From Alkalihalobacillus sp. AL-G (lineage in GTDB: Bacteria; Bacillota; Bacilli; Bacillales; Fictibacillaceae): a DNA stretch of 64,000 nucleotides. Location: contig NZ_CP094656.1 in assembly GCF_030643805.1 (NCBI RefSeq), forward strand, positions 2,728,001 through 2,792,000, read 5' to 3'. Each line of letters begins with the position of its first letter. The stretch's first letter is position 1. Under the pieces are notes generated by a model, which was given only the letters and a program-made list of their open reading frames with translations, ran no database searches and was not told the origin of the DNA. Shown in pieces: positions 1-64,000 of this stretch. The position numbers were made by a program, and so were the translations under genes.

Positions 1-76
1 ATTGCAGAAGAAATGCCGGGAAGATAAACAATGTGATGAACAGTAACAGCTTTACCTTGTTGATTTTTCGACCCAT
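1..76 (-). CDS. yqeZ: NfeD-family protein, N-terminus only (partial)
   Basis: Only the first 25 codons lie in the window; the gene continues beyond base 1. The ATG at 76 follows a G-rich stretch that can act as ribosome binding site. The visible peptide begins MGRKINKVK and then becomes hydrophobic (LLLFITLFIFPAFLL), as expected for a signal peptide or signal anchor. In B. subtilis the gene after yqeY is yqeZ, a membrane NfeD-family serine-protease-like protein that works with the flotillin YqfA/FloA. Identification rests on synteny plus the N-terminal hydrophobic segment; too little is visible for a domain call. Confidence 0.55.
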   Translation of the reverse strand, partial: MGRKINKVKLLLFITLFIFPAFLLQ

Positions 77-154
77 ACCCCCAAGTCCCCCTTTCTTTCC
101 TACCCTATCTACGTATTTATGACCCCTTTGGTTTCATAATATGTAATTTATACA

Positions 155-189
155 TAAAAAATAAGGTTGACTGCATCGAGCCAACCTTA
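155..189 (-). terminator. Rho-independent terminator after yqeY
   Basis: Stem TAAGGTTG/CAACCTTA (162-169 with 182-189), followed on the minus strand by a run of six T. It lies 11 bases past the yqeY stop and separates rpsU-yqeY from yqeZ. Confidence 0.75.
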
Positions 190-199
190 CTTTAATGTA

Positions 200-652
200 T
201 TACGATAAGTGCTTTTGAACTAATCGATTCACGAGTCCGCCATCCGCTTTCCCTTTTACTTTGGGCATGATGGCTCCCATGACTTTCCCCATATCCTGTT
301 TAGAGGTGGCTCCAACTTGTTCAACTGTTGCTTTTACAAGCTTTTCAACCTCTTCATCGGATAACTGTTTTGGAAGATACTCATTGAGTACTTCAAGCTC
401 TTGATGTAAGTTTGCGACTAGGTCATCACGACCTGCCTTTTCGAATTCCTGGAGGGAGTCTTTACGTTGTTTAACTTCACGTGAAAGAACTGTCAATTCC
501 TCTTCCTCGTTCAATTCGTGTCCTAACTTGATCGACTCGTTTTGAAGAGAGGCCTTAACCATGCGAATGACCGTCAGTTTTTGTTTCTCTCTGTTTTTCA
601 TCGCTTGCTTCATATCTTGATTCAAACGGTCAAGAAGACTCAAATTGAACAC
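200..652 (-). CDS. yqeY: GatB/YqeY-domain protein
   Basis: A 150-residue protein of the GatB/YqeY family, which resembles the tail domain of the amidotransferase subunit GatB that contacts tRNA. The function of free-standing YqeY is not settled. The length matches the family (about 148 aa), with the typical start ([16 protein letters not shown]), the [13 protein letters not shown] segment and the glycine-rich end ([15 protein letters not shown]). It begins 6 bases after the rpsU stop, so the two are almost certainly co-transcribed from the rpsU promoter, as in other Bacillus. Confidence 0.93.
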
Positions 653-658
653 CCTCTC

Positions 659-835
659 TTAGAACTTACGCTTACGAGCTGCTTCAGACTTCTTCTTACG
701 CTTGACGCTGGGCTTTTCGTAGTGCTTACGCTTACGTACCTCAGCCATTGTTCCTTCTTTAGAAACGTTACGCTTAAAGCGACGAAGTGCATCTTCTATA
801 GATTCGTTCTTGCGAACACTTGTTCTAATAGACAT
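659..835 (-). CDS. rpsU: 30S ribosomal protein S21
   Basis: A 58-residue basic protein starting [20 protein letters not shown] and ending [10 protein letters not shown], the full-length bacterial S21 pattern including the [15 protein letters not shown] segment. S21 sits on the small-subunit platform near the 3' end of 16S rRNA and affects initiation. The ATG at 835 is preceded by a strong purine-rich GGAGGGAGGG site. It is first in an rpsU-yqeY unit, with a promoter at 901-930 and a hairpin in the leader at 854-880. Confidence 0.97.
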
Positions 836-853
836 TTATTTCCCTCCCTCCAA

Positions 854-880
854 GCTCCTTCAAAAAAATAGAAAAGGAGC
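854..880 (-). promoter_or_regulatory. Hairpin in the rpsU leader
   Basis: GCTCCTT/AAGGAGC inverted repeat in the short 5' leader of rpsU, just upstream of the ribosome binding site. The arm AAGGAGC resembles a Shine-Dalgarno sequence. It could mask or mimic the ribosome binding region; regulation is inferred only. Confidence 0.4.
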
Positions 881-900
881 GAAAAACCATATCTTATAAC

Positions 901-930
901 ATTATAATATATGCCCTTTTTTCTAGTCAA
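901..930 (-). promoter_or_regulatory. SigA-type promoter of rpsU-yqeY
   Basis: Minus-strand -35 TTGACT (925-930) and -10 TATAAT (901-906) with an 18-base spacer, about 70 bases before the rpsU start codon. Confidence 0.75.
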
Positions 931-1013
931 CTTTATTTGGTAATAATCCATGCATTATTTGGTCATGCACTTACGAACTCGTCCATAAAATGAAATGAGG
1001 TGGTGATAATCGG

Positions 1014-1946
1014 ATGACAGAAATCGTTTCATTATTTGGCGTCTATCTCATGATCTTTCTGTTTGGGATGACTGTCATGCGGCTAGGATTGAATACAGCA
1101 TCGCAACACACATTTAAAAAAATGCTTCTAAAGTATACCAATACACCATGGAAAGGATTTCTCCTCGGTATTTTGATTACAGCCATCGTTCAAAGCAGCT
1201 CTGCTGTAATGGTCATTCTTGTAGGACTCGTCGCTGCAAATTTAATGTCATTTCGTCAATCCATCGGAATCATTTTAGGAACGAATATCGGGACGACGAT
1301 TACAACAGAAATTATATCATTTGATTTGGATCAGCTCATTCTTCCGTTTGTTCTTGTTGGTGCGCTTTGTATTTTCATAAAAGGCAGAGCATTTTTTTGT
1401 ACTGGTTGTGCAGTCTTCGGATTGGGCTGCATGTTTTTAGCAATGAACGGATTTGAATCCCTGGCAAATCCGATTACGAGTTTAAGCTGGATCCAGCACT
1501 TTCTTCAGATGACGAACAATCATATTTTTTACGGGTTAGGCCTTGGCACGGCAATGACAGCAATAATACAATCAAGTACAGCTACTACGGCAATTATCAT
1601 GGCTTTAATGAATGAAAATATCCTATCCCTTTCATCCGGAATTACAATTTTGCTTGGTGCAAATATCGGAACGTGTGTAACGGCACTTCTTGCGTCAATC
1701 GGTACAATTCGAGAAGCCAAGTTTGTTGCAATGGCACACATTTGGGTGAATCTGTTCGGTGTCGCGTTTTTCTTGCCATTTCTGAATCTTTTCAGTGAAC
1801 TAATAAACGTATTAACGTATTTACCAGATGTCCAAATTGCACATGCCAGCGTAATATTCAATGTAATATCATCACTGTTGTTATTGCCGTGTGCGGGTAT
1901 ATTAGCCTCGTTCATTACGAAGATCCATGGACGGAAAGTCGCTTGA
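1014..1946 (+). CDS. yqeW: Na/Pi cotransporter family protein
   Basis: A 310-residue integral membrane protein with two copies of the Na/Pi cotransporter (PF02690-type) signature: QSSSAVMVILVGLVAA plus GTNIGTTITTE near residues 60-100, and QSSTATTAIIMAL plus GANIGTCVTA near residues 185-225. The duplicated QSS motifs form the substrate and sodium site in this family. It lacks the C-terminal PhoU domain of longer relatives, matching the short B. subtilis YqeW. The gene is divergent from rpsU with its own GAGGTGGTG ribosome site. The substrate (phosphate) is inferred from the family. Confidence 0.88.
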   Translation: MTEIVSLFGVYLMIFLFGMTVMRLGLNTASQHTFKKMLLKYTNTPWKGFLLGILITAIVQSSSAVMVILVGLVAANLMSFRQSIGIILGTNIGTTITTEIISFDLDQLILPFVLVGALCIFIKGRAFFCTGCAVFGLGCMFLAMNGFESLANPITSLSWIQHFLQMTNNHIFYGLGLGTAMTAIIQSSTATTAIIMALMNENILSLSSGITILLGANIGTCVTALLASIGTIREAKFVAMAHIWVNLFGVAFFLPFLNLFSELINVLTYLPDVQIAHASVIFNVISSLLLLPCAGILASFITKIHGRKVA

Positions 1947-1987
1947 GAAAAAATGAACGTCACTTTTTGTTATTAAATTAAAGCGAT

Positions 1988-2031
1988 AAAGTGCCGGTCC
2001 CTTTTACCTGAAAGTAAGGAACCGGCACTTT
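1988..2031. terminator. Bidirectional terminator between yqeW and deoC
   Basis: Stem AAAGTGCCGGT/ACCGGCACTTT between two convergent genes; A and T runs flank it on both sides. Confidence 0.75.
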
Positions 2032-2062
2032 AAACATTAATTAATATTCAAATTTGTTATGA

Positions 2063-2728
2063 TCAATAATCTGAATCTGATGTTTCGTCATTTACGATTG
2101 CAATACCTGAACTTGCACCGATTCTTGTTGCACCTGCTTCAATCATTGCAATAGCTGTTTCACGGTCACGCACTGCACCGCTTGCTTTCACTCCGATTTC
2201 AGGGCCAACAACTTTACGCATCAGAGCAATGTCCTCTACAGTAGCTCCACCAGTTGAAAATCCTGTAGACGTCTTAACAAAGTCTGCCCCTGCTTTTACA
2301 GAAAGCTCACAAGCTTGTTTCTTCTCCTCCTCGGTTAATAGGCACGTTTCAATGATTACTTTAGTTAATGCTTTTCCTTTAGCAGCTTCAACAACAGCAC
2401 GGATGTCCTCTTCCACAAGATGATAATCCTTGCTTTTGAGTGCACCGATATTGATTACCATATCAACCTCAGTCGCTCCATTGTCAATTGCATTTTTCGT
2501 TTCGAATGCCTTCGTTTCAGGAGTTGATGCTCCTAACGGGAAACCGATAACGGTACAAACTTTAACTTGTGTATCCTTTAATAGTTCAAAAGATGTCGCT
2601 ACCCAAGTTGGATTCACGCAAACAGAAGCAAATGTATACTCTTTCGCTTCTTCACACAGTTTTACAATTTCTTCTTTTGTCGTTGCTGGTTTCAATGCGG
2701 TGTGGTCAATCATTTGTGCGATATTCAT
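2063..2728 (-). CDS. deoC: Deoxyribose-phosphate aldolase
   Basis: DeoC cleaves 2-deoxy-D-ribose 5-phosphate to glyceraldehyde 3-phosphate and acetaldehyde in deoxynucleoside catabolism. The 221-residue class I aldolase shows [11 protein letters not shown] at the N-terminus, the [12 protein letters not shown] motif, the Schiff-base lysine in [15 protein letters not shown] (about residue 152) and the second lysine in [10 protein letters not shown]. The start has GAGGAGATG upstream. Unlike B. subtilis, where it sits with nucleoside uptake genes, it stands alone here, 62 bases downstream of mtaB. Confidence 0.95.
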
Positions 2729-2790
2729 TTCAAAAACATCTCCTCATTGTTTTCAACTAAAGTGATTTAATAAAAGCTCGCTGTCCTATT

Positions 2791-4137
2791 TCAGGCGGAA
2801 GCTGAAGTGTGATCGGTTTCTAAAACACGGACGAATTGTCCTTCGTTAAAAGGGTATCCCGCCTTGACAATCTTTACACGGACAAGCTTGCCAACCATAT
2901 CTTCGGTTGCAGGAATCCGGACCTTTAAATAATTGTCGGTATAACCGATGTACATTCCACTTTCATGTGCTTCCTTATCCAACTCCTCTGGAATGATTTC
3001 AAGAACCTCACCTTCAAACTTGGTGGCATATTCCTTAGCGAGCTGATTGGAAAGTTCGATTAGACGGTGTACACGCTCATTTTTAATATCCTCTGGAACC
3101 TGATCCTCCATTTTTGCTGCAGGGGTTCCAGTTCGCTTACTAAAAGGAAAAACATGAAGCTCTGAAAATTGGTGTTCCTTTATAAAATTATAGGTCTCCA
3201 TGAATTCTTCTTCTGTTTCTCCCGGAAAGCCGACGATGACATCGGAGGTTATCGCCAAACCTGGAAGTGCCTCCTTCAGACGGTTGATTCTGTCAGCAAA
3301 CATTTCCATGCTGTATTTACGTCTCATTCGTTTGAGCACAGAATTCGATCCGGATTGGAGCGGAATATGAAGATGACGGACAACCTTATCTGAACGTTTG
3401 AGTACATCAATAACATCATCGGTCACTTGACTTGCTTCAATAGATGAAATCCTCAAACGTTTAAGACCTTTCACTTTTTCATCAAGATCGGATAATAGTT
3501 GAGCAAAGTTATAGTCTTTCATATCTTCGCCGTACCCTGCTGTATGAATACCAGTAAGGACGATTTCCTGATATCCAGCATCAACGAGCTGCTGAGCTTG
3601 TTCAATAACGTGTTCAGGCTTTCTTGAACGGAGCAGTCCTCTCGCCCATGGAATGATACAGAACGTACAGAAATTGTTGCAGCCTTCTTGGATCTTTAAG
3701 GATGCACGGGTCCGATCTGTGAAAGCTGGTACGTCTAGTTCTTCGTACACACGTGCTTTCATGATGTTCCCAACACCATTGATCGGCTGGCGTTCCTGTT
3801 TATATTGCTCGATATACTTAAGCATCTTAACCCGGTCCTGTGTTCCGACTACGACATCGACCCCAGGGATTGCCATGATTTCAGCAGGAGATGTTTGGGC
3901 GTAACAGCCGGTAACACAAATAACAGCATCAGGGTTTTTCCGAATCGCACGACGAATTACCTGCCGGCTTTTCTTATCTCCAGTGTTCGTCACGGTACAC
4001 GTATTGATCACGTATACATCTGCACGTTTTTCAAAATTCGTTCGGTCATAGCCCTCACTTTGAAACAGCTGCCAGATTGCTTCTGTCTCATAGTGATTAA
4101 CCTTACAACCTAATGTATGAAACGCTACGGAAGGCAT
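2791..4137 (-). CDS. mtaB: tRNA t6A37 methylthiotransferase MtaB
   Basis: Radical-SAM enzyme that converts N6-threonylcarbamoyladenosine-37 of tRNA to the 2-methylthio form. The 448-residue protein has the N-terminal three-cysteine cluster (LGCKVNHYE, INTCTVT, VTGCYAQ), the radical-SAM CNNFCTFC motif (Cx3Cx2C) in the middle, and a C-terminal TRAM-like domain. The longest frame begins 8 codons earlier, but ATG 4137 is chosen: AGGTGACC lies 5 bases upstream and the family begins with a short stretch before LGCKVN. It follows rsmE by 7 bases in the prmA-rsmE-mtaB unit. Confidence 0.95.
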   Translation of the reverse strand: MPSVAFHTLGCKVNHYETEAIWQLFQSEGYDRTNFEKRADVYVINTCTVTNTGDKKSRQVIRRAIRKNPDAVICVTGCYAQTSPAEIMAIPGVDVVVGTQDRVKMLKYIEQYKQERQPINGVGNIMKARVYEELDVPAFTDRTRASLKIQEGCNNFCTFCIIPWARGLLRSRKPEHVIEQAQQLVDAGYQEIVLTGIHTAGYGEDMKDYNFAQLLSDLDEKVKGLKRLRISSIEASQVTDDVIDVLKRSDKVVRHLHIPLQSGSNSVLKRMRRKYSMEMFADRINRLKEALPGLAITSDVIVGFPGETEEEFMETYNFIKEHQFSELHVFPFSKRTGTPAAKMEDQVPEDIKNERVHRLIELSNQLAKEYATKFEGEVLEIIPEELDKEAHESGMYIGYTDNYLKVRIPATEDMVGKLVRVKIVKAGYPFNEGQFVRVLETDHTSASA

Positions 4138-4144
4138 AGTATGG

Positions 4145-4900
4145 TCACCTCGATAGTTCAAATTGATAGGAAATGGCGGAAAGCACGTATAATGGAGCTG
4201 TTTCCGTTCTTAATATACGTGGTCCTAAGCCGCAAGTTATAAACCCTGCAGCTTGCAACACCGTGACTTCCTCTTCAGTCAGACCACCTTCTGGTCCGAT
4301 AATGACAAAGACACGATCGTTGGATATGTCTGCGGTTGAGAATAAATTGGCAAGCTTTGCAGTTTCATTCGCTTTTGCCTCTTCTTCATACGCAATTATT
4401 TTAATAGTGTACGAATCACTCAATGTGAGTAGTTCTTTAAACGGAACTGGTTCCGAGCATTTTGGTATACGACTTCGGTGCGATTGTTCCGCTGCTTCTT
4501 TAATAATCTTCTGCAGCCGTTCCGTTTTCTTTTTTCCCTTTTTTCGGTCCCATTTTACAATCGACCTTGAAGCATGAAAGGGGATAAATTGGTTCGCGCC
4601 TAGCTCAGTTCCTTTTTGGACAATCATTTCTAGTTTATCATGCTTCGGCAACCCTTGTGCGATAGTTACATAAATTGGCAATTCAGTTTGTTCATCCAAC
4701 CATTTCTCGATGGATAGTTCAACTGCTGAATCTGTAATCTCATCAACTGCGCAGACAGCAACACGCGTCTGATTATCACAGACGATCAGATGATCTCCAG
4801 AGGTCATTCGCATCACTTTGGAAATATGCTTGACATCTTCTCCTGTAATCGTAGCATGTGAATCGGTCATTTGATCAGGTGTCACAAAATATCGTTGCAT
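4145..4900 (-). CDS. rsmE: 16S rRNA m3U1498 methyltransferase RsmE
   Basis: SPOUT-class methyltransferase (251 aa) that methylates N3 of U1498 in 16S rRNA. An N-terminal PUA-like region (residues 1-70, beginning MQRYFVTPDQ) is followed by the knotted SAM-binding domain with IGPEGGLTEEEV and LGPRILRTETAPL near the C-terminus. It is separated from prmA by 3 bases and lies immediately ahead of mtaB, the usual downstream arrangement of the dnaK region in bacilli. Confidence 0.95.
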   Translation of the reverse strand: MQRYFVTPDQMTDSHATITGEDVKHISKVMRMTSGDHLIVCDNQTRVAVCAVDEITDSAVELSIEKWLDEQTELPIYVTIAQGLPKHDKLEMIVQKGTELGANQFIPFHASRSIVKWDRKKGKKKTERLQKIIKEAAEQSHRSRIPKCSEPVPFKELLTLSDSYTIKIIAYEEEAKANETAKLANLFSTADISNDRVFVIIGPEGGLTEEEVTVLQAAGFITCGLGPRILRTETAPLYVLSAISYQFELSR

Positions 4901-4903
4901 TCG

Positions 4904-5869
4904 TTATTCCTCTTCCTCTATAGGGTGCTTTGAAGGTTTACTTGCAATAAAAGCAACCCAATCTTCCATAATGAGAGTTTCTTCAATGTGAAATCCACTT
5001 TGTATGAGAGAGTTTTTCACTTCTTCTTTTTTCCCACGAATGATTCCTGATGTAATGAACTTTCCGTCAGGTTTTAAAAGATTGAATGCATCTTGATCAA
5101 ATCTCAATATAATTTCAGCAAGGATATTAGCAACAATAACGTCATACTTACCATCAACATGATCTAATAAATTGTTTTGACGGACCGAAACTCGATCCTG
5201 TTCTTTATTCAATTTAATATTCAGCCTTGCACTGTTTACCGCAACTTCATCAAGATCCATTGCATCAACTTGCCGAGCTCCGAGCTTTGCAGCAGCAATA
5301 CTCAGCACACCTGAACCTGTCCCGACATCTGCCACGTGAACATTAGGGCGAATCGCCTTTTCCAAAGCCTGGATACACATGACCGTTGTTGGATGTGTTC
5401 CTGTACCAAATGCCATTCCAGGATCAAGCTCAATGATGATTTCATCTGTATTGACCGCATCATATTGTTCCCAGGTCGGGGTAATCGTAATTCGCTCTGA
5501 AATTTTGACTGGTTTATAATATTTCTTCCACGCTGTTGCCCATTCCTCTTCATTTACTTCACTAATGTTAATCGTATTATGTCCAAGATCGATATCATGG
5601 ATCAACAATCCGTTAATTGCTTCTTTTATTTCATCCACCGTCTCTCCAAGAAAACTCGTAACAGGAAGATAGGCTTTCACGATAACACCCTCTGTCGGGT
5701 AGTCATCAGGGTTAAGTTGGTAGATCTCTCCCATAGAAGTATCCCAGACTTTTATCAGATCCTGCGGGTCTTCAATGACCACCCCGCTCGCACCAGCCTC
5801 ATGAAGGATATTTGAAATCGGTTCAACTGCTTCTTGAGTAGTATGAATGCTGATTTCTGACCATTTCAT
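4904..5869 (-). CDS. prmA: Ribosomal protein L11 methyltransferase
   Basis: SAM-dependent trimethyltransferase of ribosomal protein L11, 321 aa. It carries the class I SAM motif [18 protein letters not shown] (about residues 180-197), the acidic DMDLDEVAV motif and the catalytic-loop NILAEII (about residues 249-255). The N-terminal L11-recognition domain starts [18 protein letters not shown]. It is about 10 residues longer at the C-terminus than typical, ending in a Glu-rich tail. It lies 97 bases after dnaJ in the heat-shock cluster. Confidence 0.95.
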
Positions 5870-5966
5870 TGATCTACCAACCGTCCTTTCTTATTAAAAA
5901 CATACATACATTACATGAATAAGTGCAATTGCAGCCACTTTGTAATACGGGCTAAGAACGAACCTT

Positions 5967-7088
5967 TTATTCGCCTTTAAAAGCCCTTCTTACCTTGCTG
6001 AATAAATTGTCTTGCTGCTCATCAACGGTTTCTCCGCTTATTTCTGCAAATTCACGTAGTAATGTACGTTGACGATCGTTCAGGTTTTTAGGTGTGATTA
6101 CTTTTACTTTAACATGCTGATCTCCCTGTCCATATCCCCGCACATTCGGAACACCCTTACCACGGAGACGGAAGTTTGTTCCAGATTGTGTGCCTGCGGG
6201 AATTTTCAGCTTAACCTTCCCATGCAGCGTCGGTACTTCGATTTCGTCACCAAGAGCAACCTGCATAAATGTCAATGGCATATCCACAAAGATATCGTCC
6301 CCATCTCGTTTGTAAAACTCATGGGGCATAATTCGAGCAACGACATAAAGGTCACCTGAAGGTCCACCGTTTTCACCAGGTTCACCTTTACCGGTGACAC
6401 GTATTTGCTGGCCATGATCGATACCTGCAGGAATTTTCACGTGAATTTTCTTTTGCTTACGTACTTTTCCTTTTCCGTTACACGTTGAACACTTATCTTT
6501 GATAAATTTACCTGTACCCTCACAGTGATGGCAGACACGGCGATTGACAACACGACCAAATGGTGTGTTTTGTTCTACGTTCAACTGACCGCTCCCACCG
6601 CAATGTGAACATGTATCAGGCTTTGTTCCTGGTTTTGCTCCAGATCCAAAGCAAGTATTACATTCTTCTTCTTTTGGAATTTGAATATCTGTTTCTTTTC
6701 CAAACACCGCTTCTTCAAATTTAAGAGTCATCGTATACTGAAGGTCAGCACCTTGTCTTGGAGCGTTCGGATTTCGTCTTCCGCCGCCACCAAAGAACAT
6801 ATCAAATATATCCCCGAATCCTCCGCCAAAGTCAGCTCCGCCAGCACCGAACCCTTGATTTGGATCGGTATGCCCAAACTGATCGTAATGTGCTTTCTTT
6901 TGTGAATCGCTTAACACATCATAGGCTTCTTTAACTTCCTTAAATTTCTGCTCTGCATCCGATTCTTTATTAACGTCCGGATGATACTTTCTCGCGAGCT
7001 TCCGATAAGCTTTTTTCATCTCATCCGTTGAAGCATTTTTATCCACTCCAAGGACGTCGTAATAGTCTCGCTTACTCAATACACTCAC
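5967..7088 (-). CDS. dnaJ: Chaperone DnaJ
   Basis: Co-chaperone that delivers unfolded clients to DnaK and stimulates its ATPase. The 373-residue protein has the J domain with HPD (KYHPDVN, about residue 36), a Gly/Phe-rich linker ([13 protein letters not shown]), four CxxCxGxG zinc repeats ([32 protein letters not shown]) and the client-binding C-terminal domains. It lies 115 bases after dnaK, with a hairpin between them. Confidence 0.98.
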
Positions 7089-7152
7089 TCCCGGTTCCTT
7101 TTACATACATAACGATTATCATATCACTATTTCCAAGTAAAATAAACGTGAA

Positions 7153-7187
7153 AAAAGTCAAAGCCAAGAAAACTGACTTTGACTTTT
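7153..7187 (-). terminator. Intercistronic hairpin between dnaK and dnaJ
   Basis: Stem AAAAGTCAAAG/CTTTGACTTTT followed by a T run on the minus strand. It may be a partial terminator or an RNA-stabilising hairpin that sets the dnaK to dnaJ ratio. Confidence 0.6.
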
Positions 7188-7203
7188 GTCTTATAGAACG
7201 TTA

Positions 7204-9054
<1,851 letters not shown>

Positions 9055-9074
9055 CTATAGTTAATATGTAGCTG

Positions 9075-9656
9075 TTATTTGGTGTTCACTTTGACCATCG
9101 CAGGTCGGATAACACGGTCTTTCAGCATATAGCCTTTTTGTAAAACTTCGACAACCGTGTTATTTTCGTACTCTTCGCTTTGAACTTGCATAACTGCTTG
9201 ATGAAGGTGTGGATCAAAAACTTCCCCTTTAGCATTGATTTCCTCAACACCCTCTTTTTGAAGTGCGTCGATCAACTGATTATAAACCATTTGAACTCCT
9301 TGTAATAAGGATTTCGCTTGTTCTTCATCCGTTTGCAGATTCATCGCACGTTCAAAGTTATCGATAACCGGTAATAACCCTTCTACCATTCCAAGAGCTT
9401 TGTACTTCGCTGCTGCTTCTTTTTCCTCTCGTGTACGGCGACGGAAGTTATCGTAATCCGCTTGTGTACGAAGCATACGATTCTTTATCTCTTCAAGTTC
9501 CTGTTCAAGTTCAGAAACTGGATCTTTTTCTGCTGTTTTTTGATCTTCTTTTAACTGATCATTGTTTTGAGATTCTTCTGAATCAATGATGTCTTCATTC
9601 GTTGTATCAACAGCCTCTTCATTAACTGCTTCAGCCTGTTGGTTTTTCTCTTCCAT
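9075..9656 (-). CDS. grpE: Nucleotide exchange factor GrpE
   Basis: Releases ADP from DnaK. The protein has an acidic, low-complexity N-terminus (residues 1-60), a long coiled coil ([28 protein letters not shown]) and the C-terminal beta domain ([15 protein letters not shown]). The frame can open four codons earlier at GTG 9668, but that codon overlaps the GGAGG site itself. ATG 9656 lies 11 bases after GGAGG and is preferred, giving 193 aa. Confidence 0.95.
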
Positions 9657-9725
9657 TATCGTTTTCACCTCCTAAAATGTGATCCTCTAAAACAATAAAA
9701 TCACATGCTACAGGTATTTCCACAA

Positions 9726-10760
9726 TCAATTCGAAAAATACCGTTCTGTAAGAACCCTCGTTAAATCTTTTGAGAGAAGGTCGAGTAATCCAATAACACG
9801 TGTGTACTCCATCCGGGTTGGACCCAGAATGGCCAATGTACCCATATGCTGCCCGCCGATTGAATAGCTTGCTGTGATTAAGCTACAGTTTTTCATTTCC
9901 TGTAACAAGTTCTCAGCACCAATTTTAACCTTGATACCAGTTGGCTCATCTTGATGGAGAAGCCTTTGAACGAGCTCATACTCCTCGATTGCATTATAGA
10001 GTGCCTTCACCTTTTCAACATCCTGAAATTCAGGTTGATTCAGAATGTTGGTTTTTCCACCGTAATAGACTCTATCCGACTTTTCAGTTTGAAACAACCG
10101 CACCAAGAAATCAAGAATTTTTTCATAGCTGTTTAAATTAGATGCGAGCAGCCCTTCCACTTCCTCTAGCAGCCTTTTCTTTAGTTGAGAGAAAGGAACC
10201 CCTATAAGACGCTCATTTAAAATATTCACTGTTCGTTCGATATCGGATGCGTCCATGTCAACTGGCAAGTCGACCGTATACTTTTCTACGTGACCAGTAT
10301 CTGTAATTAGAATCAATACAGCAGTCCCAAGTGATATCGGTACGATCTGCAGGTGCTTTAATTTCGTTTCATAAACCTCTGGTCCGAGGATGATCGAAGT
10401 ATATTTTGTAATATCAGACAACATCTTAGCTGAGTGTTCAATCAACAACTCAAGCTCGGACATTCGATTTTGAAATAAGGCATGAACCTGTTGCAAATCG
10501 GAATTGGTCAGTCTAACAGGAGACAGCAAATGATCCACATAAAAACGGTACCCTTTTTCAGATGGAATTCGTCCTGATGAAATATGGGTCTTTTCAATAA
10601 ACCCCATATCTTCAAGGTCAGCGAGTTCATTACGTATCGTGGCAGAACTGAACGTAATATCCTCTCGTTTGGAGATGCTTCTGGAACCCAGTGGCTCTGC
10701 ATTCCTTATATACTCGTCGATCAGGATTTGGAGAATAAGTAGCTGACGATCCGTTAACAT
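9726..10760 (-). CDS. hrcA: Heat-inducible transcription repressor HrcA
   Basis: Repressor that binds CIRCE and, with GroEL as co-factor, controls class I heat-shock genes. The 344-residue protein has an N-terminal winged helix (LTDRQLLILQILIDEYI; ISFSSATIRNELADLE-like segment around residue 40) followed by the GAF-like domain and the conserved end (GPTRMEYTRVIGLLDLLS). First gene of the operon; its leader contains the CIRCE operator, so it is autoregulated. Confidence 0.97.
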   Translation of the reverse strand: MLTDRQLLILQILIDEYIRNAEPLGSRSISKREDITFSSATIRNELADLEDMGFIEKTHISSGRIPSEKGYRFYVDHLLSPVRLTNSDLQQVHALFQNRMSELELLIEHSAKMLSDITKYTSIILGPEVYETKLKHLQIVPISLGTAVLILITDTGHVEKYTVDLPVDMDASDIERTVNILNERLIGVPFSQLKKRLLEEVEGLLASNLNSYEKILDFLVRLFQTEKSDRVYYGGKTNILNQPEFQDVEKVKALYNAIEEYELVQRLLHQDEPTGIKVKIGAENLLQEMKNCSLITASYSIGGQHMGTLAILGPTRMEYTRVIGLLDLLSKDLTRVLTERYFSN

Positions 10761-10778
10761 CTGGTCTCATCTCCCTTG

Positions 10779-10805
10779 TTAGCACTCGATATGAATGAGT
10801 GCTAA
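10779..10805 (-). promoter_or_regulatory. CIRCE operator
   Basis: A perfect TTAGCACTC-N9-GAGTGCTAA inverted repeat between the hrcA promoter and start codon. This is the canonical HrcA binding site. Confidence 0.97.
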
Positions 10806-10816
10806 TTCTACTTAAT

Positions 10817-10846
10817 AAATTACCAAATCAGAAATCCCTTTGTCAA
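10817..10846 (-). promoter_or_regulatory. SigA-type promoter of the hrcA-grpE-dnaK-dnaJ operon
   Basis: Minus-strand -35 TTGACA (10841-10846) and -10 TAATTT (10817-10822), 18-base spacer. The CIRCE element starts just downstream of the -10, the usual layout. Confidence 0.75.
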
Positions 10847-10860
10847 TATTTTAGGTCTGT

Positions 10861-11172
10861 GTTCAAAAAGTAGACGAATCAGGATCATTTATATGAAATT
10901 CGACTAAAATCATCACGCCCTGTGATAACGTCGTACTGACTCACGTCCTGTGAGCCCAAGGCACGACAGTTTTGAGGAAGGCTACTTACTCGGATAACAT
11001 CTTTGCTGCCTTGCACCGAGGAAGCCTCCATCGGTAGCAACGAGCGGTACTTGCACATAAGCTACGAGTTGTACCGAGGAAGCCTGCATCCTAGGTTACG
11101 CTTGTAGACGCAGGTACACATTAACTAATCTTGTTAGATGCAGGTGCATGGGCTCTTGGATACTTTTTGAAC
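10861..11172. repeat. MITE-like intergenic element with 12-bp terminal inverted repeats
   Basis: The 372-base gap between hrcA and hemW is filled by a 312-base non-coding element. Its ends are exact inverted repeats, GTTCAAAAAGTA (10861-10872) and TACTTTTTGAAC (11161-11172). Inside are two near-identical copies of ACCGAGGAAGCCTSCATC (about 11018 and 11079) and two related CACGYCCTGTGA boxes (about 10914 and 10941). No open frame with a ribosome site is present. The structure suggests a non-autonomous mobile or repeated element; copy number elsewhere in the genome is unknown. Confidence 0.6.
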
Positions 11173-11178
11173 TACCTT

Positions 11179-12321
11179 TTAGATTACCCCGATGAATTCT
11201 TGAAAAACCTCATTACCAAGAAAGATTCCCTGTTCGGACAACCTTACTGTCTCTGAAGTATTGATAATCAAGTTTCGCTTCTCAAGCATATCGATTTGTT
11301 CTGAAAAAAGTTCATCAAGTCGGCATCCGAATTTTTGATGAAACTTCGTCTTACTAACGCCTTCCATTTTCCGTAGTCCGAGGAATAGTTCTTCTTCCAT
11401 TCGTTCATTCAATCTCATCTGAGTTCGTTCCCTTTGTGGAAGTTCGCCATTTTTTATTTTACGGATATAATGAGGGAGCGGTTTAACATTTTCATAGCGG
11501 GTATTAGATAAGTAACCATGTGCTCCTGCCCCGATTCCGTAATATTCGTCATTATCCCAATAAACCAGATTATGTCTACTTTCATAGACTTCACGGGCAA
11601 AGTTACTTACTTCATACTGTCGATAACCGTGAGCTTTCATCTGGTCAATCAAATGTTGGAACATATCTGCTTCAATATCCTCACTTGGAAGCGTAAGTGT
11701 TCCTTTCCGTTGGCGGTTAAAAAACACGGTCTGCTTCTCAACTTGAAGGGAATAAGCTGAAATATGAGGGACATCCAACTGAATCGCTTGTTGAACGGAT
11801 TCTTTAAACATGTCCAACGTCTGACCAGGTAAGCCGAACATCAAGTCAATCGAAATATCTTCGAAACCATATTGGTGTGCCGCTTCGATCATCTTGATCA
11901 CATCGGCACTACGGTGTGTTCGATTTAACTTCTTCAACAGTTCATCTTGAAAAGCCTGAACACCAATACTTAAACGATTGACGCCAGCATTCTTCAATAG
12001 CCCTAGCTTTGTACGATCAGTTACAGCAGGGTTTGCTTCTACTGTATATTCGACCTTCGAAAGATCAGGCTGGAAGGCAGCTCGAACAATATTCAGCATT
12101 CGTACCAATTGTTCCTCATTCAACGCTGTTGGTGTGCCCCCACCAATGTAAATCGATGAAAGGTTATCAAACGGGTGTACGTCAGTAACTCGTCTGATTT
12201 CTTCCTCCATTGCATCTAAATAATCATCAACAGGTTGGCCTTCAAGCAAAAATTTATTAAAGTCACAATAATGACAGATTTGTTCACAAAACGGGATATG
12301 AATATAAACTGCCTTTGCCAT
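11179..12321 (-). CDS. hemW: HemW-type radical SAM protein (HemN-like)
   Basis: Related to oxygen-independent coproporphyrinogen III oxidase; this subgroup (HemW) acts as a heme chaperone or transferase rather than the oxidase. The Fe-S motif CEQICHYC (Cx3Cx2C, then DF) lies near residue 11, followed by IYIGGGTPTAL and the long SAM-barrel. ATG 12321 gives MAKAVYIHIPFCEQ, matching relatives; an upstream GTG at 12330 is in frame with a weak ribosome site, so the start is not fully certain. Gene order lepA-hemW-hrcA is standard. Confidence 0.92.
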   Translation of the reverse strand: MAKAVYIHIPFCEQICHYCDFNKFLLEGQPVDDYLDAMEEEIRRVTDVHPFDNLSSIYIGGGTPTALNEEQLVRMLNIVRAAFQPDLSKVEYTVEANPAVTDRTKLGLLKNAGVNRLSIGVQAFQDELLKKLNRTHRSADVIKMIEAAHQYGFEDISIDLMFGLPGQTLDMFKESVQQAIQLDVPHISAYSLQVEKQTVFFNRQRKGTLTLPSEDIEADMFQHLIDQMKAHGYRQYEVSNFAREVYESRHNLVYWDNDEYYGIGAGAHGYLSNTRYENVKPLPHYIRKIKNGELPQRERTQMRLNERMEEELFLGLRKMEGVSKTKFHQKFGCRLDELFSEQIDMLEKRNLIINTSETVRLSEQGIFLGNEVFQEFIGVI

Positions 12322-12388
12322 GCTAACCACAACTCTCTACTTTTCGTCGTTCATCATTTGAATCATTATCTAATCTGGTAAAATGGAA

Positions 12389-12416
12389 GAGGCTGACTCT
12401 TTCATGAGCCAACCTC
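12389..12416 (-). terminator. Hairpin between lepA and hemW
   Basis: Eleven-pair stem GAGGTTGGCTC/GAGTCAGCCTC (two G-U pairs, minus-strand reading) with a weak T-rich tail; probably a terminator or partial attenuator. Confidence 0.55.
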
Positions 12417-12452
12417 TGTCAAAAGAGTTTTCAACTGATAAATTTTTTTACG

Positions 12453-14279
12453 TTAGTCGTCGGAATCCATTCGCAAGACAGACATGAAGGCTTCTTGAGG
12501 AACTTCAACATTACCGACTGTCTTCATGCGTTTTTTCCCTTCCTTCTGTTTCTCCAAAAGCTTACGTTTACGAGAAATATCTCCACCATAACATTTCGCA
12601 AGGACGTTCTTACGCAATGCTCTAATATTGGTTCGGGCCACAAATTTTGTCCCAATCGCTGCTTGAACAGGGATTTCGAATTGATGTCGCGGAATCAATT
12701 CTTTCAGCTTTTCTACGACTGCTTTCCCTCTGTCGTGTGCAAAATCGCGGTGGACTATGACAGAAAGCGCATCAATTTTTTCTGAATTAAGAAGGATGTC
12801 CATTTTAACAAGTTTCGATTGTCTATATCCGATCAATTCATAATCAAGGGATGCATACCCCTTCGTACTCGACTTCAATTGATCGAAGAAATCATAGACG
12901 ATTTCAGAAAGCGGGATTTCATAAATGATATTCACACGGATATCATCTAAATATTCCATCGTTATAAAATTACCACGTTTTCTCTGGCAAATTTCCATAA
13001 CGGCTCCAACGTAATCATTTGGAGTCATAATGGAAGCTTTCACATAAGGCTCTTCAACATAATCAATCAATTGTTGATCAGGCATATTCGAAGGGTTGTC
13101 GACAATTAGCTTCTCACCGTTCGTCAGGTACACATGATAAATCACACTCGGAGCTGTGGTGATTAAATCAATACCGAATTCTCGTTCGATACGCTCCTGA
13201 ATGATCTCCATATGAAGAAGACCGAGGAACCCGCAACGGAAGCCGAAACCTAACGCCTGTGAAGTTTCTGGTTCATATTGTAGTGATGAGTCATTTAACT
13301 CTAATCGCTCTAAAGCCTCACGTAAATCATTATAGTTAGCTGAATCCACCGGATAGAGTCCGCAATACACCATTGGATTCATCCGACGATAGCCTGGAAG
13401 CGGTTCAACAGCGCCGCCTTTTGCCGATGTGATTGTATCCCCAACCCGTGTATCCCCAACGTTTTTAATTGAAGCGGTCAGGAATCCAACATCACCGACA
13501 GTCAATTCATCCTTCATGACCGGTTTTGGTGTAAAGACTCCTAATTCATTCACCTCAAATTCTTTACCAGTCGCCATCATCTTGATTTTTTCTCCGACTT
13601 TCACCGTGCCTTCTGTAACACGAATATAGGCGACCACCCCACGATATGGATCGTAAAGCGAATCAAAGATCAATGCCTTTAAAGGAGCTTCTGGATCCCC
13701 TGAAGGCGGTGGAACCTTTTCAACGATTTGTTCGAGTATTTCTTCGATACCGATACCACTTTTTGCGGAAGCGAGCACAGCATCAGATGCATCAAGCCCG
13801 ATCACATCCTCTACCTCTTTACGGACTCGTTCCGGTTCAGCACTCGGTAGGTCGATTTTATTAATGACAGGAAGTATTTCCAAGTCGTTTTCGAGAGCAA
13901 GATAAACGTTCGCTAAAGTCTGTGCTTCAATCCCTTGCGCCGCATCAACGATCAACAGCGCTCCCTCACATGCAGCAAGACTTCTGGAAACCTCGTACGT
14001 GAAATCGACGTGTCCTGGTGTATCGATCAAGTGAAAAATATATTCCTGTCCATCCTTCGCTTTATAGGTCAATTGAACAGCATTCAATTTAATTGTAATT
14101 CCGCGTTCACGTTCTAAATCCATTGCATCTAGCATTTGTTCCTTCATCTCTCGGTGGGTTAACGCGCTTGTTTTCTCAAGAATCCGGTCGGCCAATGTTG
14201 ATTTACCATGGTCAATATGGGCGATGATTGAAAAATTTCGGATTCTCGATTGGCGATCTAATTTATCTCTTTTATCCAT
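12453..14279 (-). CDS. lepA: Elongation factor 4 (LepA GTPase)
   Basis: Ribosome-associated translational GTPase, 608 aa. The G motifs are visible: AHIDHGKST (G1), DTPGHVDF (G3) and NKIDLP (G4). These are followed by EF-G-like domains and the LepA-specific C-terminus with [21 protein letters not shown]. The frame opens at GTG 14288, but ATG 14279 lies 8 bases after TAGGAG and is chosen. Confidence 0.98.
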
Positions 14280-14401
14280 TGTCTTCACTCCTAAGGTCGT
14301 ACAACTAAGCTAGCATTGATTATAGCAATAGCATTGTTTTTATTCAATCGTTTCTCCCATCTAATGCAAAACAAGGTAAAACAATAGCTTCCCAGCCATA
14401 T

Positions 14402-14440
14402 AAAAAGCCTGAGAAAAGGTTGCGGTTCCTTCGCTCAGGC
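14402..14440 (-). terminator. Rho-independent terminator between yqxA and lepA
   Basis: Stem GCCTGAG/CTCAGGC followed on the minus strand by TTTTTAT. It isolates lepA from the gpr-yqxA unit. Confidence 0.7.
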
Positions 14441-14544
14441 TATTTTAGTCAGAAGACTTGAATAAATAAGTGTGCGAAACATTTTTTCACGTGCAACTCC
14501 CGGTTTTGGCGTGTTACTCAAAAATCGCCTTAGGATGAATCAGC

Positions 14545-14898
14545 TTATCCGAACATCAAGTAAAAGAGTTTATTAATGATCGTAGTAATGATTGTCAATG
14601 TTACCGTCAACAACTCACTGATGAAACCGGAAACCTTCGCTCCAAGATCTGAAAACACATTATATGCCTCAATATCTTCAAGCTTTTCCTGTTTCTCTTT
14701 AATATCATGACTTGTTATTTCTTGACCAAGGACTTCAGCTTCGACCTTTCCGTTCTCCTCTATCGTCCACTCGAGTGCACCATTCGATTCGGTTCCCTTC
14801 ATCTTATCCATCTGTTCTGATACTTGCTGCATTCCAAGTAAAATGCCAAACAAAAGCACAGAAACCAGAACGAGACTTTTCATGAAAAATCGAATCAT
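14545..14898 (-). CDS. yqxA: DUF3679-family membrane protein YqxA
   Basis: A 117-residue protein with an N-terminal transmembrane segment (about residues 5-22, LVLVSVLLFGILLGMQQ) and a second hydrophobic stretch at the C-terminus (ELLTVTLTIITTIINKLFYLMF). The middle is charged and probably faces outside. It corresponds in position and topology to B. subtilis YqxA, which lies between spoIIP and lepA; function unknown. ATG 14898 is preferred because AGGAGG lies 8 bases upstream. Here it directly follows gpr; spoIIP is not present between them. Confidence 0.8.
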   Translation of the reverse strand: MIRFFMKSLVLVSVLLFGILLGMQQVSEQMDKMKGTESNGALEWTIEENGKVEAEVLGQEITSHDIKEKQEKLEDIEAYNVFSDLGAKVSGFISELLTVTLTIITTIINKLFYLMFG

Positions 14899-14974
14899 AC
14901 ACAACTCCTCCTAATAGCCTGACGTAAGTGGACATAATGGTACAAGCATATGTGTGTTTACTATATAATAGAAC

Positions 14975-16078
14975 TCAATGTGTATAAGAATGACTGTTCT
15001 TTTGGTCGACTTCTCCGTGCAAAGCGGTGTTAAGTCCTCCTGCAATGACATTTGCCATATCTTCAATAAAAACATCGACTTCTTTCGGGGTAACAATTAA
15101 ATTATGTCCTAATGGTGCAAGAACTTCTTTTATGAGCTGACGCTTTTGGTTCTCCTCAAGGGTACCAATCATTCCGAGATAAGCCTGACGATTTTCTTCA
15201 CTCGGTAGATCTTCATCGGTCAATTCTTTCCGTTCTCCAAAGGTCATCCCTGCAGGAGTCAATGATTTGGATGGGTTGTCCCCTTCACGCATTTCACGAC
15301 CAAAATGCTTGAGGATGTAATCGATCGTATCACTTGTAATCGTGACCGCATCGACAACGGTTGGTACACCAATTGAAATAACAGGAATTCCAAGTGTTTC
15401 TTTGCTAAGTTCTTTTCGTTTGTTCCCGACCCCTGAACCAGGATGGATTCCTGTATCCGAAACCTGGATGGTTGCATTCACACGTTCAATCGCGCGGGAA
15501 GCAAGCGAATCAATCGCAATTACAAAGTCAGGCTTCGTCTTTTCGATTACTCCATCGATAATTTCACTCGTCTCAATACCAGTGACCCCCATTACCCCTG
15601 GGGAGAGTGCGCTGACGGGACGGAATCCATCTTGTACGTTTTCAGGTGCTAGCTCAAAAAGATGTTTTGTAACTAATAAACTTTCAATTGTACTTGGACC
15701 AAGAGCATCTGGAGTAACATTCCAGTTACCAAGTCCTACGACGAGACAACTTGCGTCCTTCGGAATTTTCAACTCTTCTAAGAAGTTATGAAATTCTCTC
15801 GCGAAGACTTCTTGAACACGCTCCTGTAATGCAGAATCCTTTTGTCGAATTCCCTGCATTTCCATCGTCAAATAGGTCCCGGTCTTTTTTCCAGTCACCT
15901 TGGCACCTGCTTCTTCGATATCGACTCGGGTTATTTTGATTCCATCTACATCACGTTCTTTAACAATCACTCCATCAATTGTTTGCTTTGACTTTTCTTC
16001 CTGTTCTTTTGAGATCATCTCACGGGCTTCAATCGCAAGGTCCGTTCGTATGTTATACATTTCTAGATCTTTATCCAT
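14975..16078 (-). CDS. gpr: Spore germination protease GPR
   Basis: Degrades small acid-soluble spore proteins in the first minutes of germination. Synthesised as an inactive zymogen in the forespore, it autoprocesses near its N-terminus; the segment [11 protein letters not shown] (from about residue 11) carries the site resembling its SASP targets. The longest frame has 62 extra N-terminal residues of unconserved, basic sequence. ATG 16078 gives 367 aa, the family length, and has GGTGGTGG upstream. SigG control is known for the family; no promoter was assigned here. Confidence 0.95.
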
Positions 16079-16257
16079 AATACGCCACCACCCTGGTTTG
16101 TTTTTGCATTTTTCATTAGGATGACCTTTTTCCAATTGTTTCATTCTTTTATTCCGATTGTTCAACAAACGATTGCATTTATACGAGGGGTTTGGTAGAA
16201 TACTTTGTGTTGTATTTTTCGCAATTTCGGTTGCATTCAAGGAGGTGAACGGACGGA

Positions 16258-16524
16258 ATGGCAAACATTAAATCTGCTATTAAACGTGTAAAGACAAGCA
16301 ATAAGCATCGTGCTCACAATGCTTCTATCAAATCTTCTATGCGCACAGCCATTAAGACTTTTGAAACAAAGGTGGCGAACAACGACGCTGAAGGTGCTAA
16401 GGAAGCATTCTTGGTTGCAACCAAAAAGCTTGATAAAGCAGCAGGAAAAGGTATCCTTCACAAAAATGCTGCAGCACGACAAAAATCTCGCCTTGCTAAG
16501 CAATTAAACAGTGTAAGTGCATAA
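16258..16524 (+). CDS. rpsT: 30S ribosomal protein S20
   Basis: An 88-residue basic protein beginning [20 protein letters not shown] and ending [13 protein letters not shown], the full S20 pattern. It is a primary 16S rRNA binding protein of the small subunit body. The ATG is preceded by GGAGGTG. It is transcribed divergently from gpr and ends at its own terminator. Confidence 0.98.
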
Positions 16525-16552
16525 TACTTACTTTTTAATTACAAACATGAAC

Positions 16553-16580
16553 AAACGACCTTACTTACAGGTCGTTTTTT
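16553..16580 (+). terminator. Rho-independent terminator of rpsT
   Basis: Stem ACGACCT/AGGTCGT (16555-16561 with 16569-16575) followed by TTTTT. Confidence 0.9.
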
Positions 16581-16609
16581 ATTGCAGTTATAAAAAAAGC
16601 TTCATCGCT

Positions 16610-16655
16610 AAAAGAAAATCAGCTCAGGTCCAAGCATCCCTGCATGGACCTGAGC
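16610..16655 (-). terminator. Terminator of holA
   Basis: Ten-base stem GCTCAGGTCC/GGACCTGAGC (16622-16631 with 16646-16655); on the minus strand it is followed by a moderately T-rich tract. Confidence 0.7.
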
Positions 16656-16684
16656 CCTCTTTAATACTCTATTTTTAAAAGGGA

Positions 16685-17728
16685 TCATGCGTGTTCATTC
16701 TGTTTACCGAGCTCTGTGATGAATAGTTCAAGTGTTAACGTTTTATCCATTTGACCCGTCTTCATTTTAAAGTCAGCATCCGCCGCTTGGATCAATATGG
16801 TTTTCAGTTCGTTATCGGAAAACGAATTCCCCTGTCTAGATGCAATTTTAACGGCATAAGGGTGCAGCGACAGAGTGGATGCCATTTTTTTCTCCGTAAA
16901 TCCCTGTTCCCGTAACTGTTTGACCTGTAGGATGATGCGAAACTGTCTTGCTAAAAGTGCCATAAGCTTGATTGGTTCTTCGTTTTGTTTCAGTAAGTCA
17001 TAGACAATTCGAAACGCCTGATCGATTCTTCGGTTAACGACATGCTCTACCAATGTAAAAACATTGTTTTCAAGCGATCTAGAAATAAGTTCATCAACTG
17101 TTGACGGTTCAATTTGACCAGCATCACCCACATATAAAGCCATTTTTTTCACTTCATTAATTAAAAGCCCGAGGTCGTCTCCCTGCAATTGGATTAACCG
17201 TTCCGCTGCTTCATCGGTTATTGTAACATTTTCCTGTTGAGCAGTATGCTGGATCCAATCCTTTAACGCTTTTTCATTCATTTTATCCGTATGAACAAGT
17301 TCAGCCTGTTTTTTGAGAAGCTTAACGATTTTTTTCCTTTCGTCAAGTTTTTCATACGGGGCATCAACGATCACGATGGATTGTGACGACGGATTGTTTA
17401 AATACGCTTCTAAGCGTGCAAGGTCATGTTCGACTTTCACCTTCGCCTTAGATCCTGTTAAAAAGTATGGATTTTGAATGATTACGACACGATACTCACC
17501 CATGAAGGGTAAAGTCTCTGCATCTTCAAGTGCAGTTTCGATCGGAGTTTCCTCCATATCATACGTAGATTTATTAAAATCGGCAGAATCCTCATCCAGG
17601 GTAGCCTGAACAATCATTTGGCGTGTATAATCTAATATGTACTTCTCTTTACCGTATAATAAATACAGGGAAGAAAACGACTTGTGCTTCAAGTTTTGCG
17701 CTAATTCTTTAATGGACAATTTTATCAC
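16685..17728 (-). CDS. holA: DNA polymerase III subunit delta
   Basis: Clamp-loader subunit that opens the beta clamp, 347 aa (YqeN in B. subtilis). Features are the SLYLLYGKEKYILDYTRQ start of the AAA+-like domain I, a LIQLQGDDLGLLINEVKK stretch in domain II, and the helical C-terminal collar region rich in leucine. Delta lacks a functional Walker A, as seen here. It follows comEC in the same orientation but is separated by yqzM on the other strand, so it has its own promoter. Confidence 0.94.
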   Translation of the reverse strand: MIKLSIKELAQNLKHKSFSSLYLLYGKEKYILDYTRQMIVQATLDEDSADFNKSTYDMEETPIETALEDAETLPFMGEYRVVIIQNPYFLTGSKAKVKVEHDLARLEAYLNNPSSQSIVIVDAPYEKLDERKKIVKLLKKQAELVHTDKMNEKALKDWIQHTAQQENVTITDEAAERLIQLQGDDLGLLINEVKKMALYVGDAGQIEPSTVDELISRSLENNVFTLVEHVVNRRIDQAFRIVYDLLKQNEEPIKLMALLARQFRIILQVKQLREQGFTEKKMASTLSLHPYAVKIASRQGNSFSDNELKTILIQAADADFKMKTGQMDKTLTLELFITELGKQNEHA

Positions 17729-18091
17729 TCCTCTTTCTTATCCTAAACATTTGTGACAAAATTGCCAAGCATTGAAATAAAGGGAATGACTCCTGGTCAA
17801 AGAGTTAAAACTCCTTGTGAGCCATCCCCATTTATATAAACGTTAACTGCTAAGACCCGGGATACCTAACCGTTAACGATAATATCTTCCCCGTAAGCTT
17901 ATTGTTATGATATCCTATGCAGGGTGAAACTATAGGTGTCAACTCTTAGTAATATAGGCTAGAAATAAGGGAAAACAACCAAATTTTTCTCTATCGCTGA
18001 TGAATAGGTTTCACCGAATTGTAAAAAATACATATGTGGATTTTTTTATTTATTTACCGTATACTTATATTGAAACAGGAGGGTTGCGACA
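17729..18091. other. Intergenic region holA-yqzM
   Basis: This 363-base gap has no credible open frame with a ribosome site. It contains an inverted repeat CGTTAAC/GTTAACG (about 17839-17876) and a wide-spaced pair GGTGAAAC/GTTTCACC (about 17923 and 18007). The two divergent promoters must lie here, but none could be assigned confidently; yqzM may be sporulation-controlled. Confidence 0.5.
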
Positions 18092-18226
18092 ATGAATGAT
18101 TTTGAAAAAGATGTACAAACAAAAACCAACGACGTCGTTGATTCCGGCCTTGGTTTTATTTACTCATTTTTATTCTTTACCGTCATTTTCTTTATCGGTG
18201 TAATTATCAAGGCGGTTGCGCTTTAA
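18092..18226 (+). CDS. yqzM: YqzM family small membrane protein
   Basis: A 44-residue protein starting MNDFEKDVQTKTNDVVDSG with one transmembrane helix (residues about 22-42, GFIYSFLFFTVIFFIGVIIK). Sequence pattern, size and position beside comEC and holA match the Bacillus YqzM family. AGGAGGG lies 9 bases before the ATG. Function unknown. It is followed by a terminator hairpin. Confidence 0.88.
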   Translation: MNDFEKDVQTKTNDVVDSGLGFIYSFLFFTVIFFIGVIIKAVAL

Positions 18227-18304
18227 GGATCGTAACATCGTGACGGCTCTTTTTATGGGTACATATATGTTTACTAAAGGTTGACTCAGCGGAAACTGAT
18301 CAAC

Positions 18305-18373
18305 AAGGATAACTCGGCAAACAAGGACTTCTCTAACAACGGAGCACCTTGAACCAGTGAGTTATCCTTTTAT
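18305..18373 (+). terminator. Terminator of yqzM
   Basis: Long-loop hairpin with stem AAGGATAACTC/GAGTTATCCTT (18305-18315 with 18359-18369), followed by TTT on the plus strand. The comEC stop lies just beyond on the other strand. Confidence 0.6.
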
Positions 18374-18408
18374 GTTTCACGAGGGTCAGCTTTTTCATGT
18401 TTGTCTGA

Positions 18409-20724
18409 CTATTCTTCTCGGTTTAATACGGTCTCGATTTCAGTTTTATAAGGGGTAAGCTTTAGTCGGATTCCTCCATCCAAGTCGGTTCTATAGATTG
18501 AAACCCCCTGCTTTGCAAGCCTATTGATCACTTCGAGGGCCGGGTGCTGATACCGATTATCCACCCCAGCCGATATTAATGCGATCTCGGGTTGAACATG
18601 ATTTAGAAAAGGTTGCGTGCTGGATGTATCACTCCCATGATGACCAACCTTCAGAACATCTATCTTTAAATTTGGGTAGGATCGCACAAATCGTGCCTCC
18701 TGTTCTTTCTCCATATCTCCCATAAACAAGAAACGGCTCTGATATAATTTGAAATAGAGGATGATCGAACGATTGTTTTTGGAGGTGCCGCTTTGGTTAG
18801 GACCTAGAACTTTAAAGGTTTGACCTCCTGTTGTCCACTTCATTCCATCCCGAACTAGGTGAATTGGAATACCTTTTTCCTGTATGTGATTTAAAAGCTG
18901 TTCCTCAGAATTATCATACATGCTTGATTTCCCATATAAAACGGATTCAACTTGAATGGAATCGATGACCTCCAAAGCTCCGCCAACATGATCAATATGC
19001 CCATGAGTTAATATCAGTGCGTTTATGCTTCGTATCCCCCTTGCCTTTAAGTATGGGACGAGTATATCTTCACCTGTATTAAATGACTTTCTTCGTTCCA
19101 TCCATCGCTCTTTCTCAAATTGAAAAAACCCTCCCGAATCAATTACATAAACACCTCTGCGAAATGGTAGTTCAACTACGATCGCATCACCTTGACCAAC
19201 ATCAACCATGGTTACGTAACCGTTTCGATCAACGTAAGGCAGGATCCATAGAAATATAAACACAATGATTGTTACGAAAAACGGGGTTGTCAATTTATGG
19301 TAAGAAACCGCTTTTTCCCAGCGAATCAGGAACCATATCAGGGTCACGATCAGGATGAACATCATCATGCCATCTGGTCTTCCGAACGTCAGTAACCCAA
19401 ATGGCAAAGACGAGCTCACTTCCATAAGAAAATGAATAAGTGAAAAGGATAACTCTAACATTTTTGCAAAAACAACCCAAACCGGTATCGGAACCCAACT
19501 GTATAAAATGAACGTTAAGAAAATCATCGGCAGAATGATAAGGGTTACTAGAGGGATTAATATCATATTCAATGGAAGCGACCAGAGCGAAAACTCATAA
19601 AAATTCCATAATACGATTGGGATTGAAGCGATTTGAGCAATAATAGATGCTGCAAACAATTGACTGAGCGTACTTTTACATCTAAGAATGATCTTACTTG
19701 ATAAGAGAATTGAAACTGTAATCAAAAAGGATAACTGAAATCCAAGATGAAAAATGTACGTTGGTTTAATGAGAAGTAGTACGAAACATACGATGCTTAT
19801 TTGATTAATGGGAGGAATTTTCATACGGAGAAGTGAAAGGATACAGACGATTGCTGCCATGAAACCCGCTCTAAGAACAGATGGTGCAGCACCAGTAATG
19901 ATGATGATCAGTGGTATAATTCCTAGTAATCCCCATAATCCTTTTTCTCTTGTCATTCCGAACCGGAGCAGCAAAAAAAAAGTGAGTCCAAGGGCTGAGC
20001 CTACATGAAGTCCAGAAACAGCTAGTAAGTGGATTAATCCGAGGGACTGGTAATGAGTGATCAGAGTTTCATCAATGCCAGATCGATCTCCAAAAAGCAA
20101 TGCGTTGACCATCCCGGATAATTTATCAGGAAAATCTTTGCTGATCTTGTTTATTTGCTCATGTCGATATTGATGTAACCGGTTTATAAAATTATCTTGA
20201 AACTGACATTGCCCTACACTAAATTCCACCGGCCTCAATACCCAATGAATTCCGTAATATGACTTTAAAAACGCTCGATAATCGAAGCTATAAAAATTCC
20301 TTGTTTGTCCAGGCTTTTCTAATGATCCATCAAACGTACACAGTATACCGGGTGATAAAGCAGCAAAAGCCTTTTGTTGATTTTCCGATCGTATTTTATA
20401 ATGGATTTGAAGCTGTTCTCCATCAGACAATTCCATTCGAAACGATAATCGATCCCCATCCACGACAGGTTGAGATGAAATCGCACCTTCAAATCGGGAA
20501 GTTTGGGGAGATAAAGAGGTTGAGTGGAGGTCTTCATAATAGGGGGTATAGAAGTAAAAGAATATAAACGATACACAGGTACAAAAAAGAATCGGAATCG
20601 ACGCTTGCTTTCGGGAGAGGATTATGAGGAATATCAATAAAAAAAATAGCCACCAACGTTCGGTTGTGGTTACAATCGCAATGATGGCAGCTAACACAAT
20701 CATATGTAGGGAATCATTTCTCAA
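18409..20724 (-). CDS. comEC: DNA uptake channel protein ComEC
   Basis: Membrane channel for entry of transforming single-stranded DNA, 771 aa. The N-terminus has several membrane segments and a DUF4131-like soluble loop. The central Competence domain (about residues 210-480) is polytopic. The C-terminal metallo-beta-lactamase-like domain retains LTHGHIDHVGG (HxHxDH, about residues 575-585) and GHHGSDTSS, and probably degrades the non-transported strand. Its start overlaps the comEB stop by 4 bases, so translation is coupled. Confidence 0.96.
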   Translation of the reverse strand: MRNDSLHMIVLAAIIAIVTTTERWWLFFLLIFLIILSRKQASIPILFCTCVSFIFFYFYTPYYEDLHSTSLSPQTSRFEGAISSQPVVDGDRLSFRMELSDGEQLQIHYKIRSENQQKAFAALSPGILCTFDGSLEKPGQTRNFYSFDYRAFLKSYYGIHWVLRPVEFSVGQCQFQDNFINRLHQYRHEQINKISKDFPDKLSGMVNALLFGDRSGIDETLITHYQSLGLIHLLAVSGLHVGSALGLTFFLLLRFGMTREKGLWGLLGIIPLIIIITGAAPSVLRAGFMAAIVCILSLLRMKIPPINQISIVCFVLLLIKPTYIFHLGFQLSFLITVSILLSSKIILRCKSTLSQLFAASIIAQIASIPIVLWNFYEFSLWSLPLNMILIPLVTLIILPMIFLTFILYSWVPIPVWVVFAKMLELSFSLIHFLMEVSSSLPFGLLTFGRPDGMMMFILIVTLIWFLIRWEKAVSYHKLTTPFFVTIIVFIFLWILPYVDRNGYVTMVDVGQGDAIVVELPFRRGVYVIDSGGFFQFEKERWMERRKSFNTGEDILVPYLKARGIRSINALILTHGHIDHVGGALEVIDSIQVESVLYGKSSMYDNSEEQLLNHIQEKGIPIHLVRDGMKWTTGGQTFKVLGPNQSGTSKNNRSIILYFKLYQSRFLFMGDMEKEQEARFVRSYPNLKIDVLKVGHHGSDTSSTQPFLNHVQPEIALISAGVDNRYQHPALEVINRLAKQGVSIYRTDLDGGIRLKLTPYKTEIETVLNREE

Positions 20725-21296
20725 TAGGGCTCCTTCTCCAACTCATATATTCGTTCATAATCCTGCTCGAATTCACTGAGTTTCTCTTCACTTGCTCCAA
20801 GCTTCCTTAATTCATGAAGCATTTTGGATGATAAATCGCGCTTACTTTTTGAGGTTAGATCATAGTGTTCCTCCAACCGTACTAATTCCGTTTGGACGCC
20901 CGCCTGCTTAAACAATTGAATGGCATAAGGATGATTTTTATAGTCCTTTGCATAATATACCTTTTTGATCCCTGCCTGAACAATTGACTTGCAGCATTGT
21001 AAACAAGGAAAATGGGTGACGTATATCTCTGCGTTTTCTGTGGCGACTCCAAATTTTGCACACTGTAAAAGGGCGTTCATTTCTGCATGCACCGTTCTTA
21101 CACAATGACCATCTATGACATAGCAGCCCTCATCAAGACAATGTTCTCCACCAGAAATGGATCCATTATAGCCTCCAGCGATTATTCGCTTATCCCTCAC
21201 GATTGTAGCTCCCACTTTTAAACGTTCGCATGTACTTCGCATCGCGAGAAGTGTACTTTGCGCCATAAAATATTGATTCCATGAAATCCGATCCAT
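20721..21296 (-). CDS. comEB: ComE operon protein 2, dCMP deaminase family
   Basis: Cytidine/deoxycytidylate deaminase fold, 191 aa. Zinc ligands are HAEMNALLQ (H and catalytic E) and PCLQCCK (two cysteines). Family members deaminate dCMP to dUMP. In B. subtilis the gene is in the competence operon but is dispensable for DNA uptake. It lies between comEA and comEC. Confidence 0.93.
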   Translation of the reverse strand: MDRISWNQYFMAQSTLLAMRSTCERLKVGATIVRDKRIIAGGYNGSISGGEHCLDEGCYVIDGHCVRTVHAEMNALLQCAKFGVATENAEIYVTHFPCLQCCKSIVQAGIKKVYYAKDYKNHPYAIQLFKQAGVQTELVRLEEHYDLTSKSKRDLSSKMLHELRKLGASEEKLSEFEQDYERIYELEKEPY

Positions 21297-21364
21297 TTAT
21301 TAAACAGCTCCCTTCCATCTTCTTTTAGTTTATCGATTCTTTCTTAATATAGTCAATGTAAATT

Positions 21365-21997
21365 CTAGATCGTTATTTTCTCTTTCATTTGCTCAAGTGT
21401 CTTTTCACCGATACCCGGTACATTTGTCAAGTCTTCAATCGATTGAAATGGTCCATGTTCCTCACGATATCGAATGATCGCGCCCGCTTTGGTTGGTCCA
21501 ATTCCGGGAATCTCTTGTAACTCTGTTGCATCTGCCTTATTGATATTAACCCTGCCACCCTCCTCTTGTATTTGTGAAAAGGCCGGATTTTCCCCACTCT
21601 CCCCGATCTCAGGTACGTAAACAACCATTTCATCCTCCAACAATTTTGCAAGATTGATTCCGTTCGGGTTTGCATCTTCTGTAAAACCACCAGCCATCAA
21701 AATCACATCATTTATGCGCTTCCCGTTTGTAATCTGGTAAACATCAGGAGAACGAACAGCACCTTTTACATCTACCATCAGAACCTTGGAAGGATTTTTA
21801 GTCTTATCGTCTGTAACAGGGGTACTCGTTTCTAATGCCGATGTTTCTTTCTTAATTGTTCCCTTATTCAAAGCTGTGGGAGAACGATCTTTTTCCGTAA
21901 AATACGAATATCCCAAAAATAACGTCAGTATAGTTAAAACAACGATTATTCCGAACATCAAACGTTCTTTTTCGGTTAAAGAATCAAAGATGGTCAT
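21365..21997 (-). CDS. comEA: DNA receptor ComEA
   Basis: Membrane-anchored double-stranded DNA receptor for transformation, about 210 aa. One transmembrane helix near residues 15-34 (LMFGIIVVLTILTLFLGYSYF) is followed by a Ser/Thr/Lys linker, a SLBB-type domain (VDVKGAVRSPDVYQ, residues about 75-130) and a C-terminal pair of helix-hairpin-helix motifs (LQEIPGIGPTKAGAI and LTNVPGIGEKTL) that contact DNA. A GTG one codon earlier is also possible; the GGGG site is unusually close to the ATG. Confidence 0.95.
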   Translation of the reverse strand: MTIFDSLTEKERLMFGIIVVLTILTLFLGYSYFTEKDRSPTALNKGTIKKETSALETSTPVTDDKTKNPSKVLMVDVKGAVRSPDVYQITNGKRINDVILMAGGFTEDANPNGINLAKLLEDEMVVYVPEIGESGENPAFSQIQEEGGRVNINKADATELQEIPGIGPTKAGAIIRYREEHGPFQSIEDLTNVPGIGEKTLEQMKEKITI

Positions 21998-22102
21998 CAC
22001 CCCTTTCGCAGGTTCGTTAAAGACTCTACTGTTTTATACATAATTGTCAAAACCATTTCATACATTTGAAGATAGAAGACGGTCAAAAGGAGGGGAGCTC
22101 AT

Positions 22103-22930
22103 TTGAAGGTTGGAATTATCGGAACAGGGAATATGGGGTCAATACTAATTTCTGCTCTAATCGAATCATTAGCTGTTCGACCGTCCGAGATGATGATCAT
22201 CAATCGCACAGTTAAAAAAGCTGAAAAGGTCAAGGATCAATACCCTGACATAAAGATCGGAAAAACAAACAATGAAGTTGCGGCGTTTGCAGACATTACC
22301 TTCTTATGTGTAAAACCGTTAGAATATTATGCTTTGCTTGAACGAATCTCGCCAGAACTCACAAGGGATAAATTAGTCGTTTCAATAACGAGTCCTATTT
22401 CAGTTGAACAACTGGAAGCACTCGTTTCTTGTTCTGTTGCAAGGGCGATACCAAGCATTACGAATCGAGCACTATCCGGTGCCTCATTAATAACGTATGG
22501 GAAAATGTGTTCACCACATAAACGTAAACAGTTAGACCAACTCATGTCCAAGATTTCTACACCTGTCGTCATTGACCAATCGATTACGAGAGTAGCCTCT
22601 GATCTGTCCAGCTGTGGTCCTGCATTTTTCAGCTTTCTCTTACAGGCATATATCGATAGTGCAGTTGAAGAAACGAATATTACAAAGGAACAAGCGACAC
22701 AACTTGTTAGTGAAATGGTCATTGGAATGGGGAAACTTTTAGAAAAAGAAATCTACACGTTACCAACTTTGCAGAAAAAGGTATGTGTAAAAGGCGGGGT
22801 TACAGGTGAGGCGTTAAAGGTATTTGAAGCTGAACTAGGACCTCTTTTCAATCACGTAATTGAACGTACCCATCAAAAATATGACGAGGACTGTGAGGCA
22901 GTGGATCGCCAGATTACGAAGCAATATTAG
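22103..22930 (+). CDS. comER: Late competence protein ComER (P5C reductase-like)
   Basis: A 275-residue member of the pyrroline-5-carboxylate reductase family, divergent from comEA exactly as in B. subtilis. It has the Rossmann motif VGIIGTGNMGSIL at the N-terminus, CVKPLEY, and the dimerisation helix segment GGVTGEALKVFE. The start codon is TTG with AGGAGGGG upstream. ComER is not needed for transformation in B. subtilis; an enzymatic role in proline synthesis is possible but unproven. Confidence 0.92.
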   Translation: MKVGIIGTGNMGSILISALIESLAVRPSEMMIINRTVKKAEKVKDQYPDIKIGKTNNEVAAFADITFLCVKPLEYYALLERISPELTRDKLVVSITSPISVEQLEALVSCSVARAIPSITNRALSGASLITYGKMCSPHKRKQLDQLMSKISTPVVIDQSITRVASDLSSCGPAFFSFLLQAYIDSAVEETNITKEQATQLVSEMVIGMGKLLEKEIYTLPTLQKKVCVKGGVTGEALKVFEAELGPLFNHVIERTHQKYDEDCEAVDRQITKQY

Positions 22931-23030
22931 AGGGTGAAGGTGATTCACGAAAACACCTTGATGTAAATTAATTCGTCACTGCTATTGAAAATCCTTTTTT
23001 ACATTTTTATCTTACTGACTTGAAAATGGC

Positions 23031-23058
23031 AAGGGATGACTCAGCGAAGTCATCCCTT
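23031..23058. terminator. Bidirectional terminator comER/yqeM
   Basis: Stem AAGGGATGACT/AGTCATCCCTT between convergent comER and yqeM, with T-rich sequence outside. Confidence 0.75.
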
Positions 23059-23065
23059 TCGATCG

Positions 23066-23824
23066 TTAAAATACTTTTTTTACTTTTCTAGCGACAAAAA
23101 ACAAGCGTTCCGAATCCTGTGTCGGTTCGCGGTCAGAAAAATCAGATGTTATTGTCAAGACTTCAAATCCATTGTTTGTCAATAAAGCTTCATAAGTCGG
23201 TATTGAGTACGTTCTTTGGTAATGGTTTTCTTCATATCGTTTGTATAGATCCTCTTCAACATTAACGAAGAAGGTCAAATCATGGTGTACACTACCATCT
23301 TCAGTTCCAGGATGGCATTCCCATATATAACTTATATCATTTGAATTAAGTGTGTATACCTCTTCACCAAAAGTTTCGTTCATTTTATGAAGAGAATGAA
23401 CATCAAATAAGAGCAAACCATCATCCTTAAGCAAATGATGGATGGAACGGAACGTAGTGTCCACATCCTCATGGGCTCGAAGGTAGTTTAGTGAATCACA
23501 AAAAATTATTACAGCATCTTGCTCGGGAAATCCATAAAGCTCACGCATGTCTTGTTGGAAAAATGGAATAGAGAGTCCTTTTGTATCCGCTTTTTGTCTA
23601 GCGATTGTCAGCATTTCCTCCGATAAGTCAACACCCGTTACATTAAATCCTTCTCGAGCAAGCCGCACCGATATCTCTCCAGTACCACAGCCGACATCAA
23701 GAACGGTTTCCACATTCTCCGAGCCAATCACATTCGTAAAGAAGCTCATCCACATGTCATAAGGTGCATCTTCCATAAGCCGATCATAAAGTACGGCAAA
23801 CTGTTGATAGTTCATGTGTTTCAC
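23066..23824 (-). CDS. yqeM: SAM-dependent methyltransferase YqeM
   Basis: Class I methyltransferase of 252 aa with motif I VLDVGCGTGEISVRLA (about residues 41-56), the acidic VTGVDLSEEML motif II and FCDSLNYL. The substrate is unknown. It is the last gene of the conserved yqeG-yqeH-aroE-yhbY-nadD-yqeK-rsfS-yqeM cluster and starts 4 bases after rsfS. Confidence 0.92.
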   Translation of the reverse strand: MKHMNYQQFAVLYDRLMEDAPYDMWMSFFTNVIGSENVETVLDVGCGTGEISVRLAREGFNVTGVDLSEEMLTIARQKADTKGLSIPFFQQDMRELYGFPEQDAVIIFCDSLNYLRAHEDVDTTFRSIHHLLKDDGLLLFDVHSLHKMNETFGEEVYTLNSNDISYIWECHPGTEDGSVHHDLTFFVNVEEDLYKRYEENHYQRTYSIPTYEALLTNNGFEVLTITSDFSDREPTQDSERLFFVARKVKKVF

Positions 23825-23828
23825 CCCG

Positions 23829-24182
23829 TTAGGTTAACAACCTTGTAATATCTATGTTCGGTGCATCTCCCCATAGCTTTTCAAGATTGTAATAAGACCT
23901 CTCATCTTTATGGAAAATATGGACAATGACATCACCTAGATCGATGAGTACCCACCTAGCATGCTCTAATCCTTCAAGCCGTTTGACCGGAACATCTTGC
24001 TCATAGGCGACCTCCTTTACCCCCCGCGCAATGGCTTCAACTTGCTTTTCAGAGTTCCCGTGACAGATCAAAAAATAATCGGCAACGAGGGAGATTCCAC
24101 GTACATCGAGACCAACAATGTTATCAGCTCTTTTATCGTCCAGCGCCTTTATGGATTGCTCTACTAATTCACTTGTATTCAT
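23829..24182 (-). CDS. rsfS: Ribosomal silencing factor RsfS
   Basis: A 117-residue protein that binds L14 and prevents 30S-50S joining when nutrients fall. It shows the family core VGLDVRGISLVADYFLICHGNSEKQVEAI (broken across residues 24-52) and the end segment WVLIDLGDVIVHIFHKDERSYYNLE. Overlaps the yqeK stop by 4 bases. Confidence 0.95.
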   Translation of the reverse strand: MNTSELVEQSIKALDDKRADNIVGLDVRGISLVADYFLICHGNSEKQVEAIARGVKEVAYEQDVPVKRLEGLEHARWVLIDLGDVIVHIFHKDERSYYNLEKLWGDAPNIDITRLLT

Positions 24183-24754
24183 GACTTGCTCCTCCTTTGT
24201 TGACTCGCAATTTCATTATAAGTGTGTAATGTTTCAGGGTATACGGGCAGATTTCGTTTCATTAAGAACGTAATCGTATTTATAATTGCTTGTTTAACCG
24301 CTTCATCCAGGTTTTCTTCAGCAGTTTCACGCACTTCCTCTACGCCGGGAAAATGTCTTCCAGGTTCAATATAATCAGCAAGAAAGATGATTTTCTCTAA
24401 AAGCTGCATACCGATACGTCCTGACGTATGACTACGAATCGCTTGTAGAATTTCATCATCCTTGATCCCTACTTCAGATTCAACAAGATAAGCCCCTACT
24501 GGTGCATGCCAAAGCTCACTTCCATACTCCAATAATTCTTCTCCTAAATCTTCTTTTAAAATGATTTTCTGCATTTCTTCCTTTGCTCGAAATTTGGCAT
24601 AGTCATGAAAAACTGCAGCAAGCATCGCCTTATGAGTATCTGCGTTAAACCGTTCAGCTAAGTCGATTGCGGTATCGACTACCCCAATTGTGTGTTCGTA
24701 CCTATGTTGGGTTAAGTGCGGTTTGACTATTTCTAACGCTTCTTCTTTATTCAT
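24179..24754 (-). CDS. yqeK: HD-domain Ap4A hydrolase YqeK
   Basis: HD-domain metal-dependent phosphohydrolase (191 aa) that cleaves diadenosine tetraphosphate symmetrically. Metal ligands are in HRYEHTIGV, VFHDYAK (the HD) and SHTSGR. The frame opens six codons earlier at a TTG inside the ribosome site; ATG 24754 is 10 bases after GAGGAG and is chosen. It overlaps the end of nadD by 8 bases. Confidence 0.93.
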   Translation of the reverse strand: MNKEEALEIVKPHLTQHRYEHTIGVVDTAIDLAERFNADTHKAMLAAVFHDYAKFRAKEEMQKIILKEDLGEELLEYGSELWHAPVGAYLVESEVGIKDDEILQAIRSHTSGRIGMQLLEKIIFLADYIEPGRHFPGVEEVRETAEENLDEAVKQAIINTITFLMKRNLPVYPETLHTYNEIASQQRRSKS

Positions 24755-25325
24755 AAAGCAAATTCTCCTCAATGTATTTCCTTACTTCGGCTGTGACATA
24801 ATAATCTGTCGTTCTGCCGCTTTTTATCTGTTCCCGTATCCACGTTGATGAAAGATCGATCGTTGGAAACTCAACCTGAACCAAGCTATCTTGATAGGGG
24901 CTTTTAAAATCCGAACCTGGTCGTTTCACGGCGATGAATGTTATTTCGTTCAAAAGCTCATCAATTCGATCCCACGTATGAAGTGAATCTACCATATCTC
25001 CACCAATAATAAAATAAAGATGCGAGGTCGGGTACATTCGTTTTAGTTCCTTCACCGTATCGATTGTATAGGACAATCCCTGTCGCTCGAATTCCAGAAG
25101 ACAAAGCTCAAACCGATCCTCATCCACGATGGCCCGCTTGACCATTTCAATACGATCTTTTCCTTTTGTAATTGTCGAATTCTTCTTATGGGGTGGTTCT
25201 GCACTAGGTATAAACCATATACGATCAAGTCTGCATTGCTCGAGAACTTGTTTTGCAATCATCAAATGACCTACGTGAGGTGGATCGAATGTTCCTCCAA
25301 GTATTCCGATTCGATTGTCCTTCAT
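24747..25325 (-). CDS. nadD: Nicotinate-nucleotide adenylyltransferase
   Basis: Transfers AMP from ATP to nicotinate mononucleotide in NAD synthesis. The 192-residue nucleotidyltransferase has GILGGTFDPPHVGHL (residues 7-21, with the HxGH-type motif) and the C-terminal STWIREQIKSGR (SxxxR-type). It sits 5 bases after yhbY. Confidence 0.97.
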   Translation of the reverse strand: MKDNRIGILGGTFDPPHVGHLMIAKQVLEQCRLDRIWFIPSAEPPHKKNSTITKGKDRIEMVKRAIVDEDRFELCLLEFERQGLSYTIDTVKELKRMYPTSHLYFIIGGDMVDSLHTWDRIDELLNEITFIAVKRPGSDFKSPYQDSLVQVEFPTIDLSSTWIREQIKSGRTTDYYVTAEVRKYIEENLLYE

Positions 25326-25330
25326 CGATC

Positions 25331-25624
25331 TTATGATGGAAGCTCAATTGTCTTTTGATTTTTTGACTCCTTATACAAAACGATCGTATTTCCGATCACC
25401 TGCACCAGATCCGCCCTAGTATTGTGAGTTAATTGCTCCGCTACAGAGTCCTTATCCTCTTCACAATTTTGCAAAACACTAACTTTTATCAATTCCCGAG
25501 CTTCCAGTGCATCTTCAATTTGTTTATACATATTTGTGTTCGTTCCGCCTTTCCCGACCTGAAAAATCGGGTCAAGATGGTGGGCTTTTGAACGCAAGAA
25601 ACGTTTTTGCTTTCCAGTTAGCAT
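25331..25624 (-). CDS. yhbY: CRM-domain RNA-binding protein YhbY
   Basis: A 97-residue YhbY (YqeI) protein consisting of one CRM RNA-binding domain: LTGKQKRFLRSKAHHLDPIF, then the QVGKGG loop, and NTRADLVQVIGNTIVLYKES. It associates with pre-50S particles in other bacteria. Between aroE and nadD. Confidence 0.95.
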   Translation of the reverse strand: MLTGKQKRFLRSKAHHLDPIFQVGKGGTNTNMYKQIEDALEARELIKVSVLQNCEEDKDSVAEQLTHNTRADLVQVIGNTIVLYKESKNQKTIELPS

Positions 25625-25711
25625 GGATCATCCCTCCAAGTTTATAAGTTGACTTGACTAACTTCACCCAAGATAAAAAACAGCAGAATGAAGTCGATCT
25701 AGCTCAATTGA

Positions 25712-26590
25712 TTACTTTTGAAGCAGTCTTGTATTCACTATTTCAGTCATCTTTTCAAGGTCAGGCTTCCTTCCTGTCCAATATTCGAATGACATAGCTG
25801 CTTGATAAACAAACATCGGCACTCCATTTTGAACATGGCATCCTTTTTCCAACGCCTTTGTTAATAAATTTGTTTGTAATGGATTGTAAATAATGTCGCA
25901 TACATACGTCTTTTGTTTTGCATTTTCCAACAAAATCGGCATTTTATCTTTGTTAGGCTCCATCCCAATCGGAGTAGTGTTAATGATCAAATCAAATTGC
26001 TCGAGACAGGCCTCTGCTTCGTTTATAGTTAGTGCTTGACCTTTTTGTTCACAGTTTACAAATAGATTTGAGGCTTTTTCAATCGTTCTATTCGCGACCG
26101 TCAATCGGGATACACCGTTCGATACTAGCGTCATGACTATTGCTCTTGCTGCTCCACCTGCTCCAATAATTAACACATTCGCTTTCAGTAGGTCCTGTTT
26201 ATAAAATTGCTGTAAGCCTTTAAGAAATCCTGGCCCATCGGTATTATATCCGATTAATTTGCCGTTTTCGACGCCAACCGTGTTGATTGCCCCGATTTTT
26301 TTTGCTAGCGGATCTATTTCATCTACGATTTGAACCATCTCGACTTTATGGGGGATTGTTACGTTGAATCCTTTAAACCCTTTATCAGTGAGTGTTCGTA
26401 CACCTTCTAATAGATTTTCTTTTGAAATTCGGATCGATTCATAACGCGCCTTGATACCGAGTGCCTTAAAGGATGCATTATGAATATCCGGTGACATTGA
26501 ATGAACAACTGGATCTCCAATTACAGCATATAAAGCTGGCTGATTATATAAGTGATGGTCGAATATAGACCCCCACCCCTTTTGGAGCAA
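25712..26590 (-). CDS. aroE: Shikimate dehydrogenase
   Basis: NADPH-dependent reduction of 3-dehydroshikimate to shikimate. Motifs are VIGDPVVHSMSPDIHN (substrate loop), GFNVTIPHK with the catalytic lysine, GYNTDGPGFLKG and IIGAGGAARAIV (dinucleotide binding). The only in-frame start upstream of the conserved core is TTG 26590, inside the yqeH coding sequence, with a poor ribosome site. This gives 292 aa, about 12 residues longer at the N-terminus than most relatives. The gene is certain; the start is not. Confidence 0.93.
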   Translation of the reverse strand: MLQKGWGSIFDHHLYNQPALYAVIGDPVVHSMSPDIHNASFKALGIKARYESIRISKENLLEGVRTLTDKGFKGFNVTIPHKVEMVQIVDEIDPLAKKIGAINTVGVENGKLIGYNTDGPGFLKGLQQFYKQDLLKANVLIIGAGGAARAIVMTLVSNGVSRLTVANRTIEKASNLFVNCEQKGQALTINEAEACLEQFDLIINTTPIGMEPNKDKMPILLENAKQKTYVCDIIYNPLQTNLLTKALEKGCHVQNGVPMFVYQAAMSFEYWTGRKPDLEKMTEIVNTRLLQK

Positions 26591-27650
26591 ATGCTCTTAC
26601 CCGAGCATTCGATTCAGAAATGGTTACCCATCCCAAACCTGAAAATACAATATCCGTTTTCCCGTTTTTAACTGAAAACTCATGTAGCTGCATCGGTGGG
26701 AGTTGCTCTAAATCAACCTCATTCGGAGGACTCAAAAGCTTTCCTGCCTGATTTTTGTATAGCTCATCCGCTTTTTCCAATTTTGTCCGATGGATGTTAA
26801 GATCGTTCGAAACATAACAGACAAAAGGCTGTCTTGGACCTGAGACATAATCGAATCGGGCTAAACCTGCAAAGAATAGGGTTTGTTGATCTGATAACTG
26901 AAAAATTTTCGGTTTAATTTCTTTTTTAGGCATGATCTGCTTAAAGTCTTTTTTATTAATATGGTGTGCAATTTGGTGGTGATTAATGATACCAGGTGTA
27001 TCATAGAGGACACTCGTTTCATCTAGCGGAATCTCAATCAAATCAAGCGTCGTACCCGGAAAGTGTGAAGTAGTGATCAATGATTCTGCCTCTTCACTAT
27101 ATTCTTTAATCAATTCATTAATAAATGTGGATTTCCCTACGTTTGTTGCTCCAACTATGTATACATCTTTTCCTTTACGATATTTCTCAATCGTTTCGGC
27201 CACCACTTCAACATTTTGATGTTTTGCCGCACTCATCAATTCGACATCGATGGGTTTAACACCAAGCTGACTCGCTTCATGCTTCATCCAATGTACAATT
27301 CTATTCGGGTTCACCGATTTAGGTAACAAATCCATTTTATTACCAACGAGTAAGATTGGGTTTTTTCCGACGAAACGGTGGATTCCTGACAACCAGCTTC
27401 CACTGAAATCAAAAATATCTACAATCATGACGACAAGTGCATCCTCTGTTCCGATTCCGGACAATATCTTCCTATAATCATCGTCAGTTAATGAAACATC
27501 CTGAACTTCATTATAATGCTTTAACTTAAAACACCGCTGACAAATAATATGATCACGTGATAAGGCGGAGGGAGGCGCATAGCCTAATTGGTTTTTGGCC
27601 TCAGTTTGAATCAGGATTCCGCATCCCTCGCAAATCAGTTTGTCACTCAT
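26544..27650 (-). CDS. yqeH: Ribosome biogenesis GTPase YqeH
   Basis: Circularly permuted GTPase (368 aa) needed for 30S assembly. A treble-clef zinc finger at the N-terminus (CEGCG near residue 7, CQRC near residue 38) precedes the permuted G domain: NKMDLLP (G4) comes before GATNVGKSTFIN (G1) and YDTPGI (G3). It is followed by a C-terminal RNA-binding region. It overlaps aroE and starts 2 bases after yqeG. Confidence 0.96.
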   Translation of the reverse strand: MSDKLICEGCGILIQTEAKNQLGYAPPSALSRDHIICQRCFKLKHYNEVQDVSLTDDDYRKILSGIGTEDALVVMIVDIFDFSGSWLSGIHRFVGKNPILLVGNKMDLLPKSVNPNRIVHWMKHEASQLGVKPIDVELMSAAKHQNVEVVAETIEKYRKGKDVYIVGATNVGKSTFINELIKEYSEEAESLITTSHFPGTTLDLIEIPLDETSVLYDTPGIINHHQIAHHINKKDFKQIMPKKEIKPKIFQLSDQQTLFFAGLARFDYVSGPRQPFVCYVSNDLNIHRTKLEKADELYKNQAGKLLSPPNEVDLEQLPPMQLHEFSVKNGKTDIVFSGLGWVTISESNARVRAFAPKGVGVYIRPSLI

Positions 27651-27651
27651 G

Positions 27652-28167
27652 TTATTCCTCCCAATTGATTAAACCTTTTCGTTTCATCCATTCTAACAAA
27701 TGCCGCTCCATGTACCTGTTAAGCTTCGTAGCTAGTCCATCACTTTTAGCAACAGGTACGACAAGGATCGTATGTAATCCAAGTCGGTTTCCTCCAAGAA
27801 CATCCGTAAAGATTTGGTCTCCCACTACAACAACCTCTTTATGTTTAAGATCCATATTTTTCGCAGCTCTCTTAAAAGCCTTGGTCATCGGCTTACGTGC
27901 TCGAAAGATATACGGTATGCTAAGTGGATAAGAAAAACTGCGTACTCTATCTTCATTATTATTTGAAACAATCGTTACTTGTAGTCCTTTTTCCTTGAGC
28001 ATTGCAAACCATTTGATCAATTCAGGGGTTGCTTCTGGCCGGTCCCATTCTACAAGTGTGTTATCCAAGTCAGTAATAATGCCTTTAATACCTTTTTTAA
28101 TCAGCTCATTCGCATCTATATCATAAACCGAAGGAACGTGTTCGTCTGGTAAAAAACGTTTGATCAA
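27652..28167 (-). CDS. yqeG: YqeG family HAD-IIIA phosphatase
   Basis: Haloacid-dehalogenase-fold phosphatase with DLDNTLVEWD (DxDxT) and VVVGDQIFTDVLGGN (metal site). Substrate unknown; the family always precedes yqeH. The open frame reaches back to 28227, but TTG 28167 lies 6 bases after GAGGTG and gives 171 aa starting M-IKRFLPDEHV, the family start. First gene of the cluster running down to yqeM. Confidence 0.92.
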   Translation of the reverse strand: MIKRFLPDEHVPSVYDIDANELIKKGIKGIITDLDNTLVEWDRPEATPELIKWFAMLKEKGLQVTIVSNNNEDRVRSFSYPLSIPYIFRARKPMTKAFKRAAKNMDLKHKEVVVVGDQIFTDVLGGNRLGLHTILVVPVAKSDGLATKLNRYMERHLLEWMKRKGLINWEE

Positions 28168-28317
28168 CTGTAACACCTCAATATATACAATTCTCGTTTT
28201 GCACATTCTATTGTAACAGTATATCAAACCGGTACAATGTTTTTCCGAGTTCAGAAATAATAGAATTTTTTTAATAAATCGAAAAAGTTTTCGACAAATT
28301 TCGATTAGTTCTCGTTC

Positions 28318-28417
28318 TGTGGATAACTTTACTCACATTATGCACACATGAAAACCAAACAATCATAAACTTTATAAACAACTTACTCACAGGTTATCCA
28401 CTGGTTTATGTGGATAA
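28318..28417. promoter_or_regulatory. Cluster of DnaA boxes upstream of sda
   Basis: Five DnaA-box-like 9-mers lie in 100 bases: TTATCCACA on the minus strand at 28318-28326 and 28409-28417 (both perfect), TTATGCACA at 28338-28346, TTATAAACA at 28372-28380 and TTATCCACT at 28394-28402. In B. subtilis, DnaA binding upstream of sda activates it when replication initiates. The arrangement here supports the same control. Confidence 0.85.
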
Positions 28418-28527
28418 CAGAACGATTGTTCTCCATTTCAATTCATGGTAAGCTAGGCTTACATCATAACATATAAGAATATGCAAACTGAAAATAAATA
28501 TGCTACAAAAATGAGTCGGGAGGTGCG

Positions 28528-28692
28528 ATGCCAATTCGGCAAAATCAAATGGAAAACTTATCTGATGAACTTTTAATTGAATCCTATCATAGGGCAAGAG
28601 AACTTAAGCTTAGCACCGAATTCATATCATTGATAAAACAGGAAATTGATCGAAGGCACTTATCTATGAACTTAATAACAACTCACCTGTAA
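28528..28692 (+). CDS. sda: Sporulation checkpoint protein Sda
   Basis: Small inhibitor of the sporulation kinases KinA/KinB that blocks phosphorelay signalling while replication is active or DNA is damaged. The 54-residue protein contains [19 protein letters not shown] (the conserved helical hairpin start) and [12 protein letters not shown]. It has 7 extra residues before the usual start; a second ATG at 28549 gives the classical length, but GGGAGGTG is placed for 28528. DnaA boxes lie upstream and a terminator immediately downstream. Confidence 0.93.
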
Positions 28693-28725
28693 AGGACCAG
28701 CTTATAAAAGTTGGTTCTTTTTTTT
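28691..28725 (+). terminator. Terminator of sda
   Basis: Stem AAGGACCA/TGGTTCTT followed by a run of eight T. Confidence 0.85.
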
Positions 28726-28730
28726 GCACG

Positions 28731-28830
28731 TTTAGAAAGTATAAATTCTTTCTAAAGTATAAGGGCAACTACGGCTCTGCTTTCGCCAAAGGCTCGGCAA
28801 TCGCCAAGTATTCTTAATCTCTTTTAAAAT
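28731..28830. repeat. Palindrome plus repeat-like intergenic segment
   Basis: An inverted repeat TTTAGAAAG/CTTTCTAAA (28731-28739 with 28748-28756) is followed by a GC-richer, non-coding stretch (28761-28810) built on CTCTGC/CTCGGC and TCGCCAA words (TCGCCAAA, TCGCCAAG). It fills most of the 306-base gap between sda and mrpA, is compositionally unlike the flanks, and is probably a dispersed repeat. Copy number not known. Confidence 0.4.
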
Positions 28831-28913
28831 AAACATGCCAGAACCTATATTGTCGTTATAATTACCAAAAACTGCAAATGAATAAGTTTTTAGGTTCTTT
28901 TGACGTTAAAAAG

Positions 28914-28943
28914 TTGATTCTTTAAAGTTTTTTTGATTACAAT
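28914..28943 (+). promoter_or_regulatory. SigA-type promoter of the mrp operon
   Basis: -35 TTGATT (28914-28919), 18-base spacer, -10 TACAAT (28938-28943), about 55 bases before the mrpA ATG. Confidence 0.6.
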
Positions 28944-28998
28944 GAGAGTGGTCGTTTACATATTTGATACGGATTTTAGTAATTGGAGGATGTCAGTT

Positions 28999-31338
28999 AT
29001 GTTGTTTTTTGCAATACTCGCTCCTTTTTTAGCGGCATGTGTTGTGCCGTTTTTATTTCGATATATACGAACTGTACATACTGGGTGGCTGGTTTTACCT
29101 GTACCTGGACTGTTATTCATTTATTTTCTCATGCAAATTAAGGATATTTCTACGGGGAATAACATGCATACATTTATTTCTTGGATCCCTTCTTTAGGCA
29201 TGAATCTCAGCTTTTATTTGGATGGCTTAAGTTTATTATTTACATTATTGATTTCAGGAATCGGTTCACTCGTAGTTCTATATTCCATTTATTATCTGAA
29301 TAAAAACGAACAATTACATAATTTTTACGTTTTCCTAATGATTTTTATGGGAGCAATGCTTGGTGTCGTCTTATCAGACAATGTTTTTGTCTTGTATTTA
29401 TTTTGGGAGTTCACAAGTCTTTCTTCTTTTTTACTGATCGGGTACTGGTATCATCGTGAAAGATCTCGCTACGGTGCCTTTAAATCGATGATCATTACTG
29501 TGTTTGGTGGGTTAGCGATGCTTGGTGGCTTGATTCTCCTCTCCGTTATTACAGATACAACAAGTATTCGGGAAATGATCGAGTCCAAAGAGCTTGTCTT
29601 GAATAGTCCCTATTTTACCGGTATATTACTTTTGATCTTATTAGGTGCTTTCACAAAATCCGCTCAGTTCCCATTCCATATCTGGTTGCCTGACGCAATG
29701 GAAGCGCCAACTCCAGTTAGTGCATTCCTTCATTCAGCAACGATGGTTAAAGCAGGAATTTATCTTTGTGCACGTCTGTTTTTACTATTCGGAGGGACCG
29801 ACCAGTTCTTTTTACTCGTATCAGGTTTTGGGTTATTAACGTTATGCTGGGGTTCATATATGGCTGTTCGGCAAACAGACCTGAAAGCGATCCTAGCGTT
29901 CTCGACGATAAGTCAGCTTGGAATGATAATGGCTATGCTTGGCTATGGTACTGAAGTTGCGATTTTTGCTGCGGTTTTTCATATTTTCAACCATGCGACG
30001 TTTAAAGGAAGCTTGTTTATGATTGCGGGAATCGTCGATCATGAAACAGGAACAAGGGATATTCGAAAGCTTGGCGGATTAATGACCCTTATGCCGATTT
30101 CAGCGACTCTTGCGTTATTTGGTACGTTTTCGATGGCTGGGTTCCCTTTACCGATTTTTAACGGATTTCTTAGTAAAGAAATGTTCTTTGAATCATCTCT
30201 GCAATTAAAGGATGCATCACCATTTGTGGAACAGCTATCAGCCGTTATCCCAATATTAGCTGTGTTGGGTAGTATCTTTACCTTTGTTTATTCGATGTAC
30301 TTCTTTTTTCATACTTTTACTGGTAAGTCCAAAAATACCTTGGAGGTCAAACCTCACGAAGCACCAATTGGAATGCTCGTTGCACCAATAGTCCTTGTCA
30401 CGTTCATCGTCGTAATCGGGTTGCTTCCAAACCTGATCAATGAACCGATTCTTGCACCGGCTACAGCAGCAGTGTTTGGCTCTGTGCCTCACGAACATAT
30501 CGTGTTCTGGCATGGAACAATAAAGCCACCTCTAATCATGTCATTCATTGTAGTCGCAATCGGAACTCTTCTGTATCTTACAAGGAATAGGTGGAATGGG
30601 ATATATCGCTTTTTACCTGGCAGCCTTAGTGCCAACAAAGCGTATGATGCGATCTATGAGGGAAATCTACGATTGTCAAGGAAGACTACTGATGCATATA
30701 TGACAGGCTCACTTAGGCATTATGTACTCTATATTTTATTATTTCTCGTCGCATCTACTGGAATTACGCTTGTGGCGACAGACGGTTTCGCATTTTCAAC
30801 CGACAACCTCGCACCGATTTCCTGGCCAGAGATATTGGTCGGAATCGTGATGGCGATTGCTGCTTTTGCAACGATCTTCATGCAAAATCGAATTGCGGCG
30901 ATTCTTGTGCTTGGCATTGTCGGATATGGACTTTCATTGCTGTTTGTATTCTTCAGAGCACCTGACCTAGCATTGACACAGCTGATTGTCGAAACGGTCA
31001 CTGTCGCATTATTTTTACTCTGTTTTTACCATTTGCCGAAGCTCGATACTAAAAAGCAGTCGGTTAGCACAAAGACAGTTAATATTTTAATCTCTGCCTC
31101 AGTCGGTATCGTTGTTACGCTAGTTGCTATCGCATCACACAGCTCGAAACGGTTCGAAACGATTGCCCACTATTTCATCAAGGAATCCCACCACCTTGGA
31201 GGCGGAGATAATATCGTCAATGTCATTCTAGTTGACATGCGTGGACTTGATACGATGTTTGAGATCACAGTGCTTGGCCTTGCTGCTCTTGGAATCTATG
31301 CGATGATCCGACTGCGTAAAGGGGAGGAGATAGACTAA
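28999..31338 (+). CDS. mrpA: Mrp-type Na+/H+ antiporter subunit A
   Basis: Largest subunit of the multisubunit cation/proton antiporter, 779 aa, related to complex I subunit NuoL and carrying the MbhD/MbhE-like C-terminus. Conserved segments are SFLLIGYWYH, the KSAQFPFHIWLPDAMEAPTPVSAFLHSA block with its membrane lysine (about residues 200-230), and GGGDNIVNVILVDMRGLDTMFE at the end. ATG 28999 is 9 bases after GGAGG and matches relatives; the open frame extends 22 codons further upstream. The next gene begins 1 base after the stop and is mrpC, not mrpB. Confidence 0.96.
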   Translation: MLFFAILAPFLAACVVPFLFRYIRTVHTGWLVLPVPGLLFIYFLMQIKDISTGNNMHTFISWIPSLGMNLSFYLDGLSLLFTLLISGIGSLVVLYSIYYLNKNEQLHNFYVFLMIFMGAMLGVVLSDNVFVLYLFWEFTSLSSFLLIGYWYHRERSRYGAFKSMIITVFGGLAMLGGLILLSVITDTTSIREMIESKELVLNSPYFTGILLLILLGAFTKSAQFPFHIWLPDAMEAPTPVSAFLHSATMVKAGIYLCARLFLLFGGTDQFFLLVSGFGLLTLCWGSYMAVRQTDLKAILAFSTISQLGMIMAMLGYGTEVAIFAAVFHIFNHATFKGSLFMIAGIVDHETGTRDIRKLGGLMTLMPISATLALFGTFSMAGFPLPIFNGFLSKEMFFESSLQLKDASPFVEQLSAVIPILAVLGSIFTFVYSMYFFFHTFTGKSKNTLEVKPHEAPIGMLVAPIVLVTFIVVIGLLPNLINEPILAPATAAVFGSVPHEHIVFWHGTIKPPLIMSFIVVAIGTLLYLTRNRWNGIYRFLPGSLSANKAYDAIYEGNLRLSRKTTDAYMTGSLRHYVLYILLFLVASTGITLVATDGFAFSTDNLAPISWPEILVGIVMAIAAFATIFMQNRIAAILVLGIVGYGLSLLFVFFRAPDLALTQLIVETVTVALFLLCFYHLPKLDTKKQSVSTKTVNILISASVGIVVTLVAIASHSSKRFETIAHYFIKESHHLGGGDNIVNVILVDMRGLDTMFEITVLGLAALGIYAMIRLRKGEEID

Positions 31339-31339
31339 T

Positions 31340-31678
31340 ATGGAAATCTTGATGTCAATACTAGCTGGAATACTGTTCGCTACAGGAGTGTACCTCCTCC
31401 TACAACGCCAATTATTAAAAATTATTTTCGGAACTGCTTTATTATCTCACGGCGCTCATTTATTCATCCTGACGATGGGGAAGCTAAATCGAGGTGACCC
31501 ACCAATTCTTGTGGAAGGTATAGATGAATATGTTGATCCCCTTCCTCAAGCGTTAATCTTAACCTCCATCGTTATCAGTTTCGGAGTTACCTCGTTTTTG
31601 CTCGTACTTGCTTATCGGGCTTATAGAACAAACCGGACAGATAACATGGAACATTTAAGGGGAAACGACCATGAGTAA
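31340..31678 (+). CDS. mrpC: Mrp antiporter subunit C
   Basis: A 112-residue, three-helix membrane protein related to NuoK: GIYLLLQRQLLKIIFG-type first half, LLSHGAHLFILTMG, and DPLPQALILTSIVISFGVTSF. It starts 1 base after the mrpA stop, and its ribosome site (GGGGAGGAG) lies inside the mrpA 3' end. This is the position where mrpB is expected. It overlaps mrpD by 8 bases. Confidence 0.95.
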   Translation: MEILMSILAGILFATGVYLLLQRQLLKIIFGTALLSHGAHLFILTMGKLNRGDPPILVEGIDEYVDPLPQALILTSIVISFGVTSFLLVLAYRAYRTNRTDNMEHLRGNDHE

Positions 31679-33149
31679 CTTAGTAATTTTACCTATCTTA
31701 ATACCACTTCTTGCAGGAGCCATGTTGGTTTTTTGGAGGAAGCGACTATCTGTAGTCCGGGTTATAACACAACTAATAACAATGATCAGCTTACTGGTAA
31801 GCAGTTACATTGCTTATATCATCTTCCAATCTGGTCCGATCATACTCGAAACAGGAGGCTGGATGGCCCCTTACGGCATTATTCTTGTTGGTGATGGTCT
31901 TTCGATCGCGCTAGTATTAACGACGAATATCATAGCGGTTGCAGCTTCCTTCTACGCACCAGGCTCGTTAGATAAAGGGCGTGAGGAGCATTACTTTTAC
32001 ACTTTCTTTTTGATCTTGATTGCTGGAGTGAGTGGAGCTTTTCTAACAGGGGACATTTTCAACCTGTTCGTATTCTTTGAGGTGTTGCTTATGGCCTCGT
32101 ATGGAATGATCGTACTTGGGGGAACGAAACAGCAATTAAGGGAATCGATCAAGTATGTACTACTAAATTTGTTTTCATCCATTCTCTTTGTTATAACCGT
32201 AAGCTTCTTGTACTCGGTAACCGGAACAATCAATATGGCACAGCTTTCAGAGCGTGTCGGTCAGATTAACCAAGATGGTATTTTAACGACGATAGCGATT
32301 ATGTTTTTCGTTGTTTTTGCAACGAAAGGGGCTTTATTTCCCCTCTATTTCTGGATGCCACATGCCTACATAAAACCACCTGCAGTCATATCCGCACTAT
32401 TTGGTGCACTGTTGACGAAGGTAGGTGTTTATTCGATACTCCGGGTGTTCACTTTGATCTTTATAGGAAATATTGATTATACACATACGTTGTTCATTTT
32501 TCTTGCCGGTCTCACGTTGATATTTGGTGTATTAGGGGCTCTTTCAACCAACAACATTAAATTGATCATTGCGTACAACATCATACCAGCAATCGGATTT
32601 ATGATTATGGGAATTGGCGTATACACTGACCTCTCAATTGCCGGAACCGTATACTACCTTGTTCATGACATGATTATAAAGGCAGCACTCTTCCTGATTG
32701 TGGGTGCGGTCGCTATAGTGGCCGGAACGTCTGATTTACGGAAGATCAGTGGCCTTATTGCCCATTATCCGCTGCTTGGCTGGCTGTTTTTCATCGCATG
32801 CATTACACTTGCAGGAATACCACCGTTTAGTGGTTTTATCGGTAAATTACTTCTGCTCAAAAGTGCATTTGCGACTGGCCATTATGTAATAGCTGGTATT
32901 GGTTTAATTACAAGTTTATTGATTTTAATATCAGTCATCCGAATATTTGTTCAAGGATTTTGGGGTGAACGAATGACCCTTCCAACAGGTAAACCTTCGA
33001 TCACACCGTTGTATATACCAATATCATTCTTATTATTCTTTTCGATTGTCCTTGGGGTCGGAGCTGAATGGTTCCTCCCATACGTCCAACAAATCGGCGT
33101 TGATCTGATGAATCCTTCGGGATATGTAGACGCAGTACTAAAGGAGTAG
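31671..33149 (+). CDS. mrpD: Mrp antiporter subunit D
   Basis: NuoM/N-like subunit of 492 aa. It has FEVLLMASYGMIVLGG, the broken-helix region KGALFPLYFWMPHAYIKPPAVISALFGALLTKVG (residues about 215-250, with key lysines) and GIPPFSGFIGKLLLL near the C-terminus. It carries part of the proton path in the complex. Confidence 0.96.
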   Translation: MSNLVILPILIPLLAGAMLVFWRKRLSVVRVITQLITMISLLVSSYIAYIIFQSGPIILETGGWMAPYGIILVGDGLSIALVLTTNIIAVAASFYAPGSLDKGREEHYFYTFFLILIAGVSGAFLTGDIFNLFVFFEVLLMASYGMIVLGGTKQQLRESIKYVLLNLFSSILFVITVSFLYSVTGTINMAQLSERVGQINQDGILTTIAIMFFVVFATKGALFPLYFWMPHAYIKPPAVISALFGALLTKVGVYSILRVFTLIFIGNIDYTHTLFIFLAGLTLIFGVLGALSTNNIKLIIAYNIIPAIGFMIMGIGVYTDLSIAGTVYYLVHDMIIKAALFLIVGAVAIVAGTSDLRKISGLIAHYPLLGWLFFIACITLAGIPPFSGFIGKLLLLKSAFATGHYVIAGIGLITSLLILISVIRIFVQGFWGERMTLPTGKPSITPLYIPISFLLFFSIVLGVGAEWFLPYVQQIGVDLMNPSGYVDAVLKE

Positions 33150-33155
33150 ATCATT

Positions 33156-33632
33156 ATGGCGTTTCAACTATTGATCAATCTCGCAATCGGGTTAATATGG
33201 ATGTTTTTATCGGAAACCTATACGTTTGTGAGCTTTTTAATCGGATTTGTGATCGGAATTTTCCTGTTACTTTTGCTTAACCGATTTATTCCCGACACGT
33301 TCTATTTTAACTACGTGGTTGCGATTTGGAGATTGATCCTACTCTTTATAAAAGAGCTGTTCATTGCCAATATCGATGTGCTGAAAATGGTGTATAAGCC
33401 AAAACTGGATATGCAGCCCGGAATCATTGCTCTTCCGACGGAGTTACGATCAAATTGGGAGATCACGCTTCTCGCAAACTTGATCACATTAACACCCGGA
33501 ACATTATCAGTCGATGTTTCTTCTGACAACCGTTTCATTTATATCCATGCGATGGACTTACCTGATGTCGATGAAGTCATTACACAGATTAAAGAGACCT
33601 TTGAGAAAGCTATAAAGGATGTGACACGATGA
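33156..33632 (+). CDS. mrpE: Mrp antiporter subunit E
   Basis: A 158-residue membrane-anchored subunit: two or three N-terminal helices, then the conserved soluble end LANLITLTPGTLSVDVSSD and IHAMDLPD. It overlaps mrpF by 4 bases (ATGA). Confidence 0.95.
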   Translation: MAFQLLINLAIGLIWMFLSETYTFVSFLIGFVIGIFLLLLLNRFIPDTFYFNYVVAIWRLILLFIKELFIANIDVLKMVYKPKLDMQPGIIALPTELRSNWEITLLANLITLTPGTLSVDVSSDNRFIYIHAMDLPDVDEVITQIKETFEKAIKDVTR

Positions 33633-33919
33633 GCCCCTTTTTAAATACGGTGACCTGGATATGTTTAATCGTCAATGCAATTTCAATCGCTATGCTGCTT
33701 TATCGTGCCATAAAAGGACCTTCTAATCCAGATCGTGTAGTTGCTATTGACACGATCGGCATTAACCTGATTTCCATGACCGGGATCATAGCCATTCATC
33801 TCAACACAACACAGCTGAACGATATTATATTGCTGATCGGCATTTTGACGTTTATCGCGACTGTAGCCATTGCGAAATTTTTGGAAAAGGGTGTTATCAT
33901 TGATCGAAGTCGTGATTAG
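33629..33919 (+). CDS. mrpF: Mrp antiporter subunit F
   Basis: A 96-residue three-helix subunit with the GPSNPDRVVAIDTIGIN motif after the first helix. It overlaps both mrpE and mrpG, consistent with tight translational coupling. Confidence 0.95.
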   Translation: MSPFLNTVTWICLIVNAISIAMLLYRAIKGPSNPDRVVAIDTIGINLISMTGIIAIHLNTTQLNDIILLIGILTFIATVAIAKFLEKGVIIDRSRD

Positions 33920-34265
33920 TATATTACTGTTAATCGGCACGTTCTTTGTCTTTTCAAGTTCACTTGGCCTATTGCGGTTTCCTGATGTATACTCAAGGCT
34001 GCATGCTGCTACAAAGAGTGCAACGCTCGGTGTAGCAGGGGTTTTACTAGCGGCGTTTCTGTTTTTCTTATTTGATGAGGATATGGTGAGCGGAAAATTG
34101 ATTCTCGGTATACTATTTGTCCTTCTAACAGCTCCAGTCAGTGGTCATATGATATCGAGGGCAGCTTATCGGACGGGTGTACCGCTTTCTGATCGTAGCA
34201 TTAAGGATGAACTTCATGATATTTATAATGAAAAAAAGATGGACCAAAATGATTCAATGGATTAA
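33900..34265 (+). CDS. mrpG: Mrp antiporter subunit G
   Basis: A 121-residue subunit with FFVFSSSLGLLRFPDVYSRLHAATKSATLG, the family signature, and three hydrophobic helices. The frame opens at 33870, but TTG 33900 is preferred: AAAGGGTG lies 6 bases upstream and relatives begin just before IEVV. It overlaps mrpF by 20 bases. Confidence 0.94.
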   Translation: MIEVVISILLLIGTFFVFSSSLGLLRFPDVYSRLHAATKSATLGVAGVLLAAFLFFLFDEDMVSGKLILGILFVLLTAPVSGHMISRAAYRTGVPLSDRSIKDELHDIYNEKKMDQNDSMD

Positions 34266-34275
34266 CGCGAAGGAA

Positions 34276-34301
34276 GCGGCTCCAGAACGGGCCGCCTTTT
34301 T
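34276..34301 (+). terminator. Terminator of the mrp operon
   Basis: GC-rich stem GCGGC/GCCGC (34276-34280 with 34291-34295), extended by flanking pairs and followed by TTTTT. Confidence 0.75.
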
Positions 34302-34407
34302 AATTTTTCAGGGTCAAATGAATGTAAAAAATACTTTCTTATTCCCTAATTGTGGCATATAATAGTTTTAATCAACTCATTGAAATTGGTTTTTCTTTCA
34401 TAAAAGT

Positions 34408-34433
34408 GTTCAAAATGCGCCGGACTTTTGAAC
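34408..34433. repeat. GTTCAAAA palindrome upstream of pssA
   Basis: Inverted repeat GTTCAAAA-N10-TTTTGAAC in the pssA leader. The arm is the same 8 bases that start the terminal repeats of the element at 10861-11172, so this may be a minimal relative of that element or a regulatory palindrome. Confidence 0.4.
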
Positions 34434-34469
34434 ATCCTTATGGAGAATCCAATAGGGAGTGATCATATC

Positions 34470-35009
34470 ATGTATTTTTTAGAGAGGTTTGACCAGTCCT
34501 TAAAACGATTTAAAAGTCAAACTGCAAACATCCTGACCTTATTAAATCTGACTCTTGGGGCTATTGCACTTGTGTTTATCCTGAGAGGACAGCTTGAACT
34601 TAGCTTTTGGTTTATCTTTCTCTGCGCTTTGTTCGATCGCTTCGACGGGATGGTTGCAAGAAAGCTCCAAATTGAATCTGAGCTGGGTAAGCAGCTAGAT
34701 TCATTGTGTGACCTTATCTCGTTTGGCATCGCGCCTGCATTTTTGATTTATCAAGCTAGCTTGCACGAGTTTGGTATTCCTGGAATTGTTTTTATTCTAA
34801 TTTATATCATTTGTGGAGCAATTCGGTTAGCTAGGTTCAACATCACAGAATTTAATGGCCATTTTTCAGGGGTTCCCATCACAGCTGCAGGCTGTTTGCT
34901 TGCACTTTCCTATTTAACTACGAACCTCCTTCCAAACTTTGTATTTATGTTTCTTGTCATTATCCTTTCATTTTTAATGATAAGTACGGTTCGAGTGAAA
35001 AAGCGTTAA
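34470..35009 (+). CDS. pssA: CDP-diacylglycerol-serine O-phosphatidyltransferase
   Basis: Makes phosphatidylserine, the precursor of phosphatidylethanolamine. The 179-residue membrane protein has the CDP-alcohol phosphotransferase motif FDRFDGMVAR-x11-LDSLCDLISFG (DG..AR..G..D..D pattern), with hydrophobic helices around it. ATG 34470 has GGGAGTG upstream; the open frame extends 14 codons further. No psd gene follows in this window. Confidence 0.95.
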   Translation: MYFLERFDQSLKRFKSQTANILTLLNLTLGAIALVFILRGQLELSFWFIFLCALFDRFDGMVARKLQIESELGKQLDSLCDLISFGIAPAFLIYQASLHEFGIPGIVFILIYIICGAIRLARFNITEFNGHFSGVPITAAGCLLALSYLTTNLLPNFVFMFLVIILSFLMISTVRVKKR

Positions 35010-35011
35010 TT

Positions 35012-35056
35012 ACAAAAGGAGTTGTTCAACAAAGAACAACTCCTTTTGTTTTGTTG
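35012..35056. terminator. Bidirectional terminator pssA/pepF
   Basis: Sixteen-base perfect stem ACAAAAGGAGTTGTTC/GAACAACTCCTTTTGT with T-rich sequence on both sides, between convergent genes. Confidence 0.9.
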
Positions 35057-35066
35057 TTTTGTAGCA

Positions 35067-36848
35067 TTATTTGGTCAGGTCTAAGAATTCCTCAACATCC
35101 TGAACAGCTGATTGGATCGCTTGCTTCCAAAAGTGTGGTTTCGTCAAGTCTTCACCAAGATGTTTTTCTGCCAGTTCTTCAACTGACATTGATCCGGTAT
35201 CCTTCAGTAAAGCGATATATTTTTCCTCAAATGCTGTTCCCTGTTCCTTGGCCTTAGCATAAATTCCTGCACTAAACAAGTAGCCGAATGTGTATGGGAA
35301 ATTATAAAAAGGTACGTCTGTAATATAGAAATGAAGCTTTGATGCCCAGAAGTACGGATGATATTCCCCTAATGCATCACAATGTGCTTCTTTCTGTGCT
35401 TCCTCCATCAATTCCTTTAACCGTGACACGGAAACAAGGCCTTGTTCTCTCTCTTTATAAAAGCGAGTCTCGAATAAGAAACGAGCATGAATGTTCATGA
35501 AGAATGCGATTGAGCGCTGAATTTTATCCTCTAATAAAACAAGTCGTTCATCTTCTGTTTTTGCGTTTGCAACCGCTGCGTCCGAAACAACCATTTCAGC
35601 ATAGGTCGAAGCTGTTTCTGCTACATTCATCGCATAGTTCTGGTTTAAATACGGTAAATCATCCATAACATGCTGATGATACGCATGCCCGAGTTCGTGA
35701 GCAAGGGTTGATACATTACTTGGTGTACCAGAGTACGTCATGAAGATCCGTGTTTCCTTTGAATTCGGGAAACTTGTGCAGAAGCCCCCAGGTCGCTTAC
35801 CAGAACGATCCTCCGCTTCAATCCAAGCTTTTTCAAACGCCCCTTTTGAAAACTCGCTCATTTTCGGATTGTATTGGTTAAATTGCTCAATGATAAAGTT
35901 AGCCGCTTCATCGTAGGAAAGTTTTGTTTCCGTACTTCCAACTGGTGCGTCGATATCCGTCCAGCCTAGTTTTTCAAGACCAAGCATATCTGCTTTACGC
36001 TCAAGGTATTTAACAAATTTGTTCTTATGCTGAACAATAACATCCCACATTGTATCAAGTGTTTCCTGAGACATACGGTTGATACTGAGGGGCTCTTTTA
36101 AGACAGAGGACCAATCTCGATGTTCGTAGGTACTAAGCCGGAATCCCGCGAGATGATTCAATGCCTCTGCACAGAAATCCTCCTGCTCCTCCCATGCCTT
36201 TTCATAGCTTTCGAAAGCACGGTGACGAACTTCCGGATCTTTACTGGATAGTTTGTTATCCAATTGTCCTACAGAAAGCTCCTTTACTTCACCGTCTTCT
36301 TCGAACGGAATGTTCATTTTCCCGACGACCATATCATATAAGTTGGACCATGCATGATAGCCATCAACTGCAAGGTCATTAATGAGTGACTCTTGATCGT
36401 ACGAAAGCTTTTCAACCGCATGTGAACGGCGCTCACTCAATATGAATGAATATGGATACAACTGGTCATATTGCAAGATCGTCTTCCAATCGTTATCCGA
36501 TACGTGAGTAAGTATTTCATCAAAGCGAGTCCAAACAGAATGATATTTAGCACTGATTTGTTCAAGCTTCCCTCTAAGCGCAAGTGCATCTTTGTCTTTC
36601 ACATCCTGGGCAACGAGGCAGCCGACGAATGCTCCCGACTCGTGCAGCTTGGCAGATAGTCGACTGATTTCTTCTACAACATCGGCCAGCTGCTGGTGAC
36701 TCTCGGGATTGCATTTTTGTACATTTTCCTTTGCGTTTTCCACATCTTCTTCAATGGACATGATATAGGTCTTCAATTCCTCTGAAGCACTTCCACCGGA
36801 AAATATGTTTTCCAAATTCCACGCTTGCGGTAACTTTGTCAATTTCAT
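35067..36848 (-). CDS. pepF: Oligoendopeptidase F
   Basis: M3 family zinc metallopeptidase that degrades short peptides in the cytoplasm, 593 aa. Active site is LAHELGHAYHQH (HExxH, about residue 385) with the third ligand in the MNVAETASTYAEM helix about 25 residues later. The N-terminal helical domain begins LPQAWNLENIFSGG. A second, more distant M3 peptidase is encoded at 39688. Confidence 0.96.
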   Translation of the reverse strand: MKLTKLPQAWNLENIFSGGSASEELKTYIMSIEEDVENAKENVQKCNPESHQQLADVVEEISRLSAKLHESGAFVGCLVAQDVKDKDALALRGKLEQISAKYHSVWTRFDEILTHVSDNDWKTILQYDQLYPYSFILSERRSHAVEKLSYDQESLINDLAVDGYHAWSNLYDMVVGKMNIPFEEDGEVKELSVGQLDNKLSSKDPEVRHRAFESYEKAWEEQEDFCAEALNHLAGFRLSTYEHRDWSSVLKEPLSINRMSQETLDTMWDVIVQHKNKFVKYLERKADMLGLEKLGWTDIDAPVGSTETKLSYDEAANFIIEQFNQYNPKMSEFSKGAFEKAWIEAEDRSGKRPGGFCTSFPNSKETRIFMTYSGTPSNVSTLAHELGHAYHQHVMDDLPYLNQNYAMNVAETASTYAEMVVSDAAVANAKTEDERLVLLEDKIQRSIAFFMNIHARFLFETRFYKEREQGLVSVSRLKELMEEAQKEAHCDALGEYHPYFWASKLHFYITDVPFYNFPYTFGYLFSAGIYAKAKEQGTAFEEKYIALLKDTGSMSVEELAEKHLGEDLTKPHFWKQAIQSAVQDVEEFLDLTK

Positions 36849-37035
36849 AAAATGCCTCCTGTCAATTATGTAATGTCCCCATTATAAAGTATAAAGAAAA
36901 TTCGAAAAAGATAAAAGAGAACAGCATCGGTTTATTTGTTCCCCTTTTTATGTACGAAGAGCACAGGTCCTCAAGTGAGGTTAGTAACAATCTATTATAT
37001 ACTTGGTTATCGAAATCAGATGGTTCATGACTTCC

Positions 37036-37069
37036 AAAAAAAAAGAACGGGTGAAAGTCACCGCGTCCT
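37036..37069 (-). terminator. Terminator after the 24-aa peptide gene
   Basis: Hairpin with GGTGA/TCACC core plus flanking CG pairs, followed on the minus strand by nine T. It begins right after the stop codon of the small ORF at 37070-37144. Confidence 0.8.
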
Positions 37070-37144
37070 TTAATCGTAAGCACATGCGTACATGAAATAG
37101 ACAAGCATTGCAATCAGTATTACCGAATAAATGATATCGTCCAT
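37070..37144 (-). CDS. Putative 24-residue single-span membrane peptide
   Basis: A very small ORF with three supporting signals: a good ribosome site (GAGGTG, 9 bases before ATG), a 24-residue product made mostly of one hydrophobic helix (IIYSVILIAMLVYFMY), and a strong terminator immediately after the stop. It starts MDD and ends ACAYD, with one cysteine. It lies alone in the pepF-MFS gap. No family recognised; it could be a regulatory membrane peptide or a small sporulation protein. Confidence 0.6.
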   Translation of the reverse strand: MDDIIYSVILIAMLVYFMYACAYD

Positions 37145-37295
37145 ACTTTTAATCACCTCATCACGGTTCTTCTCTTATGTATATTTCCACTAAAGTTCAA
37201 ACATTAAACTTATTTGCGATGATCCATTCATTATAATGATTTTCATGTTATAATTAATATCATTTGATTCAAGACACAAAAGGCATGGTGATTAT

Positions 37296-38513
37296 ATGAT
37301 CGGGAAAACGTTCTTTCCTTTTTTGTTCGCAAAAACCTCAATGGCACTTGCAGACGTTTTGTACATAATGACAATCGTAACTTTTATTTTTCAATCTACC
37401 GGTTCAGCAACCTATGCAGCGATGTATCCCCTTTTTCAAATCATTGCGGGTCTTTTTGCGGGGTTTACGATCCCGTTACTTGTGGAACGATTTAAATTTA
37501 ATCGCCTAGTGGGGATATTGGCATTGTTTAAGCCAGTAATGTTAGCTTTATTCACACTTGTTTTTCCCTATATTTCAACGAATATGTTTGCTTTATTGCT
37601 GTTTATACTATTCACCTCATTCGTATCAGGGTGGCTTAATCCGCTTTTAAACACAATTGTCCCAAAACTAGTTGATCACGATCGACTCGTCAAGGCGAAC
37701 AGCTACCTGACGTTTTCAAATCATACTATTCAGTTAGCCGGTTATACATTTACAGGGATGATTGTTGTTGCGTTCGGCACAACGTTCACGTTAACAGCAA
37801 CCACCATCCTTCAATTACTTGGAACCACCTTCTTACTCATTACTTTAAAATCACTTCAAGAGTTGCCTTCAAAAATGAAACAAGCCAATTGGGAGGCTTC
37901 AAAGGAAGGCTGGTTGCTTTTATGGAACAATAAGACGATCCGCATGATTACGACGATGGATGTAATTGAAGGAATCGCAGGTGCCATCTGGATCGGAGCG
38001 ATCACACTTGTCTTCGTAAAAGAAGCATTAGGACAAGGGGCTGATTGGTGGGGCTACATCAATTCGAGTTATTACTTAGGTACGATTCTTGGGGGACTGC
38101 TTGCTCTTGTGATTGCTAACAAAGTACAAAAGCATCTTGTTTTAAGTATGGCGATCGGTTCGTTTCTATTCAGTGTCCTTACTTTTCTTTACGGTATCAA
38201 TAGCACACCGTGGATTGCATTAGCCTTGTGTGTGTTCATGGGGCCCGCATATCAAATTCGCGATATTGCCCAGCAAACCGCTGTTCAAACGAGTGTGCCG
38301 ACTGATGTATTGCCAAAAATTTATGCAGCCCGAGGAATCTTAATGTCCACCATAGTCGGTTTATCCGTCCTTCTTGTCGGAATTGTTACTGATTTACTTG
38401 GAGTCCGTATGGTTTATATTTTTGGATCAATATTGATCTGTACTTCTGCATTGCTGTCCTTTACGTTACTCCATTTGGAAAGAGCCCGACAGAAAGTGAC
38501 TAATTCCGCTTGA
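37296..38513 (+). CDS. MFS transporter
   Basis: A 405-residue major facilitator superfamily protein with about 12 membrane segments, resembling the enterobactin-exporter-like (MFS_3) group. It begins MIGKTFFPFLFAKTSMALADVLY and shows a charged loop (LVERFKFNRLVGI) between helices 2 and 3 and another central loop around residues 185-210. Substrate not predictable; drug or siderophore-type export is common in the group. A TATAAT box lies at about 37249. Its 3' end overlaps the convergent HAD gene by 14 bases. Confidence 0.85.
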   Translation: MIGKTFFPFLFAKTSMALADVLYIMTIVTFIFQSTGSATYAAMYPLFQIIAGLFAGFTIPLLVERFKFNRLVGILALFKPVMLALFTLVFPYISTNMFALLLFILFTSFVSGWLNPLLNTIVPKLVDHDRLVKANSYLTFSNHTIQLAGYTFTGMIVVAFGTTFTLTATTILQLLGTTFLLITLKSLQELPSKMKQANWEASKEGWLLLWNNKTIRMITTMDVIEGIAGAIWIGAITLVFVKEALGQGADWWGYINSSYYLGTILGGLLALVIANKVQKHLVLSMAIGSFLFSVLTFLYGINSTPWIALALCVFMGPAYQIRDIAQQTAVQTSVPTDVLPKIYAARGILMSTIVGLSVLLVGIVTDLLGVRMVYIFGSILICTSALLSFTLLHLERARQKVTNSA

Positions 38514-39072
38514 TAAGAAGTTGATAAAGTTCTAGATAGGAATGTACTGAATGATCTGCTTCCGCATACTTTTCATTTTGAAAAATGCACGTAGGGATTC
38601 CTAGCTTTTTTGCAGGAATCAAATCCAGTTTACGATCACCTACTACGAGGTTGATCGGATAATCTTCCATTATGTGCTCATACGCACGAACATCGGGTTT
38701 TCTCGGAAACTGATCCTCAACCCCTATGATCCTGGTAAAAAAGTGGGCTAGTTGATATTCGTTTAAAACCTCCAGGACAACCTCCCGTGAATTATGGGTG
38801 ACAATGAAGTTACGATCGGCAAGCCCCAGCACTTTTTTTAGATCAGGAAAGGGCATGAATTCTTTTGGTTCAAGCTTGGCTTCCAGGTTCCGTATCTTCC
38901 TTATTTGGTGATCTGACAATTCATAATGCTCTATGGTGTGCGAAAAGGAAACCTTTAGATGTGAGAGAATTTCATCCTCAGAAATTCTTTCCCCTAAAAC
39001 CTTTTTAAACAATGAAACAAACAGTTTATAGCTATCGACGATTGTTCCGTCAAAGTCCCAAAGTATATTCAT
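38500..39072 (-). CDS. HAD family hydrolase (phosphoglycolate-phosphatase-like)
   Basis: A 190-residue HAD-IA phosphatase with MNILWDFDGTIVDSY (catalytic DxDGT), VTHNSR (motif II), PRKPD-type lysine motif III and VVGDRKLDLIPAKKLG (motif IV). The cap region is helical. Substrate unknown. The ribosome site (GGAGGGGC) lies in the 3' region of the upstream membrane-protein gene. Confidence 0.88.
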   Translation of the reverse strand: MNILWDFDGTIVDSYKLFVSLFKKVLGERISEDEILSHLKVSFSHTIEHYELSDHQIRKIRNLEAKLEPKEFMPFPDLKKVLGLADRNFIVTHNSREVVLEVLNEYQLAHFFTRIIGVEDQFPRKPDVRAYEHIMEDYPINLVVGDRKLDLIPAKKLGIPTCIFQNEKYAEADHSVHSYLELYQLLIKRN

Positions 39073-39075
39073 TCA

Positions 39076-39471
39076 TCAAGCCCCTCCAATAAGTCTTCGA
39101 TTTATAATATGTATGGTAAATAAATGATGATTGTTGCAACGATGCTTATACTCCCGAAAAGGCACGTCCCAAGCAATAGCAGGGGTTAACGAAAATTTAT
39201 AAACAGTAACCTGACCTGTCTCCTTCCCACTTAAATATTTCCCTGCTGCTTTCGCTGTATTTTCATAATTTCTGGACATTGCAGACAACCACCCTAATAC
39301 AAAAAACAGTATGCTCGTCATGAACAATGTATCAATCAGCAACCAACCCGAACGAACCGATAATCCCCATGAAATCAAAAATTCAAGAATTATTGTGAAT
39401 AATACTAGTGTTACCAATTTTGTACGTTCACCCATCATTTTTAAAAAAGCGTTCTTCAGCCCAATTCCCAC
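39076..39471 (-). pseudogene. Small membrane protein with frameshifted C-terminus
   Basis: A hydrophobic protein with two clear membrane helices (about residues 17-38 and 44-64) and a conserved-looking loop. After PAIAWDVPF the frame turns into a charged, His/Arg-rich tail. Removing one base from the A run at 39157-39160 (a T run in the gene) restores a third hydrophobic helix, GSISIVATIIIYLPYIL, ending at a stop at 39102. That places the end before the ribosome site of the next gene. It may resemble DUF3899 proteins. GTG start. Either a real frameshift or a sequencing error. Confidence 0.65.
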
Positions 39472-39541
39472 CCTTTCCCCAAGTCAAAGCTATTAAGATT
39501 ATAAGAACGATAAATCCGACACTGAATAATAATCTCACCAT
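39428..39541 (-). CDS. Putative 37-residue membrane peptide
   Basis: Small ORF with AGGGGG 7 bases before ATG 39541. The N-terminal half is a membrane helix (LLFSVGFIVLIILIALTW) followed by a short charged tail (GKGGNWAEERFFKNDG). Its 3' end overlaps the start of the next membrane-protein gene by 44 bases in another frame, suggesting translational coupling. No family recognised. It could also be just the leader of that gene. Confidence 0.5.
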   Translation of the reverse strand: MVRLLFSVGFIVLIILIALTWGKGGNWAEERFFKNDG

Positions 39542-39687
39542 CACATTCCCCCTTGTATTTTCATACGACCGTTAACTGGAAAAGGTTTCAAATCAGAGAA
39601 GAGGAGTTTACTTTTTAAAACCGAATACATTTAATAGTGCGGATTTAGGGATCTTCTTAAGGCGCCCATGGAAAGGAGATAAATATC

Positions 39688-41379
39688 GTGACATTCCATA
39701 TTGAAAAAATCAACTTGAATGACATTGATCAAATTGAAGTAGAACTAAATGCATTAAAGGACGAGCCGATCAATTCGGCCGTCGAGTTGAAAAACTGGCT
39801 AATAAAACAAACTGAACTTTACGATTCAATTGACGAAAGCTTGATGGGGCATTACATTCAGTTTCAATGTTTCAGCACTGATGAAAAAGTGAAAAAGGCT
39901 GTTGAGCATGATCAGCAGAAAGTCCAACCAATGCTAAAGCGTTATAAATATTTGCTTGATTTAAAGTTCATACAATCCCCGTTCGTGTCCGAGCTGGATT
40001 CTGCCTACTACAGCAGGCTGATTAAATTCAAAGAAAATGCGATGCGACTATACAACGAAGAAAACATCGAACTAGAAATCGAGGAAGACCGACTCGTAAC
40101 GAAATATTTTGAATTGACTGGTTCACTCACTATTCAATGGGATGGTGAAGAAATTACAATTAATCAAGTCCGTCAGTACTTTGAAGATTCAAATCGAGAT
40201 ATAAGAAAAAAAGCGATGACGTTAATGTATGAAGCGTTTGCATCGATCGAGTCTGAACTTCAAAAGATTCTTAGCGAGTTAATACAGATTCGCGATAAAA
40301 AAGCAAAGAACAGTGGATTCGCCAATTTCAGAGATTATATGTTTGCGAAATATGAACGCTTCGATTACACACCTGAAGATTGCAAACAACTTGCCGAATC
40401 GGTCTCCAAGTATGTCGTTCCTTTTGCAGGAGAGCTAGAACAAGAACATAAGCGTGAAATCAATGTTGAAGACTACTGTCCGTGGGATCGACGAGCCGTC
40501 CCGACCGGCCAGGAACGATTAAAGCCTTTTGAAAAGACAGAGGAATTAATTGATGGTACTACCACTATTTTCAATCAGATGGAACCCGAATTTGCCAGCC
40601 TTCTTAAAAACATGGATGAAAAAGGTTCACTTGATTTAGGAAGCCGGAAAGGAAAATCCCAAGGTGGCTTTTGCGAATACTTGCCAGTTTCCAAGATGTC
40701 ATTCATCTTTATGAATGCTGCGAAAAGCCATGATGATGTCATAACCTTGCTCCATGAAATGGGTCACTGTATCCACGACCATTTAAAAAAGGGTATTCCA
40801 CTATCGAAATACCGTGAGATCCCGATGGAGTCAGCCGAGTTGGCAAGTATGTCTATGGAAATGTTAACGATGGACTATTGGAATGTTTTTTATGAAAATG
40901 AGGAAGATTTACTACGCGCAAAACGAGACCAATTTAAAGGTGTCGTCGGCCTTGTACCTTATGGCATGTTAATCGATCAGTTTCAACACTGGTTGTACGA
41001 AAATCCACACCACACGATAGCCGAAAGAAAGGAGAAATTCAAGGAACTTCATAAACGATTCGATGGCGGACAAGTGAATTGGGATAGTTATGAAAAATGG
41101 ATTGAGGATCAATGGCTGATCGTCCTTCATATTTTCGAGGTCCCTTTCTATTTTATCGAATACGTTATCGCGCAGCTTGGTGCTGTGCAGATGCTTATGC
41201 AGTATAAAGATAACCCGATCCAAACTCTTGAGAACTACAAAAAAGCATTATCACTCGGCGGCACAAAGTCATTACCTGAAGTTTATGAGACAGCTGGCAT
41301 CCGATTTGATTTTTCGCAGGACATGATTCAAACATTGATGGACTTTACTAGAAACGAGTTAGCGCAATTAAAAAATTAG
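39688..41379 (+). CDS. M3 family oligoendopeptidase
   Basis: Zinc metallopeptidase of 563 aa with LLHEMGHCIHDHL (HExxH, about residue 355) and the third ligand in MESAELASMSMEM. More distantly related to PepF than the enzyme at 35067, and without the PepF N-terminal pattern. It begins MTFHIEKINLNDIDQIEVELN. Probably cytoplasmic peptide degradation. ATG alternatives are absent; the start codon is GTG with AAGGAG upstream. A terminator follows. Confidence 0.92.
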   Translation: MTFHIEKINLNDIDQIEVELNALKDEPINSAVELKNWLIKQTELYDSIDESLMGHYIQFQCFSTDEKVKKAVEHDQQKVQPMLKRYKYLLDLKFIQSPFVSELDSAYYSRLIKFKENAMRLYNEENIELEIEEDRLVTKYFELTGSLTIQWDGEEITINQVRQYFEDSNRDIRKKAMTLMYEAFASIESELQKILSELIQIRDKKAKNSGFANFRDYMFAKYERFDYTPEDCKQLAESVSKYVVPFAGELEQEHKREINVEDYCPWDRRAVPTGQERLKPFEKTEELIDGTTTIFNQMEPEFASLLKNMDEKGSLDLGSRKGKSQGGFCEYLPVSKMSFIFMNAAKSHDDVITLLHEMGHCIHDHLKKGIPLSKYREIPMESAELASMSMEMLTMDYWNVFYENEEDLLRAKRDQFKGVVGLVPYGMLIDQFQHWLYENPHHTIAERKEKFKELHKRFDGGQVNWDSYEKWIEDQWLIVLHIFEVPFYFIEYVIAQLGAVQMLMQYKDNPIQTLENYKKALSLGGTKSLPEVYETAGIRFDFSQDMIQTLMDFTRNELAQLKN

Positions 41380-41392
41380 AATCCCAAGTATA

Positions 41393-41439
41393 GGTGGTTG
41401 ATCCTAAAGCATGTTGCTTTTCGGGTCAGCCTCCTTTTT
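41393..41439 (+). terminator. Terminator after the M3 peptidase gene
   Basis: Twelve-position stem GGTGGTTGATCC/GGGTCAGCCTCC (with G-U pairs), then TTTTT. Confidence 0.75.
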
Positions 41440-41468
41440 AGCATGGTCAATTTCACAACTTTCATGTT

Positions 41469-41517
41469 CAACTAACGGTTCGTTAGTTGTACGATTCCTT
41501 CATGTCTAGGGTATAAT
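41469..41517 (+). promoter_or_regulatory. Promoter with overlapping operator palindrome upstream of the CNNM gene
   Basis: Perfect 9-bp inverted repeat CAACTAACG-GTT-CGTTAGTTG (41469-41489), whose right arm runs into a TTGTAC -35-like hexamer (41487-41492). A TATAAT -10 follows at 41512-41517; the spacer is long at 19 bases. The layout is typical of a dimeric repressor (for example TetR-type) site covering the -35. The cognate regulator is not encoded nearby. Confidence 0.6.
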
Positions 41518-41701
41518 AACAGGTGTATGATAAGGAGGATATGCATTGGGAAGTACTATCTTATAGGGAATTGGAATCCAATCTGTTTACGCATCCGACT
41601 CTAATAATCGGATCTGCTTGCATGAATAATCAAACCGTGCCTTTTAATATTGATTACATAGGAGGTGTGAGGGGCTGGCTTATTGTTACGTCATCCCCCA
41701 T
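41518..41701 (+). promoter_or_regulatory. Structured 185-base leader of the CNNM gene
   Basis: Non-coding leader containing two local hairpins, ATTGGA/TCCAAT (about 41570) and ATCCGA/TCGGAT (about 41595-41615). It also has GGGG/CCCC pairing around 41671-41698 that would bring the AGGAGGTG at 41660 near the ATG at 41702. Without folding, the only good ribosome site is 35 bases from the start. It does not match a riboswitch class I recognise. Confidence 0.4.
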
Positions 41702-42985
41702 ATGGAAGTTTTTAATTTGTTCATGATCGTAATACTCATAATACTGACAGCATTTTTCGTTGCAGCGGAATTTGCAATTGTAAAAATTCGCAAAACAAAA
41801 ATTGACGCACTCGCAGCAGAAGGAAACGCTAATGCGATTGCAGTGCAAAAAGTAATCAGTAATCTTGACGGTTATTTATCTGCCTGTCAGCTCGGAATCA
41901 CGATTACTGCTCTCGGTCTTGGCTGGTTGGGTGAACCGACTATTGAAGATTTATTGCACCCTTTATTTGTAGGCATGGGACTTTCTGAACCCGTAACAAC
42001 AACGTTATCCTTTGCGATTGCTTTTGCTCTCATTACATTCCTACATGTTGTTTTCGGTGAACTCGCTCCTAAATCTTTTGCGATTCAAAAGGCCGAGGCA
42101 ATCAGCTTGTTACTCGCAAAACCACTGATCCTTTTTAGTAAAGTGATGTTTCCATTCATTTGGACATTAAACGGTGCAGCCCGTGTGTTAGTGAGAATGT
42201 TTGGCTTACCTCCAGCTAATGAGCATGAAGCAGCACACTCTGAAGAAGAGCTTCGAATGATTTTATCTGAAAGCTATAAAAAAGGCGAAATTAACAAAGC
42301 TGAGATGGAATTCGTCAATAATGTGTTTGAATTTGACGAAAGAATGGCGAAGGAAATCATGATACCGCGTACCGAAATGATGTGTTTATTTTTAGAGGAT
42401 TCTTTTGAAGAAAACCTCTCGATCATGAAAAAAGAAAAATATACTCGATATCCTGTTGCTTTTGATGACAAGGATAAAATCCTCGGGGTAGTCAATGTGA
42501 AAGAAATCTTTAATGACTACATAAGCGATAAGAACAAACCACTAAATGAATACGTCCGGCCTGTCGCCCATGTCAGTGAAACGGCACCGATTAAAGAATT
42601 GTTGAAAAAGATGCAAAAATCAAGAAGTCATATGGCTATTGTCATGGATGAATATGGCGGAACCGCAGGTCTTTTAACTGTTGAAGATATCGTTGAGGAG
42701 CTTGTCGGTGAAATACAAGACGAGTTCGATATCGATGAAAAACCGATGATCCAAAAGGTGGATAAAAACAAAACAATAGTAGATGGAAAAGTGTTGATTG
42801 CTGAGGTTAATGAAAAACTTGGGACAACCATTGATAACACTGAAATCGATACGATCGGCGGATGGATTCTCTCAGAAAAAATGGAAGCTGAAAAAGGAAC
42901 GACCATTGAAAAAGACGGCTATCAATTTACCGTTACCGAAAACGATGGCCACCAAATCAAAGAACTTGAAATTAAAAAGGTTTAA
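41702..42985 (+). CDS. CNNM/TlyC-type transporter (hemolysin family protein)
   Basis: A 427-residue protein with an N-terminal DUF21 membrane domain (AEFAIVKIRKTKIDAL, four hydrophobic segments), a tandem CBS pair (EIMIPRTEMMCLF; MAIVMDEYGGTAGLLTVEDIVEELVGEI) and a C-terminal CorC/HlyC domain. Relatives in Bacillus (for example MpfA) export magnesium. The ATG lacks an adjacent ribosome site (see leader). It ends converging on a cation diffusion facilitator gene. Confidence 0.9.
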   Translation: MEVFNLFMIVILIILTAFFVAAEFAIVKIRKTKIDALAAEGNANAIAVQKVISNLDGYLSACQLGITITALGLGWLGEPTIEDLLHPLFVGMGLSEPVTTTLSFAIAFALITFLHVVFGELAPKSFAIQKAEAISLLLAKPLILFSKVMFPFIWTLNGAARVLVRMFGLPPANEHEAAHSEEELRMILSESYKKGEINKAEMEFVNNVFEFDERMAKEIMIPRTEMMCLFLEDSFEENLSIMKKEKYTRYPVAFDDKDKILGVVNVKEIFNDYISDKNKPLNEYVRPVAHVSETAPIKELLKKMQKSRSHMAIVMDEYGGTAGLLTVEDIVEELVGEIQDEFDIDEKPMIQKVDKNKTIVDGKVLIAEVNEKLGTTIDNTEIDTIGGWILSEKMEAEKGTTIEKDGYQFTVTENDGHQIKELEIKKV

Positions 42986-43005
42986 AATGAAGCAAAAGGA
43001 GCGGG

Positions 43006-43977
43006 CTAACCCCTGTTCTTTTTTTCCTTCTGCCAATGCTTAACGTCATCCGATTCCAAAATGCCTAATGTAACATCCCCAATGTCCGAGTCCTCAAGGA
43101 CCATTTCCTTAACTTTAAACTTGATATCATCCGCATCCGCAAGTGAAAAGCCCTTTCTTAGTTCAATATAGCTTTCAACGTGATACTTCCTTCCCTCTTG
43201 AAGTACTCGCATATCATAAATATCAACTACATCCGGATGGGATAAAATGATTTCCGCAACATGGTCTACAGCTACCTGAGGTGCCGTTACCCCAATCAAG
43301 CCAATTGTGTTTTCATATCCGATTTTCAAGGCGATTCCGATTAAAAGTAAACCAATTAATAACGTCCCTACCCCGTCTAAAAGATAGAAGCCCGTCAAAT
43401 ATGATAACACCACCGTTATAAGAGCAAGTAATGCACCAAAAGTTGCGATGATATCCTCGTAAAAGACTAATCTTGTTGGCGGTGCTGCAAGAGACACACC
43501 CTTAATCGCTGCACCAAAAATACCGAAGCCACTTGCCTCTGTGCGTGTTTCTCTCAAGATTTCTCTCGTCGCCTTAATGAGGACATATCCATCGATGACA
43601 ACGGCAATAAGGAGAATGATTACGTTTAACCAGATATTCGATGATGGTTTTGGGTGCTGGATAAGCTCCCAACCCTTTATTATTGTTTCATATGCCATTA
43701 TTGAAATGACGACCACTGCAACAAGGACAAATAAGTTTACAACTCGTCCAAAACCTGTTGGAAATCGCTTTGTAGGTTCTTTTTCTGCAAGGATACTGCC
43801 GAAAAACACAAATCCCTGATTGGTTGCATCTGCTGCTGAATGTAGTGTTGTCGCAAGCATCGTTCCACTGCCGCTGATACCTGCTGCAACCCCTTTTATG
43901 ATGGCAAGAATCGTATTTCCAACCGCTGCGATCCCTGATGATTTATTTCCTTTTTTAATCCAATTGATCACTGACAT
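43006..43977 (-). CDS. Cation diffusion facilitator family transporter
   Basis: Divalent-cation/proton antiporter of 323 aa, similar to B. subtilis YdbO. The metal site of helix 2 is LHSAADATNQG (HxxxD, about residues 45-49) and of helix 5 is FYEDIIATFGALLAL. The C-terminal cytoplasmic domain has VAEIILSHPDVVDIYDMRVL and HVESYIELRKG. The metal is not predictable; Fe, Zn or Mn are usual. Confidence 0.9.
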   Translation of the reverse strand: MSVINWIKKGNKSSGIAAVGNTILAIIKGVAAGISGSGTMLATTLHSAADATNQGFVFFGSILAEKEPTKRFPTGFGRVVNLFVLVAVVVISIMAYETIIKGWELIQHPKPSSNIWLNVIILLIAVVIDGYVLIKATREILRETRTEASGFGIFGAAIKGVSLAAPPTRLVFYEDIIATFGALLALITVVLSYLTGFYLLDGVGTLLIGLLLIGIALKIGYENTIGLIGVTAPQVAVDHVAEIILSHPDVVDIYDMRVLQEGRKYHVESYIELRKGFSLADADDIKFKVKEMVLEDSDIGDVTLGILESDDVKHWQKEKKNRG

Positions 43978-44095
43978 TATTTCACCCGTCCCATAAGTAG
44001 GTTACTTTCATTATCACCACGAGAGTGATGCAGTATTCAATCAAGCTGATCCGACCTAATTGAATAATTGATCCAAAGTCATTCTGTTGCAATAC

Positions 44096-44130
44096 TAAAT
44101 AAAGCTCATCTCGTTTGATGAGATGAGCTT
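44096..44130 (-). terminator. Terminator of the 57-aa protein gene
   Basis: Eleven-base stem AAGCTCATCTC/GAGATGAGCTT followed on the minus strand by TTTATTT. Confidence 0.75.
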
Positions 44131-44136
44131 AGATGG

Positions 44137-44310
44137 TTACTGATTTTGTTGGTTATTTACTCCTGTTGCTCCGGCCATCTGATTCATACCAGGAATTGTC
44201 TGAGTCAGGTTTCTAAGGTTTCCACCTCTGCCTCTCATCATCCCAGTAGCTGCAGCGCCAATTCCGACTCCCGCAATAAGAGGTAACCACATATTTTGTC
44301 TTCGATTCAT
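44137..44310 (-). CDS. Small hypothetical protein (57 aa)
   Basis: MNRRQNMWLPLIAGVGIGAA begins a short hydrophobic, glycine-rich segment. It is followed by an Arg/Gly patch (MMRGRGGNLRN) and an Asn/Gln-rich end. The frame could open 14 codons earlier, but ATG 44310 has GGTGGTG upstream. It is flanked by two metal transporters but has no metal motif. Possibly a membrane-anchored cell-surface or sporulation small protein; function unknown. A terminator follows. Confidence 0.65.
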   Translation of the reverse strand: MNRRQNMWLPLIAGVGIGAAATGMMRGRGGNLRNLTQTIPGMNQMAGATGVNNQQNQ

Positions 44311-44438
44311 TAAGAGCACCACCAATATTGGATTACTCAACTCAATGAGCATTTATAATTTGGTTGTTTCTCTCTATATAGATGCAACACACTTATTACC
44401 AGTAAAAAAAGAACTAAAACAGTATATTTTCATTTGAC

Positions 44439-45353
44439 TTAAACCTGCATTTCGCCATGTTGCAAGTCTGATTTTTCCACTTGAATCGTAGTATGTTCGA
44501 TCTTACAATGCTCACGGATTAAATCAATCGCCTGTTGTAAAATCATCTGACTCTCTTTATCATCTTCTATAAGCAAATGACAGCTGAACGAGTCGAGTCC
44601 AGATGTAATCGTCCAAATATGCAAGTCGTGAACGTCTTTAACTCCTTCAATGCTAGTAAGTAAGTTCTTCACATCTTCTTGATTGATCGTTGAAGGTGTC
44701 CCTTCCATCAAAATATGAATGCTGTTTTGAAGGACACCCCATGCGCTTTTTAAAATGAGTAAAGCGACAACAACGGAGATGATCGGATCTGCAATATACC
44801 ACTCGAAAACCAACATTAGGAGTCCGGCAATTAAGGCTCCAACCGAACCTAACGCGTCCCCGATGACATGTAAATAGGCACTTCGTAAGTTTACATTGTC
44901 TTTCACATCGCCTTTACGCATTAATGACCAAGCACTGATCAGATTTGCAATGAAACCGACTGAAGCAATTAGCATCATTGTTCCACTAGCAACAGATGGT
45001 GGCTCTAAAAATCGTTCATACGCTTCGTAAATAATAAATCCAGAAATCACGAACAAGGTTGCTCCGTTGAATAACGCAGTTAAAATCTCAAAGCGATAAA
45101 ATCCATACGTTTTATTAGGTGACGCGGGACGGCTCGCAAACCACATCGCTACCAAACTGAGTGCCAACGAGCTTGCATCGCTTAACATATGACCGCTATC
45201 GGATAATAACGCTAAACTGTTCGTGAATAATCCACCGAAGAACTCTAACACCATAATCCCCGATGTAATCAGCAGTGCAATAAGAAGTCCTCTTTTATTT
45301 CCTTCACGTTGTTCTTCAAAATGGTGATGGCTGTGGTTATGATGGTGACCCAT
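44439..45353 (-). CDS. czcD: Cation diffusion facilitator CzcD-type
   Basis: Zn/Co/Cd efflux antiporter, 304 aa. The His-rich N-terminus (MGHHHNHSHHHF), SDSGHMLSDASSL (helix 2 HxxxD site) and LHVIGDALGSVGAL (helix 5 HxxxD site) are the CzcD pattern; the C-terminal domain has GVKDVHDLHIWTITSG. In Bacillus, czcD normally follows its repressor gene czrA. Here only a C-terminal remnant of that repressor remains upstream. Confidence 0.93.
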   Translation of the reverse strand: MGHHHNHSHHHFEEQREGNKRGLLIALLITSGIMVLEFFGGLFTNSLALLSDSGHMLSDASSLALSLVAMWFASRPASPNKTYGFYRFEILTALFNGATLFVISGFIIYEAYERFLEPPSVASGTMMLIASVGFIANLISAWSLMRKGDVKDNVNLRSAYLHVIGDALGSVGALIAGLLMLVFEWYIADPIISVVVALLILKSAWGVLQNSIHILMEGTPSTINQEDVKNLLTSIEGVKDVHDLHIWTITSGLDSFSCHLLIEDDKESQMILQQAIDLIREHCKIEHTTIQVEKSDLQHGEMQV

Positions 45354-45366
45354 CTGATTTACCTCC

Positions 45367-45486
45367 CTATTGATGGATGACTTGATTCAAAATGTGGACT
45401 ACATGTTCATCATCATATGTATAGTAGTATGTATTTCCAGCTCGGCGATATTTCACTAGGCGTAAATTCCTTAAATAGCTAAGTTG
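45367..45486 (-). pseudogene. czrA: Remnant of an ArsR/CzrA-type metal repressor
   Basis: Thirty-nine codons directly upstream of czcD read QLSYLRNLRLVKYRRAGN, then a YYYTYDDEHVVHIL segment, ending VIHQ and a stop. This is the C-terminal half of an ArsR-family regulator: end of the recognition helix, wing, and the last helix with the D-x-H metal ligands of the CzrA alpha-5 zinc site. The N-terminal half is gone; upstream in frame there is no start codon and the sequence runs into the sigK terminator. Called a deletion remnant. Confidence 0.75.
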
Positions 45487-45520
45487 AAATAATTTTATTA
45501 ATAAGTCAACTTTACAAACA

Positions 45521-45558
45521 AAATAAAACAGCTCAGAGCAATTTGCTGAGAGCTGTTT
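45521..45558 (-). terminator. Terminator of sigK
   Basis: Stem AAACAGCTC/GAGCTGTTT with inner AGCAA/TTGCT pairing, followed by TTTTATTTTG on the minus strand. Confidence 0.85.
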
Positions 45559-45567
45559 ACTTCCAAT

Positions 45568-46281
45568 TTACCCTTTTTCTTTATCCTGCCGCTGGCGATA
45601 AAACTCGTGGAAAAGCTTCATTAATGCCCGCTTTTCGATTCGGGAGACGTAGCTTCTTGAGATTCCCAGGTCTTTTGCAATCTCCCTTTGTGTCCGTTCT
45701 TTTTCCATATCAAGACCGAATCGACCGACAATGACCTCCTTTTCTCGGTCATCAAGAATGTGGATATGCTCATAAATCTGTTTTTTTTCCATTTTCAGTT
45801 GGATCGTATCCACGATGTCATCGAGTTCTGCCTTCAATACATCGATCAAAGTGATTTCATTGCCCTCTTTATCTGTACCAATCGGGTCATGTAGAGAAAC
45901 ATCCTTCTTCGTTTTCTTGATTGCACGAAGATGCATCAGGATTTCATTTTCAATACAGCGTGCAGCGTAGGTTGCAAGCTTCGTTCCTTTCCCCCGCGAA
46001 TAGCTTTCGATCGCTTTGATCAATCCGATCGTACCGATTGAAATTAAATCCTCAGTGTCTTCACCAGTATTTTCGAACTTTTTACAAATGTGGGCGACGA
46101 GTCTCAAATTATGTTCAATCAATCGATTTCGCGCTTCTTCACTTCCTTCAGCCATTTCCTTCAAGTATTTTTTCTCGTCTTTTGCTGAAAGGGGCTGTGG
46201 AAAAGCATTGTTCTTTACATACGAAACAAAGAACACTACTTCCTTAAAGAAATAAGCCAATGCTGCGATAATACTCGACAC
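45568..46281 (-). CDS. sigK: Sporulation sigma factor SigK (pro-form)
   Basis: Mother-cell sigma factor of late sporulation, 237 aa. The first about 20 residues (starting at [20 protein letters not shown]) are the hydrophobic pro-sequence removed by SpoIVFB. Region 2 has [36 protein letters not shown]; region 4 has [32 protein letters not shown] 46281 follows GGAGGTGAGG. The gene is continuous, with no skin-type element splitting it as in B. subtilis. A CATAGGAT box at 46317-46324 fits a SigE/SigK-type -10. Confidence 0.95.
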
Positions 46282-46367
46282 ACCCTCACCTCCATAGGCA
46301 ACTTCACACTTACTTAATCCTATGAAGGAATGGGCTTGGGTGTGTCTGTACAAATAATGATTACAAC

Positions 46368-48689
46368 TTATAATTGTTCTTTACGATTATAGTGAGCCAA
46401 AACATCTTTTAATCTTAGACCGATCTGCTTCCCAAGCTGAGAAGCATATTGCAGTTGTGACAGCTCGTTCCATAGGGCGGAATTGTTATATTCTTCCTTG
46501 ATGTCATCAGAGTATACACGTAAATCAAAATGGAACTCACCTAAATACGTGTTTTCTCCAGAGATTACATTCGGCGTATACCTTCTGTAAAAGGATTCCT
46601 GTTGATCAGGCAAATAACTTCTATAAAGTAAAAGCGGACTCATAGAATCCTCAACATAAAATTCAAAATCAATATGAAAGTTCCCACCTTGTGTATAGGT
46701 GGTATCTAAATAGATGACCTGATCAAAATAGCTTGCAAAAGGGGTATTTTCTCTTCCTAAATCGTTCCATCTGACATGCTGTTCTTTCAGTCCGCCGTCA
46801 TCATAAACATTGATTTTCAATTTCAAGCGTGTTTCCGGTACAATACATTTTTGGCAATGGACATGAAGTGCCCCTAGGGATAATGCTATTTTGTCGCCAG
46901 GATCCTTTTGGAAGTTCCTCCATCCAAGCTGGGCAACCATTTCTATTTGATCTACTAAAAAAGTAGTGAGCGTTTCAAAATAGGCTCCAAAGATTATATT
47001 TTGTTCATTATCCAAGGCGCTAACTGCATTGAGGAAATCTTTAATTTCCGTCTCTACTTTGGAAGGTAATTCATGATCAGGGTTATGAATGATATCGGTA
47101 GGATCAATGAAATGACCAACATCATTAACCGCATGGTTCAGGACCGTTTCTCCTAACAGAGTAAGTCTCTTGTATAATTTCTCAAAATTTTCTTCTAATG
47201 AAAGATCGTCAACAAATTTCACTTTTGAAATTTCCCCCATAATCTCTTTTAAACAATAAAGAATGGAAACGGTTGCATTAGGTATATGGCTCAACAATGG
47301 CATTTCTGTGGTCACCAGGAAAAACTGATCTTCGCTGCCGACAAAAAATTGAGGTATGTTATTTTCTTGCAACGGAGACAAGATTAAATCAAAGACTTGT
47401 ATGTTGTCAGTAGGATCTTGTACAGACTTTACCGTTTTAATTTCGATTTCTTGAAGATGCGTGGGATCTTCATTAGTGAATCCAGCTAACCTTGATCCGG
47501 TTGACAAGGTGCCGACCCCTCGTTCATTGAAGGTAGGTGAAAATTCATTCAATGCTTCCGGTGAAATACATAAAAATTCTGGATTCAAATGACCTTCCTC
47601 GTAAACACCATTCAAAAAAGGATGGCTTTCGGTAAATGCAAACGATAAATCGTTGATCTGATATAAATTTCTTCCATGTAATAATGGCTTTGAAACAAAT
47701 GCTACCTCTCTATAACCATGTGCAGTCGCAACCATATCTCCTGGATGGATGTCACTTATTTTTTTCTTCGATTGATCAGACATCAGCACCCACGTATCCG
47801 CTGTAAAGCAGCTTCCCCCCCTTGGCGGTGTTCGGTACATATTCCCAGGTTCTCCGTTCGCTGTGAAATTATAAGAGTACCCTTCAGACAGCCTAGCCGG
47901 CATGTAACCACCAGGGACAAAAATGGACACATCCTTCAATATCCCATTTCTCGCTAAGTTATCGATATCCACATGGTCGATGGTTTTCTTATTGTTAAGG
48001 TAAGAGGTATAGTATTTCCATGTTGTTTTATCAACCTCAGGTGGGATTGGCAATCCTAGATCCCTTAACTGATCAATCAATGAGTCAATTTCATTATCTG
48101 AAGCTCCAAGTACAATCAGCTTAGTAAAATGGTGGAACATTTCCCAATGAGGATTTTTCCATTGACCAGCTGTATACCATATTTGATGCAAACCGACATT
48201 GTCTTTCAAGCCTTGTATATATTTTTTTTTAGCTGCTTCATAGTCCGATATCCGATTTAAGGCTTCTTTAAATTCATTAAAATATTGGGAAAGTGCCAAA
48301 CTGTAAAAATGAATAGATTGTTCAGCGAGCTGTGCATTTCTCCGATTCACTTCCCCGTTGATCTTATTTGTCTCTAATTGATTTTTTAGCCGGCTTGTAA
48401 GATAATCCATGGATTGACACAGAAGCGCTACAGAAAAATCAGACCACCATCGTTCATTCAAATCCGTTTTCGATACAATTTGATCTGTTATCCTTTCTTT
48501 TTGCCAGTTCGGGAAGAATATCTTTCTATATTCGGTACCTGGACTAAAAATTGAATCTTTATATTTACCGGGTACAGAACCTATTAGCTTATTAACATAT
48601 AATTCATGGACCTTGTCGCCAATTTCGAATCCGGGTAATGCCAGCATCATCTGCTCCACATTTCGGTCAATTACACCATTCAGAATCAT
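46368..48689 (-). CDS. Large Hint-domain protein of unknown function
   Basis: A 773-residue protein with no signal peptide. Residues 1-250 are mostly helical and Trp/Tyr-rich. After PPRGGS comes a Hint (intein/hedgehog) domain, about residues 292-460: C294 in [11 protein letters not shown] (block A), [25 protein letters not shown] with H356 (block B), then VFDLIL and [12 protein letters not shown]. The terminal His-Asn needed for protein splicing is missing, so at most N-terminal cleavage or ester formation at C294 is expected. Residues 640-750 look like a beta-sandwich. It lies 56 bases after the 845-aa gene, with a hairpin between, and just upstream of sigK. Family not recognised. Confidence 0.8.
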
Positions 48690-48714
48690 CCGTTTTCACT
48701 CCTTAATAAATTAA

Positions 48715-48733
48715 CCGGGTGCTAGGCACCCGG
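48715..48733 (-). terminator. Intercistronic hairpin between the two large genes
   Basis: Perfect 8-bp stem CCGGGTGC/GCACCCGG with a 3-base loop, followed on the minus strand by TTAATTTATT. It overlaps the gap that carries the ribosome site of the 773-aa gene. Could be a partial terminator or an RNA stabiliser. Confidence 0.6.
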
Positions 48734-48745
48734 AAAAAGTTGTTG

Positions 48746-51283
48746 TTAGACGGCGAACCCTTTCGCCTTTAAAGGATCTGCAATATATTGTTGGATTGGA
48801 TCTTTCGGCGGTTTCGGCGGATCTACCAAGCCCCAGATTAACTGAACAAGTGCAACGATTATGCCTATTCCGGCAATTACGAGACCGACTGGACCTGCCC
48901 ATGCGAAGCTCATCAGCTCCAGACCTATGAATACTGCATCCGCTAACGCAAAAAATAGATTCAATGCTTCAAAGACAATCTCTTTGATAGCACCGGACAC
49001 AATTGATTTATATAGCCATACGGAAGCCATAACAATTCCGAATACGGCCATGGCAGGGCCAAGACGCTTAGCAAAAAACTCGGTATAACTTTCACCGAAT
49101 ATCTTCGTAAACACTTTACCTAGTGTATTCTCAGCAACGAATCCTTCCTTGGTGAACCATTTTGATATAGATCCGGCTGTCTCTGCAAGAAAGCCCGTCC
49201 GCTTTAGTGACTGTATTCTGAGCCAATCACCTAAACCGATCGACATCAATGCCTGGGTCCCCTTCACCAGTAGTCCGAGAGATAGCATCCCCAATCCAAT
49301 ATCCTGGATGATTTTCGCTGGTGTGAGATCGCCATGCTTTGCATCTTCTACAATACTATAGATTAAATAACCTGCAGCTGCACCGTACAGTAACATGCCA
49401 AGGGCTTTAGGTCCTTTTTCTTTAAATCCGTCCCAAATTTTTCTGTTTGTACTTCGTTCATCAAACAATTCGGTTAGGCTTTCGTACAGATTTTCACTAG
49501 CATCGGTCATTCTACTGTTGGGATTTTTATTAGCCCATATAGTCATGATTTGTATGACATTATCCATAAAATTTTGTACATTATCGAAAGTGGAAATCAT
49601 CTCATTGAAGATTTTTCTTTGTTCCTCGACACTTTGTTTGATCATATCATCTGTTAAATCGCTGATATCACCCGAAAGACCATTTTCGATGATCTTTTGT
49701 AGGAATGGACCAATATCTTCATTCCATCTCACTTTATTGTAAGCCACCCCTAAAATAGCTCCATAGGCAATATTCAACATTTGCTGTCCATATGTCGCTT
49801 TCATCTCATCATCCTGATTTGCAGTACCCTCTTGAAGTACTTTGCCTTCTTTGGTGAAGTGATATGTTTCATCATCCAACACAGATAGCTTTACATACCA
49901 TTCATACATTTGTTGTTTTATATTCGCAAATTGGTGACTTGAAATCTGCGCTTGCCAGATGGAAAGGTTCGTGTGGTCCGTCAAGAATTCAAAATACTGT
50001 TTTGCCCATGCTTTAGGATTGTCCTCCAAATAAGGCTGGATACCTGGTACGTTGATCTTATACCCCTCTATATACAACTTTTGGCTGACTTCACAATACG
50101 TCTTGCTTTCAGAAAGCTTCTCCCACGCCTCTTTAAGTTTATCAGGCTGGATTTTAGAAATATCCTCTTTGTATTGATCAGTATTACTTAAATTATCATA
50201 CAGTAGCTGACCGATCGCCATGGTGGAATGATCCTTAAAAAAGCTGGTATGCTCATTAAATATGTTTTTAACACCAGATGTTTCAAGGTTATATGGATGT
50301 CCGAAAATTTCGTTTACCCACTTCGGATCTTCTGCGTTGATCATACAATAATTCAATAGTTCCCCGGTTTTAGACTGGGCAAAATCAATCGTTTTCTTAT
50401 TTCCATCCTTATCCTCTACCTCATATATTGAGGAGATACTATTCAAATCCTGTATACTTTTGGAAGGGCCCGTTTTAACCTTGCTTCTTAATAAAGTACT
50501 GAACATACTAGGCGAGGTATGTTCTACAGTTGTAGCATGGTCATGTTCTGCATAATCGTTTGGATGTGCAAGGTTTTGCAGAAAGCTTGGCGTATCGGCA
50601 TTCCCTGACCAATCATATTCTGTACCGGATCCATCATCATACGTACCGGAGAATCCCTTCGTGCCACATGGTATTACAATTTGAAACGAATCTGAATCAC
50701 CGAATGGTCCTAGAGATGGCGTCATTTCAATGGTTGTATTCCAGGTTTTTGGATCAACATGTGTAACAGCGGTTCGTTCCGAGACGTCCTGATTACCTAA
50801 GTAATAATACGTATGAAGGATAGGTGATGAGGCTTCTAAATGATTCGTTCCATCCTCCCACTTATTCACGATTTTGAACTGCACCCAATCAACTAATGGC
50901 TGATCTGGATGACTTTTCAGTCTGCGTTTCGTAAGGAATACTGTTGAATAATTCGTCCCTCTGACAGTAAGTGTGTTACCGCTGTCGTCTATTAACGATC
51001 CGATAAAAGCCGTCTTATTCTCGGTGAAAAACAATCTGCCTGAGCGATGATCGATGTCTTTGTCAAAGCTATATACGACACTGTTAGTAGGCTTGTGGTA
51101 ATGAACATTATAGAGCTTCTCATTATTAAGAAAAGCTGTATTTTTGAAAAATGAAAGTTCACCCATTTCTTCCCATTCATTGTTGTTACGCAATACTTCA
51201 AGATTAAATCTTTTCTTGTGCAACAGTGGTGCTTCCCTGATATCACCTGAAGTCCTCAATTGTTTTTCTATCGTATTTGCCAT
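48746..51283 (-). CDS. Large protein with hydrophobic C-terminal third, unknown function
   Basis: An 845-residue protein (ATG 51283, 5 bases after GGAGGGG; the frame opens 17 codons earlier). Residues about 30-235 are beta-rich with YNVHYHKPTNSVVYSFD and a TENKTAFIGSLIDDSGNTL-like repeat of the same style. The middle (about 310-620) is helical and polar. The C-terminal third holds about five hydrophobic segments (roughly 627-645, 660-675, 742-760, 770-795, 795-818) and ends in a proline-rich DPPKPPKDP tail. No signal peptide. The layout recalls proteins that insert into membranes from outside, but no toxin family is recognised. First of a two-gene unit with the Hint protein. Confidence 0.75.
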   Translation of the reverse strand: MANTIEKQLRTSGDIREAPLLHKKRFNLEVLRNNNEWEEMGELSFFKNTAFLNNEKLYNVHYHKPTNSVVYSFDKDIDHRSGRLFFTENKTAFIGSLIDDSGNTLTVRGTNYSTVFLTKRRLKSHPDQPLVDWVQFKIVNKWEDGTNHLEASSPILHTYYYLGNQDVSERTAVTHVDPKTWNTTIEMTPSLGPFGDSDSFQIVIPCGTKGFSGTYDDGSGTEYDWSGNADTPSFLQNLAHPNDYAEHDHATTVEHTSPSMFSTLLRSKVKTGPSKSIQDLNSISSIYEVEDKDGNKKTIDFAQSKTGELLNYCMINAEDPKWVNEIFGHPYNLETSGVKNIFNEHTSFFKDHSTMAIGQLLYDNLSNTDQYKEDISKIQPDKLKEAWEKLSESKTYCEVSQKLYIEGYKINVPGIQPYLEDNPKAWAKQYFEFLTDHTNLSIWQAQISSHQFANIKQQMYEWYVKLSVLDDETYHFTKEGKVLQEGTANQDDEMKATYGQQMLNIAYGAILGVAYNKVRWNEDIGPFLQKIIENGLSGDISDLTDDMIKQSVEEQRKIFNEMISTFDNVQNFMDNVIQIMTIWANKNPNSRMTDASENLYESLTELFDERSTNRKIWDGFKEKGPKALGMLLYGAAAGYLIYSIVEDAKHGDLTPAKIIQDIGLGMLSLGLLVKGTQALMSIGLGDWLRIQSLKRTGFLAETAGSISKWFTKEGFVAENTLGKVFTKIFGESYTEFFAKRLGPAMAVFGIVMASVWLYKSIVSGAIKEIVFEALNLFFALADAVFIGLELMSFAWAGPVGLVIAGIGIIVALVQLIWGLVDPPKPPKDPIQQYIADPLKAKGFAV

Positions 51284-51672
51284 TTCAACCCCTCCAATTT
51301 TTGGATTAAATTTCGTCCGAATGGTGAAGAGCAATGAGCAAAATCACAACATAATAACACCTCCTTCATTTTATAGAATTTTCTGACTTATTTGAATAAA
51401 TTAATTCGAGATTTCCCAAATTATTGAATTCCCGCTTTAAAGAATACATGGCGATCACATATCAGAAGATACAAGCTTCAGTAAGAGCTACAACAGAATA
51501 CTTGTTCCGGTTAACGAGTTAACGTATTTAGAAAGTAGGATGACGAAAAAACTACTTTCGTGGTGAGCATACTAATATTTCCAATTATATACCTTGTTGC
51601 CTTTATGTAAATTGGGAAAACTCATATACATGTGAGCTAAATATCATAGATAAAACGGTCTGTATTTCCCAA
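51284..51672 (-). promoter_or_regulatory. Promoter and long leader of the large-protein genes
   Basis: Minus-strand SigA-like promoter: -35 TTTACA (51606-51611), 16-base spacer, -10 TATAAT (51584-51589). Directly upstream of the -35 an inverted repeat TTGGGAAA/TTTCCCAA (51612-51619 with 51665-51672) encloses a second small palindrome. The roughly 290-base leader contains a stem GAAAGTAG/CTACTTTC (51531-51538 with 51552-51559). It also holds a strong but stranded AAGGAGGTG at about 51358-51366 followed by the two-codon frame ATG TTG TGA. Confidence 0.5.
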
Positions 51673-51889
51673 CTTTTACCAACAAGGTGATGTTAAAAAC
51701 GTATAGAAGTTTATAAGGTTATACCAAACATCAATAGGTCTCGGTATTATCCTTGTGAATCAGTCTAAGGACCTATCGAGTGGGGCAACAGGTCTTATGA
51801 CGAATCATCTTGTCCATCCCCTCCTACTATACAAAATCAGGAGGATGAGGAGTAGGTTTAGTGTCATTTAAAAACACGTTCGGATTATT
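51673..51889. other. Intergenic spacer with hairpins and one mini-ORF
   Basis: No ordinary gene. It contains ATAGGTC/GACCTAT (51733-51739 with 51770-51776) and AGGAGG/CCTCCT around 51820-51838. A 14-codon minus-strand frame at 51773-51817 (M-DKMIRHKTCC, ending PTR) sits right behind GGAGGGG. Too short to call as a gene. Confidence 0.4.
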
Positions 51890-51953
51890 CTTCTGAAAAG
51901 CTATACTTTTCAGAAGGTTAGAAAAAGCAAGCGGTGGCGACCCCCGCTTGCTT
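51890..51953 (-). terminator. Double hairpin ending the small-peptide cluster
   Basis: On the minus strand the first stem is AAGCAAGCGG/CCGCTTGCTT (51925-51934 with 51944-51953), followed by a T-rich tract, right after the 48-aa ORF. A second perfect 11-bp stem CTTCTGAAAAG/CTTTTCAGAAG (51890-51900 with 51906-51916) lies just beyond. Confidence 0.8.
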
Positions 51954-51959
51954 TACCAT

Positions 51960-52106
51960 TTAAAATAATTGTGTATAATGTGCTGATTTTTCGTGTGCAC
52001 GATCCATCAGTTTTTGAACACGTTGATTATTGGCGATCGAAACAGCATCACCATTTGAACTGACTTTTTTAAAAATGGTCAGAATAAATAAATGAAATGG
52101 CATCAT
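51960..52106 (-). CDS. Small protein, MMPxHLF family, paralogue B (48 aa)
   Basis: Starts MMPFHLFILTIFKK and continues into a helical, polar stretch with NNQRVQKLMDRAHEK. GAGGTG lies 7 bases before the ATG. It is clearly homologous to the 49-aa ORF at 52229-52378: shared MMPxHLFxLTIxKK start, then I..NQ.(I/V).KL alignment to the end. No Cys, no signal peptide. The N-terminal 12 residues form a short hydrophobic helix that may bind a membrane. It is followed by terminator hairpins. Family not recognised. Confidence 0.75.
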   Translation of the reverse strand: MMPFHLFILTIFKKVSSNGDAVSIANNQRVQKLMDRAHEKSAHYTQLF

Positions 52107-52137
52107 ATAAATTCACCTCTTTTTGTCTTAAATTCTT

Positions 52138-52209
52138 TCAGGTCGTATCTTTCTCCGTTACCATCCAATCAAGAAATACTTTACCTGACATACCTCGTAT
52201 CACTTTCAT
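52138..52209 (-). CDS. Putative 23-residue peptide between the paralogues
   Basis: Short frame beginning MKVIRGMSGKVFLDWMV, preceded by AAGGAGG 3 bases from the ATG (or 9 bases from an in-frame GTG two codons later). It is placed between the two MMPxHLF ORFs in the same way as the 19-residue frame precedes the first one. May be translated for coupling only. Low confidence as a functional gene. Confidence 0.4.
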   Translation of the reverse strand: MKVIRGMSGKVFLDWMVTEKDTT

Positions 52210-52228
52210 CTACCTCCTTGAGATTTTG

Positions 52229-52378
52229 TTAAAGCATGTTCATATATTGATATGCTTTGTCACGCGTTTCATTGTAAAGTTTTTCAATCTGTTGATTCTT
52301 TTCGATTTCCTCGTAAGTCATTTCACTTTTCAATGCTTTTTTGACGATTGTTAAAAGAAATAAATGCATCGGCATCAT
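52229..52378 (-). CDS. Small protein, MMPxHLF family, paralogue A (49 aa)
   Basis: Starts MMPMHLFLLTIVKKALKSE and continues TYEEIEKNQQIEKLYNETR, with a Tyr-rich end. AAAGGAGGG is 8 bases before the ATG. Paralogous to the ORF at 51960-52106, and so evidence that both are real genes: two independent sequences preserve the same start, motif and length. Predicted as one short hydrophobic helix plus one long amphipathic helix. Function unknown. Confidence 0.78.
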   Translation of the reverse strand: MMPMHLFLLTIVKKALKSEMTYEEIEKNQQIEKLYNETRDKAYQYMNML

Positions 52379-52405
52379 AGTGGATCCCTCCTTTCTATGA
52401 TGATG

Positions 52406-52465
52406 TTAAATATGGGATACCTCCAGCGCTTGCCAATGTTCACTTTTCTGTTTCAGTCCTATCAT
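52406..52465 (-). CDS. Putative 19-residue peptide upstream of paralogue A
   Basis: Frame MIGLKQKSEHWQALEVSHI with AAAGGAGG 8 bases before the ATG, ending 27 bases before the start of paralogue A. It is the first translated unit after the tandem hairpins at 52501-52595. Could be a leader peptide. No similarity recognised. Confidence 0.45.
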   Translation of the reverse strand: MIGLKQKSEHWQALEVSHI

Positions 52466-52500
52466 TATTCTTGCCTCCTTTCATATTAGTCCATATAAAA

Positions 52501-52595
52501 ACGCCACGGGCATACCTACCCATGGCGTATCACCGAAAACAAAATGAAACTGTTTTCAGGCATAAGAAAGCCACAGGCAGTCGTCGGCCTGTGGC
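52501..52595 (-). terminator. Tandem terminator-like hairpins in the small-peptide cluster
   Basis: On the minus strand, hairpin 1 (GCCACAGGC/GCCTGTGGC, 52570-52578 with 52587-52595) is followed by TTTCTT. Then comes a small GAAAAC/GTTTTC stem (52535-52540 with 52552-52557) and hairpin 2 (ACGCCA-GGG/CCC-TGGCGT, 52501-52528) with TTTTT after it. Outer arms of hairpins 1 and 2 (ACGCCAC and GTGGCGT) can also pair with each other, so alternative folds are possible. Confidence 0.7.
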
Positions 52596-52619
52596 GTTTT
52601 TAACAAGTTGAAAAATCAG

Positions 52620-52697
52620 TTAAAACGCAGTGTTACCGGCCGAACTACTTATAAGATTCAGTTGTTGGATGGATTCAATTCGGAATAATTTCAACAT
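52620..52697 (-). CDS. Putative 25-residue peptide, first ORF after the cluster promoter
   Basis: Frame MLKLFRIESIQQLNLISSS ending AGNTAF, with GGAGG 9 bases before the ATG and a well-formed promoter about 45 bases upstream. It ends 25 bases before terminator-like hairpin 1, an arrangement typical of a leader peptide or a short regulatory peptide gene. No family recognised. Confidence 0.5.
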   Translation of the reverse strand: MLKLFRIESIQQLNLISSSAGNTAF

Positions 52698-52738
52698 TTC
52701 GCTCGACCTCCTTTTGCTAATATTAACCTACGGTGCTA

Positions 52739-52767
52739 ATTATATCCACATCTTTACTAAAAGTAAA
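52739..52767 (-). promoter_or_regulatory. Promoter of the small-peptide cluster with overlapping palindrome
   Basis: Minus-strand -35 TTTACT (52762-52767), 17-base spacer, -10 TATAAT (52739-52744). The perfect palindrome TTTACT-N3-AGTAAA (52753-52767) covers the -35, a likely operator position. About 20 bases further upstream a sequence resembling the CodY box (three mismatches to the 15-base consensus) is centred near 52798. Confidence 0.65.
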
Positions 52768-52826
52768 CCCCTAAAAATGAAATTAGTTTATTTTTTCTGA
52801 AAAATGGGTATTTTTGAACCCGAAAA

Positions 52827-52855
52827 AAAAAGAGCAGCCGATACAGCCGCTCCCT
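52827..52855 (-). terminator. Terminator of yrhC
   Basis: GAGCGGC/GGCTGCTC hairpin followed on the minus strand by nine T; it ends the methionine-to-cysteine operon before the small-peptide cluster. Confidence 0.85.
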
Positions 52856-52861
52856 CGTAAT

Positions 52862-53098
52862 CTATGATTGTTCCTTTATTACTTTTTTCCAAATTGTGAT
52901 TTTACGATAAAAAAATAGTGCAACGCCTATTGCACTGTAGCTTATCGCCAATAGGATGATTTGGTCGATCCCTTGCTTACCTTCAAACGGGATGATGCTG
53001 CCAAGATATAAAAAGGCACTTAAGCCAAGAAGTACAAAACTGAAACGCTTGTAATCTGCAATTTTGATCTTTAAATCTTTGACCATTGCTTTTGACAT
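52862..53098 (-). CDS. yrhC: YrhC family membrane protein
   Basis: A 78-residue protein with two membrane helices (about residues 20-38 and 46-64) and charged ends, matching B. subtilis YrhC in size, topology and position behind mccB. Function unknown. It is separated from mccB by a terminator and 480 bases, so it probably has its own promoter. Confidence 0.82.
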   Translation of the reverse strand: MSKAMVKDLKIKIADYKRFSFVLLGLSAFLYLGSIIPFEGKQGIDQIILLAISYSAIGVALFFYRKITIWKKVIKEQS

Positions 53099-53579
53099 AT
53101 TTCCCCACCCCTTTACCGCATTTTAACACGGATTGTTGGGGCGAATAAGAGGAAATCAGTAACTACCTTATATTGCTAAGTGAAGCATAAGTCGTCTTAC
53201 GTATCGAATTCCATATAATGGAATTAAGCGAAGAATTTTAATATTTCATTTGAACGCAAAAGCTAGACCTAAGTGTGTATCATCTTGCTACATGAATGAT
53301 ACACCAGAAAAAAGAGCACAAATCCGTCGGATAAGAGGTAAAATGCTGTATTTACATTAACTAAACGTTTATGAAGGCGCGGAATCCCCTTTGTATGGGT
53401 ACGTTGACTTTTACATTGGTTGGATTTACTGCGAAATTTGAGATTCAACTGCAAAAATCTGGAATTAACTGCGAAAAGGGTAATTTTACACTAACAGGCA
53501 AAGATGCATATGGTAGACATTACCTCTATGAACTTTAAAAAGGAGATGACCGATTAAACCGGTTCATCTCCCACATACT
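53099..53579. other. Intergenic region yrhC-mccB: palindrome and tandem repeats
   Basis: No gene in 481 bases. Contents: the palindrome AATTCCAT-ATA-ATGGAATT at 53207-53225, three tandem imperfect repeats containing ACTGCRAAA at 53422-53478, and the mccB terminator at 53537-53572. The palindrome resembles the CymR operator (ATTCC...GGAAT) but is two bases shorter in the middle. Confidence 0.55.
53537..53572 (-). terminator. Terminator of the mccB unit
   Basis: Stem GGAGATGA/TCATCTCC with inner CCG/CGG pairing, followed by TTTTT on the minus strand. Confidence 0.85.
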
Positions 53580-54719
53580 TTACCCTTCTAACGCCTGTTT
53601 CAAGTCTTCAATCAAATCCTCTACGTCTTCAATTCCGACAGAGATTCTTAGTAAGCCATCCGTAATCCCTAGTTCATCACGACGGTCCTTTGGAATCGAT
53701 GCGTGGGTCATGCGTGCTGGTGCAGAAATTAAGCTTTCGACAGCTCCAAGGCTTTCGGCAAGTGTAAAGTAACGGACTTTGCTTAAAACTTGGTCTGCAC
53801 GCTCTTCGCTGCCAACATCAAAGGAAATCATTCCACCGAATCCATCCGACTGACGCTTTGCGAGCTCATGGCCTGGGTGGGAAGTTAACCCTGGATAAAA
53901 GATGTTTGTTACAGAAGGATGTCCTTCAAGGAATTCAGCAATTTGCTTTGTGTTGCTTTCCGTCGCCTCCATTCGAATTCCGAGCGTTTTTATACCACGG
54001 ATCAAGAGCCATGAATCCTGTGGCCCAAGAACAGCTCCAGCGGAATTTTGGATGAAGTGCAGGTCTTCAGAAAGCTGTTTCGAGTTCACAACGACGAGTC
54101 CTGCAACAACATCACTATGTCCTCCGATGTATTTTGTAGCACTATGCAACACAATATCCGCACCATGTTTAATTGGTGTTTGCCAGTATGGTGTGTTGAA
54201 CGTGTTGTCGACAATCAATAAGAGATCATGCTTTTTGGCAACCTTTGATGCTCCATCGATATCGGTTACTTTTAATAACGGATTCGTTGGTGTTTCAACA
54301 TAGATCGCCTTTGTATTGTCTTGAATCGCTGCTTCAATAGTTTCAAGATTACTCGTATCAACAAATGTAGATTCCAATCCGAGTCGGTTCAGCACTTTCG
54401 ATACGAGACGATAGGTCCCGCCGTACACGTCATCAGTAAAAACTACATGATCACCAGTATTGAACATCATCATGATCGAATTGATCGCTGCCATACCTGA
54501 ACCGAAAGCAAATCCTGCTTCCCCTTCTTCCAGGTCCTTGATCAATTCTTCTAGTGCATACCGTGTCGGGTTTCCTGTCCGCGAATATTCATACCCTTTG
54601 AAATTCCCGACGCTTTCTTGTTTATACGTGCTTACTTGATAGATTGGTGTGGAAACGGCGCCAGTATGCTCGTCACCGACGATGCCGCCATGGATCATTT
54701 TCGTTTTGCGCTTCATCAT
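53580..54719 (-). CDS. mccB: Cystathionine gamma-lyase / homocysteine gamma-lyase
   Basis: PLP enzyme that cleaves cystathionine to cysteine (also homocysteine), 379 aa. It has YSRTGNPTRYALEELI, FGSGMAAINSIMM, ETPTNPLLKVTDI and the PLP lysine motif HSATKYIGGHSDVVAG (about residue 197). The start overlaps the mccA stop by one base; several ATG/TTG codons in a row leave the exact start ambiguous by 1-2 codons. Confidence 0.95.
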   Translation of the reverse strand: MMKRKTKMIHGGIVGDEHTGAVSTPIYQVSTYKQESVGNFKGYEYSRTGNPTRYALEELIKDLEEGEAGFAFGSGMAAINSIMMMFNTGDHVVFTDDVYGGTYRLVSKVLNRLGLESTFVDTSNLETIEAAIQDNTKAIYVETPTNPLLKVTDIDGASKVAKKHDLLLIVDNTFNTPYWQTPIKHGADIVLHSATKYIGGHSDVVAGLVVVNSKQLSEDLHFIQNSAGAVLGPQDSWLLIRGIKTLGIRMEATESNTKQIAEFLEGHPSVTNIFYPGLTSHPGHELAKRQSDGFGGMISFDVGSEERADQVLSKVRYFTLAESLGAVESLISAPARMTHASIPKDRRDELGITDGLLRISVGIEDVEDLIEDLKQALEG

Positions 54720-55642
54720 CAAATACCTCCCTGATAGATCTTTTTACTTAAGTATCGTTCACTGCTGTCTGCAAAGATCGTAACGATATGACTTTCGGAA
54801 GGGGCTTTCTCTGCTTCAATCAAGGAAGCGTGTAAAGCTGCTCCTGAAGAGCTTCCTACGAGTAGGCCTTCCTTGTTTGCGATTTCCTTAACGCGGTCGA
54901 ATGCATCCACATCGGTCACGGTATGGATCGCATCGAAATAATCGGTATCCATGTAATCCGGTAAAAATTCCATGCCGATGCCTTCTGTTTTGTGAGGTCC
55001 AGACTCGCCCCCGTTTAAAATAGATCCCTCAGGTTCAACAATCGCCGTTTTCACTTGGGGATTTTGCTCTTTCAAATAACGTGCTGTACCCATGAACGTA
55101 CCACCCGTCCCAGCTCCAGCTAAAAAGATATCGACCTTTCCATCAAGGGCATCCCATATCTCCGGACCTAATGTTTTATAATACGTATTCGGATTGGCCG
55201 GGTTTGCAAACTGCGCAGGATAATAAGCGCCCTCAAGTTCCTTTTCTAGCTGCTTCGCTTTTTCAATCGCGCCAACCATGCCTTCTTCTGTCGGTGTGTT
55301 TACAACCGTCGCCCCGAGCGCCCGCATAAGCTCCTGCTTTTCCTCACTGAACTTTTCTGGTACCACAAACATAACGTTGATTCCTTTATTCACAGCAGCG
55401 AGCGCAAGTCCGATACCAGTATTACCAGCAGTCGGTTCGATCACCGTTCCGTCTGGCTTTAATTTTCCGCTCGTAAACGCTTCCTCTAGCAGCTCTTTTC
55501 CAAGGCGGTCTTTGATACTGCCGCCTGGATTGTAAAATTCAAGCTTTGCAAAGAGCCTTACACCATTCGGAAGGTTGAAGTTTGTAAGTTCAATAAGCGG
55601 TGTGTGGCCAATCAGTTCTTGTACATTTTTATAGTACCGCAT
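54719..55642 (-). CDS. mccA: Cystathionine beta-synthase, O-acetylserine-dependent
   Basis: Fold-type II PLP enzyme of the cysteine synthase family, 307 aa. It combines O-acetylserine with homocysteine to cystathionine. PLP lysine in NPGGSIKDRLG (about residue 43), TAGNTGIGLALAAV, and GAGTGGTFMG for phosphate binding. Paired with mccB it forms the reverse transsulfuration route. YrhA in B. subtilis. Confidence 0.93.
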   Translation of the reverse strand: MRYYKNVQELIGHTPLIELTNFNLPNGVRLFAKLEFYNPGGSIKDRLGKELLEEAFTSGKLKPDGTVIEPTAGNTGIGLALAAVNKGINVMFVVPEKFSEEKQELMRALGATVVNTPTEEGMVGAIEKAKQLEKELEGAYYPAQFANPANPNTYYKTLGPEIWDALDGKVDIFLAGAGTGGTFMGTARYLKEQNPQVKTAIVEPEGSILNGGESGPHKTEGIGMEFLPDYMDTDYFDAIHTVTDVDAFDRVKEIANKEGLLVGSSSGAALHASLIEAEKAPSESHIVTIFADSSERYLSKKIYQGGI

Positions 55643-55646
55643 TCAT

Positions 55647-56117
55647 TTATTCCTCTCCGAAAACATCTTTCCATTCGTCACGTTTTTCAAGCATAGTGGT
55701 CGCAATTTCTTTAGCACCTTCAAGACTGTGATTGGCAGCCCAGCCACATTGAACCTCGTTACACGCAGGAACTTCGTCTGCTTCGAGGACATCCTTCAAC
55801 GTTTTTTCAAGTACATCTAAGAGTTCATCATAGTCAGAATGGTTCAATACAGACAGATAAAAGCCAGTTTGACAGCCCATCGGTCCAATATCAATGACAC
55901 GTTCATGATGGTTACGGATGTTTTCTGCCATCAAGTGCTCAAGTGAATGAAGCCCAGCCATTTCCATGTGCTCCTGGTTTGGTTGCTTGAATCGAATATC
56001 ATATTTAGAGATTTCATCACCATTGTCACCCTTTGTTACTCCAACAAGACGTACATATGGTGCTTTTACTTTCGTATGATCCAAGTTAAAGCTTTCTACG
56101 TTCATTTTTTTAGCCAT
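55647..56117 (-). CDS. luxS: S-ribosylhomocysteine lyase LuxS
   Basis: Cleaves S-ribosylhomocysteine to homocysteine and DPD, the precursor of autoinducer-2. The 156-residue enzyme shows [15 protein letters not shown] (HxxEH metal site, residues about 54-58), [11 protein letters not shown] with the catalytic cysteine (about residue 84) and [17 protein letters not shown] with the third metal ligand. It is inserted between mtnN and mccA, overlapping mtnN by 8 bases, so Pfs, LuxS, MccA and MccB act in pathway order. In B. subtilis luxS lies elsewhere. Confidence 0.97.
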
Positions 56118-56814
56118 GCTTCTTCAGCTCCTTTATCATTTTCAAAATCAATTCTGCAGAGTTTTTCGCTGCAATTTTCAAAAAATGTTCGAATGACATT
56201 GGTGCATCTTGACCAGCAATATCAGATAAGGACCGGATTACAACGAAAGGTACTTTAAATTGATGACAAACCTGTCCGATAGCAGCTGCTTCCATTTCTG
56301 CAGCAAATAATTCCGGGAATTTCGTTTGGATGAATGCAACCCGATCAACATCATTCATGAAGGAATCACCCGAGGCGATCATACCTTTTACAACCTGCAT
56401 GTCAGTAACATCCCTCGCACTTTTCTCAGCAATTTCAACGAGTAGTGCATCCGGTTCGTAATAAGCTGGAAGTTGCGGGACCTGACCATACTCATAGCCA
56501 AATGCCGTTACATCGACATCATGATGACGTATTTCTGTTGAGATTACGACGTCTCCAACATTGAGGTCAGGGTTGAATCCACCCGCGGAGCCGGTGTTGA
56601 TCACATGATCTGGTTTGTAAATTTGGTTCAATAAAGTTGTGGCAATCGCTGCGTTCACTTTTCCTATCCCAGATTTAAGAAGGATGATTTCCTGCCCTTC
56701 GTATTCTCCTGTATAAAAGGTACAACCCGCGATCGTCTTTTCACTGTAGTCCCCAATCGAATGGAGAATCAATTCTACTTCCTCATCCATTGCTCCAATA
56801 ATTGCAACTTTCAT
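56110..56814 (-). CDS. mtnN: 5'-methylthioadenosine/S-adenosylhomocysteine nucleosidase
   Basis: Removes adenine from SAH and MTA, 234 aa. It has [35 protein letters not shown] and the [15 protein letters not shown] motif with the purine/ribose-binding Met-Glu, followed by RSLSDIAG with the catalytic Asp. Produces the substrate for LuxS. Confidence 0.97.
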
Positions 56815-56827
56815 TAGTCACGTTCCT

Positions 56828-57484
56828 TTACTTCGCTTTTTTGTGCGCTTTAATTAACCAAACGTACGTATTGAGGCGTTCAAATGAAACCTCGAATCCG
56901 TGTGCATTAAAGCTTTCTGATAACACACCGATCGTCGTATAGTATTCCCGTTGAAGGTCCTCCAACAAATTGGTGTACCCTTGTTTTTCCACCCGTTCTT
57001 GTATCTTTTGCTTTGCTTGTTCATGTTCATACACAGTGTCTGCAAATACAATTTTACCATTGTTACCGAGCAGCTTTCCATAGTTACGGATTGCAACGTC
57101 TTTTTCATCATCTGTTAAATGATGAAAGGCGTACGTACTTACTATCGTATCGACTTTTGTATCTAATTCCCGGAACGACAAAAAATCTCCATTTATAAGA
57201 GTAAGCTCTGGGAAACGTTCCTGCGCTTTTGCCCTCATAGCCGGCGATGGCTCTACACCTATTACCTTTCGCCCCTTCTCCAATAGCTTTGCGGAGAGAT
57301 TCCCAGTACCAACACCAAATTCTAATACGGTACCTGAGGAATTCTCTACAACCCGGTTCAGGATTTCATCATAATGTTCAAATACTTCATGATATTCATT
57401 GTTAGTTCCGTGTACCGTTTCATCGTAGGACTCTGCCCAATCATTGAATAGGTCGATAAATTCTCTACCCACTTGAAATGCCAC
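56828..57484 (-). CDS. yrrT: SAM-dependent methyltransferase YrrT
   Basis: Class I methyltransferase of 218 aa, first gene of the yrrT-mtnN-luxS-mccA-mccB unit. It has the family start GREFIDLFNDWAESYDETVHG and motif I VLEFGVGTGNLSAKLLE. The substrate is not known. The leader has a TATAAT at about 57514-57519 overlapping an ATAGGAAT half-site that fits the right half of a CymR operator; sulfur control is therefore plausible but not shown. Confidence 0.92.
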   Translation of the reverse strand: MAFQVGREFIDLFNDWAESYDETVHGTNNEYHEVFEHYDEILNRVVENSSGTVLEFGVGTGNLSAKLLEKGRKVIGVEPSPAMRAKAQERFPELTLINGDFLSFRELDTKVDTIVSTYAFHHLTDDEKDVAIRNYGKLLGNNGKIVFADTVYEHEQAKQKIQERVEKQGYTNLLEDLQREYYTTIGVLSESFNAHGFEVSFERLNTYVWLIKAHKKAK

Positions 57485-57624
57485 ATCCTTTTAATCTATA
57501 TTATTCCTATCATTATACTATGAATTAAATTGAATACGGATACAAGGTTACCATATCTTTCGGTAAAAAACAATATTCCAAGCCTTTATCAGGCTGTGTT
57601 CAACCTCAAAAACCTAAGTGAAAC

Positions 57625-57660
57625 AAAAAAAGAGATGCTTCATGATTTATGAAGTCATCC
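57625..57660 (-). terminator. Terminator of yrrS
   Basis: Stem GATGACTTCAT/ATGAAGCATC (one mismatch) followed by seven T on the minus strand. Confidence 0.85.
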
Positions 57661-57682
57661 CTATTATTTTCTAGCTTATTAG

Positions 57683-58390
57683 TTATTCATCATCTGTATC
57701 ATCCGTTTTATCCGATGCTGCACCAGGAACCCGTTCTACCGATGTTGGCTTCCAACCTTCACCGGCGACCCATTCGAGCATGACAACATATGGATTTTCC
57801 TTATTTGATGCGGTGCTGACGACTCCCTTTGCAGTTTGAGCAGAGCCGCCGTTACCAATCCACCAGTACTCAATTTCATCAGCAGTTAAGCCTGTTGCAT
57901 ATTGGAGTGCTTCCTTTTTTTCCTTCCAATCTACAGAACTATCGTCAAAGCTTGAGACGTGTTCCCCTTCTTGTACCGTTCCAACCGGTTCCCACGGTCC
58001 TTCTGGGCCACCATCGTCAGCAGATCGATACGTACCTTCAGTCAAAGAGTCCTCACCTGTTGTGTCTTCATCTTCAGATACATCTTCCTCTGATTTTTCT
58101 TTATCATCCTCTTTATTTCCATCCTCAGAGGAATTCTTTTCATTATCATTAGATGTATTATCCTTTTCACTAGCACCATCAGATTGTTGATCATCATCGT
58201 CAGACATTGCTGTTGTATTGTCATTTGATGGTTCCGTACTTGCAGCTTGCTCATCCCCGTCCAACAACATGGATGCTCCAACCGCCAATATCCCGATAAA
58301 TACAGCCCCGATCAAAATATTTAAAATAAGATTTTGCTTCTTTTTCTTCGTACGTTCATGCCTTGATTGAAAAGAAAAGTCTTTTTTCAT
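57683..58390 (-). CDS. yrrS: YrrS family protein (DUF1510)
   Basis: A 235-residue protein with a basic cytoplasmic start (RHERTKKKKQ), one membrane helix (about residues 22-45), a long Asp/Glu/Ser/Asn-rich extracellular linker (residues about 50-120) and the conserved DUF1510 domain with WEPVGTVQEGEHVSSFD and EIEYWWIGNGG. In Bacillus it is next to the penicillin-binding protein gene pbpI and probably acts at the envelope. Confidence 0.88.
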   Translation of the reverse strand: MKKDFSFQSRHERTKKKKQNLILNILIGAVFIGILAVGASMLLDGDEQAASTEPSNDNTTAMSDDDDQQSDGASEKDNTSNDNEKNSSEDGNKEDDKEKSEEDVSEDEDTTGEDSLTEGTYRSADDGGPEGPWEPVGTVQEGEHVSSFDDSSVDWKEKKEALQYATGLTADEIEYWWIGNGGSAQTAKGVVSTASNKENPYVVMLEWVAGEGWKPTSVERVPGAASDKTDDTDDE

Positions 58391-58579
58391 CGTGCCCCCT
58401 CCATTTCTACATATATTCTAACACTCTACATTGATTCGATGAAGAGTTTATTTTTTCTGTCCATCTTGATCAGTACACAATATTATATTTATAAAATTTG
58501 TAATATTTGCACTAGTTTTGTCGATAAAGAGGAATTCTGAAACCAAATAACCAATATAACAATAAGGAGGGGTGAACTT

Positions 58580-58804
58580 ATGCGGTTTACGACTTTTCAT
58601 TCAGATGAATGGAACTTGAAGACGTTTCATACAATCGGGTATACGAAGGAAACTCAAACACTGCATGTCTGTCTTCACGATGGAACATCTCTTGAACTGA
58701 TGGATGTAACGGAACAGAGTTTGTTTGAATTCATCCTTGCACCATATAAAGAACGTTACCTCCAAGAACATTTGCTTCCAAATCACAAAGTGAGTGTCGT
58801 TTAA
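58580..58804 (+). CDS. KTSC-domain small protein
   Basis: A 74-residue protein with the KTSC pattern FHTIGYTKETQTLHVCLHDG, then a VTEQSLFEFILAPYKERYLQEHL helix segment and a short tail. These domains often accompany nucleic-acid-binding proteins but the role is unknown. GGAGGGGTG lies upstream of the ATG. It is transcribed towards pbpI and overlaps its end by 4 bases. Confidence 0.75.
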   Translation: MRFTTFHSDEWNLKTFHTIGYTKETQTLHVCLHDGTSLELMDVTEQSLFEFILAPYKERYLQEHLLPNHKVSVV

Positions 58805-60564
58805 TCATTTGATAAGGATTGTTGATCGTACTCATAAAGCTTTTGGACGATTTGTGCAAAGGAACGGTTCGTTTTCGATTGATGGGACTTTGCCTGCAAG
58901 TCGACCACAACAAGTGCATATTTAGGGTGATCTGCTGGAAAATAACCTGCAAACCATTTATTATTCTCAGCGGTATCACCCTTTTCTGCCGTGCCGGATT
59001 TCCCTGCGACAGCCCACGGCAGGTTAGCAAACGAAGCGTGGCCCGTGCCTTTCGGATGTTCCACGACCCCTTGTAGGAGGGATTGAAGTCTATTCATCGT
59101 ATAACGAGAGAGCTCCGGTCCTTTTATATCCTGTTCTTCAAATTCCACTAGAGTCGCCCCATTCTTATAATCGACGGAAAGAGCAGCACGAGCCTGTTTC
59201 TTTTCCCCACCTCTTGCGATCATTGCCATCATATTTGCTACAGAGATTGGAGATAATCGTACATTAAGCTGCCCGATTGCAGTTTGTGAAACAGCCCGTG
59301 GGACACGCTTTTCTTCATTGCTTCCCCAGAAAATATTCTTTTTCTCCCCAGGAAAATGTTGAAAGGGATCAAGATGGAAAACCGAACCATTCCAGCCCGA
59401 ATATTGAGTGATCCCAAGCTTTTCACCCAAATTCTCTAGTACAGTTTCATCTTTCTGTACCAACTCATTTAAAAGTTCAGCAAACGTAGCATTACAACTT
59501 TGGTAAAAGCTTTCCTCAAATGATAGCGAGCCTAATTTACGGGTCGCTACATCATCCTGATAAACGTTTTGATCACAATTGAATCGGCGATCAGCTAACT
59601 GAAGATTTTGTTCGATAGCGGCAGCAGCAGTCACAATTTTAAAAACAGAACCAGGTGTTTGCGGAATCAACATTTGGTTTTCAGTTCCTTCTTTTAACGG
59701 GTTGGAACCTGGAAACAAAGGTCGGCTGACCATTGCAAGAACGTCGCTCGTTTGAACATCTAAAAGAATGGCTCCTCCTTTTTGAATCTGTGCATCACTA
59801 ATTGCCTGCTCGAGTATCTTCTGTTTTTCCTGATCGAGCGTGGTGTTTAAGGCAATCGGGTAAAATGGGTTTGATGGGGCTTTATATTTGACATCCAGGC
59901 CGAATAAAGGGCGCCCGGACTGCTCTACATGGTAAATAAGCTTAGATTCACCTTCTGAAACTAAAAAGGGATCAAACGCTTTCTGGATGCCCCGTATCCC
60001 GATTTCTGTCGTCTTATTTAATAAGCCTTTTTCAACCCTATCTGGATACCGTTCTAAAACAAGCTTCGGGTTTTCACGGACCGCTCCGATAAAATGTGCA
60101 GCAAAATCAGTTTGACGATCTTGAACAATCATTTGTCCATATGCTCCAGGAATTTGCATTTCGTTAATTTCTTCAACGATTGCAATTGAAATATCATTCG
60201 ATTTAAAAACGAACGGAGTTGAGCGGTCCTCCAATTTACGTTCGAGTTGTTCTGCAGAAACCTTCAGGACATTACTAATTTTACGTAATTGTGTGTTCTC
60301 ACGTACTAAAAAAGGAAATAAGATGACGGCAGGCTTATGGACTTCTTGTATCAATTCTCCATAACGATCCAACAGCTTACCTCTACCGTCATCGATGGCA
60401 ATAGAATGAACCCTTTGCTCAACACTTTCTTCAACTAGATTAATCTGGTGACGTGAAAAGGAAAGTGTATCAAACAACTGGATTTGTGCTAGTCTTCCAA
60501 TTAAAATCAATAGACCGATTGAAATGAATATTAAGATGTGATAAATCCGTTTTGGGTTACCCAT
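58801..60564 (-). CDS. pbpI: Class B penicillin-binding protein PbpI
   Basis: Peptidoglycan transpeptidase of 587 aa. An N-terminal membrane anchor (about residues 7-25) is followed by a dimerisation domain and the transpeptidase domain. Active-site motifs are TPGSVFKIVTA (SxxK, about residue 320), SCN (in FYQSCNATF) and AGKSGTAEKG (KSG). ATG 60564 follows GAGGTGG by 5 bases; the frame opens 9 codons earlier. Corresponds to B. subtilis YrrR. Confidence 0.93.
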   Translation of the reverse strand: MGNPKRIYHILIFISIGLLILIGRLAQIQLFDTLSFSRHQINLVEESVEQRVHSIAIDDGRGKLLDRYGELIQEVHKPAVILFPFLVRENTQLRKISNVLKVSAEQLERKLEDRSTPFVFKSNDISIAIVEEINEMQIPGAYGQMIVQDRQTDFAAHFIGAVRENPKLVLERYPDRVEKGLLNKTTEIGIRGIQKAFDPFLVSEGESKLIYHVEQSGRPLFGLDVKYKAPSNPFYPIALNTTLDQEKQKILEQAISDAQIQKGGAILLDVQTSDVLAMVSRPLFPGSNPLKEGTENQMLIPQTPGSVFKIVTAAAAIEQNLQLADRRFNCDQNVYQDDVATRKLGSLSFEESFYQSCNATFAELLNELVQKDETVLENLGEKLGITQYSGWNGSVFHLDPFQHFPGEKKNIFWGSNEEKRVPRAVSQTAIGQLNVRLSPISVANMMAMIARGGEKKQARAALSVDYKNGATLVEFEEQDIKGPELSRYTMNRLQSLLQGVVEHPKGTGHASFANLPWAVAGKSGTAEKGDTAENNKWFAGYFPADHPKYALVVVDLQAKSHQSKTNRSFAQIVQKLYEYDQQSLSND

Positions 60565-60627
60565 TGCTTCCACCTCGTTAACCATTCTCACCGAAACGAA
60601 GTGAATTTAAAACGATGGAATAAAGAA

Positions 60628-60682
60628 AAAGCTGATCCTATACGTGTAACCACATGGGCTAGCACACTTTTGGATCAGCTTT
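60628..60682 (-). terminator. Terminator of greA
   Basis: Eleven-base stem AAAGCTGATCC/GGATCAGCTTT with inner GTGT/ACAC pairing, followed by TTTTTCTTT on the minus strand. Confidence 0.8.
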
Positions 60683-60693
60683 ATAGCTTTTGA

Positions 60694-61170
60694 TTAAAGA
60701 ACTTCGACGATACGTACGTTCATTTCTCCACCTGGTGTTTGTACAGTGACTTCATCTCCAATAGTACGTCCAAGTAAACTTCTTGCCATTGGTGAATCGT
60801 TTGAAATCTTCCCTTCGAACGGATCTGCTTCTGCACTCCCAACGATCTGATATGCCTCTTCCTCTCCGTCGGGTAATTCTATGAACTTAACTGATTTACC
60901 AATAGAAACGACATTCGGATCTTGGTCTTGTTCCTGGATAATCTCAGCGTTGCGAACCATCTTTTCAAGTTGTTGTATACGCGCTTCTATGAAGGCTTGT
61001 TCATCTTTAGCGGCATCGTATTCGGAGTTCTCAGAAAGATCACCGAAGCTCCGCGCAACCTTAATCCGTTCAACTACTTCTTTACGTTTTTCGGTCTTTA
61101 AGTATTCAAGTTCATTTTCTAATTTTTTCTTGCCTTCTACAGTCATATAATGCTTTTTTTCTGCTGCCAT
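60694..61170 (-). CDS. greA: Transcription elongation factor GreA
   Basis: Rescues backtracked RNA polymerase by stimulating transcript cleavage, 158 aa. The N-terminal coiled coil has [17 protein letters not shown] and the acidic tip [15 protein letters not shown] that enters the secondary channel; the C-terminal FKBP-like domain begins about residue 80. It lies between udk and pbpI. Confidence 0.98.
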
Positions 61171-61307
61171 CGTTACTCACTCCTCCAAAACCTTCTCGTT
61201 ACCGACTATTATATGCATCATTAGCAAAGACGTATTAATAAAACCTTGTAAGCGTTCTCTAAAAAGTCTATCTACTGTACCTGCATCCTGACTGGGTGTC
61301 CGGGTTA

Positions 61308-61946
61308 TTATTTTAAAATGGCTTTTGATTCAAGGATTGTCCGGATTTTTGTCACCATCAGGTCAATTGCTACATGGTTCTGTCCGCCTTCTGGAATAAT
61401 TATATCTGCATACCGTTTGGTCGGTTCGATAAATTGATTATGCATCGGACGAACGACTGAGGTGTATTGATCGATTACAGAATCGATTGAACGCCCTCTT
61501 TCATGAATATCACGTAGTAAACGTCGAATAATTCTAATATCTGCATCTGTGTCAACGTATAGCTTAATATCCATGAGATCACGCAATCGTTCGTCTTCAA
61601 GGATTAAGATACCTTCTAATATGATAACATCTTTTGGGTCAATTGGAATTATTTTATCACTTCTTGTATGTGCTGTATAGTCATAAACAGGCTTTTCAAT
61701 CGATTCATTATTCCGAAGCCCTTCAATATGTTCAATCAATAAATCATTATCAAATGCAAGTGGATGATCATAATTTGTATTCAAGCGATCTTCCATCGAC
61801 TTTTCAGACTGGTCTTTATAATATGCATCCTGTTCCAAAACTAAGATGGATTGATCCTGGAACTGACAAAAAATTTCTTTTGCAACTGTCGTTTTACCAG
61901 AACCTGAACCCCCTGCAACACCGATTACAATTGGTTTCTTTGCCAT
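61308..61946 (-). CDS. udk: Uridine kinase
   Basis: Phosphorylates uridine and cytidine in pyrimidine salvage, 212 aa. Walker A is [16 protein letters not shown] (residues 9-24); also YDHPLAFD, the LEGILILED Walker-B-like motif and [21 protein letters not shown]. It lies 97 bases downstream of trmR; the two U32 peptidase-like genes usual in this gap are missing. Confidence 0.97.
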
Positions 61947-62043
61947 GCCTATTTCCCCTCTATCCCTGTATTTCTTACTTATTTACACCCCATGGAAAAA
62001 ATAGGTGCTGCTTCGACTTATCCAGTATTTTTACTTAGCTTTG

Positions 62044-62691
62044 TCATTTTTTGTTAATACTGACTGCCATTCCATCTCCTACAGGCAAGATCGTCGTATG
62101 ATAGTTCGTGTGTTCTATTAGAAATTCGTTATAGCTTCGAATTTTATGTGTCAGTTTTCGAAAACGTCTTGAATTGATGTCTTCATCCTGCTTTGAAACG
62201 AATCCTCTAAATAAAACATTGTCGCTAATAATTACACCACCAGGCGTCAACATCTTTTCAAACGCTGTAAAAAATCGTTCATATTGTCCTTTTGCGGCAT
62301 CGATAAAAATAAAATCGTAAGGACCTTTTCCCCCAACTTCTTCTATAAGCTCGAGGGCATCCCCTTCCAACACAGTGATATTCTCAGTTAAGCCGCATTT
62401 CAGTATATTGTCGACCGCTTTAGTATAACGTTCGTGATCACGTTCAATTGTGACCAGCTGACTTTCTTTTAGAGCATGAATGATACGAACTGCTGAATAT
62501 CCGATTGCCGTACCAATCTCTAGGATTTGTTTAGGTTTGTGTATACGTAATACTTGCAATAGAGCTTCCATTCCAATCAAGTCCATAATTGGAACACTGT
62601 TTTCTCGTGCTTCGATCTCTATCTGTTCAATTTCCGGTGAACGGTTAGGAATCAAGCCTTCTAAGTAATGCTTCATCTCATCTGTTACCAT
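62044..62691 (-). CDS. trmR: tRNA 5-hydroxyuridine methyltransferase TrmR
   Basis: O-methyltransferase (215 aa) that makes 5-methoxyuridine at tRNA position 34 in B. subtilis (YrrM). It has LEIGTAIGYSAVRI (motif I), VTIERDHERYTKA, DFIFIDAAKGQYE and GGVIISDNVLFRG. ATG 62691 follows AAGGAGGG by 5 bases; the frame opens 11 codons earlier. Its hydroxylated substrate must be made by enzymes encoded elsewhere, since trhP1/trhP2 are not adjacent. Confidence 0.92.
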   Translation of the reverse strand: MVTDEMKHYLEGLIPNRSPEIEQIEIEARENSVPIMDLIGMEALLQVLRIHKPKQILEIGTAIGYSAVRIIHALKESQLVTIERDHERYTKAVDNILKCGLTENITVLEGDALELIEEVGGKGPYDFIFIDAAKGQYERFFTAFEKMLTPGGVIISDNVLFRGFVSKQDEDINSRRFRKLTHKIRSYNEFLIEHTNYHTTILPVGDGMAVSINKK

Positions 62692-62829
62692 GGAAGCCCT
62701 CCTTAACCCGATATATTTTACCACAATAATAGTGCATATTCAAAAGGTATAAAAATTTAGCACGTCCAAAATCTCAAAAAGGGGGGATGCGAGTGGTCAA
62801 CATTCCCCCCCTTGAAAATCAATCAAGGA

Positions 62830-63975
62830 CTATCCGTTATTCTTTTTAGCGAGTTCACGCCACTCATGAATGTACTTTTCTTTCACCTTATTATGTTCTT
62901 CTAGTGTCTTCCTATACAGCACCTCACCATTTGGACGTGCAAAGAAAAAGTAATAAGGATTTTCTTTTGGATTCACCGCTGCATTAATCGCTGATTCTCC
63001 CGGAGAAGCAATCGGCCCTATCGGAAGCCCTGGTGTAGTATACGTATTATAAGGCGAATCCTCTTCGGTGTCGTTATAAGTAACGATGACTTTCGATTCT
63101 TGCTGCGCATAGGTCACCGTAACATCGGATTGAAGGTAAGGTATGTGTTCACTACCTAATCGATTATAAAACACTCCCGATACTAGGAATCGATCTTCCT
63201 TCTTTTTAGATTCTTCCTCAATGATCGATGCAAGAGTCAAAATCTCATGTATCGAATAACCGCTTTCTTGTATACCAGCTTGATAGCTAGCAACAACGGA
63301 ATTCATCTTCTTGACCATCGTTTCTATGATAGACTCTAGCGAAGGATCTTCTTTATAAAATTCATACGTGGCAGGGAATAAGTAACCTTCTAATGGCCAC
63401 ATTATCTTTTCATCCAACACTTTGTCAGATAGAACTGGATATTTTGCCATTAAACCTTTAATGTATTCATCATCCTGCAATTTATTCAGAACTTCTTCCT
63501 CTGTATAGTCTGTTTGTTCTGAAATTTTCTTTGCAACTTGCGGAATACGAAGTCCTTCCGGAATTTGAACAGTAAATTCTGCCTCTTTATAGACTTTACC
63601 TTCTTTTAGTGCGGAAATAACATCTGTCATTTCCATAGATTTATTCAAATCATAGTTGCCAGCTTGAAAGTCATTATCATTTTTATATTTGACGTAATAC
63701 TTAAAGACTAGTGCACTCTTAATTACGCCGTTATCTTCAAGTCGCTTAGCAATTTCACTTGTAGATGTTCCGATAGGTATTTTCACTTCTATACTTTCTT
63801 TGTTACCTGGGTCCATCGGTTCTAATGCCCCTTTGACATACACGTATCCACCGATCCCTGTCCCTAGGATAGCAAGTACTAGTAAGCTAAACACTACTAT
63901 AACAATTCTCCGAACGACTTTAGCTTCCTGATGACGTCGTTGAATCGTCTCTTGATCAATATTTGGTTGAAGCAC
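62830..63975 (-). CDS. mltG: Endolytic murein transglycosylase MltG
   Basis: Cleaves nascent glycan strands, setting their length, 381 aa. A cytoplasmic N-terminus is followed by a membrane helix (about residues 23-47, IVIVVFSLLVLAILGTGIGG) and a LysM-like region. The YceG domain has the catalytic Glu in LASIIEEESKKKEDR and the conserved VFYNRLG and YLQSDVTVTYA segments, ending TPGLPIGPIASPGESAI. Start GTG 63975 follows AAGGGGG. The upstream region lies at the window edge. Confidence 0.95.
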   Translation of the reverse strand: MLQPNIDQETIQRRHQEAKVVRRIVIVVFSLLVLAILGTGIGGYVYVKGALEPMDPGNKESIEVKIPIGTSTSEIAKRLEDNGVIKSALVFKYYVKYKNDNDFQAGNYDLNKSMEMTDVISALKEGKVYKEAEFTVQIPEGLRIPQVAKKISEQTDYTEEEVLNKLQDDEYIKGLMAKYPVLSDKVLDEKIMWPLEGYLFPATYEFYKEDPSLESIIETMVKKMNSVVASYQAGIQESGYSIHEILTLASIIEEESKKKEDRFLVSGVFYNRLGSEHIPYLQSDVTVTYAQQESKVIVTYNDTEEDSPYNTYTTPGLPIGPIASPGESAINAAVNPKENPYYFFFARPNGEVLYRKTLEEHNKVKEKYIHEWRELAKKNNG

Positions 63976-64000
63976 AAATGATCCCCCTTCCTCTCATCTG

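Follow-up and report, generated by a model that had tools for sequence, protein, structure and literature searches.

Organization of the locus

The window, a 64,000-nucleotide stretch of the Alkalihalobacillus sp. AL-G genome, carries a compact operon on its minus strand. In order, it comprises a promoter-like site, a leader ORF of 25 codons, tandem terminators, a 19-codon ORF, a first YrzI gene (YrzI-1), a TEKDTT peptide, a second YrzI gene (YrzI-2) and a terminator. The sequence-only reading had singled out the two YrzI ORFs; that pair was borne out, and the extent given to the feature proved too narrow, as the stretch also holds a pair of terminator-like hairpins, the leader ORF and a further two micro-ORFs. 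The features are as follows.

52739..52767, minus strand: promoter-like site TTTACT-17-TATAAT, with 10 out of 12 consensus matches
52701..52708, minus strand: segment 1, GGTCGAGC, overlapping the Shine-Dalgarno sequence of the leader ORF (AAAGGAGGTCGAGC)
52620..52697, minus strand: leader ORF, 25 codons, MLKLFRIESIQQLNLISSSAGNTAF, with AAAGGAGG at a spacing of 9
52638..52644, minus strand: segment 2, TTCGGCC (RNA motif TTCGRCC), inside the leader ORF
52570..52595, minus strand: terminator 1 (segments 3 and 4), GCCACAGGC-CGACGACT-GCCTGTGGC plus TTTCTT; the end of the 5' arm and the loop are complementary to segment 2
52501..52528, minus strand: terminator 2, whose stem core resembles that of terminator 1
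52406..52465, minus strand: micro-ORF 2, 19 codons, MIGLKQKSEHWQALEVSHI, with AAAGGAGG at a spacing of 8; no EKD
52229..52378, minus strand: YrzI-1, 49 aa; PF09501 E 6.5e-8
52138..52203, minus strand: EKD (S1025-like) peptide, MIRGMSGKVFLDWMVTEKDTT, with 21 codons counted from a GTG start, or 23 from an in-frame ATG at 52209
52150..52155, minus strand: GAG/AAA, predicted Rae1 cleavage codons (Glu/Lys)
51960..52106, minus strand: YrzI-2, 48 aa; scores under the cut-off for TIGR02413 (17.7 bits, E 0.0029) and for PF09501 (15.3 bits, E 0.022)
51922..51953, minus strand: terminator-like hairpin AAGCAAGCGG-GGGTCGCCA-CCGCTTGCTT plus a T run, after YrzI-2, read from the sequence

The promoter-like site, as a single match, is weak evidence, because a scan of the region returned 7 sites against 3.8 (s.d. 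1.9) expected; by eye, similar TTTAC...TATAAT or TATACT boxes preceded many of the 49 distinct leaders. The hairpin after YrzI-2 has a 9-base loop, beyond the limit of 8 used in our scan. At least two terminator-like hairpins were present in 47 out of the 49 distinct leaders, and the two hairpins share a stem core. The layout of an attenuator is present: a leader with a strong Shine-Dalgarno sequence, presumably translated, is followed before the genes by two hairpins at which transcription would terminate.

The same plan was repeated in 30 loci of the family (Fictibacillaceae), each with a leader ORF of 22–36 codons, a strong Shine-Dalgarno sequence, one or two peptides of 18–21 codons and one or two YrzI ORFs; most of the short peptides ended in EKD(S/T)T or a variant. 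The leader ORF had a dN/dS of about 0.6 (10 out of 21 pairs; the wrong start was taken for G027). Micro-ORF 2 was weakly constrained, with a dN/dS of about 0.63 (16 out of 21 pairs; the wrong start was taken for G033): its 19 codons were kept in all seven genus genomes examined, without EKD, and its sequence was not kept. Its site is that of the first EKD peptide in related genera with two YrzI copies. At the same position, six f21/g24 loci (L120–L125) carried peptides of 15–20 codons ending in KWVP.

The paired ORFs are YrzI genes under purifying selection

Both minus-strand ORFs, of 48 and 49 codons, had the coordinates and strand originally claimed for them, and both were preceded by ribosome sites, AAAGGAGG at a spacing of 8 for the 49-codon copy and a weaker GAGG at a spacing of 9 for the 48-codon copy. 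The proposed paralogy held: the products shared 41% identity over 47 residues (E 3.7e-5). When we searched the organism's own 4.16-Mb genome with YrzI-1, the sole match at E≤10 besides itself was YrzI-2, so the likeness between the two exceeds chance.

Homologues were present in other genomes, and both copies showed a dN/dS of about 0.2, in agreement with the earlier claim that these are selected genes. Across seven genus genomes including that of the window, the ratio of means was 0.19 for YrzI-1 (14 out of 21 pairs usable) and 0.20 for YrzI-2 (12 out of 21 pairs usable), values that are approximate because the remaining pairs were saturated, with a mean dS of about 1.3. YrzI-1 and YrzI-2 are, judging from this purifying selection, real genes and presumably translated.

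The family had gone unrecognised in the sequence-only reading and is in fact a known one. YrzI-1 scored 33 bits against PF09501 (Bac_small_YrzI), above the gathering score of 23, and 34.6 bits against NCBIfam TIGR02413 (YrzI), below the cut-off of 47.05. YrzI-2 alone fell below the curated cut-off of both models and is tied to the family through YrzI-1 (E 3.7e-5). Both copies aligned to positions 1–43 of the 45 positions of the Pfam profile, and their tandem arrangement and length of about 45–50 aa are as in the family. Because PF09501 and TIGR02413 both point to YrzI, this family is, by profile match, that of the micro-proteins, an ordinary assignment. In hydropathy profiles, the hydrophobic part covered about 12 residues at the N-terminus (best 19-residue Kyte-Doolittle means of 0.67 and 0.98), which is short for a classic transmembrane helix, and the C-terminus was charged and moderately amphipathic.

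Distribution of YrzI and of the large neighbouring proteins

PF09501 exceeded its cut-off in 22 out of 34 Fictibacillaceae genomes, and a YrzI ORF in such an operon context was found in 31 out of 34 (29 loci plus G031 and G029). The tally at E≤1, 32 out of 34 family genomes, is not evidence, because 7 out of 14 control genomes also match at that threshold. At the order level, 204 out of 397 genomes matched at E≤0.01 and 190 exceeded the cut-off; many had more than one match, and several had two to five; among the 14 control genomes, B. subtilis alone matched. A scan of named genomes for YrzI returned 15 Fictibacillus loci and one from Bacillus chungangensis.

The micro-proteins had also been suggested to regulate their large neighbours, proteins of 845 and 773 aa. 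These adjoin the YrzI operon on the same strand, as a role in regulating or serving them would lead one to expect, but each was found in 1 out of 34 family genomes, the organism's own, against 31 out of 34 for YrzI. Moreover, all four congener loci examined carried YrzI genes with yrhC upstream and had no large-protein match within 11 kb, and the YrzI operon has its own promoter-like site and terminator-like hairpin. We rejected the linkage on distribution and regard a role in the service of the large proteins as extremely improbable.

The two large proteins are encoded at 46368-51334 on the minus strand; the 773-aa protein has a Vint/Hint-domain match at residues 293-358, and the 845-aa protein has, by eye, hydrophobic stretches near its C-terminus. 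Uninterrupted downstream of them lies a sigma-70-family gene (PF04542, PF04545; 45568-46353), which is probably sigK. The four congener loci all carried mccB-like, yrhC and YrzI genes. Among six other loci, four had yrhC upstream on the same strand, L070 had it on the opposite strand, and L073 gave no match to it.

The region of a conserved RNA motif covaries with terminator 1

The leader is conserved at the RNA level. The motif TTCGRCC occurred near the leader end in 52 out of 62 YrzI loci. It was not found in the other 10, including some of the best YrzI matches, and these loci (L005, L037, L041, L042, L044, L048, L052, L054, L063 and L064) stayed outside the leader analyses. The motif lay in reading frames 2, 1 and 0 in 36, 15 and 1 of the 52 loci, respectively, and in 16, 10 and 7 of 33 held-out loci, counts that exceed the number of frame changes because frames follow lineages. 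Because three reading frames are used, one peptide motif cannot explain TTCGRCC. By eye, the leader peptides of several families carried QLN shortly before the RNA motif, despite the differing frames of the motif.

Two other parts of the leader are complementary to the motif. The leader Shine-Dalgarno sequence usually runs on as GGTYGRR, complementary to TTCGRCC, and a GGAGGTYG-type flank was present in nearly all leaders compared. The loop of terminator 1 is complementary to the motif together with its immediate 5' neighbours, and the match follows the species; examples are ACTATTC with GAATAGT, CAATTC with GAATTG, and CGTTCGACC with GGTCGAATG.

For each group, the duplex energies of its own segments were set against those of all between-group swaps; 48 of the 49 leaders entered, in 13 groups defined by family or genus, L008 being left out because our script's rule found no terminator 1 in it. 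For the segment 2 region and the terminator 1 loop, own pairs averaged -10.95 kcal/mol against -7.98 for swapped pairs, a difference reached in 0 out of 20,000 permutations; own pairs were better in 13 out of 13 groups, although in f42 the two values agreed to the decimal shown. When the whole of terminator 1 was used instead of its loop, own pairs were better in 11 out of 13 groups.

The result was repeated in held-out loci. These came from 63 loci (L087–L149) reached with R1, a model that we built from yrzI leaders; 38 were set apart, and no motif was recognised in L117, L118, L133, L139 and L144, leaving 33 sequences in 17 groups. Own pairs averaged -9.85 against -7.97 kcal/mol for swapped pairs (0 out of 20,000 permutations; own better in 15 out of 17 groups). 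None of the held-out loci is in alignment A3, which contains 34 of 48 references, though some share a family (f13, f23, f42, f45) with loci of the first test; R1, by which they were found, encodes the terminator helix and the conserved letters but has no information on the segment 2 pairing. For a control segment 30 bases upstream, the held-out loci showed no own-pair advantage (-3.29 against -3.34, p 0.54). The pairing of segment 1 with segment 2 gave a weaker signal, with p 0.006 and own pairs better in 9 out of 13 groups, and in the held-out set p 0.0002 and 10 out of 17 groups.

In the 34-row alignment, the helix of terminator 1 was 97.8% paired and showed both-side changes in 24 cells against 6.1 in shuffles; such changes occurred in only 2 out of 8 pairs of the helix, a number reached by 57 out of 500 shuffles. 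Cross-pairing between terminator 1 and terminator 2 also gave 0 out of 20,000 in the swap test, with own pairs better in 10 and 11 of 13 groups; we set it aside as an element, as it may only reflect the shared stem sequence.

These data bear on the simplest account of the locus, an ordinary yrzI operon with two leaky terminators and no switch, in which the conserved bases would be those of a leader peptide and of a terminator sequence held in common. The hairpins do share a stem core, and the leader peptides carry distinctive traits, for instance the recurrent QLN noted by eye; yet TTCGRCC sits in three reading frames, and the motif region covaries with the terminator 1 loop, in held-out loci too, whereas the neighbouring control does not. 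We consider this account improbable. That a leader segment can pair alternatively with the terminator is thus backed by covariation; static folds did not show this pairing excluding the terminator.

Model matches to the leader RNA lie mostly upstream of yrzI

In the organism's own genome, where 150 of 2155 candidates were scored, R1 gave one match, at yrzI, and no second at E≤1; on this basis we rejected the idea that the attenuator also serves other genes there as a general device. At the order level, R1 matched 93 out of 299 genomes at E≤0.01, with 14 candidates scored per genome. Of the 96 matches, 90 lay at most 1 kb upstream of a same-strand PF09501 match, at a median distance of 80 bases, and the PF09501 match was weak (E 0.03-0.05) in three of the 90 (G053, G277 and G318). 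Four of the other six (G029, G183, G298 and G255) preceded diverged YrzI-like ORFs. Because yrzI leaders were its training set and a fraction of the candidates in each genome was scored, R1 may miss sites elsewhere, and these figures do not prove that the element is confined to yrzI. Genome G054, which also has a normal site, had two weak R1 matches away from YrzI, at C69:8099-8190 (L117, E 0.0074) and C38:5702-5795 (L118, E 0.0089), in which our script did not recognise the motif.

No Rfam family matched at its gathering score; the best weak match was Spot_42, at 21.4 bits against a gathering score of 80. We found no description of a yrzI leader attenuator in the open-access literature; Leroy 2017 and Gilet 2025 may hold part of one.

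The EKD peptide has an invariant GAG codon

Beside YrzI in the window lies a peptide ORF with Glu-Lys codons (TEKDTT, 52203-52138), as in the yrzI/spyTA operon. An EKD micro-ORF was present in 49 out of 73 YrzI loci and was not found in 24. In the window there is an EKD peptide for YrzI copy 2 only; several other families have the EKD peptide after YrzI instead of before it, and the congener G029 has TEMDTT in place of EKD. The peptide had a dN/dS of 0.21 (20 out of 21 pairs). In L020 and L029, the EKDST codons GAT TCG ACC themselves contain TTCGACC, the segment 2 sequence.

The Glu codon of EKD was GAG in 48 out of 48 unique peptides, which are not 48 independent events because the peptides are related by descent; the background in seven genes of the window was 71 GAG out of 258 Glu codons (28%). 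This count covered loci with the leader motif. A recount without that filter gave GAG in 39 out of 39, partly the same peptides, including four EKDQV peptides from motif-less loci. The other EKD codons varied, with Lys encoded by AAA in 29 and AAG in 19 and Asp by GAT in 38 and GAC in 10. Because the Lys and Asp codons vary and the Glu codon does not, the GAG constraint appears to act at the RNA level. It looks, from codon usage, like the type that a codon-specific nuclease would impose. The organism's own genome contains a Rae1/YacP gene (PF05991, E 5.5e-57). In B. subtilis, Rae1 reportedly cuts S1025 between the Glu and Lys codons (attributed to Leroy 2017).

A proposed ribosome-dependent switch

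We think it probable that the locus is an operon of the yrzI/spyTA type and that two controls, attenuation and cutting by Rae1, act on its mRNA, both of them dependent on the ribosome. In the proposed mechanism, a ribosome stalled early on the leader ORF would cover segment 1, in the Shine-Dalgarno flank; segment 2, left free, would pair with terminator 1 at its loop and the end of its 5' arm, and transcription would run on into the YrzI genes. If the leader were translated to its end, the ribosome would cover segment 2, the terminators would form and transcription would stop. Pairing of segment 1 with segment 2 would also favour termination when no ribosome is present. The GAG/AAR site of the EKD ORF, when in the A site of the ribosome, would be cut by Rae1, and normal translation would in this way remove the mRNA. 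We infer the direction of the switch, the cause of the stall and the occurrence of cutting in this species. The scheme resembles, by analogy, trp- and bmrB-type attenuation, in which a ribosome at the leader end leads to termination and one near the start to read-through.

Folding predictions set bounds on this mechanism. The minimum free energy fold of the full leader contained the helix of segments 1 and 2 (GGTCGAGC with GTTCGGCC) and both terminators. A helix of segments 2 and 3 formed before the 3' arm of terminator 1 is made, and with the ribosome at any of the three positions modelled, completed terminator 1 won the static folds; an antiterminator could therefore act only kinetically. 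For the unfinished RNA without a ribosome, the minimum was the helix of segments 2 and 3, not the protector of segments 1 and 2, which makes the protector role of segment 1 doubtful and disfavours the step of ribosome-free termination.

Because the pairing uses just 2–3 bp of the 5' arm plus the loop, it may instead stabilise the terminator as a pseudoknot: segment 2 would pair with the terminator 1 loop and strengthen termination, and translation of the leader, rather than stalling, would open it. That the pairing is mostly with the loop, leaving much of the stem intact, and that the completed terminator won every static fold tried would suit such a structure. In the window's relatives and in Fictibacillus, however, the pairing takes the GG(T) at the top of the stem, and the competing helix of segments 1 and 2 over the Shine-Dalgarno sequence fits a scheme of protector, antiterminator and terminator. 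In addition, translation stress raises the level of yrzI mRNA in B. subtilis (PMC10714963, PMC10100781). We judge the pseudoknot unlikely and retain attenuation by stalling as the working reading.

More tentatively, and as a possibility rather than an expectation, the leader may represent a new RNA class, a ribosome-sensing attenuator that occurs in many Bacillales families almost only upstream of yrzI and that, with the Rae1 site, would form a two-step translation-stress sensor in many species.

Relation to known systems

The B. subtilis yrzI operon (S1024-S1025-S1026-yrzI) has in common with the window a YrzI protein, several micro-ORFs, a Glu-Lys peptide and a Rae1 gene in the genome; unlike it, the window has a duplicated YrzI, and the micro-ORF before the first copy is without EKD. 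By position, the window's micro-ORFs presumably correspond to S1024, S1025 and S1026.

In B. subtilis, S1026 lies upstream of yrzI (PMC3498285), Rae1 is a ribosome-associated RNase of which S1025 was the first characterised substrate (PMC11780869, PMC10632193), and S1024, S1025, S1026 and yrzI are among seven candidates for direct degradation by Rae1, as are bmrC and bmrD (PMC10632193). A ribosome-mediated attenuator controls bmrCD there (PMC4191407). In bmrB the terminator lies within a leader ORF of 53 aa (PMC4191407), whereas the window has two terminators after a shorter leader; we saw no sequence relation between the yrzI leader and the bmrBCD attenuator, the one R1 match in this genome being at yrzI. 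The E. coli uORF toiL (topAI-yjhQ) is described as sensing translation stress and controlling a toxin-antitoxin transcript, and as acting through a ribosome-binding site and Rho (PMC12121999); the window's leader has tandem intrinsic terminators instead.

Published B. subtilis data on yrzI agree with a translation-stress response (PMC10100781, PMC10714963, PMC7317962). Depletion of RNase P or RNase Z raised yrzI and bmrCD mRNAs (PMC10100781); the effect on yrzI is discussed there as one of mRNA stability, in which case attenuation would not be needed. In a whiA mutant, bmrBCD rose 4- to 14-fold and yrzI 5-fold (PMC10714963), and for a yhfW mutant the tabulated values are 4.3 for yrzI and 5.2 for tyrS (PMC7317962). 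An RNA of 234 nt between yrzI and yrhG, ncr60/ncr2184, is also recorded (PMC3574147); our guess is that it could be the attenuated yrzI transcript.

Possible function of YrzI

A 2025 title gives the B. subtilis yrzI mRNA the name 'spyTA', which suggests a toxin and an antitoxin, and on the strength of that title a toxin/antidote role for YrzI is plausible. YrzI is most likely a small membrane-active effector held at a low level in growing cells; it would then be a membrane-active toxin or stress effector that the two controls keep low. It could instead be an accessory peptide of sporulation or stress rather than a toxin, as Pfam labels PF09501 a 'probable sporulation protein' and a sigma-70-family gene lies nearby. 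The promoter-like site is, however, of the sigma-70 consensus type, and the operon name spyTA, known to us from the title, hints at toxin and antitoxin; we find the accessory role somewhat unlikely.

Implications

Two things are noteworthy at this locus, the conservation of the leader RNA and the constraint on the GAG codon, both absent from the sequence-only reading. The literature that we saw names no signal for YrzI, although the family is common (204 out of 397 order-level genomes); the leader suggests a concrete one, ribosome stalling, which could explain the joint rise of yrzI and bmrCD mRNAs under translation stress. The invariance of the GAG codon gives comparative work a way into the specificity of Rae1. 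If the proposal is true, one transcript of less than a kilobase would be under two ribosome-dependent controls, and its RNA would couple the expression of a probable-toxin micro-protein to stalled ribosomes.
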